Assembly: GCF_000422285.1 (NCBI RefSeq)
Contig: NZ_AULM01000010.1
Location: 1 to 64,000 of the forward strand
Origin: Desulfatiglans anilini DSM 4660
GTDB lineage: Bacteria; Desulfobacterota; DSM-4660; Desulfatiglandales; Desulfatiglandaceae
Reading direction: 5' to 3'
Length of the DNA: 64,000 bases
Below the pieces are notes generated by a model. That model saw only the letters and a program-made list of their open reading frames with translations. It searched no databases and was not told the origin of the DNA. Shown here piece by piece: positions 1 to 64,000 of the stretch (positions are counted from its first letter, which is position 1; each line of letters opens with the position of its first letter). Both the position numbers and the translations under genes were made by a program.

Positions 1-126
1 GCACGTTTGCTTGTGCGGCGACCACCAGGTCGCCTCCGCGCAAACGCTTGATCTCCTTGATATTGGCCAAAAATCCTCATTTCCGGATTGGAAACCGGGT
101 TCTACCGCGAAATCATTTCCGGATCG
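1..126 (-). repeat. Dispersed palindromic repeat, copy 1 (cut by window edge)
   Basis: Left-truncated copy of the family best seen at 61068-61246; strand is given relative to that copy. It shows the central palindrome (GGCGACC..GGTCGCC type, here with a CAC/CAGG centre), the arm GCAAACGCTTGAT, the TTGGCCAA segment, and the ending GATTGGAAACCGGGTTCTAC followed by GAAATCATTTCCGGAT. It lies upstream of the radical SAM gene. Short reading frames across it do not look like genes. Confidence 0.85.
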
Positions 127-493
127 GATCTATCTGAGGCGGCGTGCCGCTTCGGAGAGTGGAGAGCGGGGGCTGCATGTCCATTCGATGGGATTTTCGG
201 GGGGCCGTTGGCCGGAAGGATGCCCCGGGTTCGATAAATGGTCGTTCCGGTTTACCTGGAAGCGAATTGTTTTGCTTTGCCGGCCCCGGAGGGGTAGATT
301 GATCTGAGACTGACGGACATCGATCAAGGTCGAGGCCGGCCCCCGGCGGCATTGGCCGAGGGTGTCTTTGTGAATTTTCGATCAAGTTGCCTGTGCGACG
401 GCCGCGCCCTGCGGAGCGCCGCATGAACGGCACCGATGAAGGTGCAAAGAGCGGGAGGCTGCCCCCTCCGCTGCTTGAAAGGAACGCTGCTTT
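127..493. other. Intergenic region, no gene seen
   Basis: Non-coding stretch between the repeat copy and the first gene. The reading frames here are shadows without ribosome sites or recognisable products. A purine-rich AAAGGAA lies just before the start at 494 and is the probable ribosome binding site. No convincing promoter is visible by eye. Confidence 0.5.
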
Positions 494-2005
494 ATGAACG
501 TCCTGCTCGTCTATCCCCGTTTTCCGGATACCTTCTGGTCCCTGCGCTATGCCCTCCGTTTCATCCGCAGGAGCGCCTCCCACCCGCCGCTCGGGCTGCT
601 CACCATCGGGGCCCTTCTTCCCGGAGACTTCGACAAGCGCCTCGTGGATATGAATGTGGAGGCCCTGACGGATGGGGATCTCGGCTGGGCGGACATGGTC
701 TTCATCAGCGCCATGGTCGTCCAGAGGGAGAGCGTGAGAAGCGTGATCGCACGGTGCAGGGAGAAGGGGGTGCCGGTGGTCGCGGGCGGTCCGCTCTTTA
801 CGGGAGAGCCTGATGAGTTCAGCGATCTCGACCATCTCGTACTGGACGAGGCGGAGATCACCCTGCCGCTTTTTCTGAAGGATCTCAAGGCCGGGCGGCC
901 GAAGCGGGTCTACCGTTCGGAGGGCTTCTGCAGCATCGAGCAGAGCCCGACGCCTGCCTGGGACCTCCTCAAGATGAAAAAATACGCCTCCATGAGCCTC
1001 CAGTTCTCGCGCGGATGCCCCTTCAACTGCGATTTCTGCAACGTAACGGTCCTTTTCGGCCACAAGCCGCGCATGAAGCGGCCCGAGCAGATCACCGCGG
1101 AGCTGGACAGCCTTTACGCCCTTGGCTGGCGCGGCAACGTCTTTTTCGTGGACGACAACTTCATCGGCAACAAGCAGTATCTGAAGTCGCGCCTGCTGCC
1201 GGCCCTGATCGCCTGGCGTAAGGGCAAGAAGGGCTTCGTGTTCTACACCGAGGCGTCCATCAATCTGGCCGACGACCCGGAGCTCATGCGGCTGATGGTT
1301 CGGGCGGGGTTCGACTCGGTCTTCATCGGGATCGAATCACCGGATGAGGCCTGTCTGGCCGAGTGCCGCAAGAAGCAGAACACGAACCGGGACCTGCTTC
1401 AGAGCGTCAAGATCATCCAGCGCGCGGGTCTCCAGGTGACGGGCGGCTTCATCGTGGGCTTCGACAACGACACCCGCTCGATCTTTCAGCGCCAAATCGA
1501 CTTCATTCAGAAAAGCGGGATCGTGACCGCCATGGTGGGCATCCTGAACGCGCCTCCGGGCACGCGGCTTTTCGCGCGGCTGCAGGGTGAAAACCGACTG
1601 ATCTCGAAGATCACGGGGGACAATGTCGACGGCACGACCAACATCATCCCGAAGATGGGCATTGACAGCCTCCTCGAGGGGTACCGCACGCTGATGGGGC
1701 ACATCTACTCCCCCAAGCACTACTACCGGCGCGTGAAGGTCTTCCTGAAGGAATTCGGGGTGCCCCGCGCGAAGGCGCCGTTGACCTTCCAGAGTTTCCT
1801 GGCTTTTTTCAGATCCTGTTTTCTGCTCGGGGTGTGGGGGAAGGAGCGGTTCCAATACTGGAAGCTGCTTTTCTGGACGCTCCTGCGCAAGCCGCGGGTG
1901 GTGTCGCTGGCCGTGACGCTGGCCGTTTACGGGTATCACTACCGGCGGATATGCGAGATGTACATTTTGCCGAAGCGCAAGGCCCTCCCCGCCGGCAAGG
2001 TGTGA
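494..2005 (+). CDS. B12-binding domain radical SAM protein (DUF4070-type C-terminus)
   Basis: A 503-residue protein. Residues 1 to about 150 resemble a cobalamin-binding Rossmann domain (MNVLLVYPRFPDTFW start, VVAGGPLFTGEPDE). Residues about 170-185 carry the radical SAM cluster motif RGCPFNCDFC (CxxxCxxC), followed by FFVDDNFIGNK and TEASINLADD, typical of the DUF4070 group that includes the hopanoid C-2 methylase HpnP. Such enzymes usually methylate unreactive carbons or rearrange substrates using SAM and cobalamin. The substrate cannot be read from the sequence and no hopanoid genes are adjacent. The start is supported by AAAGGAA upstream. The C-terminal third is basic and aromatic and may touch the membrane. 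Confidence 0.85.
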   Translation: MNVLLVYPRFPDTFWSLRYALRFIRRSASHPPLGLLTIGALLPGDFDKRLVDMNVEALTDGDLGWADMVFISAMVVQRESVRSVIARCREKGVPVVAGGPLFTGEPDEFSDLDHLVLDEAEITLPLFLKDLKAGRPKRVYRSEGFCSIEQSPTPAWDLLKMKKYASMSLQFSRGCPFNCDFCNVTVLFGHKPRMKRPEQITAELDSLYALGWRGNVFFVDDNFIGNKQYLKSRLLPALIAWRKGKKGFVFYTEASINLADDPELMRLMVRAGFDSVFIGIESPDEACLAECRKKQNTNRDLLQSVKIIQRAGLQVTGGFIVGFDNDTRSIFQRQIDFIQKSGIVTAMVGILNAPPGTRLFARLQGENRLISKITGDNVDGTTNIIPKMGIDSLLEGYRTLMGHIYSPKHYYRRVKVFLKEFGVPRAKAPLTFQSFLAFFRSCFLLGVWGKERFQYWKLLFWTLLRKPRVVSLAVTLAVYGYHYRRICEMYILPKRKALPAGKV

Positions 2006-2077
2006 AGGGACCGCACACAATAGATTTTTCAACACGCTTTCAGGCATGCAAAGGAGCGTCTACACCCGCCCGGGCGT

Positions 2078-2584
2078 TTACTCGGCGGTGTCGGCGCTCT
2101 TTTTGAGCTCTTCGAGAAATTCCTTGAAAAACCTGTCCTTTTCCCGCCAATCGGGTCCGAAATGCTTGTTGAAGGAGTCGCCGAGGCGGGTGAAAAGCCG
2201 TTTCCAGACCGGCTTTCCTCCGCCCAGGACCACGTCTTCGAGATAACTGGCGAGCTCAGAGATCTTTTCCTTCGGAAGAAAAGAGAGCGCACCGAGCTTG
2301 ATGGCGGTCTTGAGGGCGTCGGGCGTAAGGGCGTGCGCCGTGAGCATGACGGTGGGAAATCCCCTGGAAACGGTGTGGCGCAGGAGTTCGAAACCGTTCA
2401 CCCCCATGATGTCCAGGATGACGATATCGTAGGTGTAGCTGAGGAGATACTGGAGGGCGGTGTCGTAGTCGCCGGCCTTGTGGACGAGGCACATGTCCAG
2501 CTCTTCCTCGATCGTTTCCAGGATATCAGGTTCGTCATCCACCACCAGAACAACTTTGTCTTTGAGAGGGCTCGCATCGCTCAT
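2078..2584 (-). CDS. Single-domain response regulator with C-terminal extension
   Basis: A 168-residue protein with a complete receiver domain: acidic pair D16/D17 (VVDDEPD), phosphoacceptor D58 (VILDIMG), T82 (LTAHA) and K105 (LPKEK). After about residue 125 a charged helical tail of about 45 residues follows (KRLFTRLGDSFNKHFG). It carries no DNA-binding domain, so it probably acts through protein contacts in a phosphorelay. No histidine kinase is encoded nearby. It is convergent with the radical SAM gene and separated from it by 72 bases. Confidence 0.9.
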   Translation of the reverse strand: MSDASPLKDKVVLVVDDEPDILETIEEELDMCLVHKAGDYDTALQYLLSYTYDIVILDIMGVNGFELLRHTVSRGFPTVMLTAHALTPDALKTAIKLGALSFLPKEKISELASYLEDVVLGGGKPVWKRLFTRLGDSFNKHFGPDWREKDRFFKEFLEELKKSADTAE

Positions 2585-2840
2585 GACGGTCTTGCGCTCC
2601 TTTCCATCGGGTCGGCGGGCGAAGGGGGGCGGCGGTTCGCGACTCCCCCTGAGAAGCCGGGGTGAATGCCTCGTGTGCCTGCGCTTTCAGCTTTCACCTC
2701 TATAGCAGACTTCCTCATGCCAGTCAAAATCAATCATCGGGGTTTTCAGCGACCTTTTTCCCGCGGCTGTCAGGCGGGCCGATTTTCACCGTCGACAGGC
2801 TTATCGTGCTACCCACACCCTTCCGCAATGTGTTAGACTG
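2585..2840. other. Intergenic region upstream of the receiver gene
   Basis: Divergent non-coding region between the minus-strand receiver gene and the plus-strand flavoprotein gene. It should hold promoters for both directions, but no near-consensus pair stands out by eye. The rest of the gap (2841-3040) is a degenerate repeat copy. Confidence 0.4.
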
Positions 2841-3040
2841 CAGCCATCCGGAAAGGATCTTTTTTGCCCACCCCGGCATCGATCTGCCGCCCTGCTTGTG
2901 ATGAGGACCTGCAGAGCGCCGCTGCGCAGGGATGTGAAGAAACCGGGGCCCGCCCTGCCGGGGTGGGACTGAGCGCGCAGTGTGTGGATAGACCGGGACC
3001 CGAAGTTTTCTTTCCGGATGCAAACGTTTCCCGACAGGAA
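2841..3040 (-). repeat. Dispersed repeat, degenerate long-form copy
   Basis: It begins CCATCCGGAAAGGATCTTTT, runs through TTGCCCA, GACCTGCAG and GCTGCGCAGG at the positions expected of the family, and carries the long-form module GGGGTGGGACTGAGCGC (2959 onward) also seen near 34850. It ends near CCGGATGCAAACG. Heavily diverged, so the boundaries are approximate. Confidence 0.6.
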
Positions 3041-3079
3041 AGGGCGACATTTCAACGATTGGAAAGGAGGTCGAATTAC

Positions 3080-3685
3080 ATGACGGTCAAGATTGTCGGT
3101 GTTTGTTGCAGTCCGCGGAAGGGAAAGACCACCCGCTATGCCTTGGATGTCTGTTTGAAGGCGGCTGAAGAGGCCTTCCCGGACGTGAAGGCAGTCGCGG
3201 TCGAACTGGCCGGGATGGATATCCGAGGGTGCATCGCCTGCGGGGCGTGCATGAAGAAGCTCGAGTGCAGCCAGGAGGACGATTTCGGGAAGCTTATCCC
3301 TACGCTGGCCGACCCCGACCTGGGGGGGCTCATTGTGGCGAGCCCGGTTTATCTCGGTGTGATGACCAGCCAGTGCAAGGCCTTCCTGGACCGGACGGTC
3401 ATGTTCAGGCGCAACGGCTTCAAGTTCCGCAACGTCGCCAGCGGCGCGCTGGCGGTCGGCGGCTTCCGGAGCGGCGGACAGGAGGCGACGATCCAGTCGA
3501 TCCACACCGCGATGCTGGTGCATGACATGGTCGTGGTAGGCGACGGGAGCCCGGGGGCTCATCTCGGCGGGACCCTGTGGAGCAACCATCAGGGCGGAAT
3601 CGAGGCCGACGACCTCGGGCTTGCCACCGCGCGCAGCCTGGGTGCGCGTGTGGCGGAAGTGGCGCTGAAACTGCGCGGGAGATGA
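3080..3685 (+). CDS. Iron-sulfur flavoprotein (NADPH-dependent FMN reductase family)
   Basis: A 201-residue flavodoxin-fold protein. The N-terminus KIVGVCCSPRKGKTT is the FMN phosphate loop, and CIACGACMKKLEC (C51, C54, C57, C63) is the compact CX2CX2CX5C motif of iron-sulfur flavoproteins, which bind FMN and a 4Fe-4S cluster and move electrons in anaerobes. SPVYLGVMTSQCKAFLDR and GGFRSGGQEAT are conserved flavodoxin-family loops. The ATG at 3080 is preceded by AAAGGAGG at good spacing, so longer upstream frames are rejected. It is the first gene of a plus-strand run ending at 9857. The redox partner is unknown. Confidence 0.9.
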   Translation: MTVKIVGVCCSPRKGKTTRYALDVCLKAAEEAFPDVKAVAVELAGMDIRGCIACGACMKKLECSQEDDFGKLIPTLADPDLGGLIVASPVYLGVMTSQCKAFLDRTVMFRRNGFKFRNVASGALAVGGFRSGGQEATIQSIHTAMLVHDMVVVGDGSPGAHLGGTLWSNHQGGIEADDLGLATARSLGARVAEVALKLRGR

Positions 3686-3739
3686 TGCAGAGGAAGGCGG
3701 GTGCCGAACAAAGCCGCGGGCGCCCCTAGAGGGGGGGAA

Positions 3740-4780
3740 ATGGACGGTGAGACCTCAACCGGCATGATGCTCGCCGGCGATATCGGAGGCACCAAGACGG
3801 TCCTCGGGCTTTTCAGGCGGGGCGCGGCGAGGCCTGTGCTTCAGGTGTCGGAGACCTGGTTGAGCAGCGCCGCACAAGGGGTTGCGGAGCATGTCGAGCG
3901 GTTTCTGGAGCGCCACCCCGCCGAGGTCCAGGGGGCCGTTTTGGCCATGGCCGGGCCGGTGATCGACGGGGTCTGCAAGACCACTAATCTTCCCTGGCGC
4001 GTTTCGGAAAAGGAGCTCGAGGCGCGTTTCGGATGGCGCGTCCGGCTCATCAACGACCTGGCTGCAGCGGGTTGTTTCGTGCCGTTCCTCGAAAGCGGTG
4101 AAGTCTACGCGTTGAACGAGGCCAAACCGCGCGCCCGCGATGCCATCGCCCTCATCGCACCGGGAACGGGCCTCGGAAATGCCTTTCTGACTTTCGTGGA
4201 CGGGCAGTATCGGCCGTTCGCCTCCGAAGGCGGACACATGGACTTCGCGCCTGCCGACGAGGAGCAGCTGGAGGTGTGGCGCTGCCTTGCCAGGCGATTC
4301 GGCCATGTGAGCGTCGAGCGCGTTGCCTCGGGACGCGGCCTGCTGAACCTGTTCGCATCCCTGAGGGAGATCGGCGGGTACTCCATCCCTGATTGGCTCA
4401 GGGACGATATGGAACGTAAAGACCCGGCCCGCGCGATCACCGATGCCGCCATGGAAAAGGGCGAGCCATTGTGCGTCAAGGTTCTGGGGACCTTTTGCTC
4501 CGTCCTGGGGGCGGCCGCCGGAAATCTTGCGCTGGCGGTGCTTGCGACAGGCGGGGTGTATCTGGCCGGCGGCATTCCCCCGAAGATCCTACCGGCGCTT
4601 GCCGACGGCCGATTCATGAAGGCCTTCGCCGACAAGGGCCGGTTCAGCGGCCTGCTGCAGGGCATCGCCGTGAGGGTCATCCTCAATCAGAAGGCCAGCC
4701 TGATGGGAGCCGCCCAGAGAGCGTTCGAGATGGACGCGGCCGCAGCCCCGCGGGCGGGCGGAGACCCGCAGCTTTTTTGA
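3740..4780 (+). CDS. glk: Glucokinase
   Basis: About 346 residues, in the Glk family (ATP:glucose 6-phosphotransferase). Visible motifs are the ATP phosphate loop [15 protein letters not shown] near the N-terminus, LINDLAAAG with the catalytic aspartate, PGTGLGNAF, the sugar-binding [10 protein letters not shown], and the C-terminal [15 protein letters not shown]. The chosen ATG at 3740 has a G-rich site only a few bases upstream. A GTG at 3701 behind AGGAAGG would add 13 residues, and ATGs at 3764/3767 are also possible. It lies 54 bases after the flavoprotein and 67 before the DUF255 gene. It probably feeds glycolysis from free glucose or stored glycogen. Confidence 0.9.
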
Positions 4781-4847
4781 ACCCCGGTGCGCATGCCCGG
4801 TCGATGCATCGGCCACCCCTCGAGCCGTCGGCGGAAAGGACGCAGTC

Positions 4848-6935
4848 ATGCAGGAGCGGAGAACGAACAGACTGGCCCGGGAGAAGAGCCCCTATCTCCT
4901 TCAGCATGCCTACAACCCCGTGGACTGGTACCCCTGGTCGGAGGAGGCCTTCGCCCGGGCGGCGGAGGAAGACAAGCCGGTGTTCCTGTCGATCGGGTAT
5001 TCCACGTGCCACTGGTGCCATGTGATGGAGAAGGAGTCTTTCGAGGACGAGGCGGTCGCGCGGCTGATGAACGACGCCTTCATCTCGATCAAGGTCGATC
5101 GCGAGGAGCGCCCGGATCTGGATCACGTCTACATGACGGTCTGCAACATGATGACCGGCAGCGGAGGCTGGCCGCTCACGATCGTGATGACCCCGGAGAA
5201 GGCCCCGTTCTTTGCAGCGACCTACATCCCGAAGGAGAACCGCTTCGGGCGGGTCGGACTGCTCGAGCTGATACCGCGCATCCGCGAGGTCTGGCAGACC
5301 CGGCGGGCGGAAGTCATGGCCTCGGTGGGAAAGATCACGGCCGCGCTGAACGGGGTCGATGCGGGTACGGCCGGCGGCGACCTCGGGACCGCGCTGATCG
5401 AAAAAGGGTACCGCGAGATCGCCCGGCGGTTCGACGCAGCCCATGGGGGCTTCGGCCCGGCGCCCAAGTTTCCGACCCCGCATCAACTCCTCTTCCTGCT
5501 GCGCTGGTGGAAGCGCTCCGGGGATGCCGCGGCCCTGGAAATGGTCCAAAAGACGCTGAGGGCGATGCGCCTCGGGGGAATCTTCGATCAGATCGGCTAC
5601 GGCTTCCACCGCTACAGCACGGATGCGGAGTGGCTCGTGCCGCATTTCGAAAAGATGCTCTATGACCAGGCGCTGCTCGCGCTGGCCTACCTCGAGGCGT
5701 TTCAGGCGACCGGTGTGGCCCTCTACGCGGAGACGGCGAGGGAGATCTTCGCCTATGTGCTGCGCGACATGCGCTCCCCGGAGGGGGCCTTCTACTCGGC
5801 TGAGGACGCCGACAGCGAGGGGGTCGAAGGGAAGTTCTACGTCTGGAGTGCGGCGGAGCTGCGGAGCCTCCTCGGGGATGAGGACGCCGCGCTTGCCATG
5901 GAATGCTTCAACGCGAAGCCGGAGGGGAACTTCCAGGAGGAGGCCACCGGCCGGAGGACGGGCGGGAACATCCTGCACCTCCGTGAACCGCTCGAGGCCA
6001 AGGCGGGGCGGAGGGGCCTTTCCCCTCAGACCCTCGCGGACCGGCTGGCGCGCATCCGGGAGCGGCTTTTCGCGGCGCGGGAAAAGCGGATCCGGCCGCA
6101 CCGGGACGACAAGGTCCTGACGGATTGGAACGGGCTGATGGCCGCGGCCCTCGCCCGGGGCGCCATGGTCCTGGGCGAGCCGGACTACGCCTCGGCGGCC
6201 GCAGCGGCGCTCCGTTTCATCCTGGAGAGCATGGGCGGGGCGGACGGCGCCCTGCTCCATCGTTACCGGGAGGGGGAGGGAGGGATCGGCGCGTTTGTGG
6301 ATGACTATGCCTTCCTGGTCTGGGGGCTCATCGAGTGCTACGAGGCGACCTTCGATGAAAAGTGGCTGCGCTCGGCCCTGGCGTTGAACGACAGGATGCT
6401 GGAGGACTTCTGGGATCGGGAGCGGGGCGGGCTGTTTTTTACGCCAGAAAAGGGAGAGGCCCTGATCGTCCGCAAGAAGGAGATCTACGACGGCGCGGTC
6501 CCGTCGGGCAACGCCGTGGCGATGCTGAACCTCCTGCGCCTGAGCCACCTGACGGGCCGGAGCGCCCTCGAGGAGCGGGCGGCTGAGCTGGCGCGCGCCT
6601 TTTCTTCGCGCATCGGCGACATGCCCTCGGCCTACACCTTTTTTCTGATGGCGGCGGATTTCGCCGCAGGGCCGGTATCCGAAGTGGTGCTGGTGGGGAG
6701 GCGGGAAGACCCCGATCTGCTGGCGCTTCGACGGGAACTGGCGGCCCGGTTCCATCCGAACCGGGTGACCCTCTTCCGGCCGGGCGACGAGGACCGGCCC
6801 GAGATCGACGCCTTGACCGGTTTTACGTCCGGCTACCGGATGCGCGACGGCAAGGCCACCGCCTACGTCTGCCGCTCCCAGGCCTGCATGGCCCCGACGA
6901 CGGAGGCCCGTGAGATGCTTTCGATGCTGGAGTGA
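4848..6935 (+). CDS. YyaL/SPATA20-like thioredoxin-domain protein (DUF255)
   Basis: A 695-residue protein. Residues 1 to about 165 form the DUF255 thioredoxin-like domain with the opening [20 protein letters not shown] and a redox-type CHWC at about 54-57 ([14 protein letters not shown]). The remainder is an (alpha/alpha) barrel resembling N-acylglucosamine epimerases and glycosyl hydrolases ([33 protein letters not shown]). Length and order match the family. The function is not established; a redox or sugar-related role is usually guessed. The ATG at 4848 follows AAAGGA. The gap to murJ is only 15 bases, suggesting cotranscription. Confidence 0.92.
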
Positions 6936-6950
6936 AGAGAGGCAGCGCTC

Positions 6951-8534
6951 TTGAAGACGGCCGCAACCCGAGACTCAGGGACCCACGGCCTCGGCCGTGC
7001 GGCCGGGGTGATCAGCGCCTTCACCTTCCTCAGCCGGATCCTCGGGCTGGTGCGCGACATGGTCGTGGCCCGGTTCTTCGGCGCCGGGATGGCCGCCGAC
7101 GCCTTCTTCGTGGCCTTCCGCATCCCGAATTTCCTGCGCAGCCTCTTTGCGGAAGGCTCGCTGACGATCGCGTTCATCCCGGTCTTCACCGAGTACCTGA
7201 CCCAGAAGGGAAAGCCAGCGGCCTTCGAACTCGCCCGGACCGTCCTGACGCTCCTGTCGATCATCCTGGTCGTTTTAAGCGTGGCGGGGATCCTGCTCGC
7301 CCCATGGATCGTCCGCCTGCAGGCCTTCGGGTTCGGCGGCGAAACCGAAAAGTACGCCCTGACGGTGCTGCTGACCCGCATCACCTTCCCCTACATTCTG
7401 TTGATCAGTGTGGTAGCCCTGTTCATGGGCGTCCTCAACTCGCTCCGGCGGTTCGCCGCCCCGGCCGCGGCTCCGATCTTCCTGAACGTGGGCATCATCG
7501 CGGGGGCCTACTGGATATCGCCGCGGCTGAGCGAGCCGATCGTCGGGGTGGCCATCGGGGTGCTGCTGGGCGGGTGCATGCAGGTCGGGCTGCAGATCCT
7601 GCCGGCCCTGCGCGCCGGGATGAGCCTCAAACCGCGCTGGCGGTTCGCCCACACGGGGGTGAAGCGGATCGGCCTCCTGATGCTGCCCGCCATCTTCGGC
7701 TCGGCCGTCTATCAGTTCAACCAGATCATGGGCACCCTGATCGCCTCTTTCCTGCCCGAGGGGAGCATCTCATGGCTCTACTACGCCGACCGGCTGGTGC
7801 AGTTCCCTCTGGGCGTTTTCGCGATCGCGATCAGCACGGCCTCCCTCCCCACGCTCTCGGGCTATGCCGCCAACCGGGACTTCGAGCGCTTCGGCCGGAC
7901 CCTCGAATACGGGATACGGCTGGTTTTCTTCATCACTCTCCCGTCTATGGCCGGCCTCATTCTCCTGCGCGAACCCCTGGTGGAGCTCTTCTTCGAGCGC
8001 GGGGCCTTCGACAGCGTGTCGAGCGCCATGACCGCCCTGGCGCTCTTCTACTACTGCCTCGGGCTGTGGGCCTTTTCAGGGGTGCGCATCCTCGTCTCCG
8101 CGTTTTACGCCCTGCAGGACACACGGACGCCGGTCAAGATCGCCATCGTGGCGCTCGTCACGAACCTGAGCATGAGCCTCGTCCTGATGGGGCCTTTGAA
8201 GCACGGCGGGCTGGCCTTGGCGCTCACCCTGGCCTCCACGTTGCAGTTTGCCTGTCTGCTGCTGCTGCTCAAAAGGAGGGTGGCGCTGCTGGCCTTGCGA
8301 CCCGTGGGCCGCTCCATCCTGAAGTCCGCCTGCGCCGCGGTGCTGATGGGGGCGGCGATCCTTCTCTATGAGCGCTGGACCCTGCCGATGAGCCTGTGGG
8401 GCGCCGGTTTCTGGCCGCTCTTGACGCGCATCGCGGCGGCCATCGGTCTGGCGGCGGGGGTTTATTTCGGGGCGGCTGTGCTGCTGCGCTGCCCCGAACT
8501 CGACGCCGTCCGCGGCCTGCTCCGGCGGCGGTAG
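6951..8534 (+). CDS. murJ: Lipid II flippase MurJ (MviN)
   Basis: A 527-residue polytopic membrane protein of the MOP superfamily that flips lipid II across the inner membrane for peptidoglycan synthesis. The family signature FTFLSRILGLVRDMVVARFF lies near residues 25-45, followed by ADAFFVAFRIPNFLRSLFAEG. About 14 hydrophobic segments are present. The start is a TTG at 6951 after GAAGAGAGG. No ATG lies near enough to replace it without cutting the first helix. Gaps of 15 bases on each side place it in the run with the DUF255 and Atg22-like genes. Confidence 0.95.
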   Translation: MKTAATRDSGTHGLGRAAGVISAFTFLSRILGLVRDMVVARFFGAGMAADAFFVAFRIPNFLRSLFAEGSLTIAFIPVFTEYLTQKGKPAAFELARTVLTLLSIILVVLSVAGILLAPWIVRLQAFGFGGETEKYALTVLLTRITFPYILLISVVALFMGVLNSLRRFAAPAAAPIFLNVGIIAGAYWISPRLSEPIVGVAIGVLLGGCMQVGLQILPALRAGMSLKPRWRFAHTGVKRIGLLMLPAIFGSAVYQFNQIMGTLIASFLPEGSISWLYYADRLVQFPLGVFAIAISTASLPTLSGYAANRDFERFGRTLEYGIRLVFFITLPSMAGLILLREPLVELFFERGAFDSVSSAMTALALFYYCLGLWAFSGVRILVSAFYALQDTRTPVKIAIVALVTNLSMSLVLMGPLKHGGLALALTLASTLQFACLLLLLKRRVALLALRPVGRSILKSACAAVLMGAAILLYERWTLPMSLWGAGFWPLLTRIAAAIGLAAGVYFGAAVLLRCPELDAVRGLLRRR

Positions 8535-8549
8535 GGGTTCAGGGGCCTC

Positions 8550-9857
8550 ATGACCACGCCTCCTGCGCGCAGCGAACGATTCGGCTGGTGCGTTTACGAC
8601 TGGGCCAATTCCGCCTTCGCTACGACGGTCCTGGCGGCGGTCCTCCCGGTCTATTTCGCCGAATGGGTCGTCCCGCCGGGGGGCGCGGCCCTCAGTTGGC
8701 TCGGGGTGGATACGCGCTTGAGCGCCACGAGCCTGTGGGGGTATGCCAACGGGCTCATCGCGATCCTGGTGATCCTGACCGCGCCTGTATTGGGTGGGAT
8801 AGCGGATTTCAGCTCCCGCAAGAAGCTGTTCCTTATGACCGGCGCGTATGCCGGGGCAGTCGCCACCCTGGGGCTCGGGTTCTGCGGCGCAGGGGACGTG
8901 CAGGCGACCCTCCTCCTGTTCTGCATCGGACACTACGCCTTCGTGTGTGCGAACGTCTTCTACGACGCCTTCCTTCCGTTTCTCGCCACCGGCCCCGAAA
9001 TGGACCGGCTCTCCGGTCAGGGGTATGCCCTGGGCTATCTCGGGGGCGGGCTGCTGCTCCTGTTGAACGTCGTTTTCATCCATTTTCACCAGGTCTTCGA
9101 GGTGGAGCAGGAGACGGCGGTGCGCCTGTCGCTTGCATCGGCCGGGCTCTGGTGGGGCGGCTTCAGCACCGTGACCCTTTTGACGCTGCGGGAGCGGTCC
9201 GCATCCGTTTCCAGGCGGACGGGGCTCGCCTTTTCGGTGCGAGCGGGCTTCGCCTCGCTCCGTGAAGCCGTCCTGCACATCGTCCGGCGGCGGAACCTGC
9301 TGCTGTTTCTGGTCGCTTACATGATCTACAACGACGGCGTGCAGACGATTATCAAGATGGCGGCCATCTTCGGCAAGGAGGAACTGGGGCTGTCGAGCTC
9401 CACGCTCCTCGGGACGCTTCTGATGGTGCAGTTCGTCGGGATCGGGGGGGCGCTCGGGATGTCCCGGGCGGCGGAGGCGCTCGGGGTCAGGCGGACCATC
9501 CTTGGCGCGCTGGCGGTCTGGCTGGGGCTGACACTCTTCGCCTTCCGGATGGAGACGCCGGGTGAATACTGGATCATGGGCCTGGTGGTGGGGCTGATTC
9601 TCGGGGGAACGCAGGCCCTGTCCCGTTCGTTCTATGCCCGCCTCGTCGCCCGAGAGCACGCCGCCCAGCTCTTCGGGTTCTTCTCGGTCTTCTCCAAGTT
9701 TTCCGCCGTCTGGGGGCCGATCCTGTTTGCGCTGATCCGGCAGCTGACCGGGACATCCCGGCTTTCGATCGTCTCCATCTCGGTCTTTTTCCTGGTGGGC
9801 GGGGCGATCCTCTGCTTCGCGAAAGAGGAGCAGGAGGGTGCGTCTGCGCCTATTTGA
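8550..9857 (+). CDS. MFS transporter, UMF1/Atg22 family
   Basis: A 435-residue, roughly 12-helix transporter. The N-terminal FGWCVYDWANSAFATTV and IADFSSRKK are characteristic of the UMF1/Atg22 branch of the major facilitator superfamily, as are YNDGVQTIIKMAAIFG and GGTQALSRSFYARLV in the second half. Yeast Atg22 exports vacuolar amino acids; bacterial members are uncharacterised, so the substrate is unknown. Last gene of the plus-strand run. Its final 8 bases overlap the end of the convergent gene on the minus strand. Confidence 0.9.
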   Translation: MTTPPARSERFGWCVYDWANSAFATTVLAAVLPVYFAEWVVPPGGAALSWLGVDTRLSATSLWGYANGLIAILVILTAPVLGGIADFSSRKKLFLMTGAYAGAVATLGLGFCGAGDVQATLLLFCIGHYAFVCANVFYDAFLPFLATGPEMDRLSGQGYALGYLGGGLLLLLNVVFIHFHQVFEVEQETAVRLSLASAGLWWGGFSTVTLLTLRERSASVSRRTGLAFSVRAGFASLREAVLHIVRRRNLLLFLVAYMIYNDGVQTIIKMAAIFGKEELGLSSSTLLGTLLMVQFVGIGGALGMSRAAEALGVRRTILGALAVWLGLTLFAFRMETPGEYWIMGLVVGLILGGTQALSRSFYARLVAREHAAQLFGFFSVFSKFSAVWGPILFALIRQLTGTSRLSIVSISVFFLVGGAILCFAKEEQEGASAPI

Positions 9858-10200
9858 CCCGCCGCAGCCGCTTTCGTTTGAGGGCGCTCGCGAGGAGCCT
9901 GAGGATCGGGCCCTCGATGCGATCCCAGGAGGCCTCCGGCGCCTTGATGATTCGGATCTCTTTGGGCTTGACACGGATCTCGGTGATGCCCTGCAGCGTC
10001 ATGATCTCCTGGACGATCTGTCTGCCGAGCGCCCCGAGGGAGGGCAGCGATTTGGTCTTTTCGGGCGTGTACGGCGCTCTGAACGACTCGACGACCGGGT
10101 TCGAGATCGGTTCCTGCGTCAGGTAGGACCGGATCTCTGCATTCGGATGCCGATAAACCTCGATCTCGGGGCCGTCGTCGATTTTTTTTACGTCGCTCAT
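9850..10200 (-). CDS. Small protein resembling the Nfu/NifU scaffold N-terminal domain
   Basis: A 116-residue protein. The segment IVQEIMTLQGITEIRVKPKE and the following IRIIKAPEASWDRIEGPIL has the layout of the Nfu N-terminal domain (helix, then a beta strand ending in V-P-, then K-x-x-x-WD). The usual C-terminal CxxC domain of Nfu is absent, so it cannot bind a cluster in the normal way. It may be a stand-alone accessory domain. The assignment rests on visual pattern only. It is monocistronic and tail-to-tail with the MFS gene. Confidence 0.6.
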   Translation of the reverse strand: MSDVKKIDDGPEIEVYRHPNAEIRSYLTQEPISNPVVESFRAPYTPEKTKSLPSLGALGRQIVQEIMTLQGITEIRVKPKEIRIIKAPEASWDRIEGPILRLLASALKRKRLRRVK

Positions 10201-11010
10201 CGCATGTCCTCCATGCTCCGGTTAGGGGTGCGTATTCGTGCGTAAAGGGTCTGCATGGGGAGGCGGGGCCTAGAGCATTGCCGGCCTCGTTGCTGCGCCG
10301 GCGCTTGCCGGGTGTCTGAAGAAGTGCGGCCGCAGCCGGGCCGGCGGAAAACCCGGGGGAGGCTTGCACGCTCTGCGGGTGCGCGCTCCATGGCAGGCAG
10401 CGGTTGGGGGAAGGGCGCATCGAAGTCCCGGTGGCCGTCTCCAGATGCCCATAGAAGCAGTTTAGCGTTTCATCCCGAAATTTACAATGACCTGCCTGAA
10501 GCGGGCCGCTGCACACCGGCCGTGGGTGGAGCGGGTTGAGACGAGGGTGCAGGATGACTGGATGGGCTGAGACGGGATGCTTCGCACCGGCTTCGCGTCA
10601 AGTCACCATGGATCGGAGCGGTTTCCGGGCGGGAAACGGCGTCTGTTTCGAAAGGGGTCTGCAAGCACCGCAACAGCTTTCAGGCTGGGAGAATGCCGGC
10701 GGATCATTTTCAAGGTGTGGCAAAAAGAGACTTGCTTTTGCCGCCCGCTTGAGCCTATGAAGGAAAGGCTGCGGAGCTTTCTCTCTTGGCCTTTCGAGTC
10801 GAGAGCGGCGATGGGGGATGACGGGCGGCGCAGAATCGGCACGCAAGCCGTCTGCGGGCGGCCGGGTCCGCAGCCGGTTGCGCCGGTCGCTGAAGCGCGG
10901 CGCTGCAATGGCCGGCGCGCCCGCGGGGGCGGGGTTCGCCCGCAAGGCCGCCACCCGCGGAGGGGTTCAAGAATGCAACATCCATTTCATGTGATCGAGG
11001 AGGACGAACG
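10201..11010. other. Long intergenic region, no gene supported
   Basis: Eight hundred bases without a convincing gene. Frames such as 10577-11035 or the long minus-strand frame reaching 10755 have no ribosome site and improbable composition. A weak hairpin GGCAAAA/TTTTGCC lies near 10720-10745. The end holds GAGGAGGACGAACG, the ribosome site for the gene at 11011. A small RNA cannot be excluded. Confidence 0.4.
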
Positions 11011-11859
11011 GTGGACATCAGGACAGTGGGAGTGATCGGTTCGGGGCAGATGGGCTCCGGTATAGCGCAGATGGCGGCCGCAAGCGGATACGCGGTGATC
11101 ATGAACGATGTACAGGATGCGTTTGTAGAGCGTGGCTTTGCGACCATAGAAAAGAGCCTCGGACGGCTCGTCAAGAAGGAGAAGATGAGCCCCGAGGACA
11201 TGAAGACGATTCTGGGCCGCATCGAAGGTTCGACAGCGCTCGATGACATGGCCCGTGCGGATTTCGTCGTCGAGGCGGCCGTGGAGAACGAGGAGCTGAA
11301 AGCGCGGATCTTCGAGCAGTTGGATGCGGTCTGTCGGGAGGAAGTCATACTCGCCTCCAACACGTCTTCGATCTCGATCACCCGGATCGGATCGGTCACC
11401 AAGCGGCCTGACAAGGTGATCGGCATGCACTTTATGAACCCGGTCCCGATGATGAAGCTTGTCGAGATCATCAACGGCCTGGCCACTTCGCAGGAGACCT
11501 TCGCGACCACCCGCGACCTGGCGGTGGCGATGGACAAGACGCCTGTGCTGGCGAACGACTTTCCGGGTTTCATCAGCAACCGCGTGCTGATTCCCATGAT
11601 CAACGAGGCGGTCTATGCCCTGTTCGAAGGGGTGGGGACGGCCGAAGACATCGACCAGGTCATGAAACTCGGGATGAATCACCCGATGGGGCCGCTGGCC
11701 CTGGCGGACCTGATCGGCCTCGACACCTGCCTCGCCATCATGGAGGTCCTGCAGCGCGGGCTAGGCGATGACAAGTACCGCCCCTGCCCCCTGTTGAGGA
11801 AATACGTCGCCGCGGGGTGGCTCGGCCGGAAGTCGGGTCGGGGCTTCTACGTCTACTGA
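11011..11859 (+). CDS. hbd: 3-hydroxybutyryl-CoA dehydrogenase
   Basis: A 282-residue NAD(P)-dependent 3-hydroxyacyl-CoA dehydrogenase of the short Hbd type. The Rossmann motif GVIGSGQMGSGIAQ is at about residues 6-19, SNTSSISIT at about 115, the catalytic HFMNPVPMMKLVE at about 138-150, and NDFPGFISNRVL at about 185. The C-terminal domain (GLDTCLAIMEVLQ, SGRGFY) is complete. It interconverts acetoacetyl-CoA and 3-hydroxybutyryl-CoA and would serve the acyl-CoA pathways encoded elsewhere in the window. The GTG start at 11011 sits 7 bases after AGGAGG. It stands alone. Confidence 0.95.
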   Translation: MDIRTVGVIGSGQMGSGIAQMAAASGYAVIMNDVQDAFVERGFATIEKSLGRLVKKEKMSPEDMKTILGRIEGSTALDDMARADFVVEAAVENEELKARIFEQLDAVCREEVILASNTSSISITRIGSVTKRPDKVIGMHFMNPVPMMKLVEIINGLATSQETFATTRDLAVAMDKTPVLANDFPGFISNRVLIPMINEAVYALFEGVGTAEDIDQVMKLGMNHPMGPLALADLIGLDTCLAIMEVLQRGLGDDKYRPCPLLRKYVAAGWLGRKSGRGFYVY

Positions 11860-12001
11860 GCGGAGCCGGGGGCAGTGCTTTTTCCGCGGGATCTCCACGA
11901 GCATGCGATCCGGCCGGTCGGCATCCTCGAGGCCTCCGGGAGATAGAGGAGAGGGAGCCGCCGGGTCCGGCCGGCGCACCCCTCTTCAGGATTCATAACC
12001 T

Positions 12002-12030
12002 TTGCAAAAAAGAATCGGTTGCTTTATAGT
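12002..12030 (+). promoter_or_regulatory. Candidate sigma70 promoter for the receiver gene
   Basis: TTGCAA (12002-12007) and TATAGT (12025-12030) are separated by exactly 17 bases in an AT-rich patch that contrasts with GC-rich surroundings. The predicted transcript would start about 45 bases before the ATG at 12085. Confidence 0.6.
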
Positions 12031-12084
12031 AACCGGCATCGGGTGAGGAAATCCAAGGTCCAATTCAGATAAGGAGACTTGCAC

Positions 12085-12459
12085 ATGGCAAAAATCCTGA
12101 TCGTCGATGACGAGGAACATATCCGCTATCTTTATTCCGAGGAATTGACCGAGGCCGGATATGAAGTCATCACCGCTGACAGCGGGTACAAGCTCCTGGA
12201 ACGAATAGAGAACGAGAAGCCCGACCTGGTGGTGTTGGATATCAAGATGGTTGACTACAACGGGCTCGATCTGCTCCAGGACATCCGAAACAAATTCTAC
12301 AATCTGCCTGTCGTTCTCTGCACGGCTTACGATACCTTCAAGGAAGACATGAAGTCCATCGCGGCTGATTTTTACGTGATCAAGTCGTTCGACTTGACGG
12401 AGCTCAGAAACAAGATCGCCATGGCGCTCGAATCGAGGCAGAACAACTCAGGGGATTGA
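12085..12459 (+). CDS. Single-domain response regulator (CheY-like)
   Basis: A 124-residue stand-alone receiver. It has the acidic pair in LIVDDEEHIR, phosphoacceptor D52 (VVLDIKMVDYNG), a threonine in LCTAYD and the conserved lysine in VIKSFD. There is no output domain. The ATG at 12085 is 8 bases after AAGGAG, better than the TTG at 12079. It has its own promoter-like sequence and no neighbouring kinase, so it is probably a phosphorelay or motility/sporulation-type intermediate. The specific pathway is unknown. Confidence 0.93.
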   Translation: MAKILIVDDEEHIRYLYSEELTEAGYEVITADSGYKLLERIENEKPDLVVLDIKMVDYNGLDLLQDIRNKFYNLPVVLCTAYDTFKEDMKSIAADFYVIKSFDLTELRNKIAMALESRQNNSGD

Positions 12460-12530
12460 CCAGCCCTGACGGGAGATGTTCCTGGCCGGCATGAGGTGCA
12501 GCCGTGCCCGCAGCGGGCGAGGGACACGGA

Positions 12531-13001
12531 CTATTTGTGGTATTTGGTGCCGTTTATAATGGTGAATGCCCGATAGATCTGCTCGAGGAGAAAGACCCTG
12601 GCCATCTCGTGCGTCAGGGTCATTTTGGAAAGGGAAAGGATTTCATGGGCCGCATCTCTGACGGCTGAAGAAAGCCCGAGCGGACCGCCGGTGACGAAGA
12701 TCAGGTGGCTGGTCTGCATATAAAGCGCTTCGAGGCGGGAGGCGAACTCCCGTGAACTGAACATGCGGCCCGTACGATCGAGGGCGATCAAGGCGGCCTG
12801 AGCCGGGACCCGTTTGAGGATGGACTCCCCTTCCAGGCGGATGATTTCCTCATCGGGGCGGGACTTGGAGGCCTTCTCAGGTTTGACGACGATCCAGTCG
12901 GTCTGGGTGTAGGGCTTGAGCCGCGCCAGGTAGAATGCTTCGGCATCGCGCAAGAAAGGGGCCCTCGTGCGATCCACCACCACAAAGCTTATCTTCGGCA
13001 T
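12531..13001 (-). CDS. rlmH: 23S rRNA pseudouridine(1915) N3-methyltransferase RlmH
   Basis: A 156-residue SPOUT-family methyltransferase, the usual RlmH length. It methylates pseudouridine 1915 in helix 69 of 23S rRNA within the 70S ribosome. The C-terminal knot signature is complete: LIFVTGGPLGLSS, LSLSKMTLTHEMARVFLLEQ, then IYRAF and the terminal GTKYHK. The ATG at 13001 follows GGAAAGGAG at normal spacing. The frame continues upstream to 13211, but that part has no family similarity. Divergent from the M29 peptidase gene. Confidence 0.95.
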   Translation of the reverse strand: MPKISFVVVDRTRAPFLRDAEAFYLARLKPYTQTDWIVVKPEKASKSRPDEEIIRLEGESILKRVPAQAALIALDRTGRMFSSREFASRLEALYMQTSHLIFVTGGPLGLSSAVRDAAHEILSLSKMTLTHEMARVFLLEQIYRAFTIINGTKYHK

Positions 13002-13154
13002 GCCTTCACTCCTTTCCTGGATTCCTCGCGGCCGCCTTGTCGCCGCGGAAGACTGACCGACCGCGCGGACCTTTCCGTATTGCCTCCCGATGCCATTCGG
13101 CCATCGACTGAAGACTATCACACGCGTTTCGGGGTCTGCAACCGCCGACTGGGC

Positions 13155-13212
13155 TTGGCGGATCTCTATTTGCGGATTGGAAGCTGGTTTGTACCAGGAA
13201 ATCATTTCCATT
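13155..13212 (-). repeat. Dispersed repeat, terminal remnant
   Basis: GCGGATTGGAAGCTGGTTTG followed by TACC, two bases and GAAATCATTTCC matches the terminal part of the dispersed repeat family. The palindromic core is missing. It lies between the divergent rlmH and M29 peptidase genes, and its edge comes within about 20 bases of the latter's ATG. Confidence 0.6.
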
Positions 13213-13228
13213 CCAAGGAAGGACGAAC

Positions 13229-14428
13229 ATGTTCAGCAAGGATCAGTTGGAACGATATTCCGATGTGCTCCTCTGGGGTTTGAAAACCGCGCGCAGGGAG
13301 CCTTATGCCAAAGGCGATCTCATATTGCTTCGCTTCGATCTGTCCGCCATCCCGCTGGCGGAGGTCATGCAGGGGAAGCTGTTGGATTCCGGCTACAACC
13401 CGGTTCTCAGGCCGGGAGGCACACCGGTGATGGAGCACCAGTTTTATGAGAAGGCGAATCAGACGCAGTTGACCTTCATCCCGCCGGGCGAAGTGGATCT
13501 TTTCAGGGCCCTGAACGGGAACATCTTCCTGCACGCGCCGGCCTCGCTGACCCATTTGAGCGACATCGACCCGAAAAAGATCGGGAAGGCGGCGGTGGCA
13601 CGCAAACCTCTGCGGGAGATCCTCGACGGGCGCGAGGCCGAAGGACGTTTCGGCTGGACCCTTTGCACCGTGCCGACCGAGGAGCTGGCGCGCCAGGCGA
13701 GGGTCTCGCTCGAGGAGTACTGTGACCAGGTGGTGCGGGCCTGCTACCTCGACCGCCCCGATCCGGTCAAGGCCTGGCGGGAGATCCACCGCGAGGCCCA
13801 GGCCATCAAAGATTGGCTGAATGGCATGGAGGTCGAGGCCCTGCACATCGAATCCGACCACACCGACCTCATCGTCAAACCAGGCAAGATGCGGAAGTGG
13901 ATCGGGATCTCGGGCCACAACATCCCGAGCTTCGAGCTTTTCCTGTCTCCGGATTGGCGGGGCACCACCGGGATCTACTACGCGGATCAGCCTTCCTTTC
14001 GGAGCGGCAATTACGTCGAGGGGGTGCGCCTGACCTTCGAGAGGGGCGTCGCCAAGACGATGGAGGCGGAAAAGGGGGGTGAGTTTCTGCGCAAACAGTT
14101 GACGATGGACAAAGGGGCCTCCCGGGTGGGGGAATTCTCCCTGACCGACAAGCGTTTTTCGCGGATAGACCGCTTTATGGCCAACACCCTCTACGATGAG
14201 AATTTCGGAGGCGAGTTCGGCAACTGCCACCTGGCGGTGGGGGCCTCCTACGCCGACACCTTTGCAGGCGACCCGGACACCTTGACGAAAGATCTCAAAC
14301 GGAAGCTCGGGTTCAACGACTCGGCCCTCCACTGGGACCTCGTCAACACGGAGCGCAAACGGGTGAGCGCCGTGCTTGCCTCCGGGCGGCGCACCGTGAT
14401 CTACGAGGATGGACAGTTCCAGTACTAG
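13229..14428 (+). CDS. M29-family aminopeptidase
   Basis: A 399-residue protein resembling thermophilic aminopeptidases (aminopeptidase T/PepS, MEROPS M29), which remove N-terminal residues using two metal ions. Conserved blocks include DLIVKPGKMRKWIGISGHNI, IPSFELFLSP, YVEGVRLTFERG, the metal-site region NTLYDENFGGEFGNCHLAVG, and DLVNTERKRV near the C-terminus. In most members the residue before HLA is N-T-H; here it reads N-C-H, with the histidine kept. AAGGAAGGACGAAC precedes the ATG. Cytoplasmic, probably peptide turnover. It stands alone. Confidence 0.88.
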   Translation: MFSKDQLERYSDVLLWGLKTARREPYAKGDLILLRFDLSAIPLAEVMQGKLLDSGYNPVLRPGGTPVMEHQFYEKANQTQLTFIPPGEVDLFRALNGNIFLHAPASLTHLSDIDPKKIGKAAVARKPLREILDGREAEGRFGWTLCTVPTEELARQARVSLEEYCDQVVRACYLDRPDPVKAWREIHREAQAIKDWLNGMEVEALHIESDHTDLIVKPGKMRKWIGISGHNIPSFELFLSPDWRGTTGIYYADQPSFRSGNYVEGVRLTFERGVAKTMEAEKGGEFLRKQLTMDKGASRVGEFSLTDKRFSRIDRFMANTLYDENFGGEFGNCHLAVGASYADTFAGDPDTLTKDLKRKLGFNDSALHWDLVNTERKRVSAVLASGRRTVIYEDGQFQY

Positions 14429-14537
14429 CGGAGTCTTTGAAGAAGTCCGCCGCTCAGCGGGCAGGGAATGGCGCCGAAATGCAAACCCTGCGAACCCCCG
14501 CGGAGCGAGGCGCAAATGATGAGGGTGCCCGGTATCG

Positions 14538-15293
14538 ATGCTTCAGAACACCTTTCTGCATATCCAGGGGATCGGCCCGAAGACGGAAAAGGGCCTGTGG
14601 CGCCGCGGCATCCGCTGCTGGGACGACTTTTTGCGCCGGAGCGGCACCGTCTTCTCGGATGCGAGAGACCGCTACATCGAGGAGGAGATCAGACGCTCGG
14701 CTGACCACCTGGAGGATATCCGCTTCTTTGCGAGGCGTCTGCCGCCGGGTGAACTCTGGCGGCTCTTCGGCGAGTTCAGGTGCCGGGCGGTCTACCTCGA
14801 TATCGAAACGAGCGGCGGGCTCGATGGGATGGATGAGATCACCGTCATCGGACTTTACGATGGCAACCGGGTCTTTTCCTTCGTGAACGGGCTTGATCTG
14901 GACCGCTTCGAAGAGAAGGTGTGCGCCTACGACCTGCTGGTCACCTTCAACGGCAGCCTGTTCGACGTGCCGTTTATCCGGCGCGCCTTCCCGCACATCT
15001 GCCTGCCCCCGGCCCACATCGATCTGCGCTTCGTGCTGAAGCGGCTCGGATACAGCGGCGGCCTGAAGCGGATCGAGAAGGCGCTCGGGGTCGGCCGGGA
15101 TTCAGGAGTCGACGGGTTGAACGGCTATGATGCCGTGAGGATGTGGCGAGCGCACCGGGAGGGGCGGGAGGGGGCGCTCGAGCGTTTGCTTGCCTACAAC
15201 CGGGCGGACATCGTCAACCTCGAGCCGCTGATGGTCCTCTCATACGAGCGTCTGAAAAGGGAGAAGACCGGGGGCGCCGAGCCTGCCCTTTGA
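14538..15293 (+). CDS. YprB-type RNase H-like 3'-5' exonuclease
   Basis: A 251-residue protein. The N-terminal part, FLHIQGIGPKTEKGLWRRGI, is a helix-hairpin-helix-like segment. The DEDD exonuclease core then follows: YLDIETSGG (about 87), LVTFNGSLFDVPF, and YNRADIVNLEPL near the end, which supply the acidic metal ligands. This order matches the YprB RNase H-like family found beside DNA-repair helicases in other bacteria. The function is inferred as nucleic acid trimming. It starts 109 bases after the M29 gene and ends tail-to-tail with the MetE-like gene. Confidence 0.87.
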   Translation: MLQNTFLHIQGIGPKTEKGLWRRGIRCWDDFLRRSGTVFSDARDRYIEEEIRRSADHLEDIRFFARRLPPGELWRLFGEFRCRAVYLDIETSGGLDGMDEITVIGLYDGNRVFSFVNGLDLDRFEEKVCAYDLLVTFNGSLFDVPFIRRAFPHICLPPAHIDLRFVLKRLGYSGGLKRIEKALGVGRDSGVDGLNGYDAVRMWRAHREGREGALERLLAYNRADIVNLEPLMVLSYERLKREKTGGAEPAL

Positions 15294-15298
15294 AACGC

Positions 15299-16351
15299 TC
15301 ACCTTTCCGTCCAATCCCGTGACAGCATCCCCAGGAGTTCCAAGGCCTTGCGGGCCTCCCTCTCCGTCATGCTTCCCATCCCGCAGGCGGGTGTGAGGAG
15401 GGAGCGCTGCGCCAGAAGACTGCGGTCGATCCCTTTTTCCTCCAGGTAGGCAAGCCCCTTCCTGAGGCGTGATGCCAGCGAGTCGAAGGTTGCTTCCATG
15501 ACGGCGGGCGATGTCGGGACGATCCCCCAGGCCACCGCTCCCCCCGCCAGCAGGAATTTCCGAATATGATCGGGATAGAGGAGGAAATAGTCGAGGTGTT
15601 CGAAGGCGTCGAAATTGACGATGTCGGGTTCCGCCTCCAGGATCATGGACCAGTCCGTGTTGCCGCAGCAATGGATCCCTATCAGCGTGTCGGTGTGCGT
15701 CCTAAGATAGTCGATCACGATGCGCAGGAGTTCGATGACCGTCTCCCGCTGGATCGGGGAGAAGGCCGAGCCGAAGCCGGAGAGATAGGGCTCGTCCAGG
15801 AAAATGACCGGTTGGCGGCCGGAAGATGCCAGCGCTCCGACCTGCCAGCGCGCTTTAATGGCCAGGGCGTGGGTCAGGGCTTCGAGCAGTTCGGGATTGT
15901 GGAGGACGGATGTGCCGTTGGTGTCGCGGATGCCGGCGGCGAAGGTGACAGGGCCGACCGTCTGCCCTTTGAAAAAGCCTCCCTCGTCCGCGGGACGATC
16001 CGCCAAGGAATCTGCCATCCAGTAAAGTCCGGGGGCATATTCCCGGCTGAGGGCAAAGGCCTCCACGTCGTGAGACATGAACCGATCGTAGAAGGCGACC
16101 AGTGCGTCGGCCTGCGGAGTGTCCGAATCGATGGCCAGGGAACGGTTTTCCAGGTCCGCCGAGAGGAGCGGCATCCCTTCGCTGAACTGGATGGACATGT
16201 CCTCGACCGGGCTTCTCCTCGGAAACTGGGGCCAGAAGGGCATCCGCGGCGCCTCCCGCAGGATTCCGTTGCAGGTCGAGGCGATGTCCGTGAAGGGAAC
16301 GCTGCCGATTCCCGTGGCGATGAAGTGAAAATCAGGTGAGTGATTCTGCAT
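15299..16351 (-). CDS. MetE/UroD-like methyltransferase-fold protein
   Basis: A 350-residue TIM-barrel protein resembling the C-terminal catalytic half of cobalamin-independent methionine synthase. Candidate zinc ligands are the histidine and cysteine of IGIHCCGNTDW and the cysteine of LLTPACGMGSMTE. GQPVIFLDEPYLSGFGS-type barrel strands are present, reading RQPVIFLDEPYLSG here. Full MetE is about 750 residues, so this is a short archaeal/anaerobe-type member that may use a methyl-corrinoid protein as donor. The ATG at 16351 overlaps the upstream TPR gene by 20 bases, indicating translational coupling; an in-frame extension to 16501 lies wholly inside that gene. Confidence 0.82.
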   Translation of the reverse strand: MQNHSPDFHFIATGIGSVPFTDIASTCNGILREAPRMPFWPQFPRRSPVEDMSIQFSEGMPLLSADLENRSLAIDSDTPQADALVAFYDRFMSHDVEAFALSREYAPGLYWMADSLADRPADEGGFFKGQTVGPVTFAAGIRDTNGTSVLHNPELLEALTHALAIKARWQVGALASSGRQPVIFLDEPYLSGFGSAFSPIQRETVIELLRIVIDYLRTHTDTLIGIHCCGNTDWSMILEAEPDIVNFDAFEHLDYFLLYPDHIRKFLLAGGAVAWGIVPTSPAVMEATFDSLASRLRKGLAYLEEKGIDRSLLAQRSLLTPACGMGSMTEREARKALELLGMLSRDWTER

Positions 16352-17084
16352 GCGCTTTTTTCCGGATCCGTTCGAGCCATCCCTCGAGGGCGGCGATGTG
16401 CTGTCGTTTGCGCTGTTCCTTCCGCCTCTGCCGTTCGAGCTTCGTCTGCAATTCTTCCAGGCGCCGCCGTAGGCCCGAGTCACCGGGGTCTGCGGCGACA
16501 CAGGCGGTGTAGATGCGGACGGCCGTCTCGATATCGCCCTGGTTCAGATAGATCTCCGCCAGGGTCGGGCTTGCCAGGGTTTCTTCGTCCCCCTCTTCGC
16601 CGACGGGGACGTTTTCGGCCTGCGGCTCGCTGGGGGGCAGGCTGAGGGAGCGCAGGGCGGCGGCCAGGTCTTCGTTCTCGGGGAGGGGCCGGCCCGAGGC
16701 CTGCTCGACGGCGCTTCCGATAGGCGAGGCGTCAGGGTCGAGGGCCAGATAAGCCTCGATCGCCCGCTGAGCCTCCCGGCTCCGCCCCCGGCGTCTGCAG
16801 ATATCCGCCTTCAATGGGAAGACGCGGCCCAGGCTTCGCAGGGAACGCTCGATCTGCTCCACCTCCCGCTCGGCGAGGGTAACAAACCCGGCTTCCAGCA
16901 GTCTTTCGGCGGTGAACAGTCTCAGAGCGAGGCTCTCCGGATGCCGGTGCAAGGCCTCGAGGGCCTCCTGGAGCGATTCTCTCACCCGGCCTGCGGCGTG
17001 CAGCTTCTCCAGGATTTGGAGGGCGGCTGCTTCCGGCGGCCCTTGGCGAAGAATGGTCAGGAGAAAGTCAAGATCGTCGGGCAT
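16332..17084 (-). CDS. TPR-repeat protein of unknown function
   Basis: A 250-residue, largely helical protein. Degenerate tetratricopeptide repeats cover residues about 20-125, and one clear repeat, PTLAEIYLNQGDIETAVRIY, lies near 175-195. A basic coiled-coil tail follows (LERQRRKEQRKRQ). It probably mediates protein contacts. It has no signal peptide or membrane helix. It overlaps the MetE-like gene by 20 bases and follows the FtsB-like gene by 81 bases. Confidence 0.8.
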   Translation of the reverse strand: MPDDLDFLLTILRQGPPEAAALQILEKLHAAGRVRESLQEALEALHRHPESLALRLFTAERLLEAGFVTLAEREVEQIERSLRSLGRVFPLKADICRRRGRSREAQRAIEAYLALDPDASPIGSAVEQASGRPLPENEDLAAALRSLSLPPSEPQAENVPVGEEGDEETLASPTLAEIYLNQGDIETAVRIYTACVAADPGDSGLRRRLEELQTKLERQRRKEQRKRQHIAALEGWLERIRKKAHAESLT

Positions 17085-17165
17085 GGCGCAAAGAGTCCTT
17101 CCGAAAGCGGCAGGGGCGGGGCAGTCTGCGGGCCGGCTCCGCCGGAAGTGCGGAGGGCAGGAGCT

Positions 17166-17471
17166 TCAATCCGCCTTTTCTTTTTTGTCGAACCGGTATA
17201 TGATTTCGTTTTCCTTGAGGAGGTTTAGTTCTTTTCGGGCGATGGTCTCCAGATAGAGCATATCGGTTTCAAGGCGGTTGATCTCGTCCATCAAAGCACG
17301 GTTTTCCTGGCTCAGCCGATCATTGATTTCCCTCTGCGCGTCGCGGTCCTGCCTGGCCTGGTAAAGACGCAGAAAGCCTTCGCTGCCCAATCCCAGCCAC
17401 AGCAGGATAGGGGCGATGATGGAGACAGCCAGAAGAGGGATTTTTAAAAGTCCTATAATCTTCAATGGCAT
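17166..17471 (-). CDS. Septum formation initiator family protein (FtsB/DivIC-like)
   Basis: A 101-residue protein. One N-terminal transmembrane helix (residues about 8-28, LLAVSIIAPILLWLGLG) is followed by a coiled coil (INDRLSQENRALMDEINRLE) and the family-type end LETIARKELNLLKENEIIY, with YRF close behind. FtsB/DivIC proteins join FtsL and FtsQ in the divisome. The ATG at 17471 follows GAGG. It heads a three-gene minus-strand unit with the TPR and MetE-like genes. Confidence 0.88.
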   Translation of the reverse strand: MPLKIIGLLKIPLLAVSIIAPILLWLGLGSEGFLRLYQARQDRDAQREINDRLSQENRALMDEINRLETDMLYLETIARKELNLLKENEIIYRFDKKEKAD

Positions 17472-17656
17472 AGCCTCGATCAGTGCCTGTTCGAGTTCAT
17501 GCCGGAACGTGTACCGGACCGGAAAAGGCCCGATTCCCGGCAGGGGGTAAAGCTGTTCTGCATGGGGTTTTCATAGCACATCCCGCTGTGGAGTACAAAT
17601 GCTAAAATGGGCATGCCGTTCGATCCGGGCAGAGGGAAAAGAGGAGCGAGGCGATC

Positions 17657-19381
17657 ATGGGATCAGATGATATGAAAACCGTTTTGCCGGCGGACCGGCC
17701 GCCCAGGGGAGGGGCTGATCTCCTTGCGCTCGAGAGGGACAAGGGCGGCCTTCTCCCTCTGCAGGTCCTGTCGGGGTCGGAGCTGATCAACCGGGTGCTG
17801 GCGATGGACAGCCCCGAAGCGTATGTCCAGGATCTTTCCTCCGAAGACCTTTACTGGCTGGTCAAGAAGGTGGGCGCGGACGATGCCGGCCCGCTGCTCC
17901 AGTTGGCATCGGAGGACCAATGGCAGTACATTCTGGACCTCGAGTTATGGCGGAAGGACAGCCTGGAGCTGGAGGCGGCGGATCGATGGCTCGCACGGCT
18001 GCAGCAGGCCGATCTCAGGCGCCTGACCCGCTGGCTGGTGTCGGAGGAGGGTCAGAGCCTGGGCTACCTCTATTTTTTCAGGCGCCTGGAGGTGCTGGTC
18101 AAATCTTCCGATGAGGATCTGGAGATCCCGGACGGTTTTTTCACCCTGGACGGTATTTTCTACCTGCGCGTACCCTGGGAGGAGGCGCGGCAAGCGGTCA
18201 CCGCGATCCTGCACACCCTTGCCGCGAACGACTTCCAGAAACTGCAGGCGCTGCTCGCGACACTGGGGGGCGTGATTCCGGCCGAACTCGAGGAGGGGAT
18301 GTACCGGCTCCGGAACGTCCGCCTGGCCGAGCACGGGTTTCTGCCTTACGAGGAGGCCCTGGCCATCTACGCACCTCTGGATCCGCGGTTCCTCGCAAGA
18401 CCGGACGACGCGGAAGCCCCTGCGTTGGGGCTGCCGGATTGGGTCCTCGAGGAGGAGCCGCTCCCGGTGGCGCCGCTTTATCACGGCGGGGTGAAAGGGC
18501 CCCTCGCCGAGGCGCTCTCGCATGCGGATGACCCGGTGTTCCTGGAGCGGATGCAGATGGAATTCGCTGGACTCTGCAACCAGATCGTCGTGGCCGATCG
18601 GATGACGAGCTTCGAACTGGAGGATCTCATCCGGGTGAGCCGTAAAGGCGCGGGGTACATCAATATCGCCCTGGAGCGGGCCGCCTCCGGGGACCTGGAG
18701 CGGGCGCGATCCCTGATCGAACGGAACACTCTGGCGGCGCTTTTCAGGGCGGGTTTCGGCGAGGTGCTGAGCCTTCGCTGGGAGGCCGAGCGCTGGACGA
18801 AGGAAAGCTGGTTCGCCGGCGAGGGCCTTCAGCCCGGTTTTTGGGGGGAAGTCTGGGGGGGAACGCTTTCAGCCGTGCTCGAACCGAGGCCGCGTTTCTT
18901 TGCTGGGATCGGTGCAACAGAACACGTCCGGGATTTCCACTGCCTCGAGGAGGTCGAATCGGCCCGGCGGAGCCTTGGGTTGCTGAAGGTCCTCGACAGG
19001 CTTCTGGGAAGCATTTCCGAAGGGTGTGGGCTGGACAGACGCTTGCTTCGCGCCGAAGCGGCAGCCTTCGAACCGATCCTTTTCAACCCCTTCGCCTATG
19101 TCTGCCTGGGGCTCGAACCGTCGCTCGAACCGCTTCCGGTGGAGCAGGCACGGGCATGGCTCAAGCGGCTCGGAGGCTCCGCCCCGATGGCCGCCTTCGA
19201 AGATCTTTTCATAGCAACCATGACAGGATACGCCGCTGGATTCAGCGAGGCCGATCTCCAGACCCTGGAGACGGCGCTGCGGACGCTGTGGCATGAGTTC
19301 GAGGAGGAATACGGGCAGGTTTCCCCTGAAACGCTTTCCTCCCGTTATGCCCCTTTTATTTGGATCGAGTCCGCTCCCTGA
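17657..19381 (+). CDS. DUF6178-like protein
   Basis: A 574-residue soluble, acidic, helical protein. The N-terminal third (LSSEDLYWLVKKVGADDAGP, LLQLASEDQWQYILDLELW) matches my memory of the DUF6178 family, common in Desulfobacterota; the name should be checked. No catalytic motif or membrane segment is visible. It ends in a region with HEFEEEYGQVSPETLSSRYA. A segment encoding about 40 of its residues (18941-19064) recurs in inverted orientation at 38880-39005. It is convergent with, and overlaps by 26 bases, the small gene on the other strand. Confidence 0.78.
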   Translation: MGSDDMKTVLPADRPPRGGADLLALERDKGGLLPLQVLSGSELINRVLAMDSPEAYVQDLSSEDLYWLVKKVGADDAGPLLQLASEDQWQYILDLELWRKDSLELEAADRWLARLQQADLRRLTRWLVSEEGQSLGYLYFFRRLEVLVKSSDEDLEIPDGFFTLDGIFYLRVPWEEARQAVTAILHTLAANDFQKLQALLATLGGVIPAELEEGMYRLRNVRLAEHGFLPYEEALAIYAPLDPRFLARPDDAEAPALGLPDWVLEEEPLPVAPLYHGGVKGPLAEALSHADDPVFLERMQMEFAGLCNQIVVADRMTSFELEDLIRVSRKGAGYINIALERAASGDLERARSLIERNTLAALFRAGFGEVLSLRWEAERWTKESWFAGEGLQPGFWGEVWGGTLSAVLEPRPRFFAGIGATEHVRDFHCLEEVESARRSLGLLKVLDRLLGSISEGCGLDRRLLRAEAAAFEPILFNPFAYVCLGLEPSLEPLPVEQARAWLKRLGGSAPMAAFEDLFIATMTGYAAGFSEADLQTLETALRTLWHEFEEEYGQVSPETLSSRYAPFIWIESAP

Positions 19382-19571
19382 GACTCTCTTCGGTAAAACA
19401 GGCCGAGCAGGCATCGCCCCAGCAGGCGAACGTCCGGTTGTCTTTGAAGACCTTCGCGTGCTGGTAGCCCTCTTTTTCGAGCGCCTTCAAGGCCGCGACC
19501 GGGATGGAGAGGCCGTCGATCACGACCTGCTCGCCGTTTTTTTTGCCTGCCAGGAGTTCCGCAATCTTCAT
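19356..19571 (-). CDS. Small cysteine-containing hypothetical protein
   Basis: A 71-residue protein with KNGEQVVIDGLSIPVAALKA, then HAKVFKDNRTFACWGDACSA and a third cysteine two residues later (CX4CX2C), suggesting a metal or redox site. The ATG at 19571 is preceded by AAGGAG at 8 bases, which supports translation. It lies 87 bases downstream of the ABC permease and could be the last gene of that minus-strand unit. I do not recognise a family. Confidence 0.7.
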   Translation of the reverse strand: MKIAELLAGKKNGEQVVIDGLSIPVAALKALEKEGYQHAKVFKDNRTFACWGDACSACFTEESLRERTRSK

Positions 19572-19658
19572 CGATCTGTCTCCTTGATCCTTTGGGGTCG
19601 TTGACGATGATCTACGAAGGGGTTGGCCCTCACGGCCCGCTGCCCCTCCGGGGCCGGT

Positions 19659-20618
19659 TCAGGTTCTGATCTCCTGCGTCATGAAGATCAGGTAAGAGAC
19701 GGCGAAACAGATAAGCGTGACCGCGATCAGGACCGTGACGTGGGGAAAGACCACGAGAAGGCTCTGGCCGAGCGGCAGCGGGTTCTGAAAGCGGGAGAGC
19801 GAGAGCTGCTCCATGTAGCCGAGGAGGACCATTTTACGGGTCGTCTTGCGCATCGGATCGATGACGGTCCCGGCGGCATCCGTGTACAGGACCATCGGGG
19901 AAGTCAGGGTGAAGAGCTCCTTGATCCGGGCATGCCGCATCGCCGCCTCTGCATCCTGACCCTGCGGGCCCTCGATAGGCGCGGCGACGCCCGCCGCCAC
20001 GTCCGCTCCAAGGGAGATGAAGAAGGACAGGAAGATCCAGAGGGCCACCGATGCCATGGCGGAGGTGGCGATTCCTTTGAAAAGGATTGAAAAGAGGATC
20101 GCAAGACCCAGCCAGAACGCGACGTAGAAGAGGCTCAACATCAGGAAGACGGCCAGCCGGAGGATCTCCTCGACCCCCGGGACGATGCCGAGCAGGGTGA
20201 TCCCGAAGCCCGAGATGATGAGGACGATGCTGAGGAGCATGACGCCGATCACGGTGACCCCCGCCAGGAACTTGCCGTTGATCACGGCGTCGCGGTAGAT
20301 CGGCTGGCTCAGCACCTTGATGAGGGTTCCCTGGGCCCGCTCGCGGTTGATGGCGTCGAAGCCCAGCACGAGCCCGATCAGCGGACCGAAGAAGGCCACG
20401 AACTGAAGCATGGAAAAAAGCGCCCCGGGCGTGTTGAAAAGCATCAGGAAGACGAACTTGGGCCGTGCGATGCCCTCCAGGTTCTCCCTGAGGGTGACCC
20501 CGGCCATGTAGCTGGTGATGAAGCTGACCATCGCGATCATGGCGAAGAGGATCACGAAGCGGTAGCTGCTGAAGTGGTCGCTCAACTCCTTGCGGTAAAC
20601 CGCCCAAAGCCCCTGCAT
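19659..20618 (-). CDS. ABC-2 type transporter permease
   Basis: A 319-residue membrane protein with about six hydrophobic segments. It opens with MQGLWAVYRKELSDHFSSYR, a cytoplasmic start typical of the ABC-2/NosY group, followed by FVILFAMIAMVSF. The region INRERAQGTLIKVLSQPIYR is the cytoplasmic coupling element of these permeases. It follows the ATPase gene by 3 bases. Together they form an exporter whose substrate is unknown; the NEW3-domain protein encoded just upstream suggests a cell-surface or polymer-related cargo. Confidence 0.9.
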   Translation of the reverse strand: MQGLWAVYRKELSDHFSSYRFVILFAMIAMVSFITSYMAGVTLRENLEGIARPKFVFLMLFNTPGALFSMLQFVAFFGPLIGLVLGFDAINRERAQGTLIKVLSQPIYRDAVINGKFLAGVTVIGVMLLSIVLIISGFGITLLGIVPGVEEILRLAVFLMLSLFYVAFWLGLAILFSILFKGIATSAMASVALWIFLSFFISLGADVAAGVAAPIEGPQGQDAEAAMRHARIKELFTLTSPMVLYTDAAGTVIDPMRKTTRKMVLLGYMEQLSLSRFQNPLPLGQSLLVVFPHVTVLIAVTLICFAVSYLIFMTQEIRT

Positions 20619-20621
20619 ATC

Positions 20622-21374
20622 TCACCCCTCCTTAAAGTACTTGAGGTAGATCTCTTCGAGGGAATACCGGCTGCCGCCAAGTCCGAAGGTCTGCTCGGCC
20701 AAAGCGTCGATGGGGCCTGAGGCTACCATGCCGCCTTCGATCATGATCCCGACGCGGTGCGAGATCCTCTGGACCTGGTGGAGATTGTGGGAGGACAGAA
20801 GCACGGTCATGTTCCTCTCGCGGTTCAGGGCTTCGATCAGTCCGGTCAGGCGGGCCGCCCCGTCGGGGTCGAGGCCCAGGGTCGGTTCATCCAGGAGGAG
20901 CACCTTCGGATCCTTCAGGAGGACTTCGGCGATCCCCAGACGTTGGCGCATCCCGCGCGAAAAGAAACCGACCTTTTTCCGGGCGGCGGCGGCCAGACCC
21001 ACCTGTTCCAGCAGTCCGGGGATCACGCGGGCGGCGTCGTCAGGGGATCTTCCGTTGAGGGCGGCGATGTAGGCGAGGCTTTCGACTGCGTCCAAGTCCC
21101 CGTAAAATCCAACGTTTTCAGGAAGGTAGCCCACCAGCTGCTTGACCGCGCGGGCCCGCCGGACCGGGTCGAGCCCACAGACCTCGACCGTGCCGGCCGT
21201 CGGCACGGTCAGGCCGAGCAGCATGAGGAGCGTGGTCGTCTTCCCGGCGCCGTTCGGGCCGAGGAAGCCGAAGATCTCGCCTTCCCGCACCTCCAGGCTC
21301 AGCGAGCGCACCGCTTCCTGCCCGCCGTAGCGTTTGGTGAGGCCTTCGGTCCGGATGATCGGTCGCCCTTCCAT
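20622..21374 (-). CDS. ABC transporter ATP-binding protein
   Basis: A 250-residue single ATPase domain. The Walker A motif is GPNGAGKTTT; the signature loop is replaced by FSRGMRQRLGIAEVLL, close to the LSGGQ-type loop of drug and NosF-type exporters; Walker B is VLLLDEPTLGLDP; the switch histidine is in LLSSHNLHQV. It begins 1 base after the NEW3 gene and stops 3 bases before the permease, so the three are coupled. Probably energises export through the adjacent permease. Confidence 0.94.
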   Translation of the reverse strand: MEGRPIIRTEGLTKRYGGQEAVRSLSLEVREGEIFGFLGPNGAGKTTTLLMLLGLTVPTAGTVEVCGLDPVRRARAVKQLVGYLPENVGFYGDLDAVESLAYIAALNGRSPDDAARVIPGLLEQVGLAAAARKKVGFFSRGMRQRLGIAEVLLKDPKVLLLDEPTLGLDPDGAARLTGLIEALNRERNMTVLLSSHNLHQVQRISHRVGIMIEGGMVASGPIDALAEQTFGLGGSRYSLEEIYLKYFKEG

Positions 21375-21375
21375 C

Positions 21376-22587
21376 TCAGCGTCTTCCCAAGCGCATGAAC
21401 AGGAAAACCAGGCCTGCCAGGACTCCGATAATCAGCCCGATTCCGACCCAGCCCCAGACCACGGAGGCCTTGACGGTCACTCTCAGTTCGAGGTTTTTCG
21501 AGAGTTTTCCCGCCTCGGCGCTCAATGCGAGCGAGTAGTCTCCGACCAGGGCTTCGGCGCCGGGTGTGATCGTGGCCTCTACCTGCTTGAGTTCGTCAGG
21601 GGCCAGAATCTCGATCTGCCCGGGTTCGAACTCGACGGTCCAGTTCTCGGGTTTGAAGGAAAGGAAGTGGATGTCCTGCAGCGGGGCGGAGCCGCTGTTG
21701 CGGACATAGAAAGAGAGGTTTGCGGAATTGCCCTTGACGGCGCTGAGGGAGAGCAGTTCGTTGGTGGTGGCCATTTCCAGCCGGTAGGTGCCGGTCAGGA
21801 TCACGGTCAGCTGGGTCTCGGCCTGGGCCCCAGGGGTCTTCACCCGGACCAGGATCGGGTATTCCCCCGGTGCAGCCTGCGGCGCAGGTTCGACCTCCAC
21901 GGCCACGCTCTGGCTCTGGCGCGCCTTCAGGCGCAGGCTCGAGATGAATTTGTCCTCATAGGCCGGCTTGAAGTTGACCTCCCAGTTTTCGGGGGCCTGG
22001 CCAGTGAGGCTGAAAACGGCATCCTCTTCGAGCCGGCTTTCCACCTCGACCGAGAACTCGAACCGGCCGTCGGTCGGCCCCCTCAGCACGGGGTAGGCGG
22101 TTTGAAGAGCCGCCCCTTCGGCCTTCCGCTCCGTCTTTTCCCCTTCGACGGCCACCCGAAGCTCGGCGGTCGAGCGGAGGGCGCCATCGGAGCTCCGTCC
22201 CTCGACGGTAAAGGTGTATTCCCCCGGTGCCAGCGTTTCATCCTGCTCGAGATCGAGGGTGACCGTCTTGGAGGAGTCGGCCTTCACGAAGACCCCTCTG
22301 ACCCCGAAACGGTAGGTCTTGAGCTGCGCCGTCCAACCGTCCGGCGGGGGCTGGATCATCAGTTCGACGGCTTCGTCAGTGCGGCCGCCGTTCGTGACGA
22401 TGAGGTCCAGGCTCAGATCCTCCCCCCGGGGGATGACGATACCGGGGTACTCGACCGCCACCGATATCTTCCGCTCAGGAAGGTCTTGCTTCTCCTCGGC
22501 GGGAGCGGGGGTCCCCGCGAAGCAGACTAGGGAGAGCAGCATTCCTGTCAAGGCCCAACCCAAACGCCGGTTCCGTCTTCCTTCCAT
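21376..22587 (-). CDS. NEW3-domain (NPCBM-associated) membrane-anchored protein
   Basis: A 403-residue protein. It has an N-terminal signal segment (residues about 10-30, WALTGMLLSLVCFAGTPAPA), three or more tandem beta-sandwich repeats with the NEW3 pattern (APGEYTFTVEGRSSD, APGEYPILVRVKTPG, LVGDYSLALSAEAG), and one C-terminal membrane helix (VWGWVGIGLIIGVLAGLVFL) ending in a basic LGRR. This topology, an extracytoplasmic stalk fixed in the membrane, often accompanies ABC-2 exporters. It may bind the exported polymer or sugar. It is coupled to the ATPase gene by a 1-base gap. Confidence 0.85.
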   Translation of the reverse strand: MEGRRNRRLGWALTGMLLSLVCFAGTPAPAEEKQDLPERKISVAVEYPGIVIPRGEDLSLDLIVTNGGRTDEAVELMIQPPPDGWTAQLKTYRFGVRGVFVKADSSKTVTLDLEQDETLAPGEYTFTVEGRSSDGALRSTAELRVAVEGEKTERKAEGAALQTAYPVLRGPTDGRFEFSVEVESRLEEDAVFSLTGQAPENWEVNFKPAYEDKFISSLRLKARQSQSVAVEVEPAPQAAPGEYPILVRVKTPGAQAETQLTVILTGTYRLEMATTNELLSLSAVKGNSANLSFYVRNSGSAPLQDIHFLSFKPENWTVEFEPGQIEILAPDELKQVEATITPGAEALVGDYSLALSAEAGKLSKNLELRVTVKASVVWGWVGIGLIIGVLAGLVFLFMRLGRR

Positions 22588-22602
22588 GCACCCAGCCCTC
22601 CT

Positions 22603-22974
22603 CTACTCGGTTTCCGTTTTGGCGTGTTTCTCGAGGGTTTCCAGAGGGTAACCCGCCTTGCGGTAATCGTCGATCGCCCGCATCTTGAGGGCATCGTCCC
22701 CGGCCTTCGCCGCATGGGTGTCGGCGAGCTCCGCCGCGTGGCTCCAGAGTCCCTGCTGTTCGTACTCCTTGATGCGTGTCTCGACCGCGCCGCGGCCCTC
22801 GTCAGGCTCGGCAACGGCCGCCCGGAATCGCGAAACCAACTTCCGCACCGGGGCGCCGCACGCCGGGCAGCGCTCGAGAAGGGGGTCCTTCATGGACTGC
22901 AGGACCTCGAATGCTCGCCGGCAGCGGGCGCAGGCACGCTCGAGATCACAGGCTTCGTATTCATAGATGGGCAT
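22603..22974 (-). CDS. FmdB-type zinc ribbon protein
   Basis: A 123-residue protein. The N-terminus MPIYEYEACDLERACARCRR and ERCPACGAPVRKLVS give the two Cys pairs of the FmdB putative regulatory zinc ribbon. A helical tail of about 60 residues follows (YEQQGLWSHAAELADTHAAK). A spare cysteine near residue 9 (ACDLERAC) differs from the usual pattern. It precedes the NEW3 gene by 15 bases and may be the first gene of that operon. The role is unknown; regulatory or metal-binding. Confidence 0.85.
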   Translation of the reverse strand: MPIYEYEACDLERACARCRRAFEVLQSMKDPLLERCPACGAPVRKLVSRFRAAVAEPDEGRGAVETRIKEYEQQGLWSHAAELADTHAAKAGDDALKMRAIDDYRKAGYPLETLEKHAKTETE

Positions 22975-23079
22975 CGCCGATCCCCTGGTTTGTCGATAGA
23001 TCGATACGCTTCGAACTCCTCAGCGTATAATGTATAAAAAAAGCGGCGTTTGTAAAGCCCTTCGGAGGCCCTTCAGCCA

Positions 23080-23880
23080 TCATTCGCCCGTAAAAACAGG
23101 GGCGCGCTTCTCGGCGAAGGCGGCGATGCCCTCGGCGATGTCACGGCGTTTGAGCGAGGCGTGAAACAAGGACTGCAGGGCCCGCTCTTCAGCGTGACCC
23201 AGGGTTGCACCGCCCGCGATGGTCCGCAGCACCCGCTTCGTGCCCGCTAGGGAAAAAGGGGCGTTGCGGGCGATGCGCCGCGCGAGGTCATAGGTGAAGG
23301 TCTCGAAGACCTCGTCGGGGACCACGTGATGGACGAGCCCCATCTGCAGGCAGGCCCGGCTGTCGAAGGTGTCCGCAGTCAGGAACAACTCGAGCGTCCG
23401 GGCGAGGCCGAGGACCGCCGCAAAACGGCGGTAGCCCGGATAAGGGTATACGAGGCCGAGCCTCGCCGGGGGCATCCCCATGCGCGCCCGAGCGGCGGCG
23501 ATGCGGATGTCGCAGGCCATCGCCAGTTCGCACCCGCCCCCGAAGGCATCGCCGTTCAGCATGGCGATGACCGGGCGGGGAAATTGTTCGATGGCCTGAA
23601 GGGTCTTTTCGAGCGGAAGGGTCTCACCGGCATCGGCACTGGTGAGGTCCTGCTCGACATGCCTCAGGGCCTCGATGTTGTAGCCGGACGAAAAGGCCCG
23701 GTCCCCGGCCCCGCGCAGCACCAGGACCCGGGCGGCGGGGTCCTCCGTAAGCCCTGCAAGGGCCTCCTCGATGGCCTTCAGACATTCGAGCGTCAGGAAA
23801 TTGCGCTTCGAAGGCAGGTTGATGCAGAGGGTGACGACGTGTCCCTCCCGCTTGACCAACAGGACAGGCTCGTCCGGCAT
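23080..23880 (-). CDS. Enoyl-CoA hydratase/isomerase family protein
   Basis: A 266-residue crotonase-fold protein. The oxyanion-hole segments are RAFSSGYNIEAL and AMLNGDAFGGGCELAMACDI, followed by ARMGMPPARLGLVYPYPGYR. The position equivalent to the first catalytic glutamate is in FGGGCELAMACD; the second glutamate position reads PPARLGLVYP, with no acidic residue, so true hydratase activity is uncertain and an isomerase or thioesterase-type variant is possible. GGAGG precedes the ATG. It lies 13 bases downstream of a CoA-transferase/GNAT gene, so the two are probably cotranscribed. Confidence 0.88.
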   Translation of the reverse strand: MPDEPVLLVKREGHVVTLCINLPSKRNFLTLECLKAIEEALAGLTEDPAARVLVLRGAGDRAFSSGYNIEALRHVEQDLTSADAGETLPLEKTLQAIEQFPRPVIAMLNGDAFGGGCELAMACDIRIAAARARMGMPPARLGLVYPYPGYRRFAAVLGLARTLELFLTADTFDSRACLQMGLVHHVVPDEVFETFTYDLARRIARNAPFSLAGTKRVLRTIAGGATLGHAEERALQSLFHASLKRRDIAEGIAAFAEKRAPVFTGE

Positions 23881-23893
23881 AGCGGCTCCTCCC

Positions 23894-25768
23894 TCAAGGC
23901 TCTTCCTTTTCTCCGTGGAAGGGGATGATCAACTCGTAGACCCCGCTGTCCAGCACGGCCTTCAATGGGAACGGCGATTTCTCGAAGACCTTGATCATGG
24001 CTTTGTTGGAGGCCAGGACGTCGGCCTTGAAGCCTTCGATCCCGCGGTTTCTCGCGATGTTGATAAGCATCTGGAACAGGTAGGTGGCGATCCCTTTGCC
24101 CTGGAACGCCTCGTCGACGACGAAGGCCACATCTGCGTAGGGCCGGTCCGGCAGCCGCACATAGCGGGCCTCCGCGATGATGGTTCCTTCGCCCGGCTCG
24201 CCGATGAGCCCGACGATGGACATGGTCTTACGGTAGTCGACGTTGACGTATTCCTGCATCTTCGCGTGGGGCATGGTTTTGATCGGAGAAAAATAGCGGT
24301 AATAGACGGCGTTGTCGGAAAATCGATAGAAGAGGCGCCGCATCTGCTCGACGTCCGAAGGCCGGATCGCGCGGAACCGGAGCACCAGGTTCCCGTCGAA
24401 GGTTTGGGTGGTAGCGAGCTCCTCCGGGTACATCTTTCCGGACTCGGAGAGATACGTCTGGTCCGGGTAGAGGATATGGTCCTTTTTGGCGAGGCGGACG
24501 AGCTCCGCCCGGTCGTCCGGGTGGGCGATGTCGATCAGGGCGAGGGCGCGCTCGCGGATCGTCCGGCCCGCCAACGGGGCGGTTCCGTACTCGGTCACGA
24601 CGATGTCCAGGGATTCGCGGGCCGAGAACTGGTTCGGGTAGTCCCGAACCGAGGGGACGATATTGGATTCGCCGAGGAGATTGCGGCTCGGGAGCGCCAG
24701 GATCGTCTTCCCGCCGTTCGAGAGCCACGCCCCCGAAAAGAACTCCTGTGCCTCGCCCGGCTGGGTGCCGACGTTTCCTTTGCCGCTGTGAAGGACGATG
24801 CCGCCCGTGAAGTCGACCTTCCGGCCGGGCAGCGTCACCACGAAGCGGTCGATGCTCGCGATCCGCTTCGGGTCCGCCACCACGTCGACGCCTTGAAACT
24901 CGACGAGCGGGTTGTTGTCCAGCCAGCGCATCAGTTCGGCCGACCCGAGGGCGTGGGCCGCGACGGACTTGCCCTTGAAGATGCTCTTGCGTCGATTGGT
25001 AACGGCACCGCTCTTGACCAGGTCCATCAGCGCATCGGTGAAAAACGGGGAGTGGATCCCGAGGTTCGACTTGCGCACCAGGTGGCGGGCGAGGGCCTCG
25101 TAGAGGGGACCGATGGAAAAAGGAAGGCAGCTTCCGTCCTGGATCAGCGAAGCCACGTTCGCTCCGATTTTATCGTAGACCTCCGTGACGGGCCAGCGCG
25201 GAAAATAGAAAGGCGGGGTGGTCGCCTCCACGAGGAAATCGAAATCGTCCACATGGACGAAGGTATCCCCGAAGGTGCGCGGGACCTGCGCGTTGATCTC
25301 GCCGACCACAAGGGATGCCTTGGCCATGGCCTGGCGGGCGACGTCCACGGCGACGCCCAGGCTCGCGTAGCCGGCCTCGTCCGGAGGCGTGATCTGGACG
25401 AAGGCCGCGTCGATCCCGATCGTGCCCGATTCGATCAGCGAGGGGACCCGTGAAAAGCGGCACGGAATCAGGTCCACACGCCCCGCCTTGATAGCCTCGC
25501 TCGCGACCCACCCGGCGAAAAAGGTCTTCAGCCTGAATTTGTTGGCATACTTGTCCCCGATCGATATCGCGTCGCCCAGGCTCACGAGCTGGATCAGCTC
25601 GAGATCCTGCAGGTTGTTGGCCTCCGAGGCCATCAGGCTCTTGACCAGGGTGCGCGGTTCAGCGACCGCCGTGCCGAGGAAGATGCTCATTCCCGGCCGG
25701 ATCTTGCTCAACACCTTCTCGGGGCTGACGATCTTGCTTTTCCAGTTCTTGTTTTTCGAGCCCGGCAT
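23894..25768 (-). CDS. Acetyl-CoA hydrolase/CoA-transferase fused to GNAT domain (first copy)
   Basis: A 624-residue fusion. Residues 1 to about 430 are the acetyl-CoA hydrolase/4-hydroxybutyrate CoA-transferase fold (ARQAMAKASLVVGEINAQVP, DNNPLVEFQGVDVVADPKRI, then VTEYGTAPLAGRTIRERALA and LIDIAHPDDR). Residues about 450-624 are a GNAT acetyltransferase with the acetyl-CoA loop VVDEAFQGKGIATYLFQ. The second domain could acetylate a partner using the CoA ester handled by the first. It begins after GGAGGAGG and is followed by the enoyl-CoA hydratase gene. A 638-residue paralogue lies at 29745-31661. Confidence 0.9.
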   Translation of the reverse strand: MPGSKNKNWKSKIVSPEKVLSKIRPGMSIFLGTAVAEPRTLVKSLMASEANNLQDLELIQLVSLGDAISIGDKYANKFRLKTFFAGWVASEAIKAGRVDLIPCRFSRVPSLIESGTIGIDAAFVQITPPDEAGYASLGVAVDVARQAMAKASLVVGEINAQVPRTFGDTFVHVDDFDFLVEATTPPFYFPRWPVTEVYDKIGANVASLIQDGSCLPFSIGPLYEALARHLVRKSNLGIHSPFFTDALMDLVKSGAVTNRRKSIFKGKSVAAHALGSAELMRWLDNNPLVEFQGVDVVADPKRIASIDRFVVTLPGRKVDFTGGIVLHSGKGNVGTQPGEAQEFFSGAWLSNGGKTILALPSRNLLGESNIVPSVRDYPNQFSARESLDIVVTEYGTAPLAGRTIRERALALIDIAHPDDRAELVRLAKKDHILYPDQTYLSESGKMYPEELATTQTFDGNLVLRFRAIRPSDVEQMRRLFYRFSDNAVYYRYFSPIKTMPHAKMQEYVNVDYRKTMSIVGLIGEPGEGTIIAEARYVRLPDRPYADVAFVVDEAFQGKGIATYLFQMLINIARNRGIEGFKADVLASNKAMIKVFEKSPFPLKAVLDSGVYELIIPFHGEKEEP

Positions 25769-25904
25769 GGGGCCTCCTCCGTGAGGCCGTCCCTGGTTGG
25801 AGGGCCTGGCCTTCGTTGAAAACGAGCGCAGAGGGTCGCGCGCAACCCGGACCTCGCTGGGCCGCGGGACCGGATCACCCCTGCGTCACCTGCTCCGGCC
25901 AGCC

Positions 25905-26092
25905 CGATTCCCATCCGGAAACGGACTTTTGGGCAATCTCGGCGTCAATCTGCGCGTTTGCTTGTGCGGCGACCACCAGGTCCCCTCCGCGCAAACGCTT
26001 GATTTCCCTGATAGGGGCGAAAATTCCTCATTTTCGGATTGGAAACTGGGTTGCACCGGAAAATCATTTCCAAATGGAAACAAACCATCAAG
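25905..26092 (-). repeat. Dispersed palindromic repeat, copy left of the deacetylase gene
   Basis: Starts CCCATCCGGAAACGGACTTT and contains GGGCAATCTCGGCGTCAATC, the central palindrome with a CACCAGG centre, CGCGCAAACGCTTGATTTCC, GGATTGGAAACTGGGTTGC and the end AATCATTTCCAAATGGAAAC. Nearly full length. It fills most of the 343-base gap between the CoA-transferase and deacetylase genes; the rest shows nothing recognisable. Confidence 0.85.
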
Positions 26093-26111
26093 GCTAACAG
26101 AATCGTCCGCC

Positions 26112-27155
26112 TTAGTCCACCCAAACCTTGAAGGATTTATGGGCGCGGAAAACCTCCTCGGCCAGTGCATCGGCCCTGGTCGTCCCACCCACCAGCATGC
26201 AGGCCCGGCCCGGGGGCGCACAGAGGACCTGCAGCACCCTTTCGACGCAGCGGGAAAGGGCGCGCGGATCGTAGCCTCCTTCAAGGACGAAAACGATCTT
26301 GGGATCGCCCAGGGCCGATCCGAGATTCAGGATCAGGCGGGTCAGTTCGGTGAAGGCCTCTTCGGTCAGGTGCGAGCGCCCGATGGGATCGTCGCGGTGT
26401 GCGTCGAACCCGGCATCGACCAGGATCAGCTCCGGGCGGTAGCGCTCCACGATGCGTGGCAGCAGCATCTGGTAAAGAGCCACCATGTCCTCGTTCTCCA
26501 AATCCCGCGTCAGGGGCACGTTCACGGTGTATCCTGCGCCTTCGCCTTCACCCGCTTCGTCGAAATCCCCCGAGTAGGGGTAGAGCAGCTTGTCGTGGGA
26601 CGAGAAATAGAAGACCTCTGGGTCGTCGTAGAAAAATTCGTGGATTCCGTTCCCGTGATGGATGTCCCAGTCGACGATCAGGGTCTTTTTCACGCGCATG
26701 ACGCGCTGCGCGTAGCGCGCCGCGATGGCGACGTTGTTGAAGATGCAAAAACCGCCGGCCCGGCCCGGGAGGGCATGGTGGCCGGGAGGCCGGATCAGCG
26801 CGAAGCAGTTGCGGCAGAGGCCTGACCAGACGGCCTTGAGCGCCTCGATGCAGCCGCCGGCCGCGAGCCAGGCGGCGAGATACGTCTTGGCACTTGCCGG
26901 CGTATCCGGGGCTAGGCTCGTGAACTGGTGCTCGGCGGTCTTGAGGACCTTCTTGATATAGGCCGGTGTGTGGACGAGTTCCAGGTCGTCCATGGCGGCG
27001 GGCTGGGGTGTGATCGTGAGAAGCTTTTCCGCAAACTCCCGGTCGATCATTTCGTAGATCGCCCTCAGGCGGCTGGGGTGCTCCGGATGGGTGTGGCCCG
27101 GCAGATGATCGAGGTAGCGGGCGTCGCGGATGATTCCGGTAACGGGTTGCATCAT
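26112..27155 (-). CDS. Histone deacetylase family protein (AcuC-like)
   Basis: About 347 residues. Class I/II deacetylase fold with every active-site block: HPEHPSRLRAIYEMI, RPPGHHALPGRAGGFCIFNN, the zinc-binding DWDIHHGNG, VDAGFDAHRDDPIG with the second zinc aspartate, and VLEGGYDP with the transition-state tyrosine. Bacterial relatives such as AcuC remove acetyl groups from acetyl-CoA synthetase. Its position just downstream of acs and between two CoA-transferase/GNAT fusions supports that role. The start is ATG 27155 or 27152 after AAAAGGA; a longer frame to 27293 reads into non-coding DNA. It is flanked by two repeat copies in opposite orientations. Confidence 0.93.
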   Translation of the reverse strand: MMQPVTGIIRDARYLDHLPGHTHPEHPSRLRAIYEMIDREFAEKLLTITPQPAAMDDLELVHTPAYIKKVLKTAEHQFTSLAPDTPASAKTYLAAWLAAGGCIEALKAVWSGLCRNCFALIRPPGHHALPGRAGGFCIFNNVAIAARYAQRVMRVKKTLIVDWDIHHGNGIHEFFYDDPEVFYFSSHDKLLYPYSGDFDEAGEGEGAGYTVNVPLTRDLENEDMVALYQMLLPRIVERYRPELILVDAGFDAHRDDPIGRSHLTEEAFTELTRLILNLGSALGDPKIVFVLEGGYDPRALSRCVERVLQVLCAPPGRACMLVGGTTRADALAEEVFRAHKSFKVWVD

Positions 27156-27364
27156 CGTCCTTTTCGGAGAGGAGGTCCGGGGTTTCAGGGAGCGGCCTCC
27201 GCGGGCAGCCGGAGCTGGCTCTCGCGGAGTCGAAAACGCCCTCCGGGGCGCTTCGCCGGTTTGCATCGCTGCGGGGAGCGGAAACTTCGGCATTTCCGGT
27301 TCTTGTCATTCGGATAGGAAACCGGGTCGTGCCGGATCATCGTCTCCGAAAGGGGTTCCTTCCT

Positions 27365-27538
27365 GTGCATCCCGAAAGGATGTTCCGTTAGAACCGAGTT
27401 TCCAATCCAGAAATGAGGATTTTGGGCCAATATCAAGGCGATCAAGCGTTTGCGCGAAGGCGACCTTTAAGGTCGCCGCACAAGCAAACGTGCAGATCAA
27501 CGCCGAGATTGGCCCAAAAGACCATTTACGGATTGAAA

Positions 27539-27540
<2 letters not shown>
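27365..27540 (+). repeat. Dispersed palindromic repeat, copy right of the deacetylase gene
   Basis: Same orientation as the reference copy: GAACCGAGTTTCCAATCCAG, GGGCCAATATCAAGG, CGTTTGCGCGAAGGCGACC, TTTAAGGTCGCC (a variant centre, still self-complementary), AAACGTGCAGAT, GAGATTGGCCC and CATTTACGGATTGAAACT. The compensated centre (TTTAA in place of TGCA) keeps the stem. It ends within the last codons of the minus-strand acs gene. Confidence 0.88.
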
Positions 27541-29497
<1,957 letters not shown>

Positions 29498-29744
29498 AGT
29501 CCGTCTCCTTTCAAGATGTTGGAACCGGAAATGCGCCTGCGGCTGTCATCGCCGGAAAGGTGTCCGCCGGTTCAGTCTGGTTCTGCAGCGGGTCCGGGCC
29601 ACGGGCCGCCCCCGTCCCGCCCGGTCTTTCGCGCTGCCCCAAGCATGTCGGGATGGTTTTCCTCCTGCTTGAGCATACGTTCTCCTGTGGCTGGATTCTT
29701 CGGTGTCTGCGCCCTCTCCGCCTGATCGGCGGCCTTTTGCCCCG

Positions 29745-31661
29745 TCAGAGGTCCCCCGTGCAGGGCGCCGGGGAGGGGAGGTCGTCGAACGTGGCCTTCA
29801 GCGTGACGCCGTCGGCGTCCTGCAAGATGTCCACCCGGTAGGGCAGCTTCTCGAAAAGCCGGATCATGGCGCGGTTGCCGGCCGAGGTGTAGGCTACGAA
29901 GCCGGGGATGCCGTGATTGCGTGCACTGTCCAGAAGCTTTTCCTGCAGGATGGACGAGACCCCCTTGCCCTGCCAGTCCTTGGCGACGCTGTAGGCCACC
30001 TCGGCTGGTCCGCCGCCCGGGCTCGAGAAATAGCCGCCGACGCCGATGACCCGTTCGAAGCCGGGCTCGCCGGTGACGGCGAGGATGGCCATGTCGTTCA
30101 CGTAGTCGACCATGAAGACGTCTGCGACGTCTTCGCGGAGGAAACTGGTTTTTTCGTGCAGAAAACGACGGACCACGTCCTGCTGGTCCATGGCGTAGAA
30201 ATGCTCTTGAACGAGTCTTTCGTCGGTGGGGCGGGCGGGCCTGAAAAAGACCTTGTGCCCGCCGATCGTGCGGACTTCCTCGATGTCGAGGGGATAGATG
30301 CAGCGCATGGTGTCGGCCAGGGTGCGCTCCTGGCCGAGGAAGCCCTTCTTTTTGGCCTCGTGGAAGAGTTCGTCCCGGAAGTCCGGATGGGCGATGCTGA
30401 TCAGGGCGACCGCGCGCTCCTGAAGGCTCTTCCCGAAGAGGTTCACGACCCCGTACTCGGTGACCACGTACTGCACGTCGCCGCGCGGGACGACGACGGC
30501 GACGTTTTCCATGAGCGGGACGATCCGGCTGCTCCTCCCGTCCAGGGTCGTCGAAGGGATCATGATGATGCTCTTGCCCTGGGGCGCCTGGCTGGCTCCC
30601 CGGACGAAATCCATGAAGCCGTTGACGCCCGTGAAGTGGTTGAAGGGCATGGCGTCGGCTGCCACCTGGCCGGTGAGATCGATGGCCATCGCGACGTTCA
30701 GCGAGGTCATCCGGTTGTGGCGGGCGATGATCATCGGGTCGTTCACGTAGTCGGAGGGGTGGAACTCGATGCCGGGGTTGTCGTGCAGGAACTCGTAAAG
30801 GTTGGCGGAGCCGATGGCCCCGCTCGCCACGAGCTTCCCTTCGTTGAAGCCCTTCCGGCGGTTGTTGACCACCCCGCTCGAAAAGAGGTGCATGATCCCG
30901 TCGGTCAGGAACTGGGTGTGGACCCCGAGGTCGTTTTTGTCCGAGAGGCCGAGCAGCAGGGCCTGGGGGGTCGTTCCGAGGCTGATCTGCAAGGTCGCGC
31001 CGTCTTCGATGAGTTTCGCGGCATGTTGTGCGATCCACCGGGCCGTCGGGAAGTCGGGCGCTTGCCCGATCGTGATCAGGGGTTCGTCGTGCTCTACGAC
31101 GATGTCGACCTCGTTCACGTGAATGAAACTCCGCCCCAGGACGCGCGGCATCTGCGGATTGACCTGCGCGATCACCAAATCAGCGGACTGGGCCGCGGCC
31201 ATCGTGACGTCGACGCTGACCCCTAGGCTCATCCAGCCGAAATCGTCCGGCTCCGAGACCTGGATCAGGGCGACGTCCAGTTTGAGCTGGCGGCTCTTGA
31301 AAAGCCTCGGAACGGCCGAAAGGTTGATCGGCGTGATGAAGCGCTTGTTGGCCGATAGGGCCCGGGGCTTGGCGGAGCCAAGGTAGAAGGATCGGACGCT
31401 GAAGTTGTGGCAGGCGGTCTGATCGGCGATCAGGGTCAGCGGGGTGATCTCCAGGCTGAGGACCCGGACGATCTCCAGATCCGTAAAGGAGGCCGACTGC
31501 GCCGCCAGTTCCCGCACCAGGATCTGGGGCTCCCCGCAGGAGGTCCCGATGAACACCCGCTGCCCGCGCTTGATCGCGCGGATCGCCTGCGCGGGGGTCC
31601 GGCGCTTCGCGACGTATTGGTCTGGCCAGTAAGGGGTCCGCGTCTTTCCGGAATGGGCCAT
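29745..31661 (-). CDS. Acetyl-CoA hydrolase/CoA-transferase fused to GNAT domain (second copy)
   Basis: A 638-residue paralogue of the fusion at 23894-25768 with the same order: CoA-transferase fold (RVFIGTSCGEPQILVRELAA, DNPGIEFHPSDYVNDPMIIA, then VTEYGVVNLFGKSLQERAVA and LISIAHPDFRDEL) and a C-terminal GNAT domain (VAKDWQGKGVSSILQEKLL). DNPGIEF holds the likely active-site glutamate of this family. The start is unclear: ATG at 31661 or a GTG at 31673, neither with a strong ribosome site. The gene begins within 22 bases of the stop of the synthetase at 31683, so they are probably cotranscribed. Confidence 0.9.
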   Translation of the reverse strand: MAHSGKTRTPYWPDQYVAKRRTPAQAIRAIKRGQRVFIGTSCGEPQILVRELAAQSASFTDLEIVRVLSLEITPLTLIADQTACHNFSVRSFYLGSAKPRALSANKRFITPINLSAVPRLFKSRQLKLDVALIQVSEPDDFGWMSLGVSVDVTMAAAQSADLVIAQVNPQMPRVLGRSFIHVNEVDIVVEHDEPLITIGQAPDFPTARWIAQHAAKLIEDGATLQISLGTTPQALLLGLSDKNDLGVHTQFLTDGIMHLFSSGVVNNRRKGFNEGKLVASGAIGSANLYEFLHDNPGIEFHPSDYVNDPMIIARHNRMTSLNVAMAIDLTGQVAADAMPFNHFTGVNGFMDFVRGASQAPQGKSIIMIPSTTLDGRSSRIVPLMENVAVVVPRGDVQYVVTEYGVVNLFGKSLQERAVALISIAHPDFRDELFHEAKKKGFLGQERTLADTMRCIYPLDIEEVRTIGGHKVFFRPARPTDERLVQEHFYAMDQQDVVRRFLHEKTSFLREDVADVFMVDYVNDMAILAVTGEPGFERVIGVGGYFSSPGGGPAEVAYSVAKDWQGKGVSSILQEKLLDSARNHGIPGFVAYTSAGNRAMIRLFEKLPYRVDILQDADGVTLKATFDDLPSPAPCTGDL

Positions 31662-31682
31662 GTCGTCTGCCACCGCGTGAGG

Positions 31683-33404
31683 TCAGTCCTGCATACGGGA
31701 GGGGTCGCCGGTCGGCAGGCCCAGTTCGCGCGCCCGCAGGACGCGCCGCAGGAGTTTCCCCGCGCTTGTCTTAGGGAGGTTATCAACAAATTCGACTTCC
31801 CGCAAGGGGGTGTCGGGAGAAAGATTGGCCTTGACGAAGGCCTTGATCTCCTGGTTCATCCGCCCGCTCGGGGCAATGCCCGCATTCAGCTTGACGAAGG
31901 CCTTCAGGTGGGGCTGGTTCGCCTGGGCGGTCTTGGCGATGACGGCGGATTCGGCTACGGCTGGATGCTGAAAGAGGATGTGCTCGATCTCGAAGGGGCC
32001 GATGACCTTTTCCCCGATCTTGATGAGGTCGTCCATCCGCCCCTGGTGGTAATAGTAGCCCTCCTCGTCCATGATGACCATGTCTCCCGTGGAAAACCAG
32101 CCTTCGAAGGGAAAATAGGCCAGGAAGCGCTCCCGGTCTTCCCAGATGCCCGTCATGAGGGCGGGCCAGGGCGTCTTGAGCGCCAGTTCCCCCATGGAGA
32201 GAAACGGCAGCGGCTCCCCCTTCTCGTCGAGGACGGCGGCCTCGATGCCTGGTACGGGCCTGCCCATGGCCCCGGGCTTGATGTCCATGGAGGGGAAGTT
32301 CGCAAAGCAGATCATCCCGGTCTCGCTCATCCACCAGGTGTCGTGCGGAGAGTGGTGGAGGTGGTTCCGGACCCAGTAAAAATGCTCCGGGGCGAGCGCC
32401 TCTCCGACGGTCAGGACATGCCGGAGGTTCGAAAGGTCGTAGCGCGTCGGCAGGTCTTCACCGGCCTCCATGAGTTTCTTGATGGTCATGGGGGTCGTGT
32501 ACCACACGGAGACCTTGTGCCGCTCGAGGGTCCGGTAGCAGTTCGATGCGGAGAAGGGGTCCCCCAGCACCACGCTCGTCGCTCCGCAGAGCCAGGGGGC
32601 GAAGGTGCTGTAAACGGTCGCCATGACCCAGGCTGGGTGGCCGTCCGTCCAGAGCACGGTCCCCGGGGAGAGGTCCAGCACGTACCGGCCGGTCATCAGG
32701 TGCCCGGCGAGATCCCGGTGGGCGTGGACGACCCCTTTCGGCGGCCCGGTCGAGCCGGAGGTGTAGATGAGGTAGAGCGGGCTGTCCTCGGCCAGGAGGA
32801 CCGGGGAAAGGATCGTGGTGCCGCCGGGCAGCCTCTGCGGGATCAGGGTCTCGCGGTTGAAGACGCGCGGCAGCGGGCCTTCCGTGAAAAGCACGTGTTC
32901 GACGGGGCCCAAGGCCTCGGGCGGCAGGGTTTCGACGGTTTCGGGATGGGTCAGCAGGGCGCGTGGCGAGGCGTTGCGGATGCGCTGATCCAATTCGTCG
33001 AACCCGAGGGTCGGGTAGAGCGGGCAGAAGATGACCCCCACGCGGGCGCAGCCGAGCATCGCGAAATAGATTTCGGGGCAGGGCGGCACGAAGATGAACA
33101 GCCGGTCGCCGGCCTTCAGGCCCAGGTCGAGGAGCATGGCGCCCCACTGCGAAGAGATCGTCTGCAGTTGGGCGTATGTCCAGGAGCGCGCCTCCCCCGC
33201 CCGGTCGAAGACGAGCGCCGGCCGCTGTCCGTGCTCCGGGTCCTCCGCCCAGCGGTCGATGGCGTAGGCGACGATGTTGAGCGGTTCGCCGGGTGAACGC
33301 CGCAGCTCCCGGTGGATGTCGTCCCAGGCGAAGGCGCGGTAAAAATTGCCGTAGGAACCTATTTGGGCATTCGGGTCTTCTGCCTTGATACGAGCCTTGA
33401 TCAT
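31683..33404 (-). CDS. Acyl-CoA synthetase (AcsA-like, AMP-forming)
   Basis: A 573-residue ANL enzyme close to the short AcsA type of acetyl-CoA synthetase. The phosphate loop is YLIYTSGSTGPPKGVVHAHR, then WWMSETGMICFANF, GRMDDLIKIGEKVIGPFEIE, and the C-terminal LPKTSAGKLLRRVLR with the catalytic, acetylatable lysine. The substrate could be acetate, propionate or another short acid. It differs from acs at 27539 in lacking the long N-terminal region and in the hinge sequence. It is transcribed with the downstream CoA-transferase/GNAT gene, with a free GNAT encoded upstream. Confidence 0.93.
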   Translation of the reverse strand: MIKARIKAEDPNAQIGSYGNFYRAFAWDDIHRELRRSPGEPLNIVAYAIDRWAEDPEHGQRPALVFDRAGEARSWTYAQLQTISSQWGAMLLDLGLKAGDRLFIFVPPCPEIYFAMLGCARVGVIFCPLYPTLGFDELDQRIRNASPRALLTHPETVETLPPEALGPVEHVLFTEGPLPRVFNRETLIPQRLPGGTTILSPVLLAEDSPLYLIYTSGSTGPPKGVVHAHRDLAGHLMTGRYVLDLSPGTVLWTDGHPAWVMATVYSTFAPWLCGATSVVLGDPFSASNCYRTLERHKVSVWYTTPMTIKKLMEAGEDLPTRYDLSNLRHVLTVGEALAPEHFYWVRNHLHHSPHDTWWMSETGMICFANFPSMDIKPGAMGRPVPGIEAAVLDEKGEPLPFLSMGELALKTPWPALMTGIWEDRERFLAYFPFEGWFSTGDMVIMDEEGYYYHQGRMDDLIKIGEKVIGPFEIEHILFQHPAVAESAVIAKTAQANQPHLKAFVKLNAGIAPSGRMNQEIKAFVKANLSPDTPLREVEFVDNLPKTSAGKLLRRVLRARELGLPTGDPSRMQD

Positions 33405-33551
33405 AGGTTACCCTGCTCTGGCCGCTGTCATACGGCGTTGGTTTGAAAGGAGGCCCTCGTGGTCTGAACGCGCTGAGCCCGGAGGTGTTTGCCGGCGTTT
33501 TTCGGACCCGGGAAACGCCGGTGCGGGCGGCCCAGGGTGGAGATCTCCCCC

Positions 33552-34043
33552 TTATGGCCCTTCGATGTCTATCCGCATCATCCTTTCGCAGTCGAAGGCG
33601 TCGCAGAACTGGAACCCGATATTGCGGTACAGCCTCACTGCATGGAAGTTGACGGTTTCGACGGTCAACCAGACGCATCCGATGCCCCGGTCCCGGGCAA
33701 GTTGGAGGGTGCCCCGGGTCAGGATGGTCCCGATCCCCTTGCTGCGGAAATCCTGATGCACGAAGATCAGGAATTCGGCGTCGCATTTCGCCGGATCCAT
33801 CAGGATCGCGGCGTGCCCGATCAGCCGGTCGCAGCGGTGGGCGCAGAGGTTGACCCCGTTGTGCAGGAGAAACGCGACCCAGGACCGGCATGCGGTCGGA
33901 TTGGAGGGGGGAAGCCCCTGTGAAGCCGGTTTCGGTTCGAAGCCATCGTACATGTCGAGAAGTTCCGGGAGAGCAGACGCATCGGCCACCCTGAGTTCCA
34001 CCGGCATCCCGTATTTGTCGAAGCGGGTCACCCTGTCATCCAC
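33552..34043 (-). CDS. GNAT family N-acetyltransferase
   Basis: A 163-residue single GNAT domain. The acetyl-CoA loop is VHQDFRSKGIGTILTRGTL, followed by the beta-bulge region CVWLTVETVNFHAVRLYRNI and the end GFQFCDAFDCERMMRIDI. GNAT proteins beside AMP-forming acetyl-CoA synthetases (AcuA, Pat types) acetylate the synthetase, so this is a candidate modifying enzyme for the synthetase 147 bases downstream. The alternative is acetylation of a small molecule. The ATG at 34043 follows AAGGTGG closely. Confidence 0.85.
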   Translation of the reverse strand: MDDRVTRFDKYGMPVELRVADASALPELLDMYDGFEPKPASQGLPPSNPTACRSWVAFLLHNGVNLCAHRCDRLIGHAAILMDPAKCDAEFLIFVHQDFRSKGIGTILTRGTLQLARDRGIGCVWLTVETVNFHAVRLYRNIGFQFCDAFDCERMMRIDIEGP

Positions 34044-34191
34044 CTTCTACGCTCCATTGCGGCCAGCGCCGCTTCGCAGAGTCGGGTCAGCCCGGTTTTT
34101 CGAGGGCGCCGAGAGGTCCGGCGCCCCTCTTTTCTTCAAACCGGCCCCTCCCGCGAGGGCGGACCGATCGAAGCACAGAGGACCGATGGAC

Positions 34192-34698
34192 CTACAGCGG
34201 ATCGATCGAAGCGACGTAGCGCACGATCTCGGCGGCATGATCGATCTCGGTCATGTCGGCCGTCCAGGAACCGAAGCCGTTGAAGGTCTTCACGACGGTT
34301 TCCGCCAGCACGCTTTCATCCGTGGGATCCACCAGAATCACCCGCGAAAAGAGAGCGGAGTAGGCGTAGTTGGCGGCGATGCCGCTTCGGGCGGCGAAGC
34401 CCTGGTAGGTCGCCCGCGTTTCTACGTCAAGGCGCAGCCTTTTCCCCCCCTGCCCTTCGCTTGGCCGGAGGCCTGCAATCATGAGTTGCTTTTCCAGTTC
34501 GAAGCGCAGCCGGGAAGGGATCGACGGGGGCGTTTCCAGTTCGTCTGCGGCCTTGACGATGCCCAGTTCGACCCGGTAGCCCTTCTCGCGAAGCGGCGAG
34601 CGATCGGGGGGCTGTTCCGCAGTCTGGATGCCGGCGCAGGCCGCTGCGAGGCTGACGATCAGGACGGTGAGAAGCAGCATCGATCGCTGTGTTTGCAT
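34192..34698 (-). CDS. Putative lipoprotein of unknown function
   Basis: A 168-residue protein. The signal peptide LLLTVLIVSLAAACAG ends in a lipobox whose cysteine would be acylated, so it is probably anchored in the periplasm or outer membrane. The mature part has a beta-rich pattern (RVELGIVKAADELE, KRLRLDVETRATYQGFAARS, VILVDPTDESVLAETVVKTF) reminiscent of small outer-membrane lipoproteins, but I do not recognise the family. The ATG at 34698 follows AAGGAG by 7 bases; an upstream in-frame ATG at 34716 is less likely. It stands alone, divergent from the radical SAM gene. Confidence 0.8.
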   Translation of the reverse strand: MQTQRSMLLLTVLIVSLAAACAGIQTAEQPPDRSPLREKGYRVELGIVKAADELETPPSIPSRLRFELEKQLMIAGLRPSEGQGGKRLRLDVETRATYQGFAARSGIAANYAYSALFSRVILVDPTDESVLAETVVKTFNGFGSWTADMTEIDHAAEIVRYVASIDPL

Positions 34699-34714
34699 GT
34701 CGAATCTCCTTGGC

Positions 34715-34935
34715 ATCCATCTGAAAAAGGTCTTTTTCGCCGATCCTGGCGTCCATCTGCACGTTTGCGCGCGTGGCGCCCCATAGGTTGCCTCTGCGCA
34801 GGCGCCTGATAGACTTCATTTATCGGGCGAGCCGGGACCCGCCGCAAAGGGGTGGGACTGAGCGCCCGAAGGGTGTAGGGAAAAATCCTCACATCCGAAT
34901 TGGAAACCGGATTATACCGGAAAATGATTTCCGGA
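34715..34935 (-). repeat. Dispersed repeat, long-form copy with extra module
   Basis: Begins CCATCTGAAAAAGGTCTTTT, continues with CTGGCGTCCATCTGCACG and a degenerate centre. It then carries the extra module GGGACCCGCCGC and GGGGTGGGACTGAGCGC before GTAGGGAAAAATCC, GAATTGGAAACCGGATTATA and AATGATTTCCGG. Only the arms remain complementary. It sits in the divergent gap between the lipoprotein and radical SAM genes. The rest of that gap to 35078 shows nothing recognisable. Confidence 0.75.
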
Positions 34936-35078
34936 AGGGCGCTCCTCTGAAGGAGCGGACTTCTTCGACCCGTCTCCGAAGGGTCTGCCCGGCGCTCCGC
35001 CGGGGGGCCGGAAGCGGTGCTGTCCAGAAAAAGCATACTCAGTATCGCTTGAAAATTCAACCGGGAAGGCGCAGGATC

Positions 35079-36743
35079 ATGACAGGAATCCGCACGGTGG
35101 AGGGCGGCGTGAAAGAAAGTCATCAATCCAGGCAATCTTGTCGGGATGTCGTGTATTCGCGCGGTCCGGCCCGGCTCGAACGAAGGGGCCCGCTGCTGCT
35201 CATTCATCCGCCCGTGGCGAAGGCGAGCGAGCCGCCGGCCGGGATCGCACGGCTGGCCGGAGCGCTCGGCCGGCACGGGATCGGGTGCGTGGTCCTCGAC
35301 GCCAACCTCGAAGGGCTTTGGGCGTCGATCCGGACACCGTTCGCGGCGTCGGACCGCTGGACGCAGAGGGCCGTGCGCGGAGTGGAGCGCAACATCGCCA
35401 CGCTTTCGTCATGGGACGGTTATCGGAATATCGACCGTTACAAACGGGCTGTCGCGGATCTGAACCGGGTGGCGGGGGCGGCAGCGGCTGCATCGGGCGT
35501 GCACCTGACTCTTGCCGATTACCAGGATCCGCTCCGCTCAGCCGTGCGAAGCGCCGATCTCCTGGCCGCAGCCGAGGCGCCGGAGGCGGACCCGTTTTTC
35601 GGCTGGTTCAGCCGTCGCCTGGAGGAGGTGCTTTCCGTCCATGGCCCGTCGATGGTCGGGTTCTCCCTCAATTACTTGAGCCAGGCCCTCACCGCCTTCG
35701 CCATGGCGGGATTCCTGAGAAGACTCGACGGACGGCTTCCCATCGTTTTCGGCGGCGGACTGGTGACCTCCTGGATGCGGCGCCCGGCTTTCCGGAATCC
35801 GTTCGGGGGCCTTATCGACACATTGGTCGCGGGCCCCGGCGAAGGCTTCCTCCTGGAAAGCTTCGGGGTCGAGGAGCCGGGCGCGGCCGGCCCGCCCGAT
35901 TTTTCGGTGTTTTCCCGCTACAGGTACCTTTCTCCTGGGCCGATCCTGCCCTACAGCGCCTCGAGCGGCTGTTACTGGGGACGCTGCTCATTCTGCCCCG
36001 AGCGCGCGGAGCGCAATCCCTACCGGCCCGTACCGCACACCGACGTGCTGACCGATCTCGGAGTGCTTTCACGCGCCGAGCGGCCTGTGCTGATTCATCT
36101 GCTGGACAACGCCGTGAGCCCGGCGCTCCTGAAGCGCCTGGCCGCAGGCGGCGGACCGGGCATGCCGTGGTACGGTTTTGCGCGCGCCTCGGAACTCCTG
36201 GCCGATGAGGATTTCTGCCGGGCCCTCAAACGCTCGGGCTGCGTGATGCTCAAACTCGGCCTCGAATCCGGGGACCAGGACGTCCTCGACGCGATGGGGA
36301 AGGGGGCGCGGGTCGAGACCGCGGGGCGCGTCCTCGATGGCCTCCGGCGGGCGGGAATCGCGACCTATGTCTACCTGCTCTTCGGCACACCGGGCGAAGA
36401 CCGGGCGGCGGCGGAAAGAACGCTGGAGTTCGTCGTGCGGCACCGGGAGGCGATCGGTTTCCTGAACCTGGCGGTCTTCAACCTCCCCGTCCACAGTCCC
36501 GATGCCCGCGCGCTCGCCACGGACCCCTTTTATGAAGCGGATCTGTCTCTTTACACCGGCTTCGCTCACCCGCGGGGCTGGGATCGGCCCCTGGTCCGGC
36601 GGTTCCTGGACCGGGAGTTCCGCCGCCATCGGGCGGTGGCGCCCATCTTGCGCCGCGACCCTCCGCTGTTCACCTCCAACCACGCCCCGCTCTTTTCCAT
36701 GGCTGCAGCGGCGGAAGGGCAGGCGCAGGGGCGCCGCCGCTGA
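35079..36743 (+). CDS. Radical SAM protein with B12-binding-like N-terminal region
   Basis: A 554-residue protein. The N-terminal about 280 residues begin LLLIHPPVAKASEPPAGIAR, typical of the B12-binding radical SAM superfamily, but include a long helical insert before MVGFSLNYLSQALTAF and PIVFGGGLVTSW. The cluster motif SSGCYWGRCSFCPE lies near residues 303-314. Downstream LKLGLESGDQDVLDAMGKGA and YVYLLFGTPGEDRAAAERTL complete the radical SAM barrel. The usual cobalamin-histidine motif is not obvious, so B12 may not be bound. Substrate unknown. The ATG at 35079 is chosen because upstream sequence is repeat-derived; the ribosome site is weak. Confidence 0.85.
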   Translation: MTGIRTVEGGVKESHQSRQSCRDVVYSRGPARLERRGPLLLIHPPVAKASEPPAGIARLAGALGRHGIGCVVLDANLEGLWASIRTPFAASDRWTQRAVRGVERNIATLSSWDGYRNIDRYKRAVADLNRVAGAAAAASGVHLTLADYQDPLRSAVRSADLLAAAEAPEADPFFGWFSRRLEEVLSVHGPSMVGFSLNYLSQALTAFAMAGFLRRLDGRLPIVFGGGLVTSWMRRPAFRNPFGGLIDTLVAGPGEGFLLESFGVEEPGAAGPPDFSVFSRYRYLSPGPILPYSASSGCYWGRCSFCPERAERNPYRPVPHTDVLTDLGVLSRAERPVLIHLLDNAVSPALLKRLAAGGGPGMPWYGFARASELLADEDFCRALKRSGCVMLKLGLESGDQDVLDAMGKGARVETAGRVLDGLRRAGIATYVYLLFGTPGEDRAAAERTLEFVVRHREAIGFLNLAVFNLPVHSPDARALATDPFYEADLSLYTGFAHPRGWDRPLVRRFLDREFRRHRAVAPILRRDPPLFTSNHAPLFSMAAAAEGQAQGRRR

Positions 36744-36766
36744 ACGCCTTGGCGGCCGGGGGGCGG

Positions 36767-38821
36767 CTATTCCGGCACGTTCCGCCTCAGTTCTTCCAGC
36801 CACACCTCCGCCTCGGAGTCGCTCGGGGCCCTCCAGTCGCTGCGGGGAGAGAGGGATCCGCCCGACCCGACCTTGGGGCCGTTCGGGATCGCGGTGCGCT
36901 TGAACTGGCTGATCTTGAAAAACCGGTAGAGGAATACCTCCAGCCACTTGCGGATGGCGGCCAGATCGTAAGCGTGGCGCTTGTCCGCCGGGATGAAGGG
37001 GGGCCAGGGACCTTTTTCCGGGTCCCTCCACGCATGGTGGGCGAGAAAGGCCACCTTGCTCGGGCGGAACCCGAAGCGGGTGATGTAGTAGAGGTTGAAG
37101 TCCTGAAGTTCGTAGGGGCCGATTTGCGCCTCGGTCTTTTGTGCGGGCTGGTCCGACAGGCCGCCGCCGGGGACGAGTTCGGGGGAGATTTCGGTCTCGA
37201 GGATCTCCTGGAGGACGGCGCCGGCCGCCTCGTCGAACTGCCGGGTGTGGATGACCCAGCGGATCAGGTGCTGGATCAGGGTCTTCGGCACCGAGACATT
37301 GACGTTGTAGTGCGACATTTGATCCCCGACGCCATACGTGGTCCAGCCGAGGGCCAGTTCGCTGATATCGCCGGTCCCCAGAACGATCGCCCTGCGGAGG
37401 TTCGCCAGGCGGAACAGGTGGGAGGTCCTCTCGCCGGCCTGCACGTTTTCGAAGGTCACATCGTAGACGGGCTTCCCCTGGGCGTAGGGGTGCCCGATGT
37501 CCTGGAACATCTGCATGCAGGACGGCCGGATGTCGATTTCGTGGGCCGTGACCCCGAGGGCGGACATGAGGCGGCGGGCGTTTTCGAGCGTCCTGGCGCT
37601 CGTGGCGAATCCCGGCATGGTGTATCCGAGGATGTTGGCGCGCGGCAGGCCGAGGCGGTCCATGGTCTTGGCCGCCACGATCACGGCCTGGGTGGAGTCG
37701 AGTCCGCCGGAGACACCGATGACCACCCGTTCGATACCGGCGGCGGTCAGACGCTTCATGAGGCTGTGGACCTGAATGTTGTAGACCTCGAAGCAGCGCT
37801 CGTTCAGGACACGGGGGTCGCTCGGCACGTAGGGAAAGCGCAGAACCTCCCGCAAAAGGGCGCTTTCTCCCTCGGGGACCGCGAAGGTGAACGGCACACG
37901 ACGCAGTGCATGCAGCCGCTCCGTGTGGTCGCCGACGGCGTCGCCGAAGCTCGTCGTGCGCATCCGTTCCTGGAGGAGGCGCTCGAGGTCGACATCGGCC
38001 AGGATCACCTGCTCCTCTTGGGCGAAACGCTCCGACTCGGCAAGGAGATCGTTGTTCTCGTAAATGAGGGCATAGCCGTCCCAGGCGACGTCGTTGGTGG
38101 ACTCGCCCGGGCCCGCCGCCGAATAGAGATAGGCCGCGAGGCACTTGGCGGATTGAAATGCGCAGAGGAGGCGGCGGTGCTCGGCCTTTCCGACGGTGAT
38201 ATTGCTTGCGGAGAGGTTCGCGAGGATGGTCGCACCGCCCATGGCGGCCCACGTGCTCGGGGGGATGGGGGCCCAGGCGTCCTCGCAGACCTCGACGTGC
38301 AGATTGAAGCCGGCCACGTTGCGGGCTTCGAAGATCAAGTCGTTTCCGAAAGGGACGCTCCGGCCGGCGAACATCACCTCGTGGGAAAACGCCTGGCGGG
38401 CGGCGGCAAATTGCCTCTTCTCGTAGTATTCGCGGTAATTGGGAAGAAAGCTTTTGGGGACAATGCCGAGAACCTCCCCCCGGTAGACGACGATGGCGCA
38501 GTTGAACAGGCGCCCCTCGCAGCGGAGCGGGGCCCCGACGAGCAGCACCGGCGCGAGGGTGCGGCTTGCCTCCACCAGTTGCTCGAGGGCGGAGCGCGTC
38601 GCCTCGAGCAGTGCGTCCTGATGAAAAAGGTCGTCGTTCGAGTAAGCGGAAAGGCCCATCTCTGGAAAAAGGGCCAGGGCCGCGCGGGCGTCCGAGGCGC
38701 GCTGGGCGAGGGCCAGGGTCCGCTCCAGGTTGTAGACGGGGTCCGCCACGCGCAGGAAAGGCACGCAGACCGCGGCTCGAATGAAACCATGCGTATAAGG
38801 GGAAAAAAAGGAAGGTCTCAT
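36767..38821 (-). CDS. nadE: Glutamine-dependent NAD+ synthetase
   Basis: A 684-residue two-domain enzyme. Residues 1 to about 300 are a nitrilase-type glutaminase: [12 protein letters not shown] (glutamate), [18 protein letters not shown] (lysine) and [15 protein letters not shown] (nucleophile cysteine). The rest is the ATP-pyrophosphatase synthetase with [20 protein letters not shown] and [17 protein letters not shown]. It converts deamido-NAD and glutamine to NAD. The length fits the long, M. tuberculosis-like type. The ATG at 38821 follows CAGGAG closely. An in-frame extension upstream to 38920 runs into duplicated DNA and is rejected. Confidence 0.95.
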
Positions 38822-38879
38822 GGGGCTCCTGAGTGCGGTTGAGGGCTGAAACCCGGTTTCGGTTCGAAGCTGGTGGGCT

Positions 38880-39005
38880 GTCTGCCGGTTCGGCCCGAAG
38901 CAGGCGCCTGTCCAGTCCACACCCCTCGGAAATGCTTGCCAGAAGCCTGCCGAAGACCTTCAGCAACCCAACGCTCCGCCGGGCTGATTCGACCTCCTCG
39001 AGGCA
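38880..39005 (-). pseudogene. Fragment of a DUF6178-like gene, inverted duplicate of 18941-19064
   Basis: Read on the minus strand, these bases encode [20 protein letters not shown] and then [19 protein letters not shown], almost the same as the segment of the DUF6178-like protein starting CLEEVESARRSLGLLKVLDR. By eye about a dozen of roughly 125 bases differ. No start codon, ribosome site or continuation of the protein on either side is seen, so it is a gene relic directly upstream of nadE. Confidence 0.8.
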
Positions 39006-39401
39006 CCGGCTCGGCGCGCCCGGCATGCTGAAAGGCCTGCATGCTCCAAATATTTTGTATAGCCTGCAAGGCCTTCCAAATCAAGTCAAATGACCCGGGA
39101 TATCTGTGGATGATTTTACTTTCACATCGGGCCGTTTTTTAGATATTATAAAAAATTTGGTGATGCAGGCATCCGGGGCGTCCATGCAGCGGTGCCCATG
39201 TGCAGGCCGCCCTCGTTGGAGAGGACGGGGTGCCGGTGGAAGCTGCCGATGCTTCTGGGCGGCGGGCACGGATCGGTTTTCCGAGACAGGCCGGCGGTGA
39301 TGTGCGGAAGGGGAGCGGTCGGGCCTTTGGCCGAAGGCCGGACCGGGTTTGCAGTTCGACAGTGCGGGATCGTCATTTCCGGATGAATACGGGGCAGACG
39401 G
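39006..39401. other. Intergenic region with a possible repeat remnant
   Basis: Non-coding DNA between the gene relic and malonyl-CoA decarboxylase. Near 39345-39390 the sequence GGGTTTGCAGTTCG and GTCATTTCCGGATGAAT resembles the end of the dispersed repeat family. An AT-rich stretch (39105-39165, with ATATTATAAAAAATTTGG) contrasts with the surroundings and could include a promoter. No gene is supported. Confidence 0.45.
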
Positions 39402-40784
39402 ATGGTTGAACCCGAACGGCAGCAAAAGGGCATGATTGGAAGGAATGGCTCGTCGAGCATGGTGCAGCAGGTCCTCAGGGCCTTCGACGAACTCGAGAAG
39501 GAGGGCAGGCCGCTGGCCGCCGCTTTCCAGACGCTTCGGGCGGGTTATCACGCCCTGGGGGAGCCCGATCGCTTGCGCCTCTTTCTGGAGATGCTCAGGC
39601 GGGTCGAGGTCTCCAAGGCCTCGGTCGCGTCTCCGATCGAGGCTCTTGCCCAGTGCGACGAGGGCGACCCCCGCTGGGCCGGTCTCCTCGCCGACCTGCG
39701 GAGGCGCATACTGTCCCCGCGGTTGAGGCGTTTCCGAAAGCTCGCGCACATCCCGGGAGGGCTCAAGTTCATTCTGGATTTCAGGGGCGACCTCCTCGCG
39801 GCGCAGCGGGAGGGGGGCGTGGAGTTGGGGGCGTTGGACGCGGACATCGTCTTTCTGCTGGAGATGTGGTTTCAGGAGGGATTCCTGTATCTCGAGGAGA
39901 TCACCCTCGATTCATCCTACCGGCAGATCGAACTGATCAAGAACAACGACATGGTCCACCCGATGACGCGCATCGAGGAAATGGGGCGGCGTCTCGGAAA
40001 GGACCGGCGCTGTTTCGCCCTCTATCATCGACTGCTGCCGTTCGAACCGGTGATCTTCATCGAGGTGGCCCTCACCTCGGGGCTTGCCCGCAGCATGGAG
40101 GAGGTTCTCGCGCCGGCTGGGGAGGGCTCGAGGATCGATACGGCGATATTCTATTCCATCAACAACACCCAGAACGGTTTGGCGGGGCTTGGCCTTGGGA
40201 GGATGTTGATCGGCAAGGTCGTGGATTACCTGCGCGGTGAAAACGAACATGTCCGCACCTTCGCTACGTTGAGCCCTATCCCCGGTTTCTGGAAACGCTA
40301 TCTGCGGCCTGTCCTGGAGGGCCGGAAAACGGATGCGCGACTGACTTGCAGAGAGATTGCGGGGTTCTTTTCCAAGAAGGGGGCGGCCGTGGTCAGGGCG
40401 CGTTCGGACGGCGAGGCGGAAGGGGACGAGGCCTTCTGCAGGGCCCTTGCCCGCATCCTTGGCGAGGAGCAGTGGGTCCGGGACGAGGAGTTGAGGCGAA
40501 GCCTCGAAGGGCCGCTGAAGCGCACGACCTATGTCTACCTGACAGAGGAGAAGACCGGGCGCGGCAAACCACTCAACCCCGTAGCCGCCTTCCATCTGGG
40601 CAACGGCGCGACCGTGGCCCCGCGCCACATCCACTTCCTGGCCAACCCCACCCCGAGGGGGCTGCAGGAGTCGTGCGGGGTGATGGTCAACTACGTTTAC
40701 GACTCGGATTGGCTGGGACAGATTCGCCGGACATTTCAATGGTTTGATCTCATGGAAGTGCGGGGGATCTTCCGGCGGCGCTGA
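39402..40784 (+). CDS. Malonyl-CoA decarboxylase
   Basis: A 460-residue protein converting malonyl-CoA to acetyl-CoA and CO2. The N-terminal helical domain (residues about 20-160) is followed by the acetyltransferase-fold domain, with conserved YSINNTQNGLAGLGLGRMLI, TLSPIPGFWKRYL (catalytic serine), TTYVYLTEEKTGRGKPLNPV, AAFHLGNGA (catalytic histidine) and HFLANPTPRGLQESCGVMVN. It is complete compared with the family. The start is uncertain: ATGs at 39402, 39432 and 39459 are possible and none has an ideal ribosome site. No malonate transporter or ligase is adjacent, so it may recycle malonyl-CoA rather than use external malonate. Confidence 0.93.
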   Translation: MVEPERQQKGMIGRNGSSSMVQQVLRAFDELEKEGRPLAAAFQTLRAGYHALGEPDRLRLFLEMLRRVEVSKASVASPIEALAQCDEGDPRWAGLLADLRRRILSPRLRRFRKLAHIPGGLKFILDFRGDLLAAQREGGVELGALDADIVFLLEMWFQEGFLYLEEITLDSSYRQIELIKNNDMVHPMTRIEEMGRRLGKDRRCFALYHRLLPFEPVIFIEVALTSGLARSMEEVLAPAGEGSRIDTAIFYSINNTQNGLAGLGLGRMLIGKVVDYLRGENEHVRTFATLSPIPGFWKRYLRPVLEGRKTDARLTCREIAGFFSKKGAAVVRARSDGEAEGDEAFCRALARILGEEQWVRDEELRRSLEGPLKRTTYVYLTEEKTGRGKPLNPVAAFHLGNGATVAPRHIHFLANPTPRGLQESCGVMVNYVYDSDWLGQIRRTFQWFDLMEVRGIFRRR

Positions 40785-40807
40785 CGATGGCTCATCTGCA
40801 TTTTACC

Positions 40808-40836
40808 TTGACAGGTTTACATGCCTTTATTATAGT
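40808..40836 (+). promoter_or_regulatory. Near-consensus sigma70 promoter
   Basis: TTGACA (40808-40813), a 17-base spacer and TATAGT (40831-40836) in a markedly AT-rich patch. It points to the FAD/Fe-S oxidoreductase gene at 41106. The untranslated leader would be about 260 bases, leaving room for regulation. Confidence 0.75.
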
Positions 40837-40839
40837 TAT

Positions 40840-40980
40840 TTTGTAGCTAAATAGTAGCGATAGCCGATGACGATAGCATAGAAGGGAGATATAGCAGCGA
40901 CCAGGAAAAGCGATAGATATTTTCGGGAAAAACCACCAGCGTCACACAGATTTCAACGATCATTCGACCCCGCAGGGGGT
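40840..40980. promoter_or_regulatory. AT-rich leader with repeated GATAGC motif
   Basis: Downstream of the promoter, AGCGATAG occurs twice (near 40856 and 40909), with GATAGC near 40873 and GATATAGC near 40891. Spaced copies of a short motif just after a strong promoter are consistent with an operator or a structured leader. Base composition differs from the flanks. The remainder to 41105 shows only the ribosome site AGAGGAGGC. Confidence 0.4.
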
Positions 40981-41105
40981 CTCCGATTTCACCCCTTATC
41001 TTAAAATGCCGGCAGTGCCCGCCCAGGCTGCGGACTATCCAGGATACGCTCCGTGCTGCCGTAGGTCGAGGGCTGCGGTCTGCGCTCAGAGGAGGCTTGT
41101 TTTCT

Positions 41106-43715
41106 ATGGATATCGCCAAGGTCATACCGGAGATTCAGGAGATTGTGGGTGCCGAGAACGTCTTCTACGATCGGGTGGAGTGCCTCAGCTATTCGCGGGA
41201 TATGTCGGTCCACCAGGGCGTCCCCGACGCAGTGGTTTTCGCGAAGACGACCGAGCAAATCGCCGCCATCATGAAGATCGCGCACCGCGAAAAGATCCCC
41301 GTCACTGCACGGGGGACCGGAACCAGCGTCACCGGTGCGGTGTTGCCGGTAAGAGGCGGGCTGCTGCTGGACCTCCACCAGATGAACAACATCCTCGAGA
41401 TCAACAAGGCGGATTTCTACGCTCGCCTCGAGCCCGGGGTCGTTTGTGTGCAGCTCAACAATCGGCTTGCCAAGGACAACCTCATGTTCCCCCCCAATCC
41501 GGGGAGCGAGGTCGTCGCTACCATCGGCGGCATGGTTTCCACCAACGCGAGCGGGCACCGCGCGGTCAAGTACGGGACGACGCGGGACTACATCAAGGGA
41601 CTGAAGGTGGTCCTGGCCGACGGTTCCATCATCGAGACAGGCACGCGTGCACCCAAGACCTCCCTCGGATATGACCTGACGCATCTCTTTACGGCGGCCG
41701 AAGGGACCCTCGGGATTATCACGGAGGTCATCGCCAAGCTGGAGCCCAAACCGGAATATGCGGCGCTGGCCCTGGCCATCTTCGGGGATCTGAACGCGGC
41801 CGGCGATGCGGTGACCGAGGTGACCACCTCCGGGATCAAGCTGGCGGGGTGCGAGATCCTCGACAAGAACAGCATCAAGGTCGTCGAGAAGGCCCTCGGA
41901 CGGGATGCGAGCAAGATCGAGGCGATTCTCATCATGGAGGCGGACGGCGTCAAGGAAGTGGTGGTCCGCGACATGGAGAAGATCGGCGAGATCTGCCGGA
42001 AATGGAACGTTCAGGAATTCGAGTGGACGGACGACCCCCACAAGCGGGAGGAGATGATGCGCGCCCGCGGCGGGCTGGTCCCGACCCTTTCGCGCTTGAA
42101 GCCGGGCAACCGCCTCGTGCCGATCGCTGAGGATCTGGGCGTACCGTCGAGCAAGATCCCGGAGACCATCCGGCGCGCCCAGGAGATCGCCAAGAAATAC
42201 AACGTGCTGATCGCCACCTTCGGACACGTGGGCGATGGGAATGTGCATACGACCTTCGTCTCCGACGTGCGCAGCCGTGATGACTGGGACCGCCTGAAAC
42301 CGGCGGTGGAAGAACTCGTTGCAACCGCCCTGGAGATGAAGGGAACGCTGAGCGCCGAGCACGGGAGCGGCCTGACCCGGGCGCCCCACATGGAGATGCA
42401 GCTCGGCCGGTCCTTCGATCTGATGCGGAAGATCAAGCAGGCGCTCGACCCGGACAACATCCTCAACCCGGGCAAGATGGGCCTCGATGATTCGGAGCGG
42501 AAGCCCGACATCTATGACTACTTCGCCTTCCAGCCGCTGGTGGAGCATCCCGAAGGTCTGAACTCGCTAGGCAAGAGCCTGGACGATGAAGTCTTGGCCT
42601 GCATCCACTGCGGGTTCTGCCGGCTGGGATGTCCGACCTTCAGCGTCACCCACCGGGAGGCTCGCAATGCGCGCGGCCGCAATGCCTTGGCCTTTTATTT
42701 CATGAACGGCACGATCGAGCCGTCGAAGGAACTGGCCGAGGCCTTTTACTCCTGCACCACCTGCCAGGCCTGTACCTACTTCTGCCCCGCCCGCATCTGC
42801 GTGGACGAGATCGTCGAGGGCGTGCGCCGCAAACTCTATGACGCTGGTTTCGTCCCCGAGTCGGTCCTGGCCGTTCGGGACAATATCCTGAAGACCGGCA
42901 ACGTCTATGCGAGCGCCCAGACCGACCGGATCGAGATCTACCCGCCGGCCCTGAAGGAGAAGGCAAAGAAAGGTGAGTTGAAGGCCAAGGCCGAGACCCT
43001 GCTCTTCATGGGGTGCGTCCCGAGCTACCTCGATATGAAGATGGTGCCGAGCCTGCTGAAGCCGTTGGATGCCGCGGGCGTGGATTACACGGTGCTGGCG
43101 ACGGAGGAGAACTGCTGCGGATTCCCCCTTTACCTGATGGGGTCCAAGGATTTCGAGTCCCATGCCGAGCAGTTGATGGAGCGGATCAAGGCTACGGGGG
43201 CGAAAGAACTCGTCACCCCTTGCGCCGGGTGCTTCAAGACCTTCAAGAAGCTTTACCCGCAGTTGGGTGAGATGGGCATCGAAGTGCATCACTCGGTGAC
43301 CTATTTCGACAAGCTGATCCAGGAAGGAAGCCTGAAGTTCAAGGGGGATCTGGGCAAGAAGGTCACCTATCACGATCCGTGCGACCTCGGGCGCGCCCTG
43401 CAGATCTTCGATGAGCCGCGCCGGATCCTGCAGGCCGTCCCGGGACTGGAATTTGCCGAGATGGCGCGCAATCGGCTGCAGTCCCGCTGCTGCGGCGGCG
43501 GGGGCGGCGTCCAGGCGTTCGACCCGGAGATGTCCGTGGCGATGGCGGCCGAGCGCGTCAGGGATGCCCTGGCGGCCGGGGCCGAGGTGATCGTATCCGG
43601 ATGCGCCGCATGCAAGGACAATCTCAAAAAGGGCGCGAAGGCCATCCCCAAGGGGGAACGCGGCAAGATCAAGATCATGGATATCACGGAGATTGTCGCT
43701 GACGCGATGGCATAG
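41106..43715 (+). CDS. FAD-linked oxidase fused to Fe-S subunit (GlcD/GlcF-like, D-2-hydroxyacid dehydrogenase)
   Basis: An 869-residue protein. Residues 1 to about 460 are a GlcD/D-lactate dehydrogenase-type flavoprotein (ARGTGTSVTGAVLPVRGG, GGMVSTNASGHRAVKYGTTR, FTAAEGTLGIITEV, FGHVGDGNVHTTF, EHGSGLTRAPHM). Residues about 495-570 hold two 4Fe-4S motifs (CIHCGFCRLGCP, CTTCQACTYFCP). The rest has CCG domains (ENCCGFPLYLMG, CCGGGGGVQAF) that bind further clusters. It would oxidise a 2-hydroxyacid such as D-lactate, glycolate or 2-hydroxyglutarate and pass electrons to quinones or electron-transfer proteins. The ATG at 41106 is used instead of a TTG lying directly against the ribosome site. First gene of the catabolic cluster. 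Confidence 0.93.
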   Translation: MDIAKVIPEIQEIVGAENVFYDRVECLSYSRDMSVHQGVPDAVVFAKTTEQIAAIMKIAHREKIPVTARGTGTSVTGAVLPVRGGLLLDLHQMNNILEINKADFYARLEPGVVCVQLNNRLAKDNLMFPPNPGSEVVATIGGMVSTNASGHRAVKYGTTRDYIKGLKVVLADGSIIETGTRAPKTSLGYDLTHLFTAAEGTLGIITEVIAKLEPKPEYAALALAIFGDLNAAGDAVTEVTTSGIKLAGCEILDKNSIKVVEKALGRDASKIEAILIMEADGVKEVVVRDMEKIGEICRKWNVQEFEWTDDPHKREEMMRARGGLVPTLSRLKPGNRLVPIAEDLGVPSSKIPETIRRAQEIAKKYNVLIATFGHVGDGNVHTTFVSDVRSRDDWDRLKPAVEELVATALEMKGTLSAEHGSGLTRAPHMEMQLGRSFDLMRKIKQALDPDNILNPGKMGLDDSERKPDIYDYFAFQPLVEHPEGLNSLGKSLDDEVLACIHCGFCRLGCPTFSVTHREARNARGRNALAFYFMNGTIEPSKELAEAFYSCTTCQACTYFCPARICVDEIVEGVRRKLYDAGFVPESVLAVRDNILKTGNVYASAQTDRIEIYPPALKEKAKKGELKAKAETLLFMGCVPSYLDMKMVPSLLKPLDAAGVDYTVLATEENCCGFPLYLMGSKDFESHAEQLMERIKATGAKELVTPCAGCFKTFKKLYPQLGEMGIEVHHSVTYFDKLIQEGSLKFKGDLGKKVTYHDPCDLGRALQIFDEPRRILQAVPGLEFAEMARNRLQSRCCGGGGGVQAFDPEMSVAMAAERVRDALAAGAEVIVSGCAACKDNLKKGAKAIPKGERGKIKIMDITEIVADAMA

Positions 43716-43745
43716 GAGTGAAGACTGGCGGCCCGGGCGTCTGCG

Positions 43746-43784
43746 GCGCCCCTTCCCCGGGGCTTGCCCCGGGGAGTGCCGCCT
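43746..43784 (+). other. Strong GC hairpin after the oxidoreductase gene
   Basis: TCCCCGGGG and CCCCGGGGA pair around a CTTG loop, with GGCG/CGCC extending the base. There is no T-tract, so it is not a classic terminator; it may protect mRNA ends or attenuate transcription into the HgdB-like gene. The rest of the 335-base gap (43716-44050) shows nothing else except a ribosome site AAAAGGGG. Confidence 0.45.
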
Positions 43785-44050
43785 TATCCAGAGCGGGCCG
43801 TGCATCCTTGGGGTAGGTCTTCAGGGTCGCGGGCCGGTTTTTCTTCCGGGAAAAGCGCTCTTTCCTCGGTGTGCGGACCGGAGAGGCACGCTCATCCAGG
43901 GAGGCTCCAACCGCCGCCCTTCTAGATAAAGCGAAAAAGGCCGGGATGTGGCCGGCGGGATTGGGACCAGCGGTGCGAAGGGGCCGGCGTCGTCGGTGAG
44001 AGGCTCCGCCGGGAAGGCTTCCGGAAGACTATCAACGAGAAAAGGGGTGT

Positions 44051-45292
44051 ATGGACGTGGGAGAAAAACCCTTGAGAAAAGAGATCACTGCCGGCAAGGT
44101 CCTCAAGAAGATCATGGCCGACCATTTTTATGAACTGGATGCTGCAGCCAAGAGCCGCAGCCCGAAGATCGCCTGGTGCACCAGCGTGGGGCCGGCGGAA
44201 CTGCTGAGGGGGATGGGGTTTCTGGTGTATTTCCCCGAAAACCACGGCGCCATGCTGGGAGCCACCCGGATGGCGGCGGAGTTGATCCCCTACGCGAACG
44301 CCGTCGGCTACTCCCCCGATATCTGCTCCTACCTGACCTCCGACGTCGGATCCTACCTTCGGAAGCAAACGCCGCTCACCAAGGCCTACGGGATCGAATC
44401 GGTGCCGCTGCCCGATGTCCTGGTCTTCAACACCAACCAGTGCCGGGATGTGCAGGATTGGTTCGCCTGGTATTCCCGGGAATTGAACGTGCCGCTGGTC
44501 GGTCTTTACACGCACCGCGACATCGGCCCCATACACAAGTATGAGCTGGAGGACATCGCCCAGCAGATCCGCGACCTCATACCGCCGCTCGAAGAGATTG
44601 CGGGGACCCGTTTCGATATGGACCGCTTCAAGGGGGCGCTCGCCCTGTCGAGGAGGACATCGGAGCTTTGGCGGGCCTGCCTCGAGTCGGCGGCCGCGAT
44701 CCCCTCGCCCTGGACCTTCTTCGATGCCACGATCCACATGGGCCCCGCGGTGGTGGCGCGCGGTACCCAGGCGGCGGTCGATTACTATGAACTGCTCCTG
44801 AAAGAGCTGCAGGAGCGGGTGGTGAACAAGGTGGCGGCGGTCGAGGGCGAGCGCCACCGGATCTATTGGGAGGGGATGCCGATCTGGGGCAAGTTGAGGC
44901 CGCTCTCCGATCAGTTCGCCTCCCTGAAGACCTGCGTCGTGGCCTCGACTTACTGCAACAGCTGGATCTTCGATCAACTGGACCCGAATGATCCATTTTT
45001 GAGCATGGCTCGCGCCTATACGGAGCTTTTCATCGTCCGCGACGAGCCTTACAAGGAGGCCTATATCCAGGATGCGCACGAGCGGTTCCGATTCGACGGC
45101 ATCCTCTTCCACGACGCCAAGACCTGCCCCAACAACTCCAATAACCGCTACGGCATGCCCGAGAGGCTGAGCCGGAACCTGGGGATCCCCGTTCTGACGA
45201 TCAACGGCGATCTGAACGATCTGCGCTGCTACAGCGAGGAACAGACGAAGACCAATATCGAGGCTTTTATCGAGCAGTTGGAAGAGGTTTGA
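44051..45292 (+). CDS. 2-hydroxyacyl-CoA dehydratase / benzoyl-CoA reductase B-like subunit (HgdB family)
   Basis: A 413-residue protein of the HgdB/BcrB/FldB fold, which binds a 4Fe-4S or double-cubane cluster and receives an ATP-energised electron from an activator. The family pattern is visible in PKIAWCTSVGPAELLRGMGF then PENHGAML, SPDICSYLTSDVGSYL, VFNTNQCRDVQDWFAWYSRE, EGMPIWGKLRPLSDQF and KTCPNNSNNRYG. Cysteines in AWCTS, DICSY, NQCRD and KTCPN are candidate cluster ligands. Only one such subunit is encoded here, whereas dehydratases and class I benzoyl-CoA reductases use two, so a homodimer of the YjiM/double-cubane type is possible. It is coupled to its activator at 45296. Confidence 0.88.
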   Translation: MDVGEKPLRKEITAGKVLKKIMADHFYELDAAAKSRSPKIAWCTSVGPAELLRGMGFLVYFPENHGAMLGATRMAAELIPYANAVGYSPDICSYLTSDVGSYLRKQTPLTKAYGIESVPLPDVLVFNTNQCRDVQDWFAWYSRELNVPLVGLYTHRDIGPIHKYELEDIAQQIRDLIPPLEEIAGTRFDMDRFKGALALSRRTSELWRACLESAAAIPSPWTFFDATIHMGPAVVARGTQAAVDYYELLLKELQERVVNKVAAVEGERHRIYWEGMPIWGKLRPLSDQFASLKTCVVASTYCNSWIFDQLDPNDPFLSMARAYTELFIVRDEPYKEAYIQDAHERFRFDGILFHDAKTCPNNSNNRYGMPERLSRNLGIPVLTINGDLNDLRCYSEEQTKTNIEAFIEQLEEV

Positions 45293-45295
45293 GCG

Positions 45296-46069
45296 TTGGG
45301 AGGAATCTTTGCGGGTGTGGATGTCGGGGCCTCCCGCACCAAAGTGGCCCTGCTGGACGAGGATCGGAAGCTGATCGGCAAAGCTGTCTTGAAATCGGGC
45401 ACGGATTTTTCGCGCACGGCCGAGGCAGGGCTGTCGGCGGCATTGGAGGAGGCCGGATGTGGGCGGCCGGAGATCCGGGGGTGTGTATCCACCGGATACG
45501 GCCGGAAAAACGTGACATTCCACAACGACACCAAGACCGAGATCAGCTGCCACGCGAAGGGCTGTTTCCACTATTTCCCGATGGCCATCACCATCATCGA
45601 CATCGGCGGCCAGGACAACAAGGTCATCAAGCTGGACGACCATGGCCGGCGGATCAGTTTCAAGATGAACCGCAAGTGCGCCGCTGGGACGGGGGCCTTT
45701 CTGGAAGAGATGTCGGTTAGGCTCGATATCCCGTTGGAGGAGATGGACGGGCTGGCGGAGGCCTCCACGGATATGGTCGAACTGGGCAGTTATTGCACCG
45801 TTTTTTCGGCCACGGAAGTGCTGGAAAAGATCCGGCAGGGGAAAAAAGTCCCGGACATCGTCAAGGGGCTTTTTTTTTCGGTCCTGAAGCGGGTGCTCGA
45901 GATGGATTCCTTGACGGAGCGGGTCGTCATGACCGGCGGGGTCGTAGCGCACAATCCTTACCTCGTGAAGATGCTGGAGGAGCTGGTGGACCGGGAGATC
46001 CTGGTGCCGCCGTTTCCACAGCTGACCGGTGCGGTGGGGGCGGCCCTGTTCGCGCTGGAGGCCGCTTAG
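45296..46069 (+). CDS. Acyl-CoA dehydratase activase (HgdC/YjiL-like ATPase)
   Basis: A 257-residue ASKHA-fold ATPase. It has the phosphate-1 motif FAGVDVGASRTKVALLDE, the second motif TIIDIGGQDNKVIKL, cluster ligands in NRKCAAGTGAFLEE and GSYCTVFSATEVLEK (one 4Fe-4S shared by a homodimer), and the adenosine motif MTGGVVAHNPYL. It uses ATP hydrolysis to drive a low-potential electron into the HgdB-like partner. The start is a TTG at 45296, three bases after the preceding stop, with GAAGAGG inside the end of the upstream gene, so the two are translationally coupled. Confidence 0.93.
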   Translation: MGGIFAGVDVGASRTKVALLDEDRKLIGKAVLKSGTDFSRTAEAGLSAALEEAGCGRPEIRGCVSTGYGRKNVTFHNDTKTEISCHAKGCFHYFPMAITIIDIGGQDNKVIKLDDHGRRISFKMNRKCAAGTGAFLEEMSVRLDIPLEEMDGLAEASTDMVELGSYCTVFSATEVLEKIRQGKKVPDIVKGLFFSVLKRVLEMDSLTERVVMTGGVVAHNPYLVKMLEELVDREILVPPFPQLTGAVGAALFALEAA

Positions 46070-46135
46070 TTTCCGATTCGGAAATGAGGACTGTTCTTCA
46101 CACCGTTCGCGTGCCGAGCTTCACACGAGAAGACA
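46070..46135 (+). repeat. Possible dispersed-repeat remnant
   Basis: GTTTCCGATTCGGAAATGAG followed by TTCTTCACACCGTTCGCGTG resembles the end and variant module of the dispersed repeat (compare the complement of 54285-54345). It starts at the stop codon of the activase gene. The rest of the gap to 46316 has only weak similarity and a ribosome site GGGGGAGG. Confidence 0.45.
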
Positions 46136-46316
46136 CCGGCCAGGCGTCCTGCGGCTGTCTCGGGGCAGGCCTTTCATCATTCCGGGTTGAGGCCGGCCCG
46201 GCGCTGTTGGCTGGGAAGAAGACCTGCAGCCGTCTGCAGGGCACGGCTGAAGGCCGTGTAAAAATTCCGCGCTTTCAGGTGGAAGCGAAATGAAACGATA
46301 GGGGGAGGTTTGCACA

Positions 46317-47897
46317 ATGACGAGAAGCAAGTGGATGCACATGGGTACCATCTTGAAGATGAACGCCTACAACTATCCCGACAAGTTGGGATGGCAGGAC
46401 CGCAACAAGGAATTCACCTTCAAGCAATGGAACGAGCGCGCCTGTCGGTTCGCGAACGGGTTGGTCAAGCTCGGGGTGGGGCATAAGGACACCTTTTCGG
46501 TGATCGCTTACAACAGAGGGGAATGGATGGATATCTACGCCGGCTGCGCCAAAGGCGGACAGGTGGTGGTTCCCGTCATGTTCAGGTTGGCCGGACCCGA
46601 AATCGAGTTCATCGCGAATCACTCGGAGAGCAAGGCGTTCATCGTGGAGGCCCCCTTCGTGGATCTGATCAACAGCATCCGCGATAAGCTCTCGGTCCCC
46701 AAAGGGAACTACATCTACCTGGGCGATGGGCCTGCCCCCGAAGGGTATATCGGTTTCGAGGAATGGCTGGCGGCCTCCTCGCCGGAAGAGCCGGATTGGG
46801 TGGTGGATGCCGACGACATCTGGACCATCATGTACACCTCGGGGACGACCGGCCGCCCCAAGGGCGTCATGAAGACCCACGAGAGCTTCATGGCGATGTA
46901 CTATCTGAACCTTGTCAACATGGGCGTCCGGCCGACCGACAAGGTGATGCTGGTGATGCCGATGTGCCATGTCAACTCCATCTATTATTCATTTCCGTAC
47001 ACGCTCATCACGGCGCCCGTGTTCGTCAACAACATGGTGAGCTTCGACCCCGAAGATCTCCTGCGGACGATCGAAAAGTACAAGATCACCTTCACCTCCC
47101 TGGTGCCTACGCATTACATCATGATGCTGGCGCTGCCCGACGAGGTCAAAAACAGCATCGACGTTTCTTCCATACGGCAGTTGCTGATTTCGTCCGCACC
47201 CGCCCGGAAAGATCTCAAGCTCGCGATCATGGAATACTTCAAGAACGCCGAGTTGTGGGAGGCTTACGGCAGCACCGAAGGCGGGCTGGTAACGCTCCTC
47301 AGGCCCGAAGACCAGTTCAAGAAGCTCGGTTCGATCGGCAAGGAGATCTTCGGTACGGACCGCATCCGGATCCTGGATGAAGACCGCAACGAGGTGCCGG
47401 ACGGCGAGGTGGGCGAGCTCTTTTACCGCACCCCGATGCTCTTCAAGGAGTACCTGAAGGAGCCCGAAAAGACCAAGGAGGCCTTTTTCGAGGGCTGGTC
47501 CTCGGCCGGTGATATGGTCCGGCGCGACGAGGATGGTTACTATGCCCTGGTCGACCGCAAGGCCAACATGATCATCACCGGCGGCGAGAATGTTTATCCC
47601 TCGGAGGTCGAGAATGTGGTCGGATCGCACGACGCGGTGAAGGATGTGGCCATCATCGGGATCCCGGACGAAAAATGGGGAGAAACCATCAAGGCGGTGG
47701 TCGTTCTGCACGCGGGATACGAGCCGTCCCCGGATCTGGCCAAGGAGATCATGGACTTCTGCAAAGGCAGACTTGCAGGTTTCAAGCGGCCGAAGAGCGT
47801 CGATTTCATTGCCGACGACCAGATGCCGAGAACCCCGACTGGAAAGATCCTGCACCGGATCCTGCGGGAAAAATACGGAAAATGGAGCGACGCCTGA
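46317..47897 (+). CDS. AMP-dependent acyl-CoA synthetase/ligase
   Basis: A 526-residue ANL-superfamily ligase that activates a carboxylic acid to its CoA thioester. Motifs: WTIMYTSGTTGRPKGVMKTH (phosphate loop), LWEAYGSTEGGLVTL, DRKANMIITGGENVYPSEVE (hinge) and PRTPTGKILHRILREKYGKW with the catalytic lysine. It is closer to medium/long-chain or aromatic acid ligases than to acetyl-CoA synthetase. The position between the dehydratase system and the thiolase suggests it supplies the CoA ester for that pathway. GGGGGAGG at good spacing supports the ATG at 46317. Confidence 0.92.
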   Translation: MTRSKWMHMGTILKMNAYNYPDKLGWQDRNKEFTFKQWNERACRFANGLVKLGVGHKDTFSVIAYNRGEWMDIYAGCAKGGQVVVPVMFRLAGPEIEFIANHSESKAFIVEAPFVDLINSIRDKLSVPKGNYIYLGDGPAPEGYIGFEEWLAASSPEEPDWVVDADDIWTIMYTSGTTGRPKGVMKTHESFMAMYYLNLVNMGVRPTDKVMLVMPMCHVNSIYYSFPYTLITAPVFVNNMVSFDPEDLLRTIEKYKITFTSLVPTHYIMMLALPDEVKNSIDVSSIRQLLISSAPARKDLKLAIMEYFKNAELWEAYGSTEGGLVTLLRPEDQFKKLGSIGKEIFGTDRIRILDEDRNEVPDGEVGELFYRTPMLFKEYLKEPEKTKEAFFEGWSSAGDMVRRDEDGYYALVDRKANMIITGGENVYPSEVENVVGSHDAVKDVAIIGIPDEKWGETIKAVVVLHAGYEPSPDLAKEIMDFCKGRLAGFKRPKSVDFIADDQMPRTPTGKILHRILREKYGKWSDA

Positions 47898-47984
47898 TCC
47901 AAGACCGGTAGGGGGAGCAGACAAAGAGCAGACGGTATGGCTGAAGCTGTTGAACTTGCACCATCATGGCGTCCACTCGAGCGA

Positions 47985-48060
47985 GGGGCGCGAAAATACC
48001 ATTCCAGATGGAAACGGGCTCATGCCCGCCAATCATTTCCAGATGGACACTAATCAATCG
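47985..48060 (+). repeat. Repeat-end remnants before the thiolase gene
   Basis: CCATTCCAGATGGAAACGGG and AATCATTTCCAGATGGACAC both match the terminal inverted repeat of the dispersed family (CATTTCCAGATGGAAACT in the reference copy). Two ends lie about 30 bases apart without the palindromic core. It overlaps the untranslated region ahead of the ribosome site GGGAGGG. Confidence 0.6.
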
Positions 48061-48074
48061 GGAGGGTTTGTATC

Positions 48075-49265
48075 ATGTTGAAGAAAGCGTTTATTCCTTA
48101 CAAGGGCTATTACTCGACCCCGTTCTGCCGCTGGCAGGGCAGCATGGCCAATGAGAACGCCATTTCACTGGCCGCCAACACCGCCAAGCGATGGCTGGCG
48201 CAGAAGAACTGGGATCCGAAGATGTACGAGTACCTGGTTTTCGGGAACACCATCGGGCAGCACCACCAGTTCTACGCGAGCCCCTGGGCCGCCGCCCTCA
48301 TGGGATCGGGCGCAACGCCCGGGCTGATCCTGAGCCAGGCCTGCACCACGTCGATGACCTGCATCTTCACCGCCGCGATGGGCGTCGAGGCCGGTTGGTA
48401 CACGGTGGCTTCCGCGCTCATGACGGACCGCTGCTCCAACGGACCCCACACGATTTGGCCCAACCCGATGGGACCGGGTGGAGAGGTCATTTCGGAGAAC
48501 TGGCTGATGGACAATTTCAACAGCGATCCGAATGTCGGCCTCAAGATGATCGAGACCGCGGAAAACGTGGCCAAAGAAGGCGGGTTCACCAAAGAGCAGT
48601 GCGACGAACTGACCCTCAGGCGGTACGAGCAGTACAACGAATCGCTCGCCAATGACCGGGAATTCCAGAAGCGTTACATGTTCCCCGCGGAGGTGGTCAT
48701 CTCGAAGAAGAAGAGCCTCCTGATCGAAGAAGACGAGGGCATCACGCCTACGACCAAAGAGGGGCTGGCCAAGCTGAAGCCCGTCATCCCGGGCGGCGTC
48801 CACAGCTTCGGTGCCCAGACGCACCCCGCCGACGGCAACTGCATGGTGACCGTCACCACGGAGGCCAAGGCCAAGGAACTCAGCGCCGACCCCGCGGTCA
48901 GCATCCAGGTGGTCTCGGGCGGCTATTCCCGTGAGCGTCCGGGTTACATGGCCGCCGCACCGGTTCCCGCCGCTCGTCTGGCGCTCGAGAAGGCCGGTCT
49001 CAAGATCGAGGACATCAAGGTCATCAAGACCCATAACCCGTTTATCGTGAACGATCTCTATATGAGCCGGCAGATGGGGCTCGACCCGTTCAAGTTCAAC
49101 AACTACGGCTGCTCGCTCGTCTACGGCCACCCGCAGGGACCGACCGCGGGCCGCATCATCATCGAGGGGATCGAAGAGACGGTCAAGCTCGGTGGCGGCT
49201 ACTTACTCTGGGCCGGCTGCGCAGCGGGTGACACGGGCGGTTCGTTGATTCTCAAGATCTCGTAA
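48075..49265 (+). CDS. Thiolase family protein with atypical active-site motifs
   Basis: A 396-residue thiolase-fold protein. The nucleophile region is LSQACTTSMTCIFTAAMGVE, the histidine region NNYGCSLVYGHPQGPTAGRI, and the C-terminal loop WAGCAAGDTGGSLIL. The usual NEAFA motif is replaced by KTHNPFIVNDLY and the C-terminal CxG loop by CAAGD, so substrate or reaction may differ from acetoacetyl-CoA thiolase. The length is normal. It would cleave a 3-ketoacyl-CoA at the end of the cluster pathway. GGGAGGG precedes the ATG. A terminator follows 40 bases after the stop, so this is the last gene of the unit. Confidence 0.9.
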   Translation: MLKKAFIPYKGYYSTPFCRWQGSMANENAISLAANTAKRWLAQKNWDPKMYEYLVFGNTIGQHHQFYASPWAAALMGSGATPGLILSQACTTSMTCIFTAAMGVEAGWYTVASALMTDRCSNGPHTIWPNPMGPGGEVISENWLMDNFNSDPNVGLKMIETAENVAKEGGFTKEQCDELTLRRYEQYNESLANDREFQKRYMFPAEVVISKKKSLLIEEDEGITPTTKEGLAKLKPVIPGGVHSFGAQTHPADGNCMVTVTTEAKAKELSADPAVSIQVVSGGYSRERPGYMAAAPVPAARLALEKAGLKIEDIKVIKTHNPFIVNDLYMSRQMGLDPFKFNNYGCSLVYGHPQGPTAGRIIIEGIEETVKLGGGYLLWAGCAAGDTGGSLILKIS

Positions 49266-49304
49266 CCCGCCCTTTAGTTGACCTTCAGTCTTCAATTTGT
49301 TATG

Positions 49305-49343
49305 AAAGATCGTCCCTCTCGAAGGGGGGCGGTCTTTTTTTTG
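49305..49343 (+). terminator. Rho-independent terminator of the dehydratase/thiolase cluster
   Basis: AAAGATCGTCCCTC pairs with GGGGGCGGTCTTT (several G-T pairs when read as RNA) around a short loop, followed by eight T residues. It lies 40 bases after the thiolase stop. Confidence 0.88.
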
Positions 49344-49536
49344 AACCTCTGATCGAAGAACGACCAGCAAGGCATGGAGCATGCGGACCTTTCCGATCGT
49401 TGGAAAGGGCTCGATCCCGATTCAGCCGCGGCGGTGGGGAACCCCGGGCCCATGCATGCGATTCGGCTTTGGGCGCGGAGTGCGAGGGAGTTGGCTTGTT
49501 TTTTAGACGAAATCCGTATTTGAGGGTCGGCGCGCC

Positions 49537-51216
49537 ATGATGAAAATGGTGATCTTCCAGTCGCTGGGTGGACTGGGCCTGTTCCTGTTCGGCATGAAGA
49601 TCATGTCGGAAGGGCTGCAGCGCGTGGCCGGCAGCAAAATGCGGCAGATATTGGGTTTTGTTTCCAACAACCGGCTGATCGGCTGTCTGGTGGGGACGGG
49701 TGTCACTAGCGTGATCCAGAGTTCGAGCGCGATGACGGTCATGCTGGTCGGGTTTGTGGACGCGGGCCTCATGACGCTGCGCCAGGCCATCGGCGTCACC
49801 CTCGGGGCGAACATCGGGACGACGGTCACGGCACAGCTGATCGCGTTCAAGATCGAAGACTATGCGCTGCCGGCCGTTGCGCTGGGCGTGCTGCTGAAGT
49901 TTTTCATCGGCCGGAAGAAATGGCGTTATGTTGGAGACGTCATGTTGGGATTCGGATTGGTCTTTTTCGGGCTGAGCCTCATGAAGACCGGATTCGCGCC
50001 GCTCCGAACCAACCCGACCTTCATCGCCTTTTTCACCAAGTTCCAGGCCGACACGCTTGTCGGGATCATGCTCTGCGTCCTGGCCGGTGCGGTCCTCACG
50101 ATGATTCTGCAGAGTTCCAGCGCGACGGTGGGCATTACCATGGCCCTGGCGAGCCAGGGACTGCTGAGTTTCGAGGCGAGCGTCGCCCTCATCCTGGGGG
50201 AGAACGTCGGTACGACGGTCACCGCACAGCTGGCGGCGGTCGGTGCGAGCGACACCGCGCGTGAGACGGCGATGGCGCACAGCCTTTTCAACGTATTGGG
50301 CGTTTTCAACATCATTCTGATCTTCCCTTACTTCGTGGACCTCGTGTCCTGGGCCACCTCCCTCATGTTCGAGGAGGGCGGAGCCCGTCTGCTGGTCGAT
50401 GGCGAATACCCTTATGTCGCCCGCTATATCGCGAATGCGCACACGCTGTTCAATGTCGTGAATGCCGTCGTCTTTCTGGGGCTGCTGCCTTATCTCGTAC
50501 GGGCCGCCGTCTGGCTGACCCCGGGCAAGGCCAAAGAGGATGTGATGGAGGAGATGCACCACGTCAAATACCTCGACAGCCGTTTCGTCGAGACGCCTTC
50601 GGTCGCCATTGGACAGGCGCGTGCCGAGACCATTCGAATGGGCGAGATCGTCGAGGTCATGTACAACGACGTGGTGAACTGCCTGAAAGACCGGCAGATG
50701 GGGGAGTTGTCCAAGTGGCGGAAGCGTGAGGACGCCGTGGACATCCTGCAGAAAGAGATCACTCAGTTCCTCGTGCGGGTTGTCCAGGGCCCGATTACAC
50801 CCGAAGAGTCGAAAGAGGTCAATTCGTTGATCCGCATGGTCAACAACTTCGAGCGCATGGGGGATGCGGTCGAGAACCTCGCCGAACTCATTCAGGAGCT
50901 GATCGAGCAGGATCTCCATCTTTCGGAGGGCGGCCTGTACGATTACCAGGTGATTTCGGATGAAGCGAGGCGGTTTATCCGGTTGATCATCGACGCCATG
51001 AAAAAGGATGACAAGACGGTCATGGGCAGGGCGCAGGTCTTGGAAGACAGCATCAACAACATGCGCGAGGAGATGCGCGGCAATTACCTCATGCGCCTCC
51101 AGAGCGGTATCTGCACGGTGGATCCCGGCCTGATCCTGGTGGACATGCTGACGGCCTTTGAGAAGATCGGCGACTACTGCTACAACATTGCCCAGGCTGT
51201 GGCGGGAGTGAAATAG
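49537..51216 (+). CDS. Na/Pi cotransporter family protein with PhoU-like tail
   Basis: A 559-residue protein. Residues 1 to about 330 contain two inverted Na/Pi-cotransporter repeats, each with a QSSS motif (VTSVIQSSSAMTVMLVGFVD, MILQSSSATVGITMALASQG) and partner motifs TLGANIGTTVTAQLIA and ILGENVGTTVTAQLAA. About eight or nine membrane segments are present. Residues about 350-559 are a PhoU-like helical domain thought to control uptake. It takes up phosphate with sodium. The start at 49537 has a weak ribosome site. It is monocistronic, after the strong terminator. Confidence 0.93.
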   Translation: MMKMVIFQSLGGLGLFLFGMKIMSEGLQRVAGSKMRQILGFVSNNRLIGCLVGTGVTSVIQSSSAMTVMLVGFVDAGLMTLRQAIGVTLGANIGTTVTAQLIAFKIEDYALPAVALGVLLKFFIGRKKWRYVGDVMLGFGLVFFGLSLMKTGFAPLRTNPTFIAFFTKFQADTLVGIMLCVLAGAVLTMILQSSSATVGITMALASQGLLSFEASVALILGENVGTTVTAQLAAVGASDTARETAMAHSLFNVLGVFNIILIFPYFVDLVSWATSLMFEEGGARLLVDGEYPYVARYIANAHTLFNVVNAVVFLGLLPYLVRAAVWLTPGKAKEDVMEEMHHVKYLDSRFVETPSVAIGQARAETIRMGEIVEVMYNDVVNCLKDRQMGELSKWRKREDAVDILQKEITQFLVRVVQGPITPEESKEVNSLIRMVNNFERMGDAVENLAELIQELIEQDLHLSEGGLYDYQVISDEARRFIRLIIDAMKKDDKTVMGRAQVLEDSINNMREEMRGNYLMRLQSGICTVDPGLILVDMLTAFEKIGDYCYNIAQAVAGVK

Positions 51217-51220
51217 TTAG

Positions 51221-51297
51221 CCGGAAATGGTCTTTTTTGCCCATCTCGGCGTCAATCTGCACGTTTGCTTGTGTGGCGACCCGCAGGTCGCCTCCTG
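51221..51297 (-). repeat. Dispersed repeat, truncated tandem copy
   Basis: CCGGAAATGGTCTTTTTTGC, then CATCTCGGCGTCAATCTGCA and GTGGCGACCCGCAGGTCGCC, cut after CTCCTG. It is joined directly to a full copy that begins with the same 77 bases, with only about two differences by eye. Confidence 0.88.
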
Positions 51298-51421
51298 CCG
51301 GAAATGGTCTTTTTTGCCCATCTCGGCGTCAATCTGCACGTTTGCTTGTGCGGCGACCTGCAGGTCGCCTCCGCACAAACGCTGGATTGACTTGATCTGG
51401 GCAAAAAATCCTCATTTCCGG
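51298..51421 (-). repeat. Dispersed palindromic repeat, core copy
   Basis: A clean core copy: CCGGAAATGGTCTTTTTTGC at one end and its near-complement GCAAAAAATCCTCATTTCCG at the other, with GGCGACCTGCAGGTCGCC in the centre. It lacks the GATTGGAAAC extension of longer copies, which shows that the palindrome itself is the basic unit. Confidence 0.9.
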
Positions 51422-51819
51422 CCTGTAGGCGATGTCGTGAGGGATGTTTTTCTCAGGTGAGAAAACTGACGAAGGTCGTCTTCGCCTTAGGCTGGAAGCT
51501 TAATATGGCCGGGTAATCTATCTCGTGGAGGGGCTTGCGTCCTGCGGAATGTTCCTTTGCGGGTTGGGAAGCCGAAAGGGCCTTGCAGTTCTTTTTGGAT
51601 GGGATGGGTCATGTGGTTGCCGGTTGGCCTGTGCGGGGAAGGTATAGCGGCTGAGGGCCGTAAAAAGCGCCTGCCCAGCATCGGTTGGCCTGTGCGGGGG
51701 AGGAACAGGGGTCTTGCCGGGTGACCCTCCGTGTAAAGGAAGACAGGGTGGTGCCGGAGGGTGATTTCCGGGCTGGAGGTTTGCGGTTGGATGAATCGAT
51801 TCCGGATGGGAAGCAGGAG
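51422..51819. other. Intergenic region with hairpin and 18-base direct repeat
   Basis: GTTTTTCTC and GAGAAAAC form an AT-rich hairpin at 51446-51466. CGGTTGGCCTGTGCGGGG occurs twice (51621-51638 and 51682-51699), 61 bases apart. No gene is supported; an upward extension of the next gene through this region has no family similarity. Confidence 0.5.
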
Positions 51820-52545
51820 ATGATGCAATCGGGACATGAACCGAGAACGGAGTGCATTCGCTGCGGGCAGTGCTGCCTGAACAGCAGCCCCACGCTCCAA
51901 AAGGAGGACGCCCGCCTCGTGCTGGAGGGGCGGATCCCACGGGACGCGCTGTATACCGTCAGGGTCGGAGAACTGGTCCATGACCCGGTGGAGGGGCGCA
52001 GCGGAATCGCCGCCAAGGAAATGATCAAACTCAAAGAGCGGGGGCAGCGAGGCGGGTGCGTTTTCTATGACGCGGAGGAGCGTGCCTGCCGCATCTACCC
52101 TTCGCGTCCGAGCCAGTGCGCAGCTCTGGCCTGCTGGGACCTCAGCGCGTTCATGCGTGTCTACGAGGGGGCGAAGGCCCAGCGTACGGATGTCATCGAG
52201 GACCCGACCCTTCTCCGTCTGATGGCCGAACACGAGGAGCGCTGCAACTACGAAGAGATCGCGCACTGGGTCTGGGCCATCGAAGAGCAGGGTGAGAAGG
52301 CGGTCAAAGAATTGCTGAATCTCCTGCGTTTCGATCACGACTTGAGGCCTTTGGCCGCAAGGCGTTTGAACCTCGATGCCGCCTGTATGGATCTGCTTTT
52401 CGGGCGGCCCCTTGTCGAGACGATCGGGATGTTCGGTTTGGAGGTCAAAAGGGAGGCCGGCGGCGCGTTTCTGCTGACAGCGCTTCCGCGGGACCGCCGC
52501 GCAGAGGGCGGTTCCGGCGCCCGGAAGCCCCCAGCGCGGATTTGA
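51820..52545 (+). CDS. YkgJ family cysteine cluster protein
   Basis: About 241 residues. The N-terminal TECIRCGQCCLNSSP and the later GGCVFYDAEERACRIYPSRP with QCAALACW form the cysteine set of the YkgJ/Fe-S (formerly zinc) cluster family. A helical C-terminal part without cysteines follows (HWVWAIEEQGEKAVKELLNL). The family is poorly understood; some members bind an iron-sulfur cluster. The start at 51820 or 51823 is chosen just before the first conserved motif; AGGAG is very close. Longer upstream starts would translate the direct-repeat region. Confidence 0.82.
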   Translation: MMQSGHEPRTECIRCGQCCLNSSPTLQKEDARLVLEGRIPRDALYTVRVGELVHDPVEGRSGIAAKEMIKLKERGQRGGCVFYDAEERACRIYPSRPSQCAALACWDLSAFMRVYEGAKAQRTDVIEDPTLLRLMAEHEERCNYEEIAHWVWAIEEQGEKAVKELLNLLRFDHDLRPLAARRLNLDAACMDLLFGRPLVETIGMFGLEVKREAGGAFLLTALPRDRRAEGGSGARKPPARI

Positions 52546-52576
52546 AGCCGCTTGATGGATAGCCTGCGCCTGGAAC

Positions 52577-53041
52577 TCAGGTCGTTTCGAAGCCTCGGAT
52601 GCTGAGCAGCGGGACCGGGCATTTCCGGAACATCTTTTCGGCCGTGGACCCGAAGATGACGCTCGAGAGATTGCTTCGGCCCTTGGTGTTCATGACCACA
52701 AGATCCGCCTTTTCCGCTTCGACGGCCCCGAGGATCTCGAGAAAGGGCACGCCCGTCTTCAGGAGGATCTTCGTTTCGACCCCGCTGTGACCCGTCCCGG
52801 CCAGCATCCGCTCGATGGCGGTTCTGCGCTCCGCCTTCTCCTGTTCGAGATAGGTTTCGACCCGAAAGGTCTCGGTGAGCCGGGAGACCTTTTCCACCGC
52901 CTCGATGTCCCGCTGATTGATGACGTGGACCACCGTCAAGCCGGCCTTCATGCCGGCTGCGACAAGAGCCGCGTAGTCGAGAGTAGGTGCTGCATAGCTC
53001 GAGAGATCTATGGCGACCAGAATACGTTTTATCTGTTTCAT
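52577..53041 (-). CDS. Universal stress protein (UspA family)
   Basis: A 154-residue Usp fold. The N-terminal ILVAIDLSSYAAPTLDYAAL and the ATP-binding type motif VVMNTKGRSNLSSVIFGSTA, followed by KCPVPLLSI, correspond to the G-2x-G-9x-G(S/T) nucleotide loop in degenerate form (GRSNLSSVIFGST). It is probably an ATP-binding stress protein. The ATG at 53041 after GAGGAGAGAGGG fits better than the upstream in-frame ATG at 53086. Convergent with the YkgJ gene, 31 bases apart. Confidence 0.9.
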   Translation of the reverse strand: MKQIKRILVAIDLSSYAAPTLDYAALVAAGMKAGLTVVHVINQRDIEAVEKVSRLTETFRVETYLEQEKAERRTAIERMLAGTGHSGVETKILLKTGVPFLEILGAVEAEKADLVVMNTKGRSNLSSVIFGSTAEKMFRKCPVPLLSIRGFETT

Positions 53042-53488
53042 TCCCTCTCTCCTCCTCATGTGTACGTCCAACAGGGGCGGAATCATCCTGGATTCGACAG
53101 CCGCCGGAACTCAAATCTGAAGGATTTGGCTCGATCTGTCAAAGGATATCCGAAAGCCATGAAGGTTGTCCTGTGAAATCCGCGGCTCCGCCCCTCGGGT
53201 GTGGATTTTGCGGGTTCTGTAGGCGCTTTTGGCCGGCGCTGACGGGATAGGGGATCGAGGCCGCCCGGAAATTATGGAACTGCGCTTCGGTTCCCGCTGC
53301 GTGTCGACGGTACGACCGGTGCTGGTGCCCGTCGGGCTGCATTTGGGTGGTTCCCAATTCCAGCGGAATCGGATATCATGGATTTCAAGTGCAGAGATTC
53401 CCCTGACCCGGGGCCGCCGGTCCGTGATGCGGTCCAGCGTCGGGAGGTCCGATTGCAGCAAGGATACGGGAGGTTGAAACAGGGTTCA
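53042..53488. other. Intergenic region, divergent promoters expected
   Basis: A 447-base gap between the stress protein and the NifU-like gene. It must carry promoters for both, but no clear pair is seen. An in-frame upward extension of the NifU-like gene to 53378 exists but lacks family similarity. Confidence 0.4.
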
Positions 53489-53932
53489 ATGGAAGAAAAG
53501 ACATTTGATTTTTGGCAGGATCACTCCTTGCATTATCTCGAGATGGCCTTTCGAACGGATCGGCACGAGCGCCCGGCGCACCCTGAAGGGTATGGCAAAC
53601 GGACCGGGGTGTGCGGAGACACCATCGAGATGTTCCTCTCGTTCCTGCACGGTCGGATTCAAGGCATAAACTTTCAGACAGACGGCTGCATGAACACCAA
53701 TGCCTGCGCGAATACGGTTGGCCAGTTGGCGGAGGGCAAGTCCATCGAAGAGGCCTGGGAGATTACGCCCCAGCATGTCGTCGATTTTCTCGAGACGCTT
53801 CCCGCCGGCGACCATCACTGCGCGGAACTGGCGGTGGGCGCCTTCTATCTGGCCCTTGCCGATGCCGAACGGCGCCGGCGCGACGCCTACCGTTGGCGCA
53901 AGAAGAGCGACCCGGCGAGCGAGGCTTCTTGA
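53489..53932 (+). CDS. NifU/IscU-like Fe-S scaffold protein
   Basis: A 147-residue protein with the NifU N-terminal scaffold domain. The three ligand cysteines are in TGVCGDTIEMFLSF, DGCMNTNACANTVGQLAEGK and DHHCAELAVGAF. The usual second-position pattern GCAAS is GCMNTNAC here, a variant seen in anaerobe proteins. It would assemble a 2Fe-2S or 4Fe-4S cluster for transfer to apoproteins. No cysteine desulfurase is adjacent. The ATG at 53489 is preceded by CAGGG. Confidence 0.88.
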   Translation: MEEKTFDFWQDHSLHYLEMAFRTDRHERPAHPEGYGKRTGVCGDTIEMFLSFLHGRIQGINFQTDGCMNTNACANTVGQLAEGKSIEEAWEITPQHVVDFLETLPAGDHHCAELAVGAFYLALADAERRRRDAYRWRKKSDPASEAS

Positions 53933-54071
53933 GGCGGCTGGGTTCGGCCGGGGCATGCCGCTGCGGTTTTTCGACCCGGGCGCTGCCGCCTGGGAGCGTC
54001 CAGGATGTTGTTAGGCGGCTGTTGACCTATTGAGCAGGTCTCTTACGGTACAGCTGCATCCCTGTTGGATT

Positions 54072-54383
54072 TCCATCCGGAAATGGTCCTTTTTCCCAAC
54101 CTCGGCCTCGACGTGCTCGTTTGCCTGTGCGGCGACCTGCTGGTTGCCTTAGCACAAACGTTTGATTTCATTGATATTGGATGAGAATTTTCATGTCCGG
54201 ATTGGAAACTGGGTTCTAAGGGGAAAACCTTTCCGGGTGGGAAAATTTTTTTGATACCGGATAAGCCTGGCCGTACAGCGAGGCGGTGAGACTAAGCGCA
54301 CGAAGCGTGTGAAGAGAAGCTCTATATTGTCCGAATTGGAAACTCGGTTGCACCCGAAAAATCATTTCCGGACGGAAACTAAT
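54072..54383 (-). repeat. Dispersed repeat: full copy followed by a long-form tail
   Basis: From 54072 a complete short form: CCGGAAATGGTCCTTTTTCC, CTGTGCGGCGACCTGCTGGT, CCGGATTGGAAACTGGGTTC. After AAAATTTTTTTGATACCGG, from about 54275, comes a second tail containing GGCGGTGAGACTAAGCGC, CACGAAGCGTGTG, GAATTGGAAACTCGGTTGC and AATCATTTCCGGACGGAAAC. So two nested or tandem units fill most of the gap 53933-54433; the remainder shows nothing recognisable. Confidence 0.82.
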
Positions 54384-54433
54384 TGAATACGGGCCAGGGT
54401 TCAGCCCCCGACCTTTTGGAGAAAATCGGTTTT

Positions 54434-54970
54434 ATGACGGCATCAGCAGAGGATCCAGAGCCGAAATCCAGGCGCTCGTCGATCAAGATCCGTGAGATGG
54501 AGATCGACGACATTGCGCAGGTGTTTCACCTTGGAGAGAAATTATTTACGGCGGAGAGCGCGCCCAACACCTATCGGACGTGGGATGAGTACGAGGTGAT
54601 CGAACTCTTTTACGGCGATGTGGAATTTTGCCTTGTGGCGGTAAAAGATGAAAAGATCGTCGGTTTCATCCTGGGAACCACCATCACCAAGACCCACTCG
54701 GCCTGGAAATACGGACATCTGGTGTGGCTTGCGGTCGACCCGGCCCTTCAGCGCAAAGGCGTTGCCGAGAAGCTTTTCAGGCGTTTCAAGGATGTCATGC
54801 TCAAACACGACGTGCGTATGCTCGTGGTGGACACAGACGCCGAGAACCTGCCCGCATTGCGCCTCTTCAGGCGTCTGGGGTTCGGCAACCCCAAACAGCA
54901 CATCTATCTGACGATGAACATGGCCGGCGAAAGACAGCTCATGAAGAAAAAAACGAACGGGGGAAACTGA
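54434..54970 (+). CDS. GNAT family N-acetyltransferase (RimI-like)
   Basis: About 178 residues. The GNAT fold runs from IKIREMEIDDIAQVFHLGEK, with the acetyl-CoA loop LAVDPALQRKGVAEKLFRRF, then LVVDTDAENLPALRLFRRLG and FGNPKQHIYLTMNM. The R-x-K-G-V-A loop and overall shape resemble ribosomal-protein acetyltransferases, but the target is unknown. ATG 54434 is used; a TTG at 54383 would start at the edge of the repeat element. The M20 peptidase gene begins 19 bases after its stop. Confidence 0.85.
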   Translation: MTASAEDPEPKSRRSSIKIREMEIDDIAQVFHLGEKLFTAESAPNTYRTWDEYEVIELFYGDVEFCLVAVKDEKIVGFILGTTITKTHSAWKYGHLVWLAVDPALQRKGVAEKLFRRFKDVMLKHDVRMLVVDTDAENLPALRLFRRLGFGNPKQHIYLTMNMAGERQLMKKKTNGGN

Positions 54971-54989
54971 CCTCCCCCCAAGAACCCCG

Positions 54990-56123
54990 GTGGAATCTTT
55001 GATCCAGGATCCTTCCTGCATGATCCAGCCCCAGCGTCTCAAAAAGCTCCTCGAGCGGATGGTCGATATTTACAGCCCCTCAGGCAAAGAAGAGGAGCTC
55101 GTCGAGTTTCTGAGGGGGTACCTCAAGCGCCGCGGGCTGCCGGTTACCCTTCAGCCCGTGGACGAAAACCGCTCCAACCTGCTGGTGATCCCGCCGGAGA
55201 CCGAGGTGCGCCTGGCCCTGGTAGGGCACCTGGACACGGTCGCGGCCTACGAAATCGAAGACTACGGCTACTCGGAAACGGACGGCACCGTCAGGGGGCT
55301 TGGCACCGCCGACATGAAAGGGGGCTGTGCCGCGATGATCGAGGCCTATCTCTCTCTCTGGCAGAGTGGACGGCAGCGGTTTCCTGCCGCCTTGTGCCTG
55401 GTCGTCGGGGAGGAGGAGGCAGGGGACGGGGCGAGGCAGTTGGCCAGGCAGTATCATTTTCCGTGGGTGCTGATCGGCGAACCGACCGATCTCAGACCTT
55501 GCCTGAGCCATTACGGCTATGTGGAACTCCATGTGACGACAGGAGGGCAGCGGATGCATGCCTCCCTGGCGGGCAGGGCCCAGAGCGCCGTCGAAGTGCT
55601 CTTGAATGTCCTTCTGAGTCTCTCCAAAGACATCCAGGCGCGGCATCCCGAGACGACCTACAACATACGCGACCTCTACAGCGTCCACGCGGGCTTTGCT
55701 GTACCGGAGTATTCGGAGGCCTGGATCGATCTGCATCTGCCCCCGTCTTCTCCTATCGGCGAGATTGTGACGGAACTGGAAGAAGGGGTTGCCGAACAGA
55801 AAGGGCGTTACCCCGGTGTCGACGTCGGTGTGAACGTGACGACCATCGATGCCGGCTACGCGCTTCCCGAGAAGGGCCGCCTGATCGATGCGCTCAAGAC
55901 CGTCTATGACCGCCGCGGCCTCCTGTGGGCACCCGAGCCCTTCAGGAGCCATTCCGATGCCAACCAGCTTTGGGCCGCCGGGATGAAAGCCCTCATCCTC
56001 GGGCCGGGCCGCCTGGAGTATGCCCATGCGCCTCAGGAGGAGGTGCCCTTCGAGCAGGTTGTCCTGGCCTCCGAGATCTACGCCGAGCTGATGGTGGAAT
56101 CCTGCCCCGAATCCGACGGGTGA
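54990..56123 (+). CDS. M20 family metallopeptidase (ArgE/DapE/ACY1-like)
   Basis: A 377-residue two-zinc amidohydrolase. Metal-site blocks are ALVGHLDTVAAYE (first His and Asp), GLGTADMKGGCAAMI (bridging Asp), VVGEEEAGDGARQL (catalytic Glu pair), LIGEPTDLRP and the C-terminal GPGRLEYAHAPQEEV. The dimerisation lid lies between (HVTTGGQRMHASLAGRAQSA). Possible substrates are acetylated or succinylated amino acids; neighbours do not decide. The start is a GTG at 54990; ATG 55020 is an alternative. Probably cotranscribed with the GNAT gene. Confidence 0.92.
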   Translation: MESLIQDPSCMIQPQRLKKLLERMVDIYSPSGKEEELVEFLRGYLKRRGLPVTLQPVDENRSNLLVIPPETEVRLALVGHLDTVAAYEIEDYGYSETDGTVRGLGTADMKGGCAAMIEAYLSLWQSGRQRFPAALCLVVGEEEAGDGARQLARQYHFPWVLIGEPTDLRPCLSHYGYVELHVTTGGQRMHASLAGRAQSAVEVLLNVLLSLSKDIQARHPETTYNIRDLYSVHAGFAVPEYSEAWIDLHLPPSSPIGEIVTELEEGVAEQKGRYPGVDVGVNVTTIDAGYALPEKGRLIDALKTVYDRRGLLWAPEPFRSHSDANQLWAAGMKALILGPGRLEYAHAPQEEVPFEQVVLASEIYAELMVESCPESDG

Positions 56124-56153
56124 GGGCCCGCAGGCTTGTGCATCCGCCCCTCG

Positions 56154-56990
56154 TTATCCGAAGATGTCCACCGGCACGAAACCCGCCTGCCTGACCTCCC
56201 TCTGCCCCTCGTCGCTCAGAAGATAGATGATGAAAGACTTGATTTCCCAGGTCAGGCAATCCGATGAGGTGTAGAGCAGGAGGCGTCTGAGAACAGGGTA
56301 CCGTTTCGAGCGGGCGTTTTCGATGGAGGCCTCGATGCCGTCGATACTGAGAGGCCGGATCTCCTCGTTAACGAATCCGGAGCTGATGTATCCGATGGCC
56401 TCCGGATGCGTGGCCACATAGGCGGCTACGGCGCTGTTGGAGGCAACCACGATGGGTTCAGCGGGGATCCCCTCCGGGGCGGGGGCGACGATCCGGTTCC
56501 AGATGTCGCGGGTTCCCGAGTCTTCACTGCGGTTCACTGTCACAATGGGCAGGTCCGCCCCTCCGAGCTGGCTCCACCGCTCGAGCTTTCCGGAGAAGAT
56601 GTCTCGAAGCTGCCCAAGGGATAGATCACGAAGGGGGTTTCGAGGGTGCACGATGGGCACGACCATATCATATCCGAAGACGAACTCACGATATTGGGTT
56701 GCGCTCTCTCCCAGCTCCGAAGCTGTCGCCGGGACGGAGGAGACTGCAATCTCGCACTGTCCGCCGACGAGGGCCGCGATGCCCTTGTGCGACCCGATGG
56801 GCACGACCTCGATCCGGACGCTGCTCTGCCTGGAATAGGCCTGCACAATGCGCTCCAGGACCGGTTGGGTGGTCGTTGAACCGTAGATGCGGACAACGTC
56901 GGGTTCGCTCTCCGCGCAGCCGGAGGCTCCCAGCAGGATCCCGGCACAGAGAATGATGCAGGCAAGAAAACGAAGGCTGTGTAAGGACAT
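56154..56990 (-). CDS. PstS-like phosphate-binding lipoprotein
   Basis: A 278-residue substrate-binding protein of the PstS/type 2 periplasmic family. The signal peptide FLACIILCAGILLGASGCAE has a lipobox cysteine near residue 23. The ligand region is RIYGSTTTQPVLERIVQAY, with ALVGGQCEIAVSSVPA, VNRSEDSGTRDIWNRIV and SNSAVAAYVATHPEAIGYIS, all standard. No PstABC permease genes are near, so it may serve a distant transporter or a signalling role. The ATG at 56990 after GAGG is chosen; the in-frame extension to 57194 has no signal peptide. Confidence 0.9.
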   Translation of the reverse strand: MSLHSLRFLACIILCAGILLGASGCAESEPDVVRIYGSTTTQPVLERIVQAYSRQSSVRIEVVPIGSHKGIAALVGGQCEIAVSSVPATASELGESATQYREFVFGYDMVVPIVHPRNPLRDLSLGQLRDIFSGKLERWSQLGGADLPIVTVNRSEDSGTRDIWNRIVAPAPEGIPAEPIVVASNSAVAAYVATHPEAIGYISSGFVNEEIRPLSIDGIEASIENARSKRYPVLRRLLLYTSSDCLTWEIKSFIIYLLSDEGQREVRQAGFVPVDIFG

Positions 56991-57487
56991 GACCGACCTC
57001 GAATACGTTTGGGTGGGTGAAAAACGCATGCAGCCAAGCGAAATCGTTCGAAGAAAGGGTTCCTCTTGCGGGACCCCGGTTCTGCCCGGCCCTCTCTTCC
57101 CGTGCTCTCTTTCCCCGAAGATTTCAACCTCCGGATGCAATCCGGACGATGTCATTCCAGAAGGCATCATCCTGAAAATGCCCGCGCCGGTCAAGGCCTA
57201 AAAGGGTGTTGAATGGGTTTGTGCAGGCCTCATGACGGGCGCTCGGGCTTTACAACGACTGTCGGTTGCAGTATTTTCGAGACTCCTGCCGCAAGAGTCG
57301 ATGCGGGAGGCCGGCGCCTCGGGCTCGGACCCGAGCCCCAAATCCCGAGATCCGAAGACGGAACGGTGAAACCGGAAACCCGATGACGCATTCCGGGTTC
57401 CCGAATCCGAAACAGCGAACCATGCGACCTTGATAAAGGACGGCTGTCCGGGAGCCTGGTTCCCTTTGCCTGTGACGGGGGGAGATT
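56991..57487. other. Intergenic region between divergent genes
   Basis: Nearly 500 bases without a supported gene. A GC hairpin GGGCTCG-GACC-CGAGCCC lies at 57321-57338. Promoters for pstS-like and the M24 peptidase gene are expected here but are not obvious. The ribosome site GGGGGGAG just before 57488 is clear. Confidence 0.45.
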
Positions 57488-58687
57488 GTGGAAAAGGTAC
57501 CTCGAAGCGAGATCCGGCAGCGCATCGAGCGGCTTCAGTCGCTCCTGCTAAGTCGTGGCCTTTCAGGAGCGCTGATCTTTCAGAATGTGGACCTCTACTA
57601 TTATACGGGAACGATTCAGTCCTCGGTCCTCTTCGTCCCCGGCAAGGGCGACGCCGTGCTCATGGTGCAGAAAAACTGGACCAGGGCGCGGGCCGAAACG
57701 TCCCTCGAGACGGTGGTACCGCTCCCCAAGGGAAGACGCTCCATGGCGGATGTCCTCCGGGATTGCGGATTCGAGCCCAAGGGGAAGGTCGGCATCGAAC
57801 TGGACGTCATTCCGGCCGACCTCTATCTTTGGCTGTGCACCCGCTTCGAACGCTGTGCCTGGGAGGATTTGAGCCCCCTCATTCGCCTCCAGCGGATGCG
57901 CAAATCGCCTTACGAGGTGGAACGGATCCGCATGGCGGCCGGAATCCTGGATAAGGGTTTCCGCGCGCTTTGCGGAATCATACGGGAGGGGATGACGGAA
58001 CTCGAGGTGGACGGGCATATGGCCCTCATCGCCCGGCGCCTGGGCCACATGGGCATCTTGAGGATGAGGGGCTGGAACCAGGAGATGACCTATGCCCACG
58101 TCCTGTCGGGTGAGAGCGGGGCGATGAGCTCGTTCTTGAACAGCGCCCATGCAGGCAAGGGCACCACCCCCGCCATGGCGCAGGGGGCGGGATTCCGCAG
58201 GTTGAGGCGCAACGAGCCGATCGGCATCGACTATGCGATCGGCGTGGACGGCTACGTGGGCGATCAGTTCCGGACCTTCGTCATCGGTGCTCTTCCCGGG
58301 CCGCTTCAGGCTGCCCACGATTGTTCATTCGAGATACACCTTCGCTTCCAGGAGACGGCCGGACCCGGAGTGCACTGCGACGCCCTTTATGCCATGGCGT
58401 TGAAAGAGGCGGAGCGGGCCGGTTTGCAGGCTCATTTCATGGGTTACGGCGAAGGTCAGGTCCACTTCATCGGGCATGGAATCGGTCTGGAGATCGACGA
58501 GTTCCCCATCGTCGCCCCCGGGTTCCGCAAACCCCTCGAACCTGGGATGGTGCTGGCACTCGAGCCCAAGTTCGTCTTCCCCGGCGAAGGTTTGGTTGGC
58601 CTGGAAGATGATTACCTGGTCACCCCGAACGGTGTGGAGCGGATCACTTTGACAGATCAGACGGTGATGAAAGTCTTGTGCGATTGA
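57488..58687 (+). CDS. M24 family Xaa-Pro aminopeptidase
   Basis: A 399-residue pita-bread metallopeptidase. The N-terminal creatinase-like domain (residues 1 to about 150, RQRIERLQSLLLSRGLSGAL, LYYYTGTIQSSVLFV) is followed by the catalytic domain. Metal ligands are present in GIDYAIGVDGYVGDQFRTFV (two Asp), HFIGHGIGLEIDEFP (His), VLALEPKFVFPGEG (Glu) and GLVGLEDDYLVTPNG (Glu). It would remove N-terminal residues before proline or act on a related dipeptide. The GTG start at 57488 follows GGGGGGAG. It stands alone. Confidence 0.93.
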   Translation: MEKVPRSEIRQRIERLQSLLLSRGLSGALIFQNVDLYYYTGTIQSSVLFVPGKGDAVLMVQKNWTRARAETSLETVVPLPKGRRSMADVLRDCGFEPKGKVGIELDVIPADLYLWLCTRFERCAWEDLSPLIRLQRMRKSPYEVERIRMAAGILDKGFRALCGIIREGMTELEVDGHMALIARRLGHMGILRMRGWNQEMTYAHVLSGESGAMSSFLNSAHAGKGTTPAMAQGAGFRRLRRNEPIGIDYAIGVDGYVGDQFRTFVIGALPGPLQAAHDCSFEIHLRFQETAGPGVHCDALYAMALKEAERAGLQAHFMGYGEGQVHFIGHGIGLEIDEFPIVAPGFRKPLEPGMVLALEPKFVFPGEGLVGLEDDYLVTPNGVERITLTDQTVMKVLCD

Positions 58688-59123
58688 TTCTCCTGCCTTC
58701 GCCGCCAGTCCACTGGGCGGGTGGATGACGTGCGGGCGTCATGCAAAGTCCGGCCTTTCGTCTGCTTCCCGACCAAGACGACCTGCACGGGCGGGTCTGG
58801 GCCCGCACAAGGGGTCATGTGGAAATGAAACCCGAGTGCCTCGTTTCGAGGGCACATCCTTGGGATTCTGAGGGCGAGCGTTGATCGAAGAAAGGCTTTT
58901 TCGATTCTATCGGCAGCGCCGCTCTGCAATGGAACGCTCTGGTTTCATTCGCTATTCGACTGGCGGATCAGGGCATACCCCGATTTGCACGCTGTCTCGT
59001 CTCCGGTGTTCCCACTTTTAGGCATAGCCTTTGCTGCTGGTCTTACCGTTTCCGCCAAAGCCCCTTGGGGTCAGGCGGGGTGGTGGGGCTGGCAGCGAGG
59101 GATGGCACGAAAGGATAGGTCAA
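58688..59123. other. Intergenic region, no feature recognised
   Basis: A 436-base gap between the peptidase and the ComEA-like gene. No supported reading frame, strong terminator or near-consensus promoter is seen. AAAGGATAGG just before 59124 is the likely ribosome site. Confidence 0.4.
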
Positions 59124-59414
59124 ATGGGAGCGATTAAAAAACAGTGTTTCGGTGTGTTTGCAGCCGTTTTTTTTCTGATGATGTTTTGTGCCGCAGCGGT
59201 TGGGGCAGCTGAGACCGTTGGGCAGATCAACATCAACGAGGCTACCGTCGAGGAATTGACCGATCTTGAAGGGGTCGGACCGGGGTATGCCCAGAAGATC
59301 GTTGAGTATCGCAAAGAGAACGGGCCTTTCGACAAGCCGGAGGATATCATGAAGGTGAAGGGCATCGGAGACAAGATATGGGAAACGAATAAGGACAGGA
59401 TCAAAACAAAGTAA
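59124..59414 (+). CDS. ComEA-type helix-hairpin-helix protein
   Basis: A 96-residue exported protein. The signal peptide VFAAVFFLMMFCAAAVGAAE ends near residue 30. It is followed by a ComEA-type double helix-hairpin-helix domain: INEATVEELTDLEGVGPGYA, then QKIVEYRKENG and IMKVKGIGDKIWE. Such periplasmic proteins bind double-stranded DNA during uptake, though many small homologues in non-competent bacteria have unknown roles. A longer frame upstream to 59031 lacks the signal peptide at its start. It stands alone. Confidence 0.92.
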   Translation: MGAIKKQCFGVFAAVFFLMMFCAAAVGAAETVGQININEATVEELTDLEGVGPGYAQKIVEYRKENGPFDKPEDIMKVKGIGDKIWETNKDRIKTK

Positions 59415-59599
59415 CCAGGAAGAAAAACCAGATCCCCTCCTGCCTTAGCACCACCTAGCGAAGGTGTATTCGCCCCCACCGCCGCAGGGCCTGTTCCTCC
59501 ACCAAATATTGCTTGCCGATTTTCTGCAAAAGGGCTAAAGATCATAGGACGAAGGCCGCTAAACCTGTACCTCACGTCCTAACGGGGCCTTTCCCGTTC

Positions 59600-59812
59600 T
59601 GGTCCATCCGGAAAAGAACATCCGGTACGGCCGATTTTGATCATGTGATGCACAGCCGGGGCGGCCGGGTTGGGCGGAAGAATCTTTTGCCGGTCCAGGA
59701 GCAAGCCACCGTTTGTGCGGTTGTCCGCAGGCCACCGGACAAGCGAACCTGCAGATTGAAGCCGAGACTGGGAGAAAAGCCTGTTTTCGGATGGAAACCT
59801 ACTCAGGCGGGC
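59600..59812 (+). repeat. Dispersed repeat, degenerate copy
   Basis: The region from about 59735 reads CGTTTGTGCGGTTGTCCGCA, then CAAGCGAACCTGCAGATTGA, GCCGAGACTGGG, AGCCTGTTTTCGGATGGAAA, in the same order as the right half of the reference copy, with many changes. CCATCCGGAAAAGAACATCC near 59605 may be the left end. It occupies about half of the 405-base gap; bases 59415-59599 show no feature. Confidence 0.6.
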
Positions 59813-59819
59813 GCAGGGC

Positions 59820-60293
59820 ATGATGCAAGCAGAGGCGTTCCAGGATTTGATACCGGACAATAGGTGTTTCGGGTGCGGCCCACGAAACGAGCACGGGCTG
59901 CGCATCAAGAGTTATTGGGATGGGGAGGAATCTGTCTGCACCTTCCAGCCGGAGCCGTTCCATACAGCGGGTCCTCCTCACTTTTTGAACGGCGGCATCA
60001 CGGCCACCATCGTGGATTGCCACTGCGTCTGCACCGCCATCGCCCATACCTACCGTGCTGAAAATCGTCCCATCGGATCAGAACCCCACATCTGGTGTGT
60101 CACGGCATCCCTCAATGTCAGATATCTAAAGCCGATCTACCTTGAAGATCCGGTGCATCTGCGGGCGAGGGTCATGGAGTCGGACGGCCGCAGGACGAAG
60201 ATCGCCTGCAGCGTTTTTTCGAGGGGCTCGGAAGCCGCCAAGGGGGAGGTCGTTGCGGTTCGAGTGCCGCCCGAATGGCGTTCCGGACTTTAA
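59820..60293 (+). CDS. Hotdog-fold thioesterase (PaaI-like)
   Basis: A 157-residue hotdog-fold protein. CFGCGPRNEHGLRIKSYWDG at the start and HFLNGGITATIVDCHCVCTA form the substrate loop and central helix of the PaaI/YbgC-related acyl-CoA thioesterases, with the candidate catalytic aspartate in the IVDCH region; NVRYLKPIYLEDPVHLRARV is the typical second half. It would hydrolyse acyl-CoA thioesters, preventing CoA trapping. It lies after a degenerate repeat and 103 bases before mscL. The start is ATG 59820 (or the next codon). Confidence 0.88.
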   Translation: MMQAEAFQDLIPDNRCFGCGPRNEHGLRIKSYWDGEESVCTFQPEPFHTAGPPHFLNGGITATIVDCHCVCTAIAHTYRAENRPIGSEPHIWCVTASLNVRYLKPIYLEDPVHLRARVMESDGRRTKIACSVFSRGSEAAKGEVVAVRVPPEWRSGL

Positions 60294-60396
60294 GCGCCCT
60301 GTTGGATGCGAAAGGAGGCAATCCGGGGCGTCGGGTCGAGAGGCGCGGGTGAAGGGTCCGATTTGAGAAACCATCTTTGCAGAGGAGGAGCTTGAT

Positions 60397-60822
60397 ATGG
60401 GGTTGATGAAGGAATTCAAAGAGTTTGCGATGCGGGGAAACGTCCTTGACATGGCCATCGGCATCATGATGGGGGCGGCCTTCGGCAAGATCGTGTCCTC
60501 CTTGGTAAACGATGTGCTGATGCCTCCGATCGGCAAAGCGCTTGGAAACGTCAACTTTTCAAACCTTTTCATCCTATTGGGCGACGGGGAGTTTCCTTCT
60601 GTGGCGGCTGCAAAGGAGGCCGGGGTGGCGACCATCAATTACGGCATCTTCATCAACACGGTCATCGATTTCGTGATCGTCGCCTTCGTCATCTTTCTCT
60701 TTGTGAAGGGCATCAATTCCATGAAAAGGAAGGAAGAGGCAGCGCCTGCCGCGCCCCCCGAGCCATCCGCGGAAGAGAAACTTTTGACCGAAATCCGCGA
60801 TTTGCTCAAAAAGCGCGCTTGA
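60397..60822 (+). CDS. mscL: Large-conductance mechanosensitive channel
   Basis: A 141-residue homopentameric pore that opens when the membrane is stretched and releases solutes on osmotic downshock. The N-terminal [20 protein letters not shown] and the first helix [20 protein letters not shown] are highly conserved; the second helix is [21 protein letters not shown] charged helical tail ends [22 protein letters not shown] lies upstream of the ATG. Confidence 0.97.
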
Positions 60823-60865
60823 GGACGGGCCGCCGGGGAAGGGGTGTTTTTTTGCCCTTAATATC

Positions 60866-60877
60866 TTGATATATCAA
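60866..60877. promoter_or_regulatory. 12-base perfect palindrome, possible operator
   Basis: TTGATATATCAA is a perfect palindrome in an AT-rich patch that stands out against GC-rich neighbours. It lies 37 bases upstream of the candidate promoter at 60914 and may bind a regulator. Evidence is symmetry only. Confidence 0.4.
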
Positions 60878-60913
60878 AGACTTTTTTGAGCTTCAGATTT
60901 ATTGAGGATTTTG

Positions 60914-60942
60914 TTGACATCGGATTGAGACAGCCTTAAATT
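60914..60942 (+). promoter_or_regulatory. Candidate sigma70 promoter upstream of the glycosyltransferase
   Basis: TTGACA (60914-60919), 17-base spacer, TAAATT (60937-60942). It would give a leader of more than 350 bases containing the complete palindromic repeat at 61068-61246 before the first translated gene. Confidence 0.5.
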
Positions 60943-61067
60943 GGCGCATTTAATACGGCGGGCTGGTTTCGGGCCTCTCCTGGGGTGCGGAGTGAGCCCG
61001 CTGTTTTGTAGGGGGATGGCGTGAGGCGGAATTTCCGAAGGGAATTTTCGCTGCCGGGCCTAAATCG

Positions 61068-61246
61068 TATCCATCCGGAAATGATTTCCCGGTAGAACCC
61101 AGTTTCCAATCCGGAAATGAAAATTTTTGGCCAATATCAAGGAAATCAAGCGTTTGCGCGGAGGCGACCTGCAGGTCGCCGCACAAGTAAACGTGCAGAT
61201 TGACGCCGAGATTGGCCAAAAAGACCATTTCCAGATGGAAACTAGA
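61068..61246 (+). repeat. Dispersed palindromic repeat, reference full-length copy
   Basis: The clearest copy, about 178 bases. Left end TCCATCCGGAAATGATTTCC; right end, read on the other strand, TTTCCATCTGGAAATGGTCT, so the termini are inverted repeats (TCCATCYGGAAATG). Inside are two facing TTTTTGGCCAAT blocks and a central palindrome GGCGACCTGCAGGTCGCC. Folded, it makes an imperfect hairpin with arms of about 60 bases. An outer GGTAGAACCCAGTTTCCAAT segment lies on the left side only. Confidence 0.92.
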
Positions 61247-61324
61247 TCACGCGATCCTGAAAGGGGCGAGTCACACCGAGTTCGACCATGCTCCAAATCT
61301 TCAGAGCTTGGCAGGAGGTGGACC

Positions 61325-61462
61325 ATGCTGATCAAAGACTATTACGAGGAATACATCAATGAGAATGGTAAAGAGGTTTTTGCCTCATTCGGCACTAACC
61401 GCGTACCCCGAAGGCTCAAGATTTCAATCGAGCGGGCTGCTGCAGGGCGGCCGTCTGTCTGA
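61325..61462 (+). CDS. Small ORF upstream of and overlapping the glycosyltransferase
   Basis: A 45-residue reading frame starting MLIKDYYEEYINENGKEVFA. It has the best ribosome site of the region, GGAGG 7 bases before the ATG, and overlaps the next gene's apparent N-terminus in another frame. It could be a leader peptide coupling translation or the true start of a frame-shifted glycosyltransferase N-terminus. No family is recognised. Confidence 0.45.
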   Translation: MLIKDYYEEYINENGKEVFASFGTNRVPRRLKISIERAAAGRPSV

Positions 61463-62900
61463 CAAGACGGTCCATCCGCTGGCGGCGTATTTGGGTCTGC
61501 TGCTCATTCTGTCGACTCTTGCAGCTGTGGCGGCAGCCGGCTTTCATTATGCGGAAGAGATCACCCTCGCGAGGGACAAACTCCGCCAGAATCCATGGGG
61601 CGAAGTATTTTTCCTCTCGGGGCTTTTTTTTGTGCTGATCAATGGGTCCATTTTGATTTGGCGTATCGTGCTGTTCCGCCGCTACCGGCCGGTCGAGGCG
61701 TGTGCGGATGAATCTCTGCCGCGCTGCACGGTGATCGTTCCGGCTTACAACGAAGGCAGGCAGGTGATGGGGACGCTGCTGAGCCTGGCCCGCAGCGATT
61801 ACCCCGGAGAGAAACTGCAGCTCATCGCGGTGGATGACGGAAGCGTTGACGATACGTGGACCTGGATCATGCGGGCCAAGAGGGAGCTGAAGGGCCGGGT
61901 GCAGGCGATCCGGCTGCCGAAAAACCAGGGGAAGCGCCATGCTCTCTACGCCGGCTTCAAGCGCAGCGAGGGGGACGTCCTGGTGACGGTGGACAGCGAT
62001 TCGGAGGTCGAGCGCGACACCCTGCGCAAGCTGGTGAGCCCGTTCGTGGCGAACGAGCAGGTCGGGGCCGTGGCGGGCAACGTACGGGTCCTGAATGGGA
62101 GGGAGGGGCTCATTCCGAGGATGCTGGATGTGACCTTCCTCTACAGCTTCGATTTTATCCGGGCGGGTCAGAGCATGGTCAACACGGTCATGTGCACGCC
62201 CGGGGCCCTGTCCGCGTACCGGCGGGGGATCGTCGAAGAGGTTATGGAAGAGTGGGTGAGGCAGACATTTTTCGGACGGCCTGCCAATATCGGCGAGGAC
62301 AGGGCCATGACCAACCTGATTCTCAGGGCCGGCTACCACGTTCATTTCCAGCAGGATGCATACGTTTACACGCAGGTGCCCATCCGTTACAAGAATCTGT
62401 GCAAGATGTTCCTGCGCTGGGCCCGGAGCAATATCCGCGAGACGTTCGTGATGAGCCGTTTCGCCTTCAGACGGTTCCGCAAGGGGCCTATGCTCGGGGC
62501 GCGTATCAACCTGCTGGCCGGGTGGATGTCGATGTGCCTCGGGCCGGTCTTCTGGGCGGTGACCTTTGCGCATCTGCTCGCGGCTCCCTCCATTTACAGC
62601 TTTCAAATTCTCTCCGGGATTGTGATCAGCACCAGTCTGCCCGCAGGGCTTTACTGCTGGCGCCGGGGCAGCTTGGAGGGCCTTTGGGCTTACCTATACG
62701 GGATCTTCTGGTTTTTGGCCCTTTCCTGGATTACACCTTATGCCCTCCTGACCCCGCATAAATCAGGCTGGTTGACGCGTCAGCTCAAACAGCGGAACCG
62801 GCCGGTACGGCAACGGGTGGCGGCGCGTGCCGTCGATGCGATTCGCCCCGCGCCTGCCGCCACCGCGCGATTCTCGCCCCACGCCCAACCCCGGCTCTGA
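61359..62900 (+). CDS. Membrane glycosyltransferase family 2 (hyaluronan/chitin-synthase-like)
   Basis: Up to 513 residues. It opens with two membrane helices (AAYLGLLLILSTLAAVAAAG, VFFLSGLFFVLINGSILIW). The GT2 catalytic core follows: VIVPAYNEGRQVMG, VDDGSVDDTW, VDSDSEVERDTL (metal-binding), GEDRAMTNLILRAGYHV (base) and KMFLRWARSNIRET, the R-W part of the QxxRW motif with the Q changed. Further C-terminal helices complete a processive polysaccharide synthase topology. It probably makes a surface polysaccharide from UDP-sugars and threads it across the membrane. The true start is unclear, since the first about 35 residues overlap the small ORF and have no clear ribosome site. Confidence 0.85.
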   Translation: MRMVKRFLPHSALTAYPEGSRFQSSGLLQGGRLSDKTVHPLAAYLGLLLILSTLAAVAAAGFHYAEEITLARDKLRQNPWGEVFFLSGLFFVLINGSILIWRIVLFRRYRPVEACADESLPRCTVIVPAYNEGRQVMGTLLSLARSDYPGEKLQLIAVDDGSVDDTWTWIMRAKRELKGRVQAIRLPKNQGKRHALYAGFKRSEGDVLVTVDSDSEVERDTLRKLVSPFVANEQVGAVAGNVRVLNGREGLIPRMLDVTFLYSFDFIRAGQSMVNTVMCTPGALSAYRRGIVEEVMEEWVRQTFFGRPANIGEDRAMTNLILRAGYHVHFQQDAYVYTQVPIRYKNLCKMFLRWARSNIRETFVMSRFAFRRFRKGPMLGARINLLAGWMSMCLGPVFWAVTFAHLLAAPSIYSFQILSGIVISTSLPAGLYCWRRGSLEGLWAYLYGIFWFLALSWITPYALLTPHKSGWLTRQLKQRNRPVRQRVAARAVDAIRPAPAATARFSPHAQPRL

Positions 62901-62912
62901 AGCAGGGAGACG

Positions 62913-62949
62913 ACGGACGGGGCGGCGCAGGCCGCCGCCCCGTCCGTTT
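62913..62949 (+). terminator. Strong hairpin after the glycosyltransferase
   Basis: ACGGACGGGGCGGC (62913-62926) pairs perfectly with GCCGCCCCGTCCGT (62934-62947), followed by a short TTT. Fourteen base pairs with a 7-base loop, 13 bases after the stop codon. Confidence 0.7.
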
Positions 62950-63040
62950 AATGGGCCCTTACGTTTGCCGAGGACCACAACGAGCTGCTTCACCCGGCCG
63001 GAGCCAGGTTCGAGGCCTTTCTTCCCGTAAAAATGTCTGC

Positions 63041-63071
63041 AGGCCGCCCGGCAGCGAAAACCGGGCGGCCT
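63041..63071 (-). terminator. Hairpin downstream of aconitase (minus strand)
   Basis: AGGCCGCCCGG (63041-63051) and CCGGGCGGCCT (63061-63071) form a perfect 11-base stem. Read on the minus strand, TTTTT follows about eight bases later. It lies about 50 bases after the aconitase stop codon. Confidence 0.6.
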
Positions 63072-63122
63072 TGCGCATCGTCGGCTTGCGGCAGACGTTT
63101 CGAAAGATTGGCGAAGGGCGGT

Positions 63123-64000
63123 TTAGGTCGCTGAACCGCGCAGCGCTGAACCGGCCTTGAACCACGCGATCTGCTTATTGTTCAGGCTGTGGTCGAGGCG
63201 GATCTCAAAAGAATCGCCGTTTTTCGCCGACACCCTGGCGATGACCGGTTTCCCGGGTGCGAGCCGGTCCAATCCCAGGATACTGATGCGATCGAACTCC
63301 CCGATTCTGTCGTAGTCCGACGGATCGGAGAATACGAAGGGCAGAATGCCCTGCTTCTTGAGGTTCGCCTCATGGATGCGGGCGAAGGAGCGCGCAATGA
63401 CGGCCTTTGCGCCGAGAAAGCGCGGAGTCATGGCCGCATGCTCCCGGCTGGAGCCCTCGCCGTAATTCCAATCCCCGATGATGATGCATCCGCCCGCGTT
63501 CTCTTTGTAATACAGGGCGAGGTCGGGGAAGGGGACCCCGCGGGCGCCGGTCAAGACGTTCGTGCCGTGCCCGGTTTCCCGGGTGAAGGCATTGAGGGCG
63601 CCTTCCAGCAGATTCTTCGAGATATTGCTCAAGTGCCCCCGGTAGGCCAGCCATTTTCCGCCCGGGGAGATGTGGTCGGTGGTGGTCTTTCCCTCCGTCT
63701 TGACGAGGATCGGAAGGTCGATGAAGTCCCCGCCATCCCAGGGATCGAACGGCTTCAACCGCTCAAGCCGTTCGGAATCAGGGGGGATGATCACCTCGGT
63801 GCCACTGCCGTCCTCGTTGGGGGGGCGGAAGCCCTCCTTGCTGGAGACAAGGCCGTTCGGGGGGAGGGCGGGCGGTTCGGGAGGGATCAGCTTGAAGGGT
63901 TCGCCGGAGGCGGAGACAAGGGGGTCCCGCTCCGGGTCGAAGCCCACCTTACCGGCGATCGCGAGCGCTGCCGCCATGGCCGGGGAGGTGAGAAACGCCC
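63123..64000 (-). CDS. Aconitate hydratase, C-terminal part (runs off window)
   Basis: At least 292 C-terminal residues of an aconitase. The swivel domain is complete: KTTTDHISPGGKWLAYRGHL, GDWNYGEGSSREHAAMTPRF (substrate-binding serine and arginine), LGAKAVIARSFARIHEANLK, and FSDPSDYDRIGEFDRISI. The cluster-binding N-terminal domains lie beyond base 64000. It isomerises citrate and isocitrate. The terminal order resembles the bacterial AcnA/mitochondrial-type enzymes found in Desulfobacterota. The reading frame stays open to the window edge, and an internal methionine near 63977 is not the start. Confidence 0.93.
   Translation of the reverse strand, partial: AFLTSPAMAAALAIAGKVGFDPERDPLVSASGEPFKLIPPEPPALPPNGLVSSKEGFRPPNEDGSGTEVIIPPDSERLERLKPFDPWDGGDFIDLPILVKTEGKTTTDHISPGGKWLAYRGHLSNISKNLLEGALNAFTRETGHGTNVLTGARGVPFPDLALYYKENAGGCIIIGDWNYGEGSSREHAAMTPRFLGAKAVIARSFARIHEANLKKQGILPFVFSDPSDYDRIGEFDRISILGLDRLAPGKPVIARVSAKNGDSFEIRLDHSLNNKQIAWFKAGSALRGSAT

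Follow-up and report, generated by a model that had tools for sequence, protein, structure and literature searches.

The oxyanion hole in the thiolase superfamily is made up of either two histidines or an asparagine and a histidine (PMC3406046). SCP2-thiolases carry an HDCF motif and are without the C-terminal cysteine motif, their base cysteine being thought to come from HDCF itself (PMC7682436), and the steroid aldolases Ltp2 and Sal have the tyrosine of a YDHF/YDCY motif (PMC12329534). Closer to the subject of this study are two proteins of Desulfococcus multivorans. Dmul_C24650 was assigned to the thiolysis of 3-oxo-3-phenylpropionyl-CoA to benzoyl-CoA and acetyl-CoA, and the enzymes of its operon were detected specifically in cells grown with cinnamate or 3-phenylpropanoate; Dmul_C24750 was formed on phenylacetate and phenylpyruvate and was given a role in phenylglyoxylate formation by the authors (PMC5109826). 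The same study took Dmul_C24850-70 for the conversion of phenyllactate to phenylpyruvate, reported that genes for PadB and PadEFGHI are absent, and called the route to benzoyl-CoA unclear (PMC5109826). It also names the 3-phenylpropanoate degradation of Aromatoleum EbN1 and Rhodopseudomonas, whose 3-oxo-3-phenylpropionyl-CoA step is the reaction that we propose for the window thiolase. The excerpts of PMC5109826 drawn on here make no mention of unusual motifs in the D. multivorans thiolases.

We analyzed a 64,000-nucleotide stretch of the Desulfatiglans anilini DSM 4660 genome (the window), in which a forward-strand open reading frame of 396 aa runs from an ATG at 48075, preceded by a purine-rich stretch, to a stop codon ending at 49265. 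Its product exceeds the cut-offs of both Pfam thiolase domains (Thiolase_N, 59.5 bits against 26.4; Thiolase_C, 64 bits against 27). The best NCBIfam match, TIGR01930 (acetyl-CoA C-acyltransferase), scores 181.3 bits, under its cut-off of 240.55, and no model stands above its cut-off among the 25 matches listed of 33. An AlphaFold2 model (46 rows) has a pLDDT of 92.7 and a pTM of 0.93, with a weaker stretch at residues 121-150; since confidence is low there, nothing was drawn from the length of the covering loop, a clue to substrate size (PMC7337054). As the original prediction had proposed, the model was compared with characterized thiolases, and the predicted fold matches classical thiolases over the whole chain: the 50 best rows listed in a fold search are all of this kind (Z 51.5-53, 380-389 residues, 20-26% identity), headed by human mitochondrial 3-ketoacyl-CoA thiolase, with the leading rows tied. 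T1, BktB and the Z. ramigera thiolase (4c2k, 4w61, 1m4s) have in common with it the predicted fold, the cysteine nucleophile, the GHP histidine and the C-terminal cysteine. A close homologue with proven acetoacetyl-CoA thiolase activity, named beforehand as the finding that would count against an altered function, is not present among solved structures, the best of which is about 26% identical. The reading frame at 48075-49265 is confirmed to encode a thiolase-fold protein with altered catalytic loops.

Alignment places the key residues at C90, H320, H352 and C382, all in motifs read on the forward strand. The nucleophile loop in the CxS fingerprint region (48342..48353) had been predicted to be kept, which is true of Cys90, whereas the loop around it is slightly altered and reads C-T-T-S, with CTT for CxS. 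Among the classical thiolases of the same genome, the loop is C-x-S in seven of the eight rows covering it and C-x-T in the eighth. Retention of the GHP histidine (G351-H352-P353, 49125..49133) was correctly foreseen, the three residues being the same in all 88 family members aligned. The replacement of NEAFA by THNPF is also real, in a register shifted by one: NEAF aligns with H320-N321-P322-F323 (49032..49043) and the threonine lies one residue earlier, so that the key change is from Asn to His, not Thr, at the oxyanion-hole-I position. Finally, the CxG loop is indeed changed, to C382-A-A-G-D (49218..49232), with the acid/base residue C382 itself retained, so the cysteine is not lost. By alignment, all nine classical thiolases of the genome have NEAF and CxG (9/9 each), and six of the nine have M-G where the altered thiolase has M292-A.

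This natural His state was once made artificially, since 2wku, among the structures listed in the fold search, is the N316H mutant of the Zoogloea (Z. ramigera) thiolase. Oxyanion-hole-I mutants are said, in work by Merilainen et al. in 2009, to lose condensation hundreds-fold and thiolysis far less. Together, this mutant and the reported behavior of its kind make the predicted catalysis in one direction plausible. The altered residues are catalytic and say little about the substrate.

To follow these residues through the family, we used an alignment of 88 members, composed of the window thiolase, its paralogue, 80 loci, two D. multivorans proteins, proteins of three other genomes and one Pseudonocardia plasmid protein. 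Identical throughout (88/88) are C90, T92, M292, H320, P322, F323, G351-H352-P353 and C382-A383-A384, whereas position 321 is variable, with N in 74 members, S in seven, Q in six and E in one. Because this invariance extends to the Pseudonocardia protein, which is 39% identical to the window thiolase and retains the altered motifs, the loops are a fixed family trait, not the product of chance or drift. A quick tree was built from rows of the HNPF family together with own-genome rows of the other kinds: three DUF35-linked rows, one of them long-branched, and nine classical rows, four of them shortened by start-codon choice. In it, the HNPF family, the classical thiolases and the DUF35-linked thiolases each fall on one side of a branch, and the stem of the HNPF family is long, at 1.94 changes per column, its inner branches measuring 0.04-0.18. 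The genome contains one paralogue, 64% identical, and nine classical thiolases that are at most 31% identical. The paralogue lies at 869-2059 of contig C83, where it is the sole sense-strand open reading frame of at least 150 aa within 3,061 bp, its gene context being lost.

The family is present in 74 of 99 relatives (E <= 1e-60) and, over the phylum as a whole, in 77 of 296 genomes (E <= 1e-45; weakest match 1.4e-84). The 80 loci are the best 80 of 485 relatives, and neighbor counts thus describe the closest ones; their named records are mostly Desulfobacterota, many titled Deltaproteobacteria, and Bacillota, the remainder being one Dehalococcoidia and a few titled just 'bacterium' or 'proteobacterium'. 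Plasmid records hold one clear member, from an actinomycete, among 15 listed of 45, and its recorded name is 'thiolase family protein'. A phage or plasmid origin was considered and set aside: of 16 phage records, the five listed show 26-28% identity, and none of 61 pattern matches in viral contigs was confirmed as a relative. HNPF thiolases form a tightly conserved and seemingly unstudied branch, mostly in anaerobes; the literature searched yielded no enzyme assay of any member. The string THNPF...GHPQ...GCAAGD offers a signature for annotating such thiolases, which the NCBIfam models among the matches listed leave unnamed.

How does this active site compare with those of the known classes? 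Classical thiolases are the nearest by sequence (20-26% identity among the matches listed), from which the HNPF family differs by His for the NEAF Asn, by CAA-GD for CxG, and by a loop-domain signature, DR-SNGPHT-WPNP-GPGG...SENW, that replaces the ESMS loop. The His at the NEAF Asn position (H320) is common to SCP2-thiolases, where it belongs to HDCF; in contrast to these, the HNPF family has Pro in place of the HDCF Cys and keeps C382 in 88 of 88 members. Judged from its residues, the HNPF active site is a hybrid of an SCP2-like His and a classical base Cys. No paper in the literature searched describes this combination, a weak sign that none exists, and it goes unnamed in the parts of PMC7682436 and PMC3406046 that we used. 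A lineage that naturally joins a His at oxyanion hole I to the classical base Cys provides a ready test of how this His affects direction and substrate. BbsB and SCP2 entries are missing among the matches listed in the fold and sequence searches, which for listings of the best matches excludes nothing.

The DUF35-linked group, comprising BbsAB and the archaeal acetoacetyl-CoA thiolase complex, also has His at the NEAF Asn position, and BbsB likewise yields an aroyl-CoA product, as we propose for the HNPF thiolase. The HNPF family nevertheless sits on a separate branch and has no detected DUF35 partner. The four PF01796 matches of the genome lie on contigs C13 (two), C33 and C1, with none on the window's contig C8, and no DUF35 gene was found in the 80 loci (0/80) by tblastn with one DUF35 query at E <= 1e-12, a search that divergent ones could escape. 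Given the separate branch and the contig without a PF01796 match, a BbsAB-type complex was rejected for the window. On contig C13, the genome also encodes a DUF35-linked thiolase-fold protein (L121:1866-3029) that has a YDCF motif, lacks GHP and resembles SCP2-thiolase-like proteins or Sal.

The thiolase gene is the last of a five-gene operon on the forward strand. It is preceded, in this order, by an 872-aa FAD-oxidase/Fe-S (CCG) fusion resembling D-2-hydroxyacid dehydrogenases (41097..43715), kin of which occur no more than 5 kb away in 15 of 80 loci; by a 413-aa HGD-D protein (44051..45292), whose best solved relative is the alpha subunit of 2-hydroxyisocaproyl-CoA dehydratase; by a 257-aa 2-hydroxyacyl-CoA dehydratase activase (45296..46069; BcrAD_BadFG, TIGR00241 above cut-off); and by a 526-aa AMP-forming acyl-CoA ligase (46317..47897), kin of which share the strand of the thiolase and lie at most 500 bp from it in 52 of 80 loci. 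A hairpin followed by a T run, typical of an intrinsic terminator (49304..49342, forward strand, -23.3 kcal/mol, z -4.1), lies directly 3' of the thiolase gene. Ahead of the operon is a sigma-70-like promoter match (40808..40836, forward strand), a consensus match only (11/12) from a scan that gave five matches against 2.5 expected. The operon includes no hydratase gene and no 3-hydroxyacyl-CoA dehydrogenase (3HCDH) gene, and the three good IOR matches of the genome are all on contigs other than the window's. A single HGD-D subunit accompanies the activase, both here and in the D. multivorans module described below; a single-subunit dehydratase would be unusual, as known 2-hydroxyacyl-CoA dehydratases are built from two different subunits. 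Outside the operon, a malonyl-CoA decarboxylase gene (39402-40784) precedes it, with kin in 4 of 80 other loci. Downstream of the terminator come genes for a Na/Pi cotransporter-PhoU fusion (49537-51216) and a CxxCxxCC protein (51685-52545), which also accompany the thiolase in 4 and 10 of 80 other loci, respectively.

In D. multivorans DSM 2059 (G224), two members of the HNPF family are located at 2.767 and 2.779 Mbp, with 11.9 kb between them, inside the published hotspot at 2.77 Mbp and in the gene order described for it. The first stretch consists of ligase, acyl-CoA dehydrogenase, thiolase, 3HCDH, one further gene and a 3HCDH/ECH fusion. The second starts with 3HCDH, 3HCDH/ECH, thiolase, a response regulator, two histidine kinases, DctM/Q/P and two ligases, and continues with HGD-D, activase, ApbA, ACT, IorB and the start of IorA. 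We assigned Dmul tags to these loci by gene order, not from printed tags. On this basis, the first thiolase fits Dmul_C24650 and the 3HCDH/ECH fusion C24680; in the second stretch the thiolase fits C24750, the response regulator C24760, the histidine kinases C24770/80 and a ligase C24830, and HGD-D, activase and ApbA would be C24850-70. Dmul_C24650 and Dmul_C24750, known just as substrate-dependent proteins, are thus by gene order members of the HNPF family; their identity to the window thiolase is 63% and 67%, and they have the same motif set. The HGD-D protein and the activase of the window are 61% and 70% identical to their D. multivorans counterparts, and the ligase is 51% identical to the one beside the HGD-D gene of that module. 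The two arrangements differ in that ApbA, IOR and ACT stand in D. multivorans where the window operon has the FAD/Fe-S dehydrogenase.

Similar sets of genes recur in other relatives. Within 5 kb of the thiolase, the 80 loci contain HgdB in 27 cases, an ADP-forming acyl-CoA ligase in 15 and IorA in six; 3HCDH is near in nine, eight of them within 500 bp. At least three of the seven module genes (IorA, IorB, PaaK, ApbA, ACT, HgdB and activase) are on the thiolase strand in 22 of 80 loci, six of the seven in 6 of 80 and all seven in 0 of 80, and the order IorA-IorB-PaaK-ApbA-activase-HgdB-ligase-thiolase is complete in 5 of 80. None of the seven is found in 37 of 80 loci, in some of them because the contigs are short. 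Two genomes (G170, G215) have the order NEAF thiolase-ECH-BamA-HNPF thiolase-PaaK-ACT-ApbA-ligase-IorA, and in locus L104 the thiolase is surrounded by FadE, ECH and IorAB. The neighbors in the Bacillota loci L094, L112 and L113 lie outside all module clusters. When neighbors were tested against curated models, the IorA neighbor (IOR_alpha) and FadE exceeded their cut-offs. PaaK was the best curated name for the L043 ligase, yet with 544.5 bits against a cut-off of 646.3, and IorB models stayed below cut-off for the neighbors tested (TIGR03334, 200.4 against 205.8). The 3HCDH beside the thiolase in L107 is 3-hydroxybutyryl-CoA dehydrogenase-like.

BamA is the ring-opening hydrolase of the benzoyl-CoA pathway. 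We took TIGR03200 to be BamA and counted it at E <= 1e-60, which gave 83 genomes, 74 of them above the family's own cut-off. It occurs in 63 of 77 genomes with an HNPF thiolase and in 20 of 219 without (Fisher p about 1e-32, not corrected for phylogeny, both genes being clade-bound). As a control for catabolic breadth, the comparison was restricted to the 207 genomes with methylmalonyl-CoA mutase, where the figures are 61 of 75 and 18 of 132. Conversely, 14 of 77 thiolase genomes are without BamA and 20 of 83 BamA genomes without the thiolase. The two genes lie close together in few genomes among the places compared; same-contig distances serve as examples, taken from 88 of the 91 thiolase places, 68 of the 83 BamA places and 10 IorA places chosen by hand. 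The presence of IorA was discarded as a genome-wide marker for being too common (238/296 genomes).

The operon and module context, the co-occurrence with BamA and the D. multivorans proteome study together indicate aromatic acid catabolism. An aromatic substrate was among those originally predicted, and it is this gene context and the published proteomics of relatives that speak for it, not the loop residues on which it had been based. We infer substrate, direction, residue roles and pathway order from this evidence, and think that the HNPF thiolase is probably a competent degradative enzyme specialized for 3-oxo-3-arylpropanoyl-CoA, such as benzoylacetyl-CoA, feeding the anaerobic benzoyl-CoA pathway. 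Overall, CoA and ArCO-CH2-CO-CoA would be converted to ArCO-CoA and acetyl-CoA. His352 would activate Cys90, which would accept the aroyl group of the 3-oxo substrate, and the acetyl-CoA enolate would be held by His352 together with His320, the latter replacing the Asn-bound water. Cys382 would then protonate the enolate, after which CoA would free aroyl-CoA. Upstream of this step, the 2-hydroxyacid dehydrogenase, ligase and dehydratase/activase of the window operon may supply cinnamoyl-CoA-type esters from aryl-lactate or arylpyruvate, with the hydratase and 3-hydroxyacyl-CoA dehydrogenase presumably supplied from other sites in the genome.

Could the protein instead be an ordinary thiolase for aliphatic 3-ketoacyl-CoA or for acetoacetyl-CoA, with drifted loops and incidental aromatic neighbors? 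The fold and three of the four catalytic residues are classical, the best NCBIfam match is TIGR01930, though under its cut-off, and the 3HCDH beside the thiolase in L107 resembles 3-hydroxybutyryl-CoA dehydrogenase. We nonetheless find this unlikely, because the changed residues are invariant in 88 of 88 members, the long stem branch speaks against drift, nine classical NEAF thiolases are already in the genome, and the family is associated with BamA, IOR and PaaK. An enzyme working in the condensing direction, producing 3-oxoacyl-CoA, would have a parallel in the actinomycete relative, whose surroundings include a pair of beta-ketoacyl synthases and an acyl carrier protein. As the nameable neighbors are mostly catabolic, and as a change from Asn to His at oxyanion hole I should harm condensation most, we would be very surprised if this were its role.

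The original prediction had also named branched or 2-substituted 3-oxoacyl-CoA, of which 2-methylacetoacetyl-CoA from isoleucine would be an example. This agrees with the HGD-D protein being nearest, among solved structures, to 2-hydroxyisocaproyl-CoA dehydratase, and with the methylmalonyl-CoA mutase domain and hydantoinase-type pair upstream in L081. Against it, the IorA neighbor exceeds the IOR_alpha cut-off, the best model for the ligase is PaaK, below cut-off, and relatives are formed on aromatic acids (PMC5109826), so that, with little evidence on either side, we regard such a substrate as distinctly improbable. Still less probable is that the protein is no thiolase, being either a thiolase-fold lyase (a retro-aldolase, as Ltp2/Sal are) or an inactive homologue (as TLP1 is), both of which exist among related thiolase-fold proteins (PMC12329534, PMC3406046). 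The protein keeps the nucleophile Cys, the GHP His and the C-terminal Cys, the aldolase motif tyrosine is absent, its place being taken by His in 88 of 88 members, and no DUF35 partner was seen on the thiolase's own contig or, with one query, in the 80 loci. An inactive thiolase-like protein was rejected on the ground that the catalytic residues are kept in 88 of 88.

Returning to thiolysis of 3-oxo-3-arylpropanoyl-CoA, a bolder reading, which we put forward tentatively, is that the HNPF thiolase may close an unrecognized anaerobic phenylacetate/phenylpyruvate route in sulfate reducers without the Pad phenylglyoxylate enzymes. Phenylacetate would be activated to phenylacetyl-CoA by PaaK/FadD4 and carboxylated to phenylpyruvate by IorAB acting as a reductive carboxylase. 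ApbA or the FAD/Fe-S enzyme would give phenyllactate, which the AMP ligase would convert to phenyllactyl-CoA, and the single-subunit HGD-D dehydratase with its activase would produce cinnamoyl-CoA. Hydratase and 3HCDH would lead on to benzoylacetyl-CoA, which the HNPF thiolase would cleave to benzoyl-CoA and acetyl-CoA. If true, the route would find a use for nearly all genes of the collinear module and would fill the step called unclear in PMC5109826. Its lower half has already been conceived, since a hypothesis for benzene degradation by strain BzS1 sketches a path from phenylpyruvate, via a phenyllactyl-CoA dehydratase, to cinnamoyl-CoA, 3-oxo-3-phenylpropanoyl-CoA and benzoyl-CoA (PMC13416013). 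What would be new here is the tie to a gene module and a thiolase family, and the reversed IOR. The module thereby becomes a testable proposal for converting phenylacetate, phenylpyruvate and phenyllactate to benzoyl-CoA without known phenylglyoxylate enzymes.

A few further loci are of note. On the Pseudonocardia plasmid pLS2-2 (L128:8971-10161), the thiolase keeps company with a methyltransferase, FabG, two ketosynthases, an acyl carrier protein, a P450 and an aromatic amino acid ammonia-lyase, the last 3 kb from the thiolase on the opposite strand, a neighbor that speaks for an aromatic substrate; this member perhaps primes polyketide synthesis with an aroyl-CoA starter. In L081:113-15250, the thiolase adjoins a ligase of the PaaK cluster, a hydantoinase-type pair matched below cut-off by caprolactamase and acetophenone carboxylase models, a methylmalonyl-CoA mutase domain, a CoA transferase and a molybdopterin-binding protein, a cluster that possibly represents another 3-oxoacid route. 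Downstream of the thiolase in L070:11035-15515 are an activase, an HGD-D-type protein matched below cut-off by double-cubane and BzdN models, a 465-aa protein that no NCBIfam model matches at 1e-30, and another activase; a gene set of similar sizes is found in L067:11815-16387.
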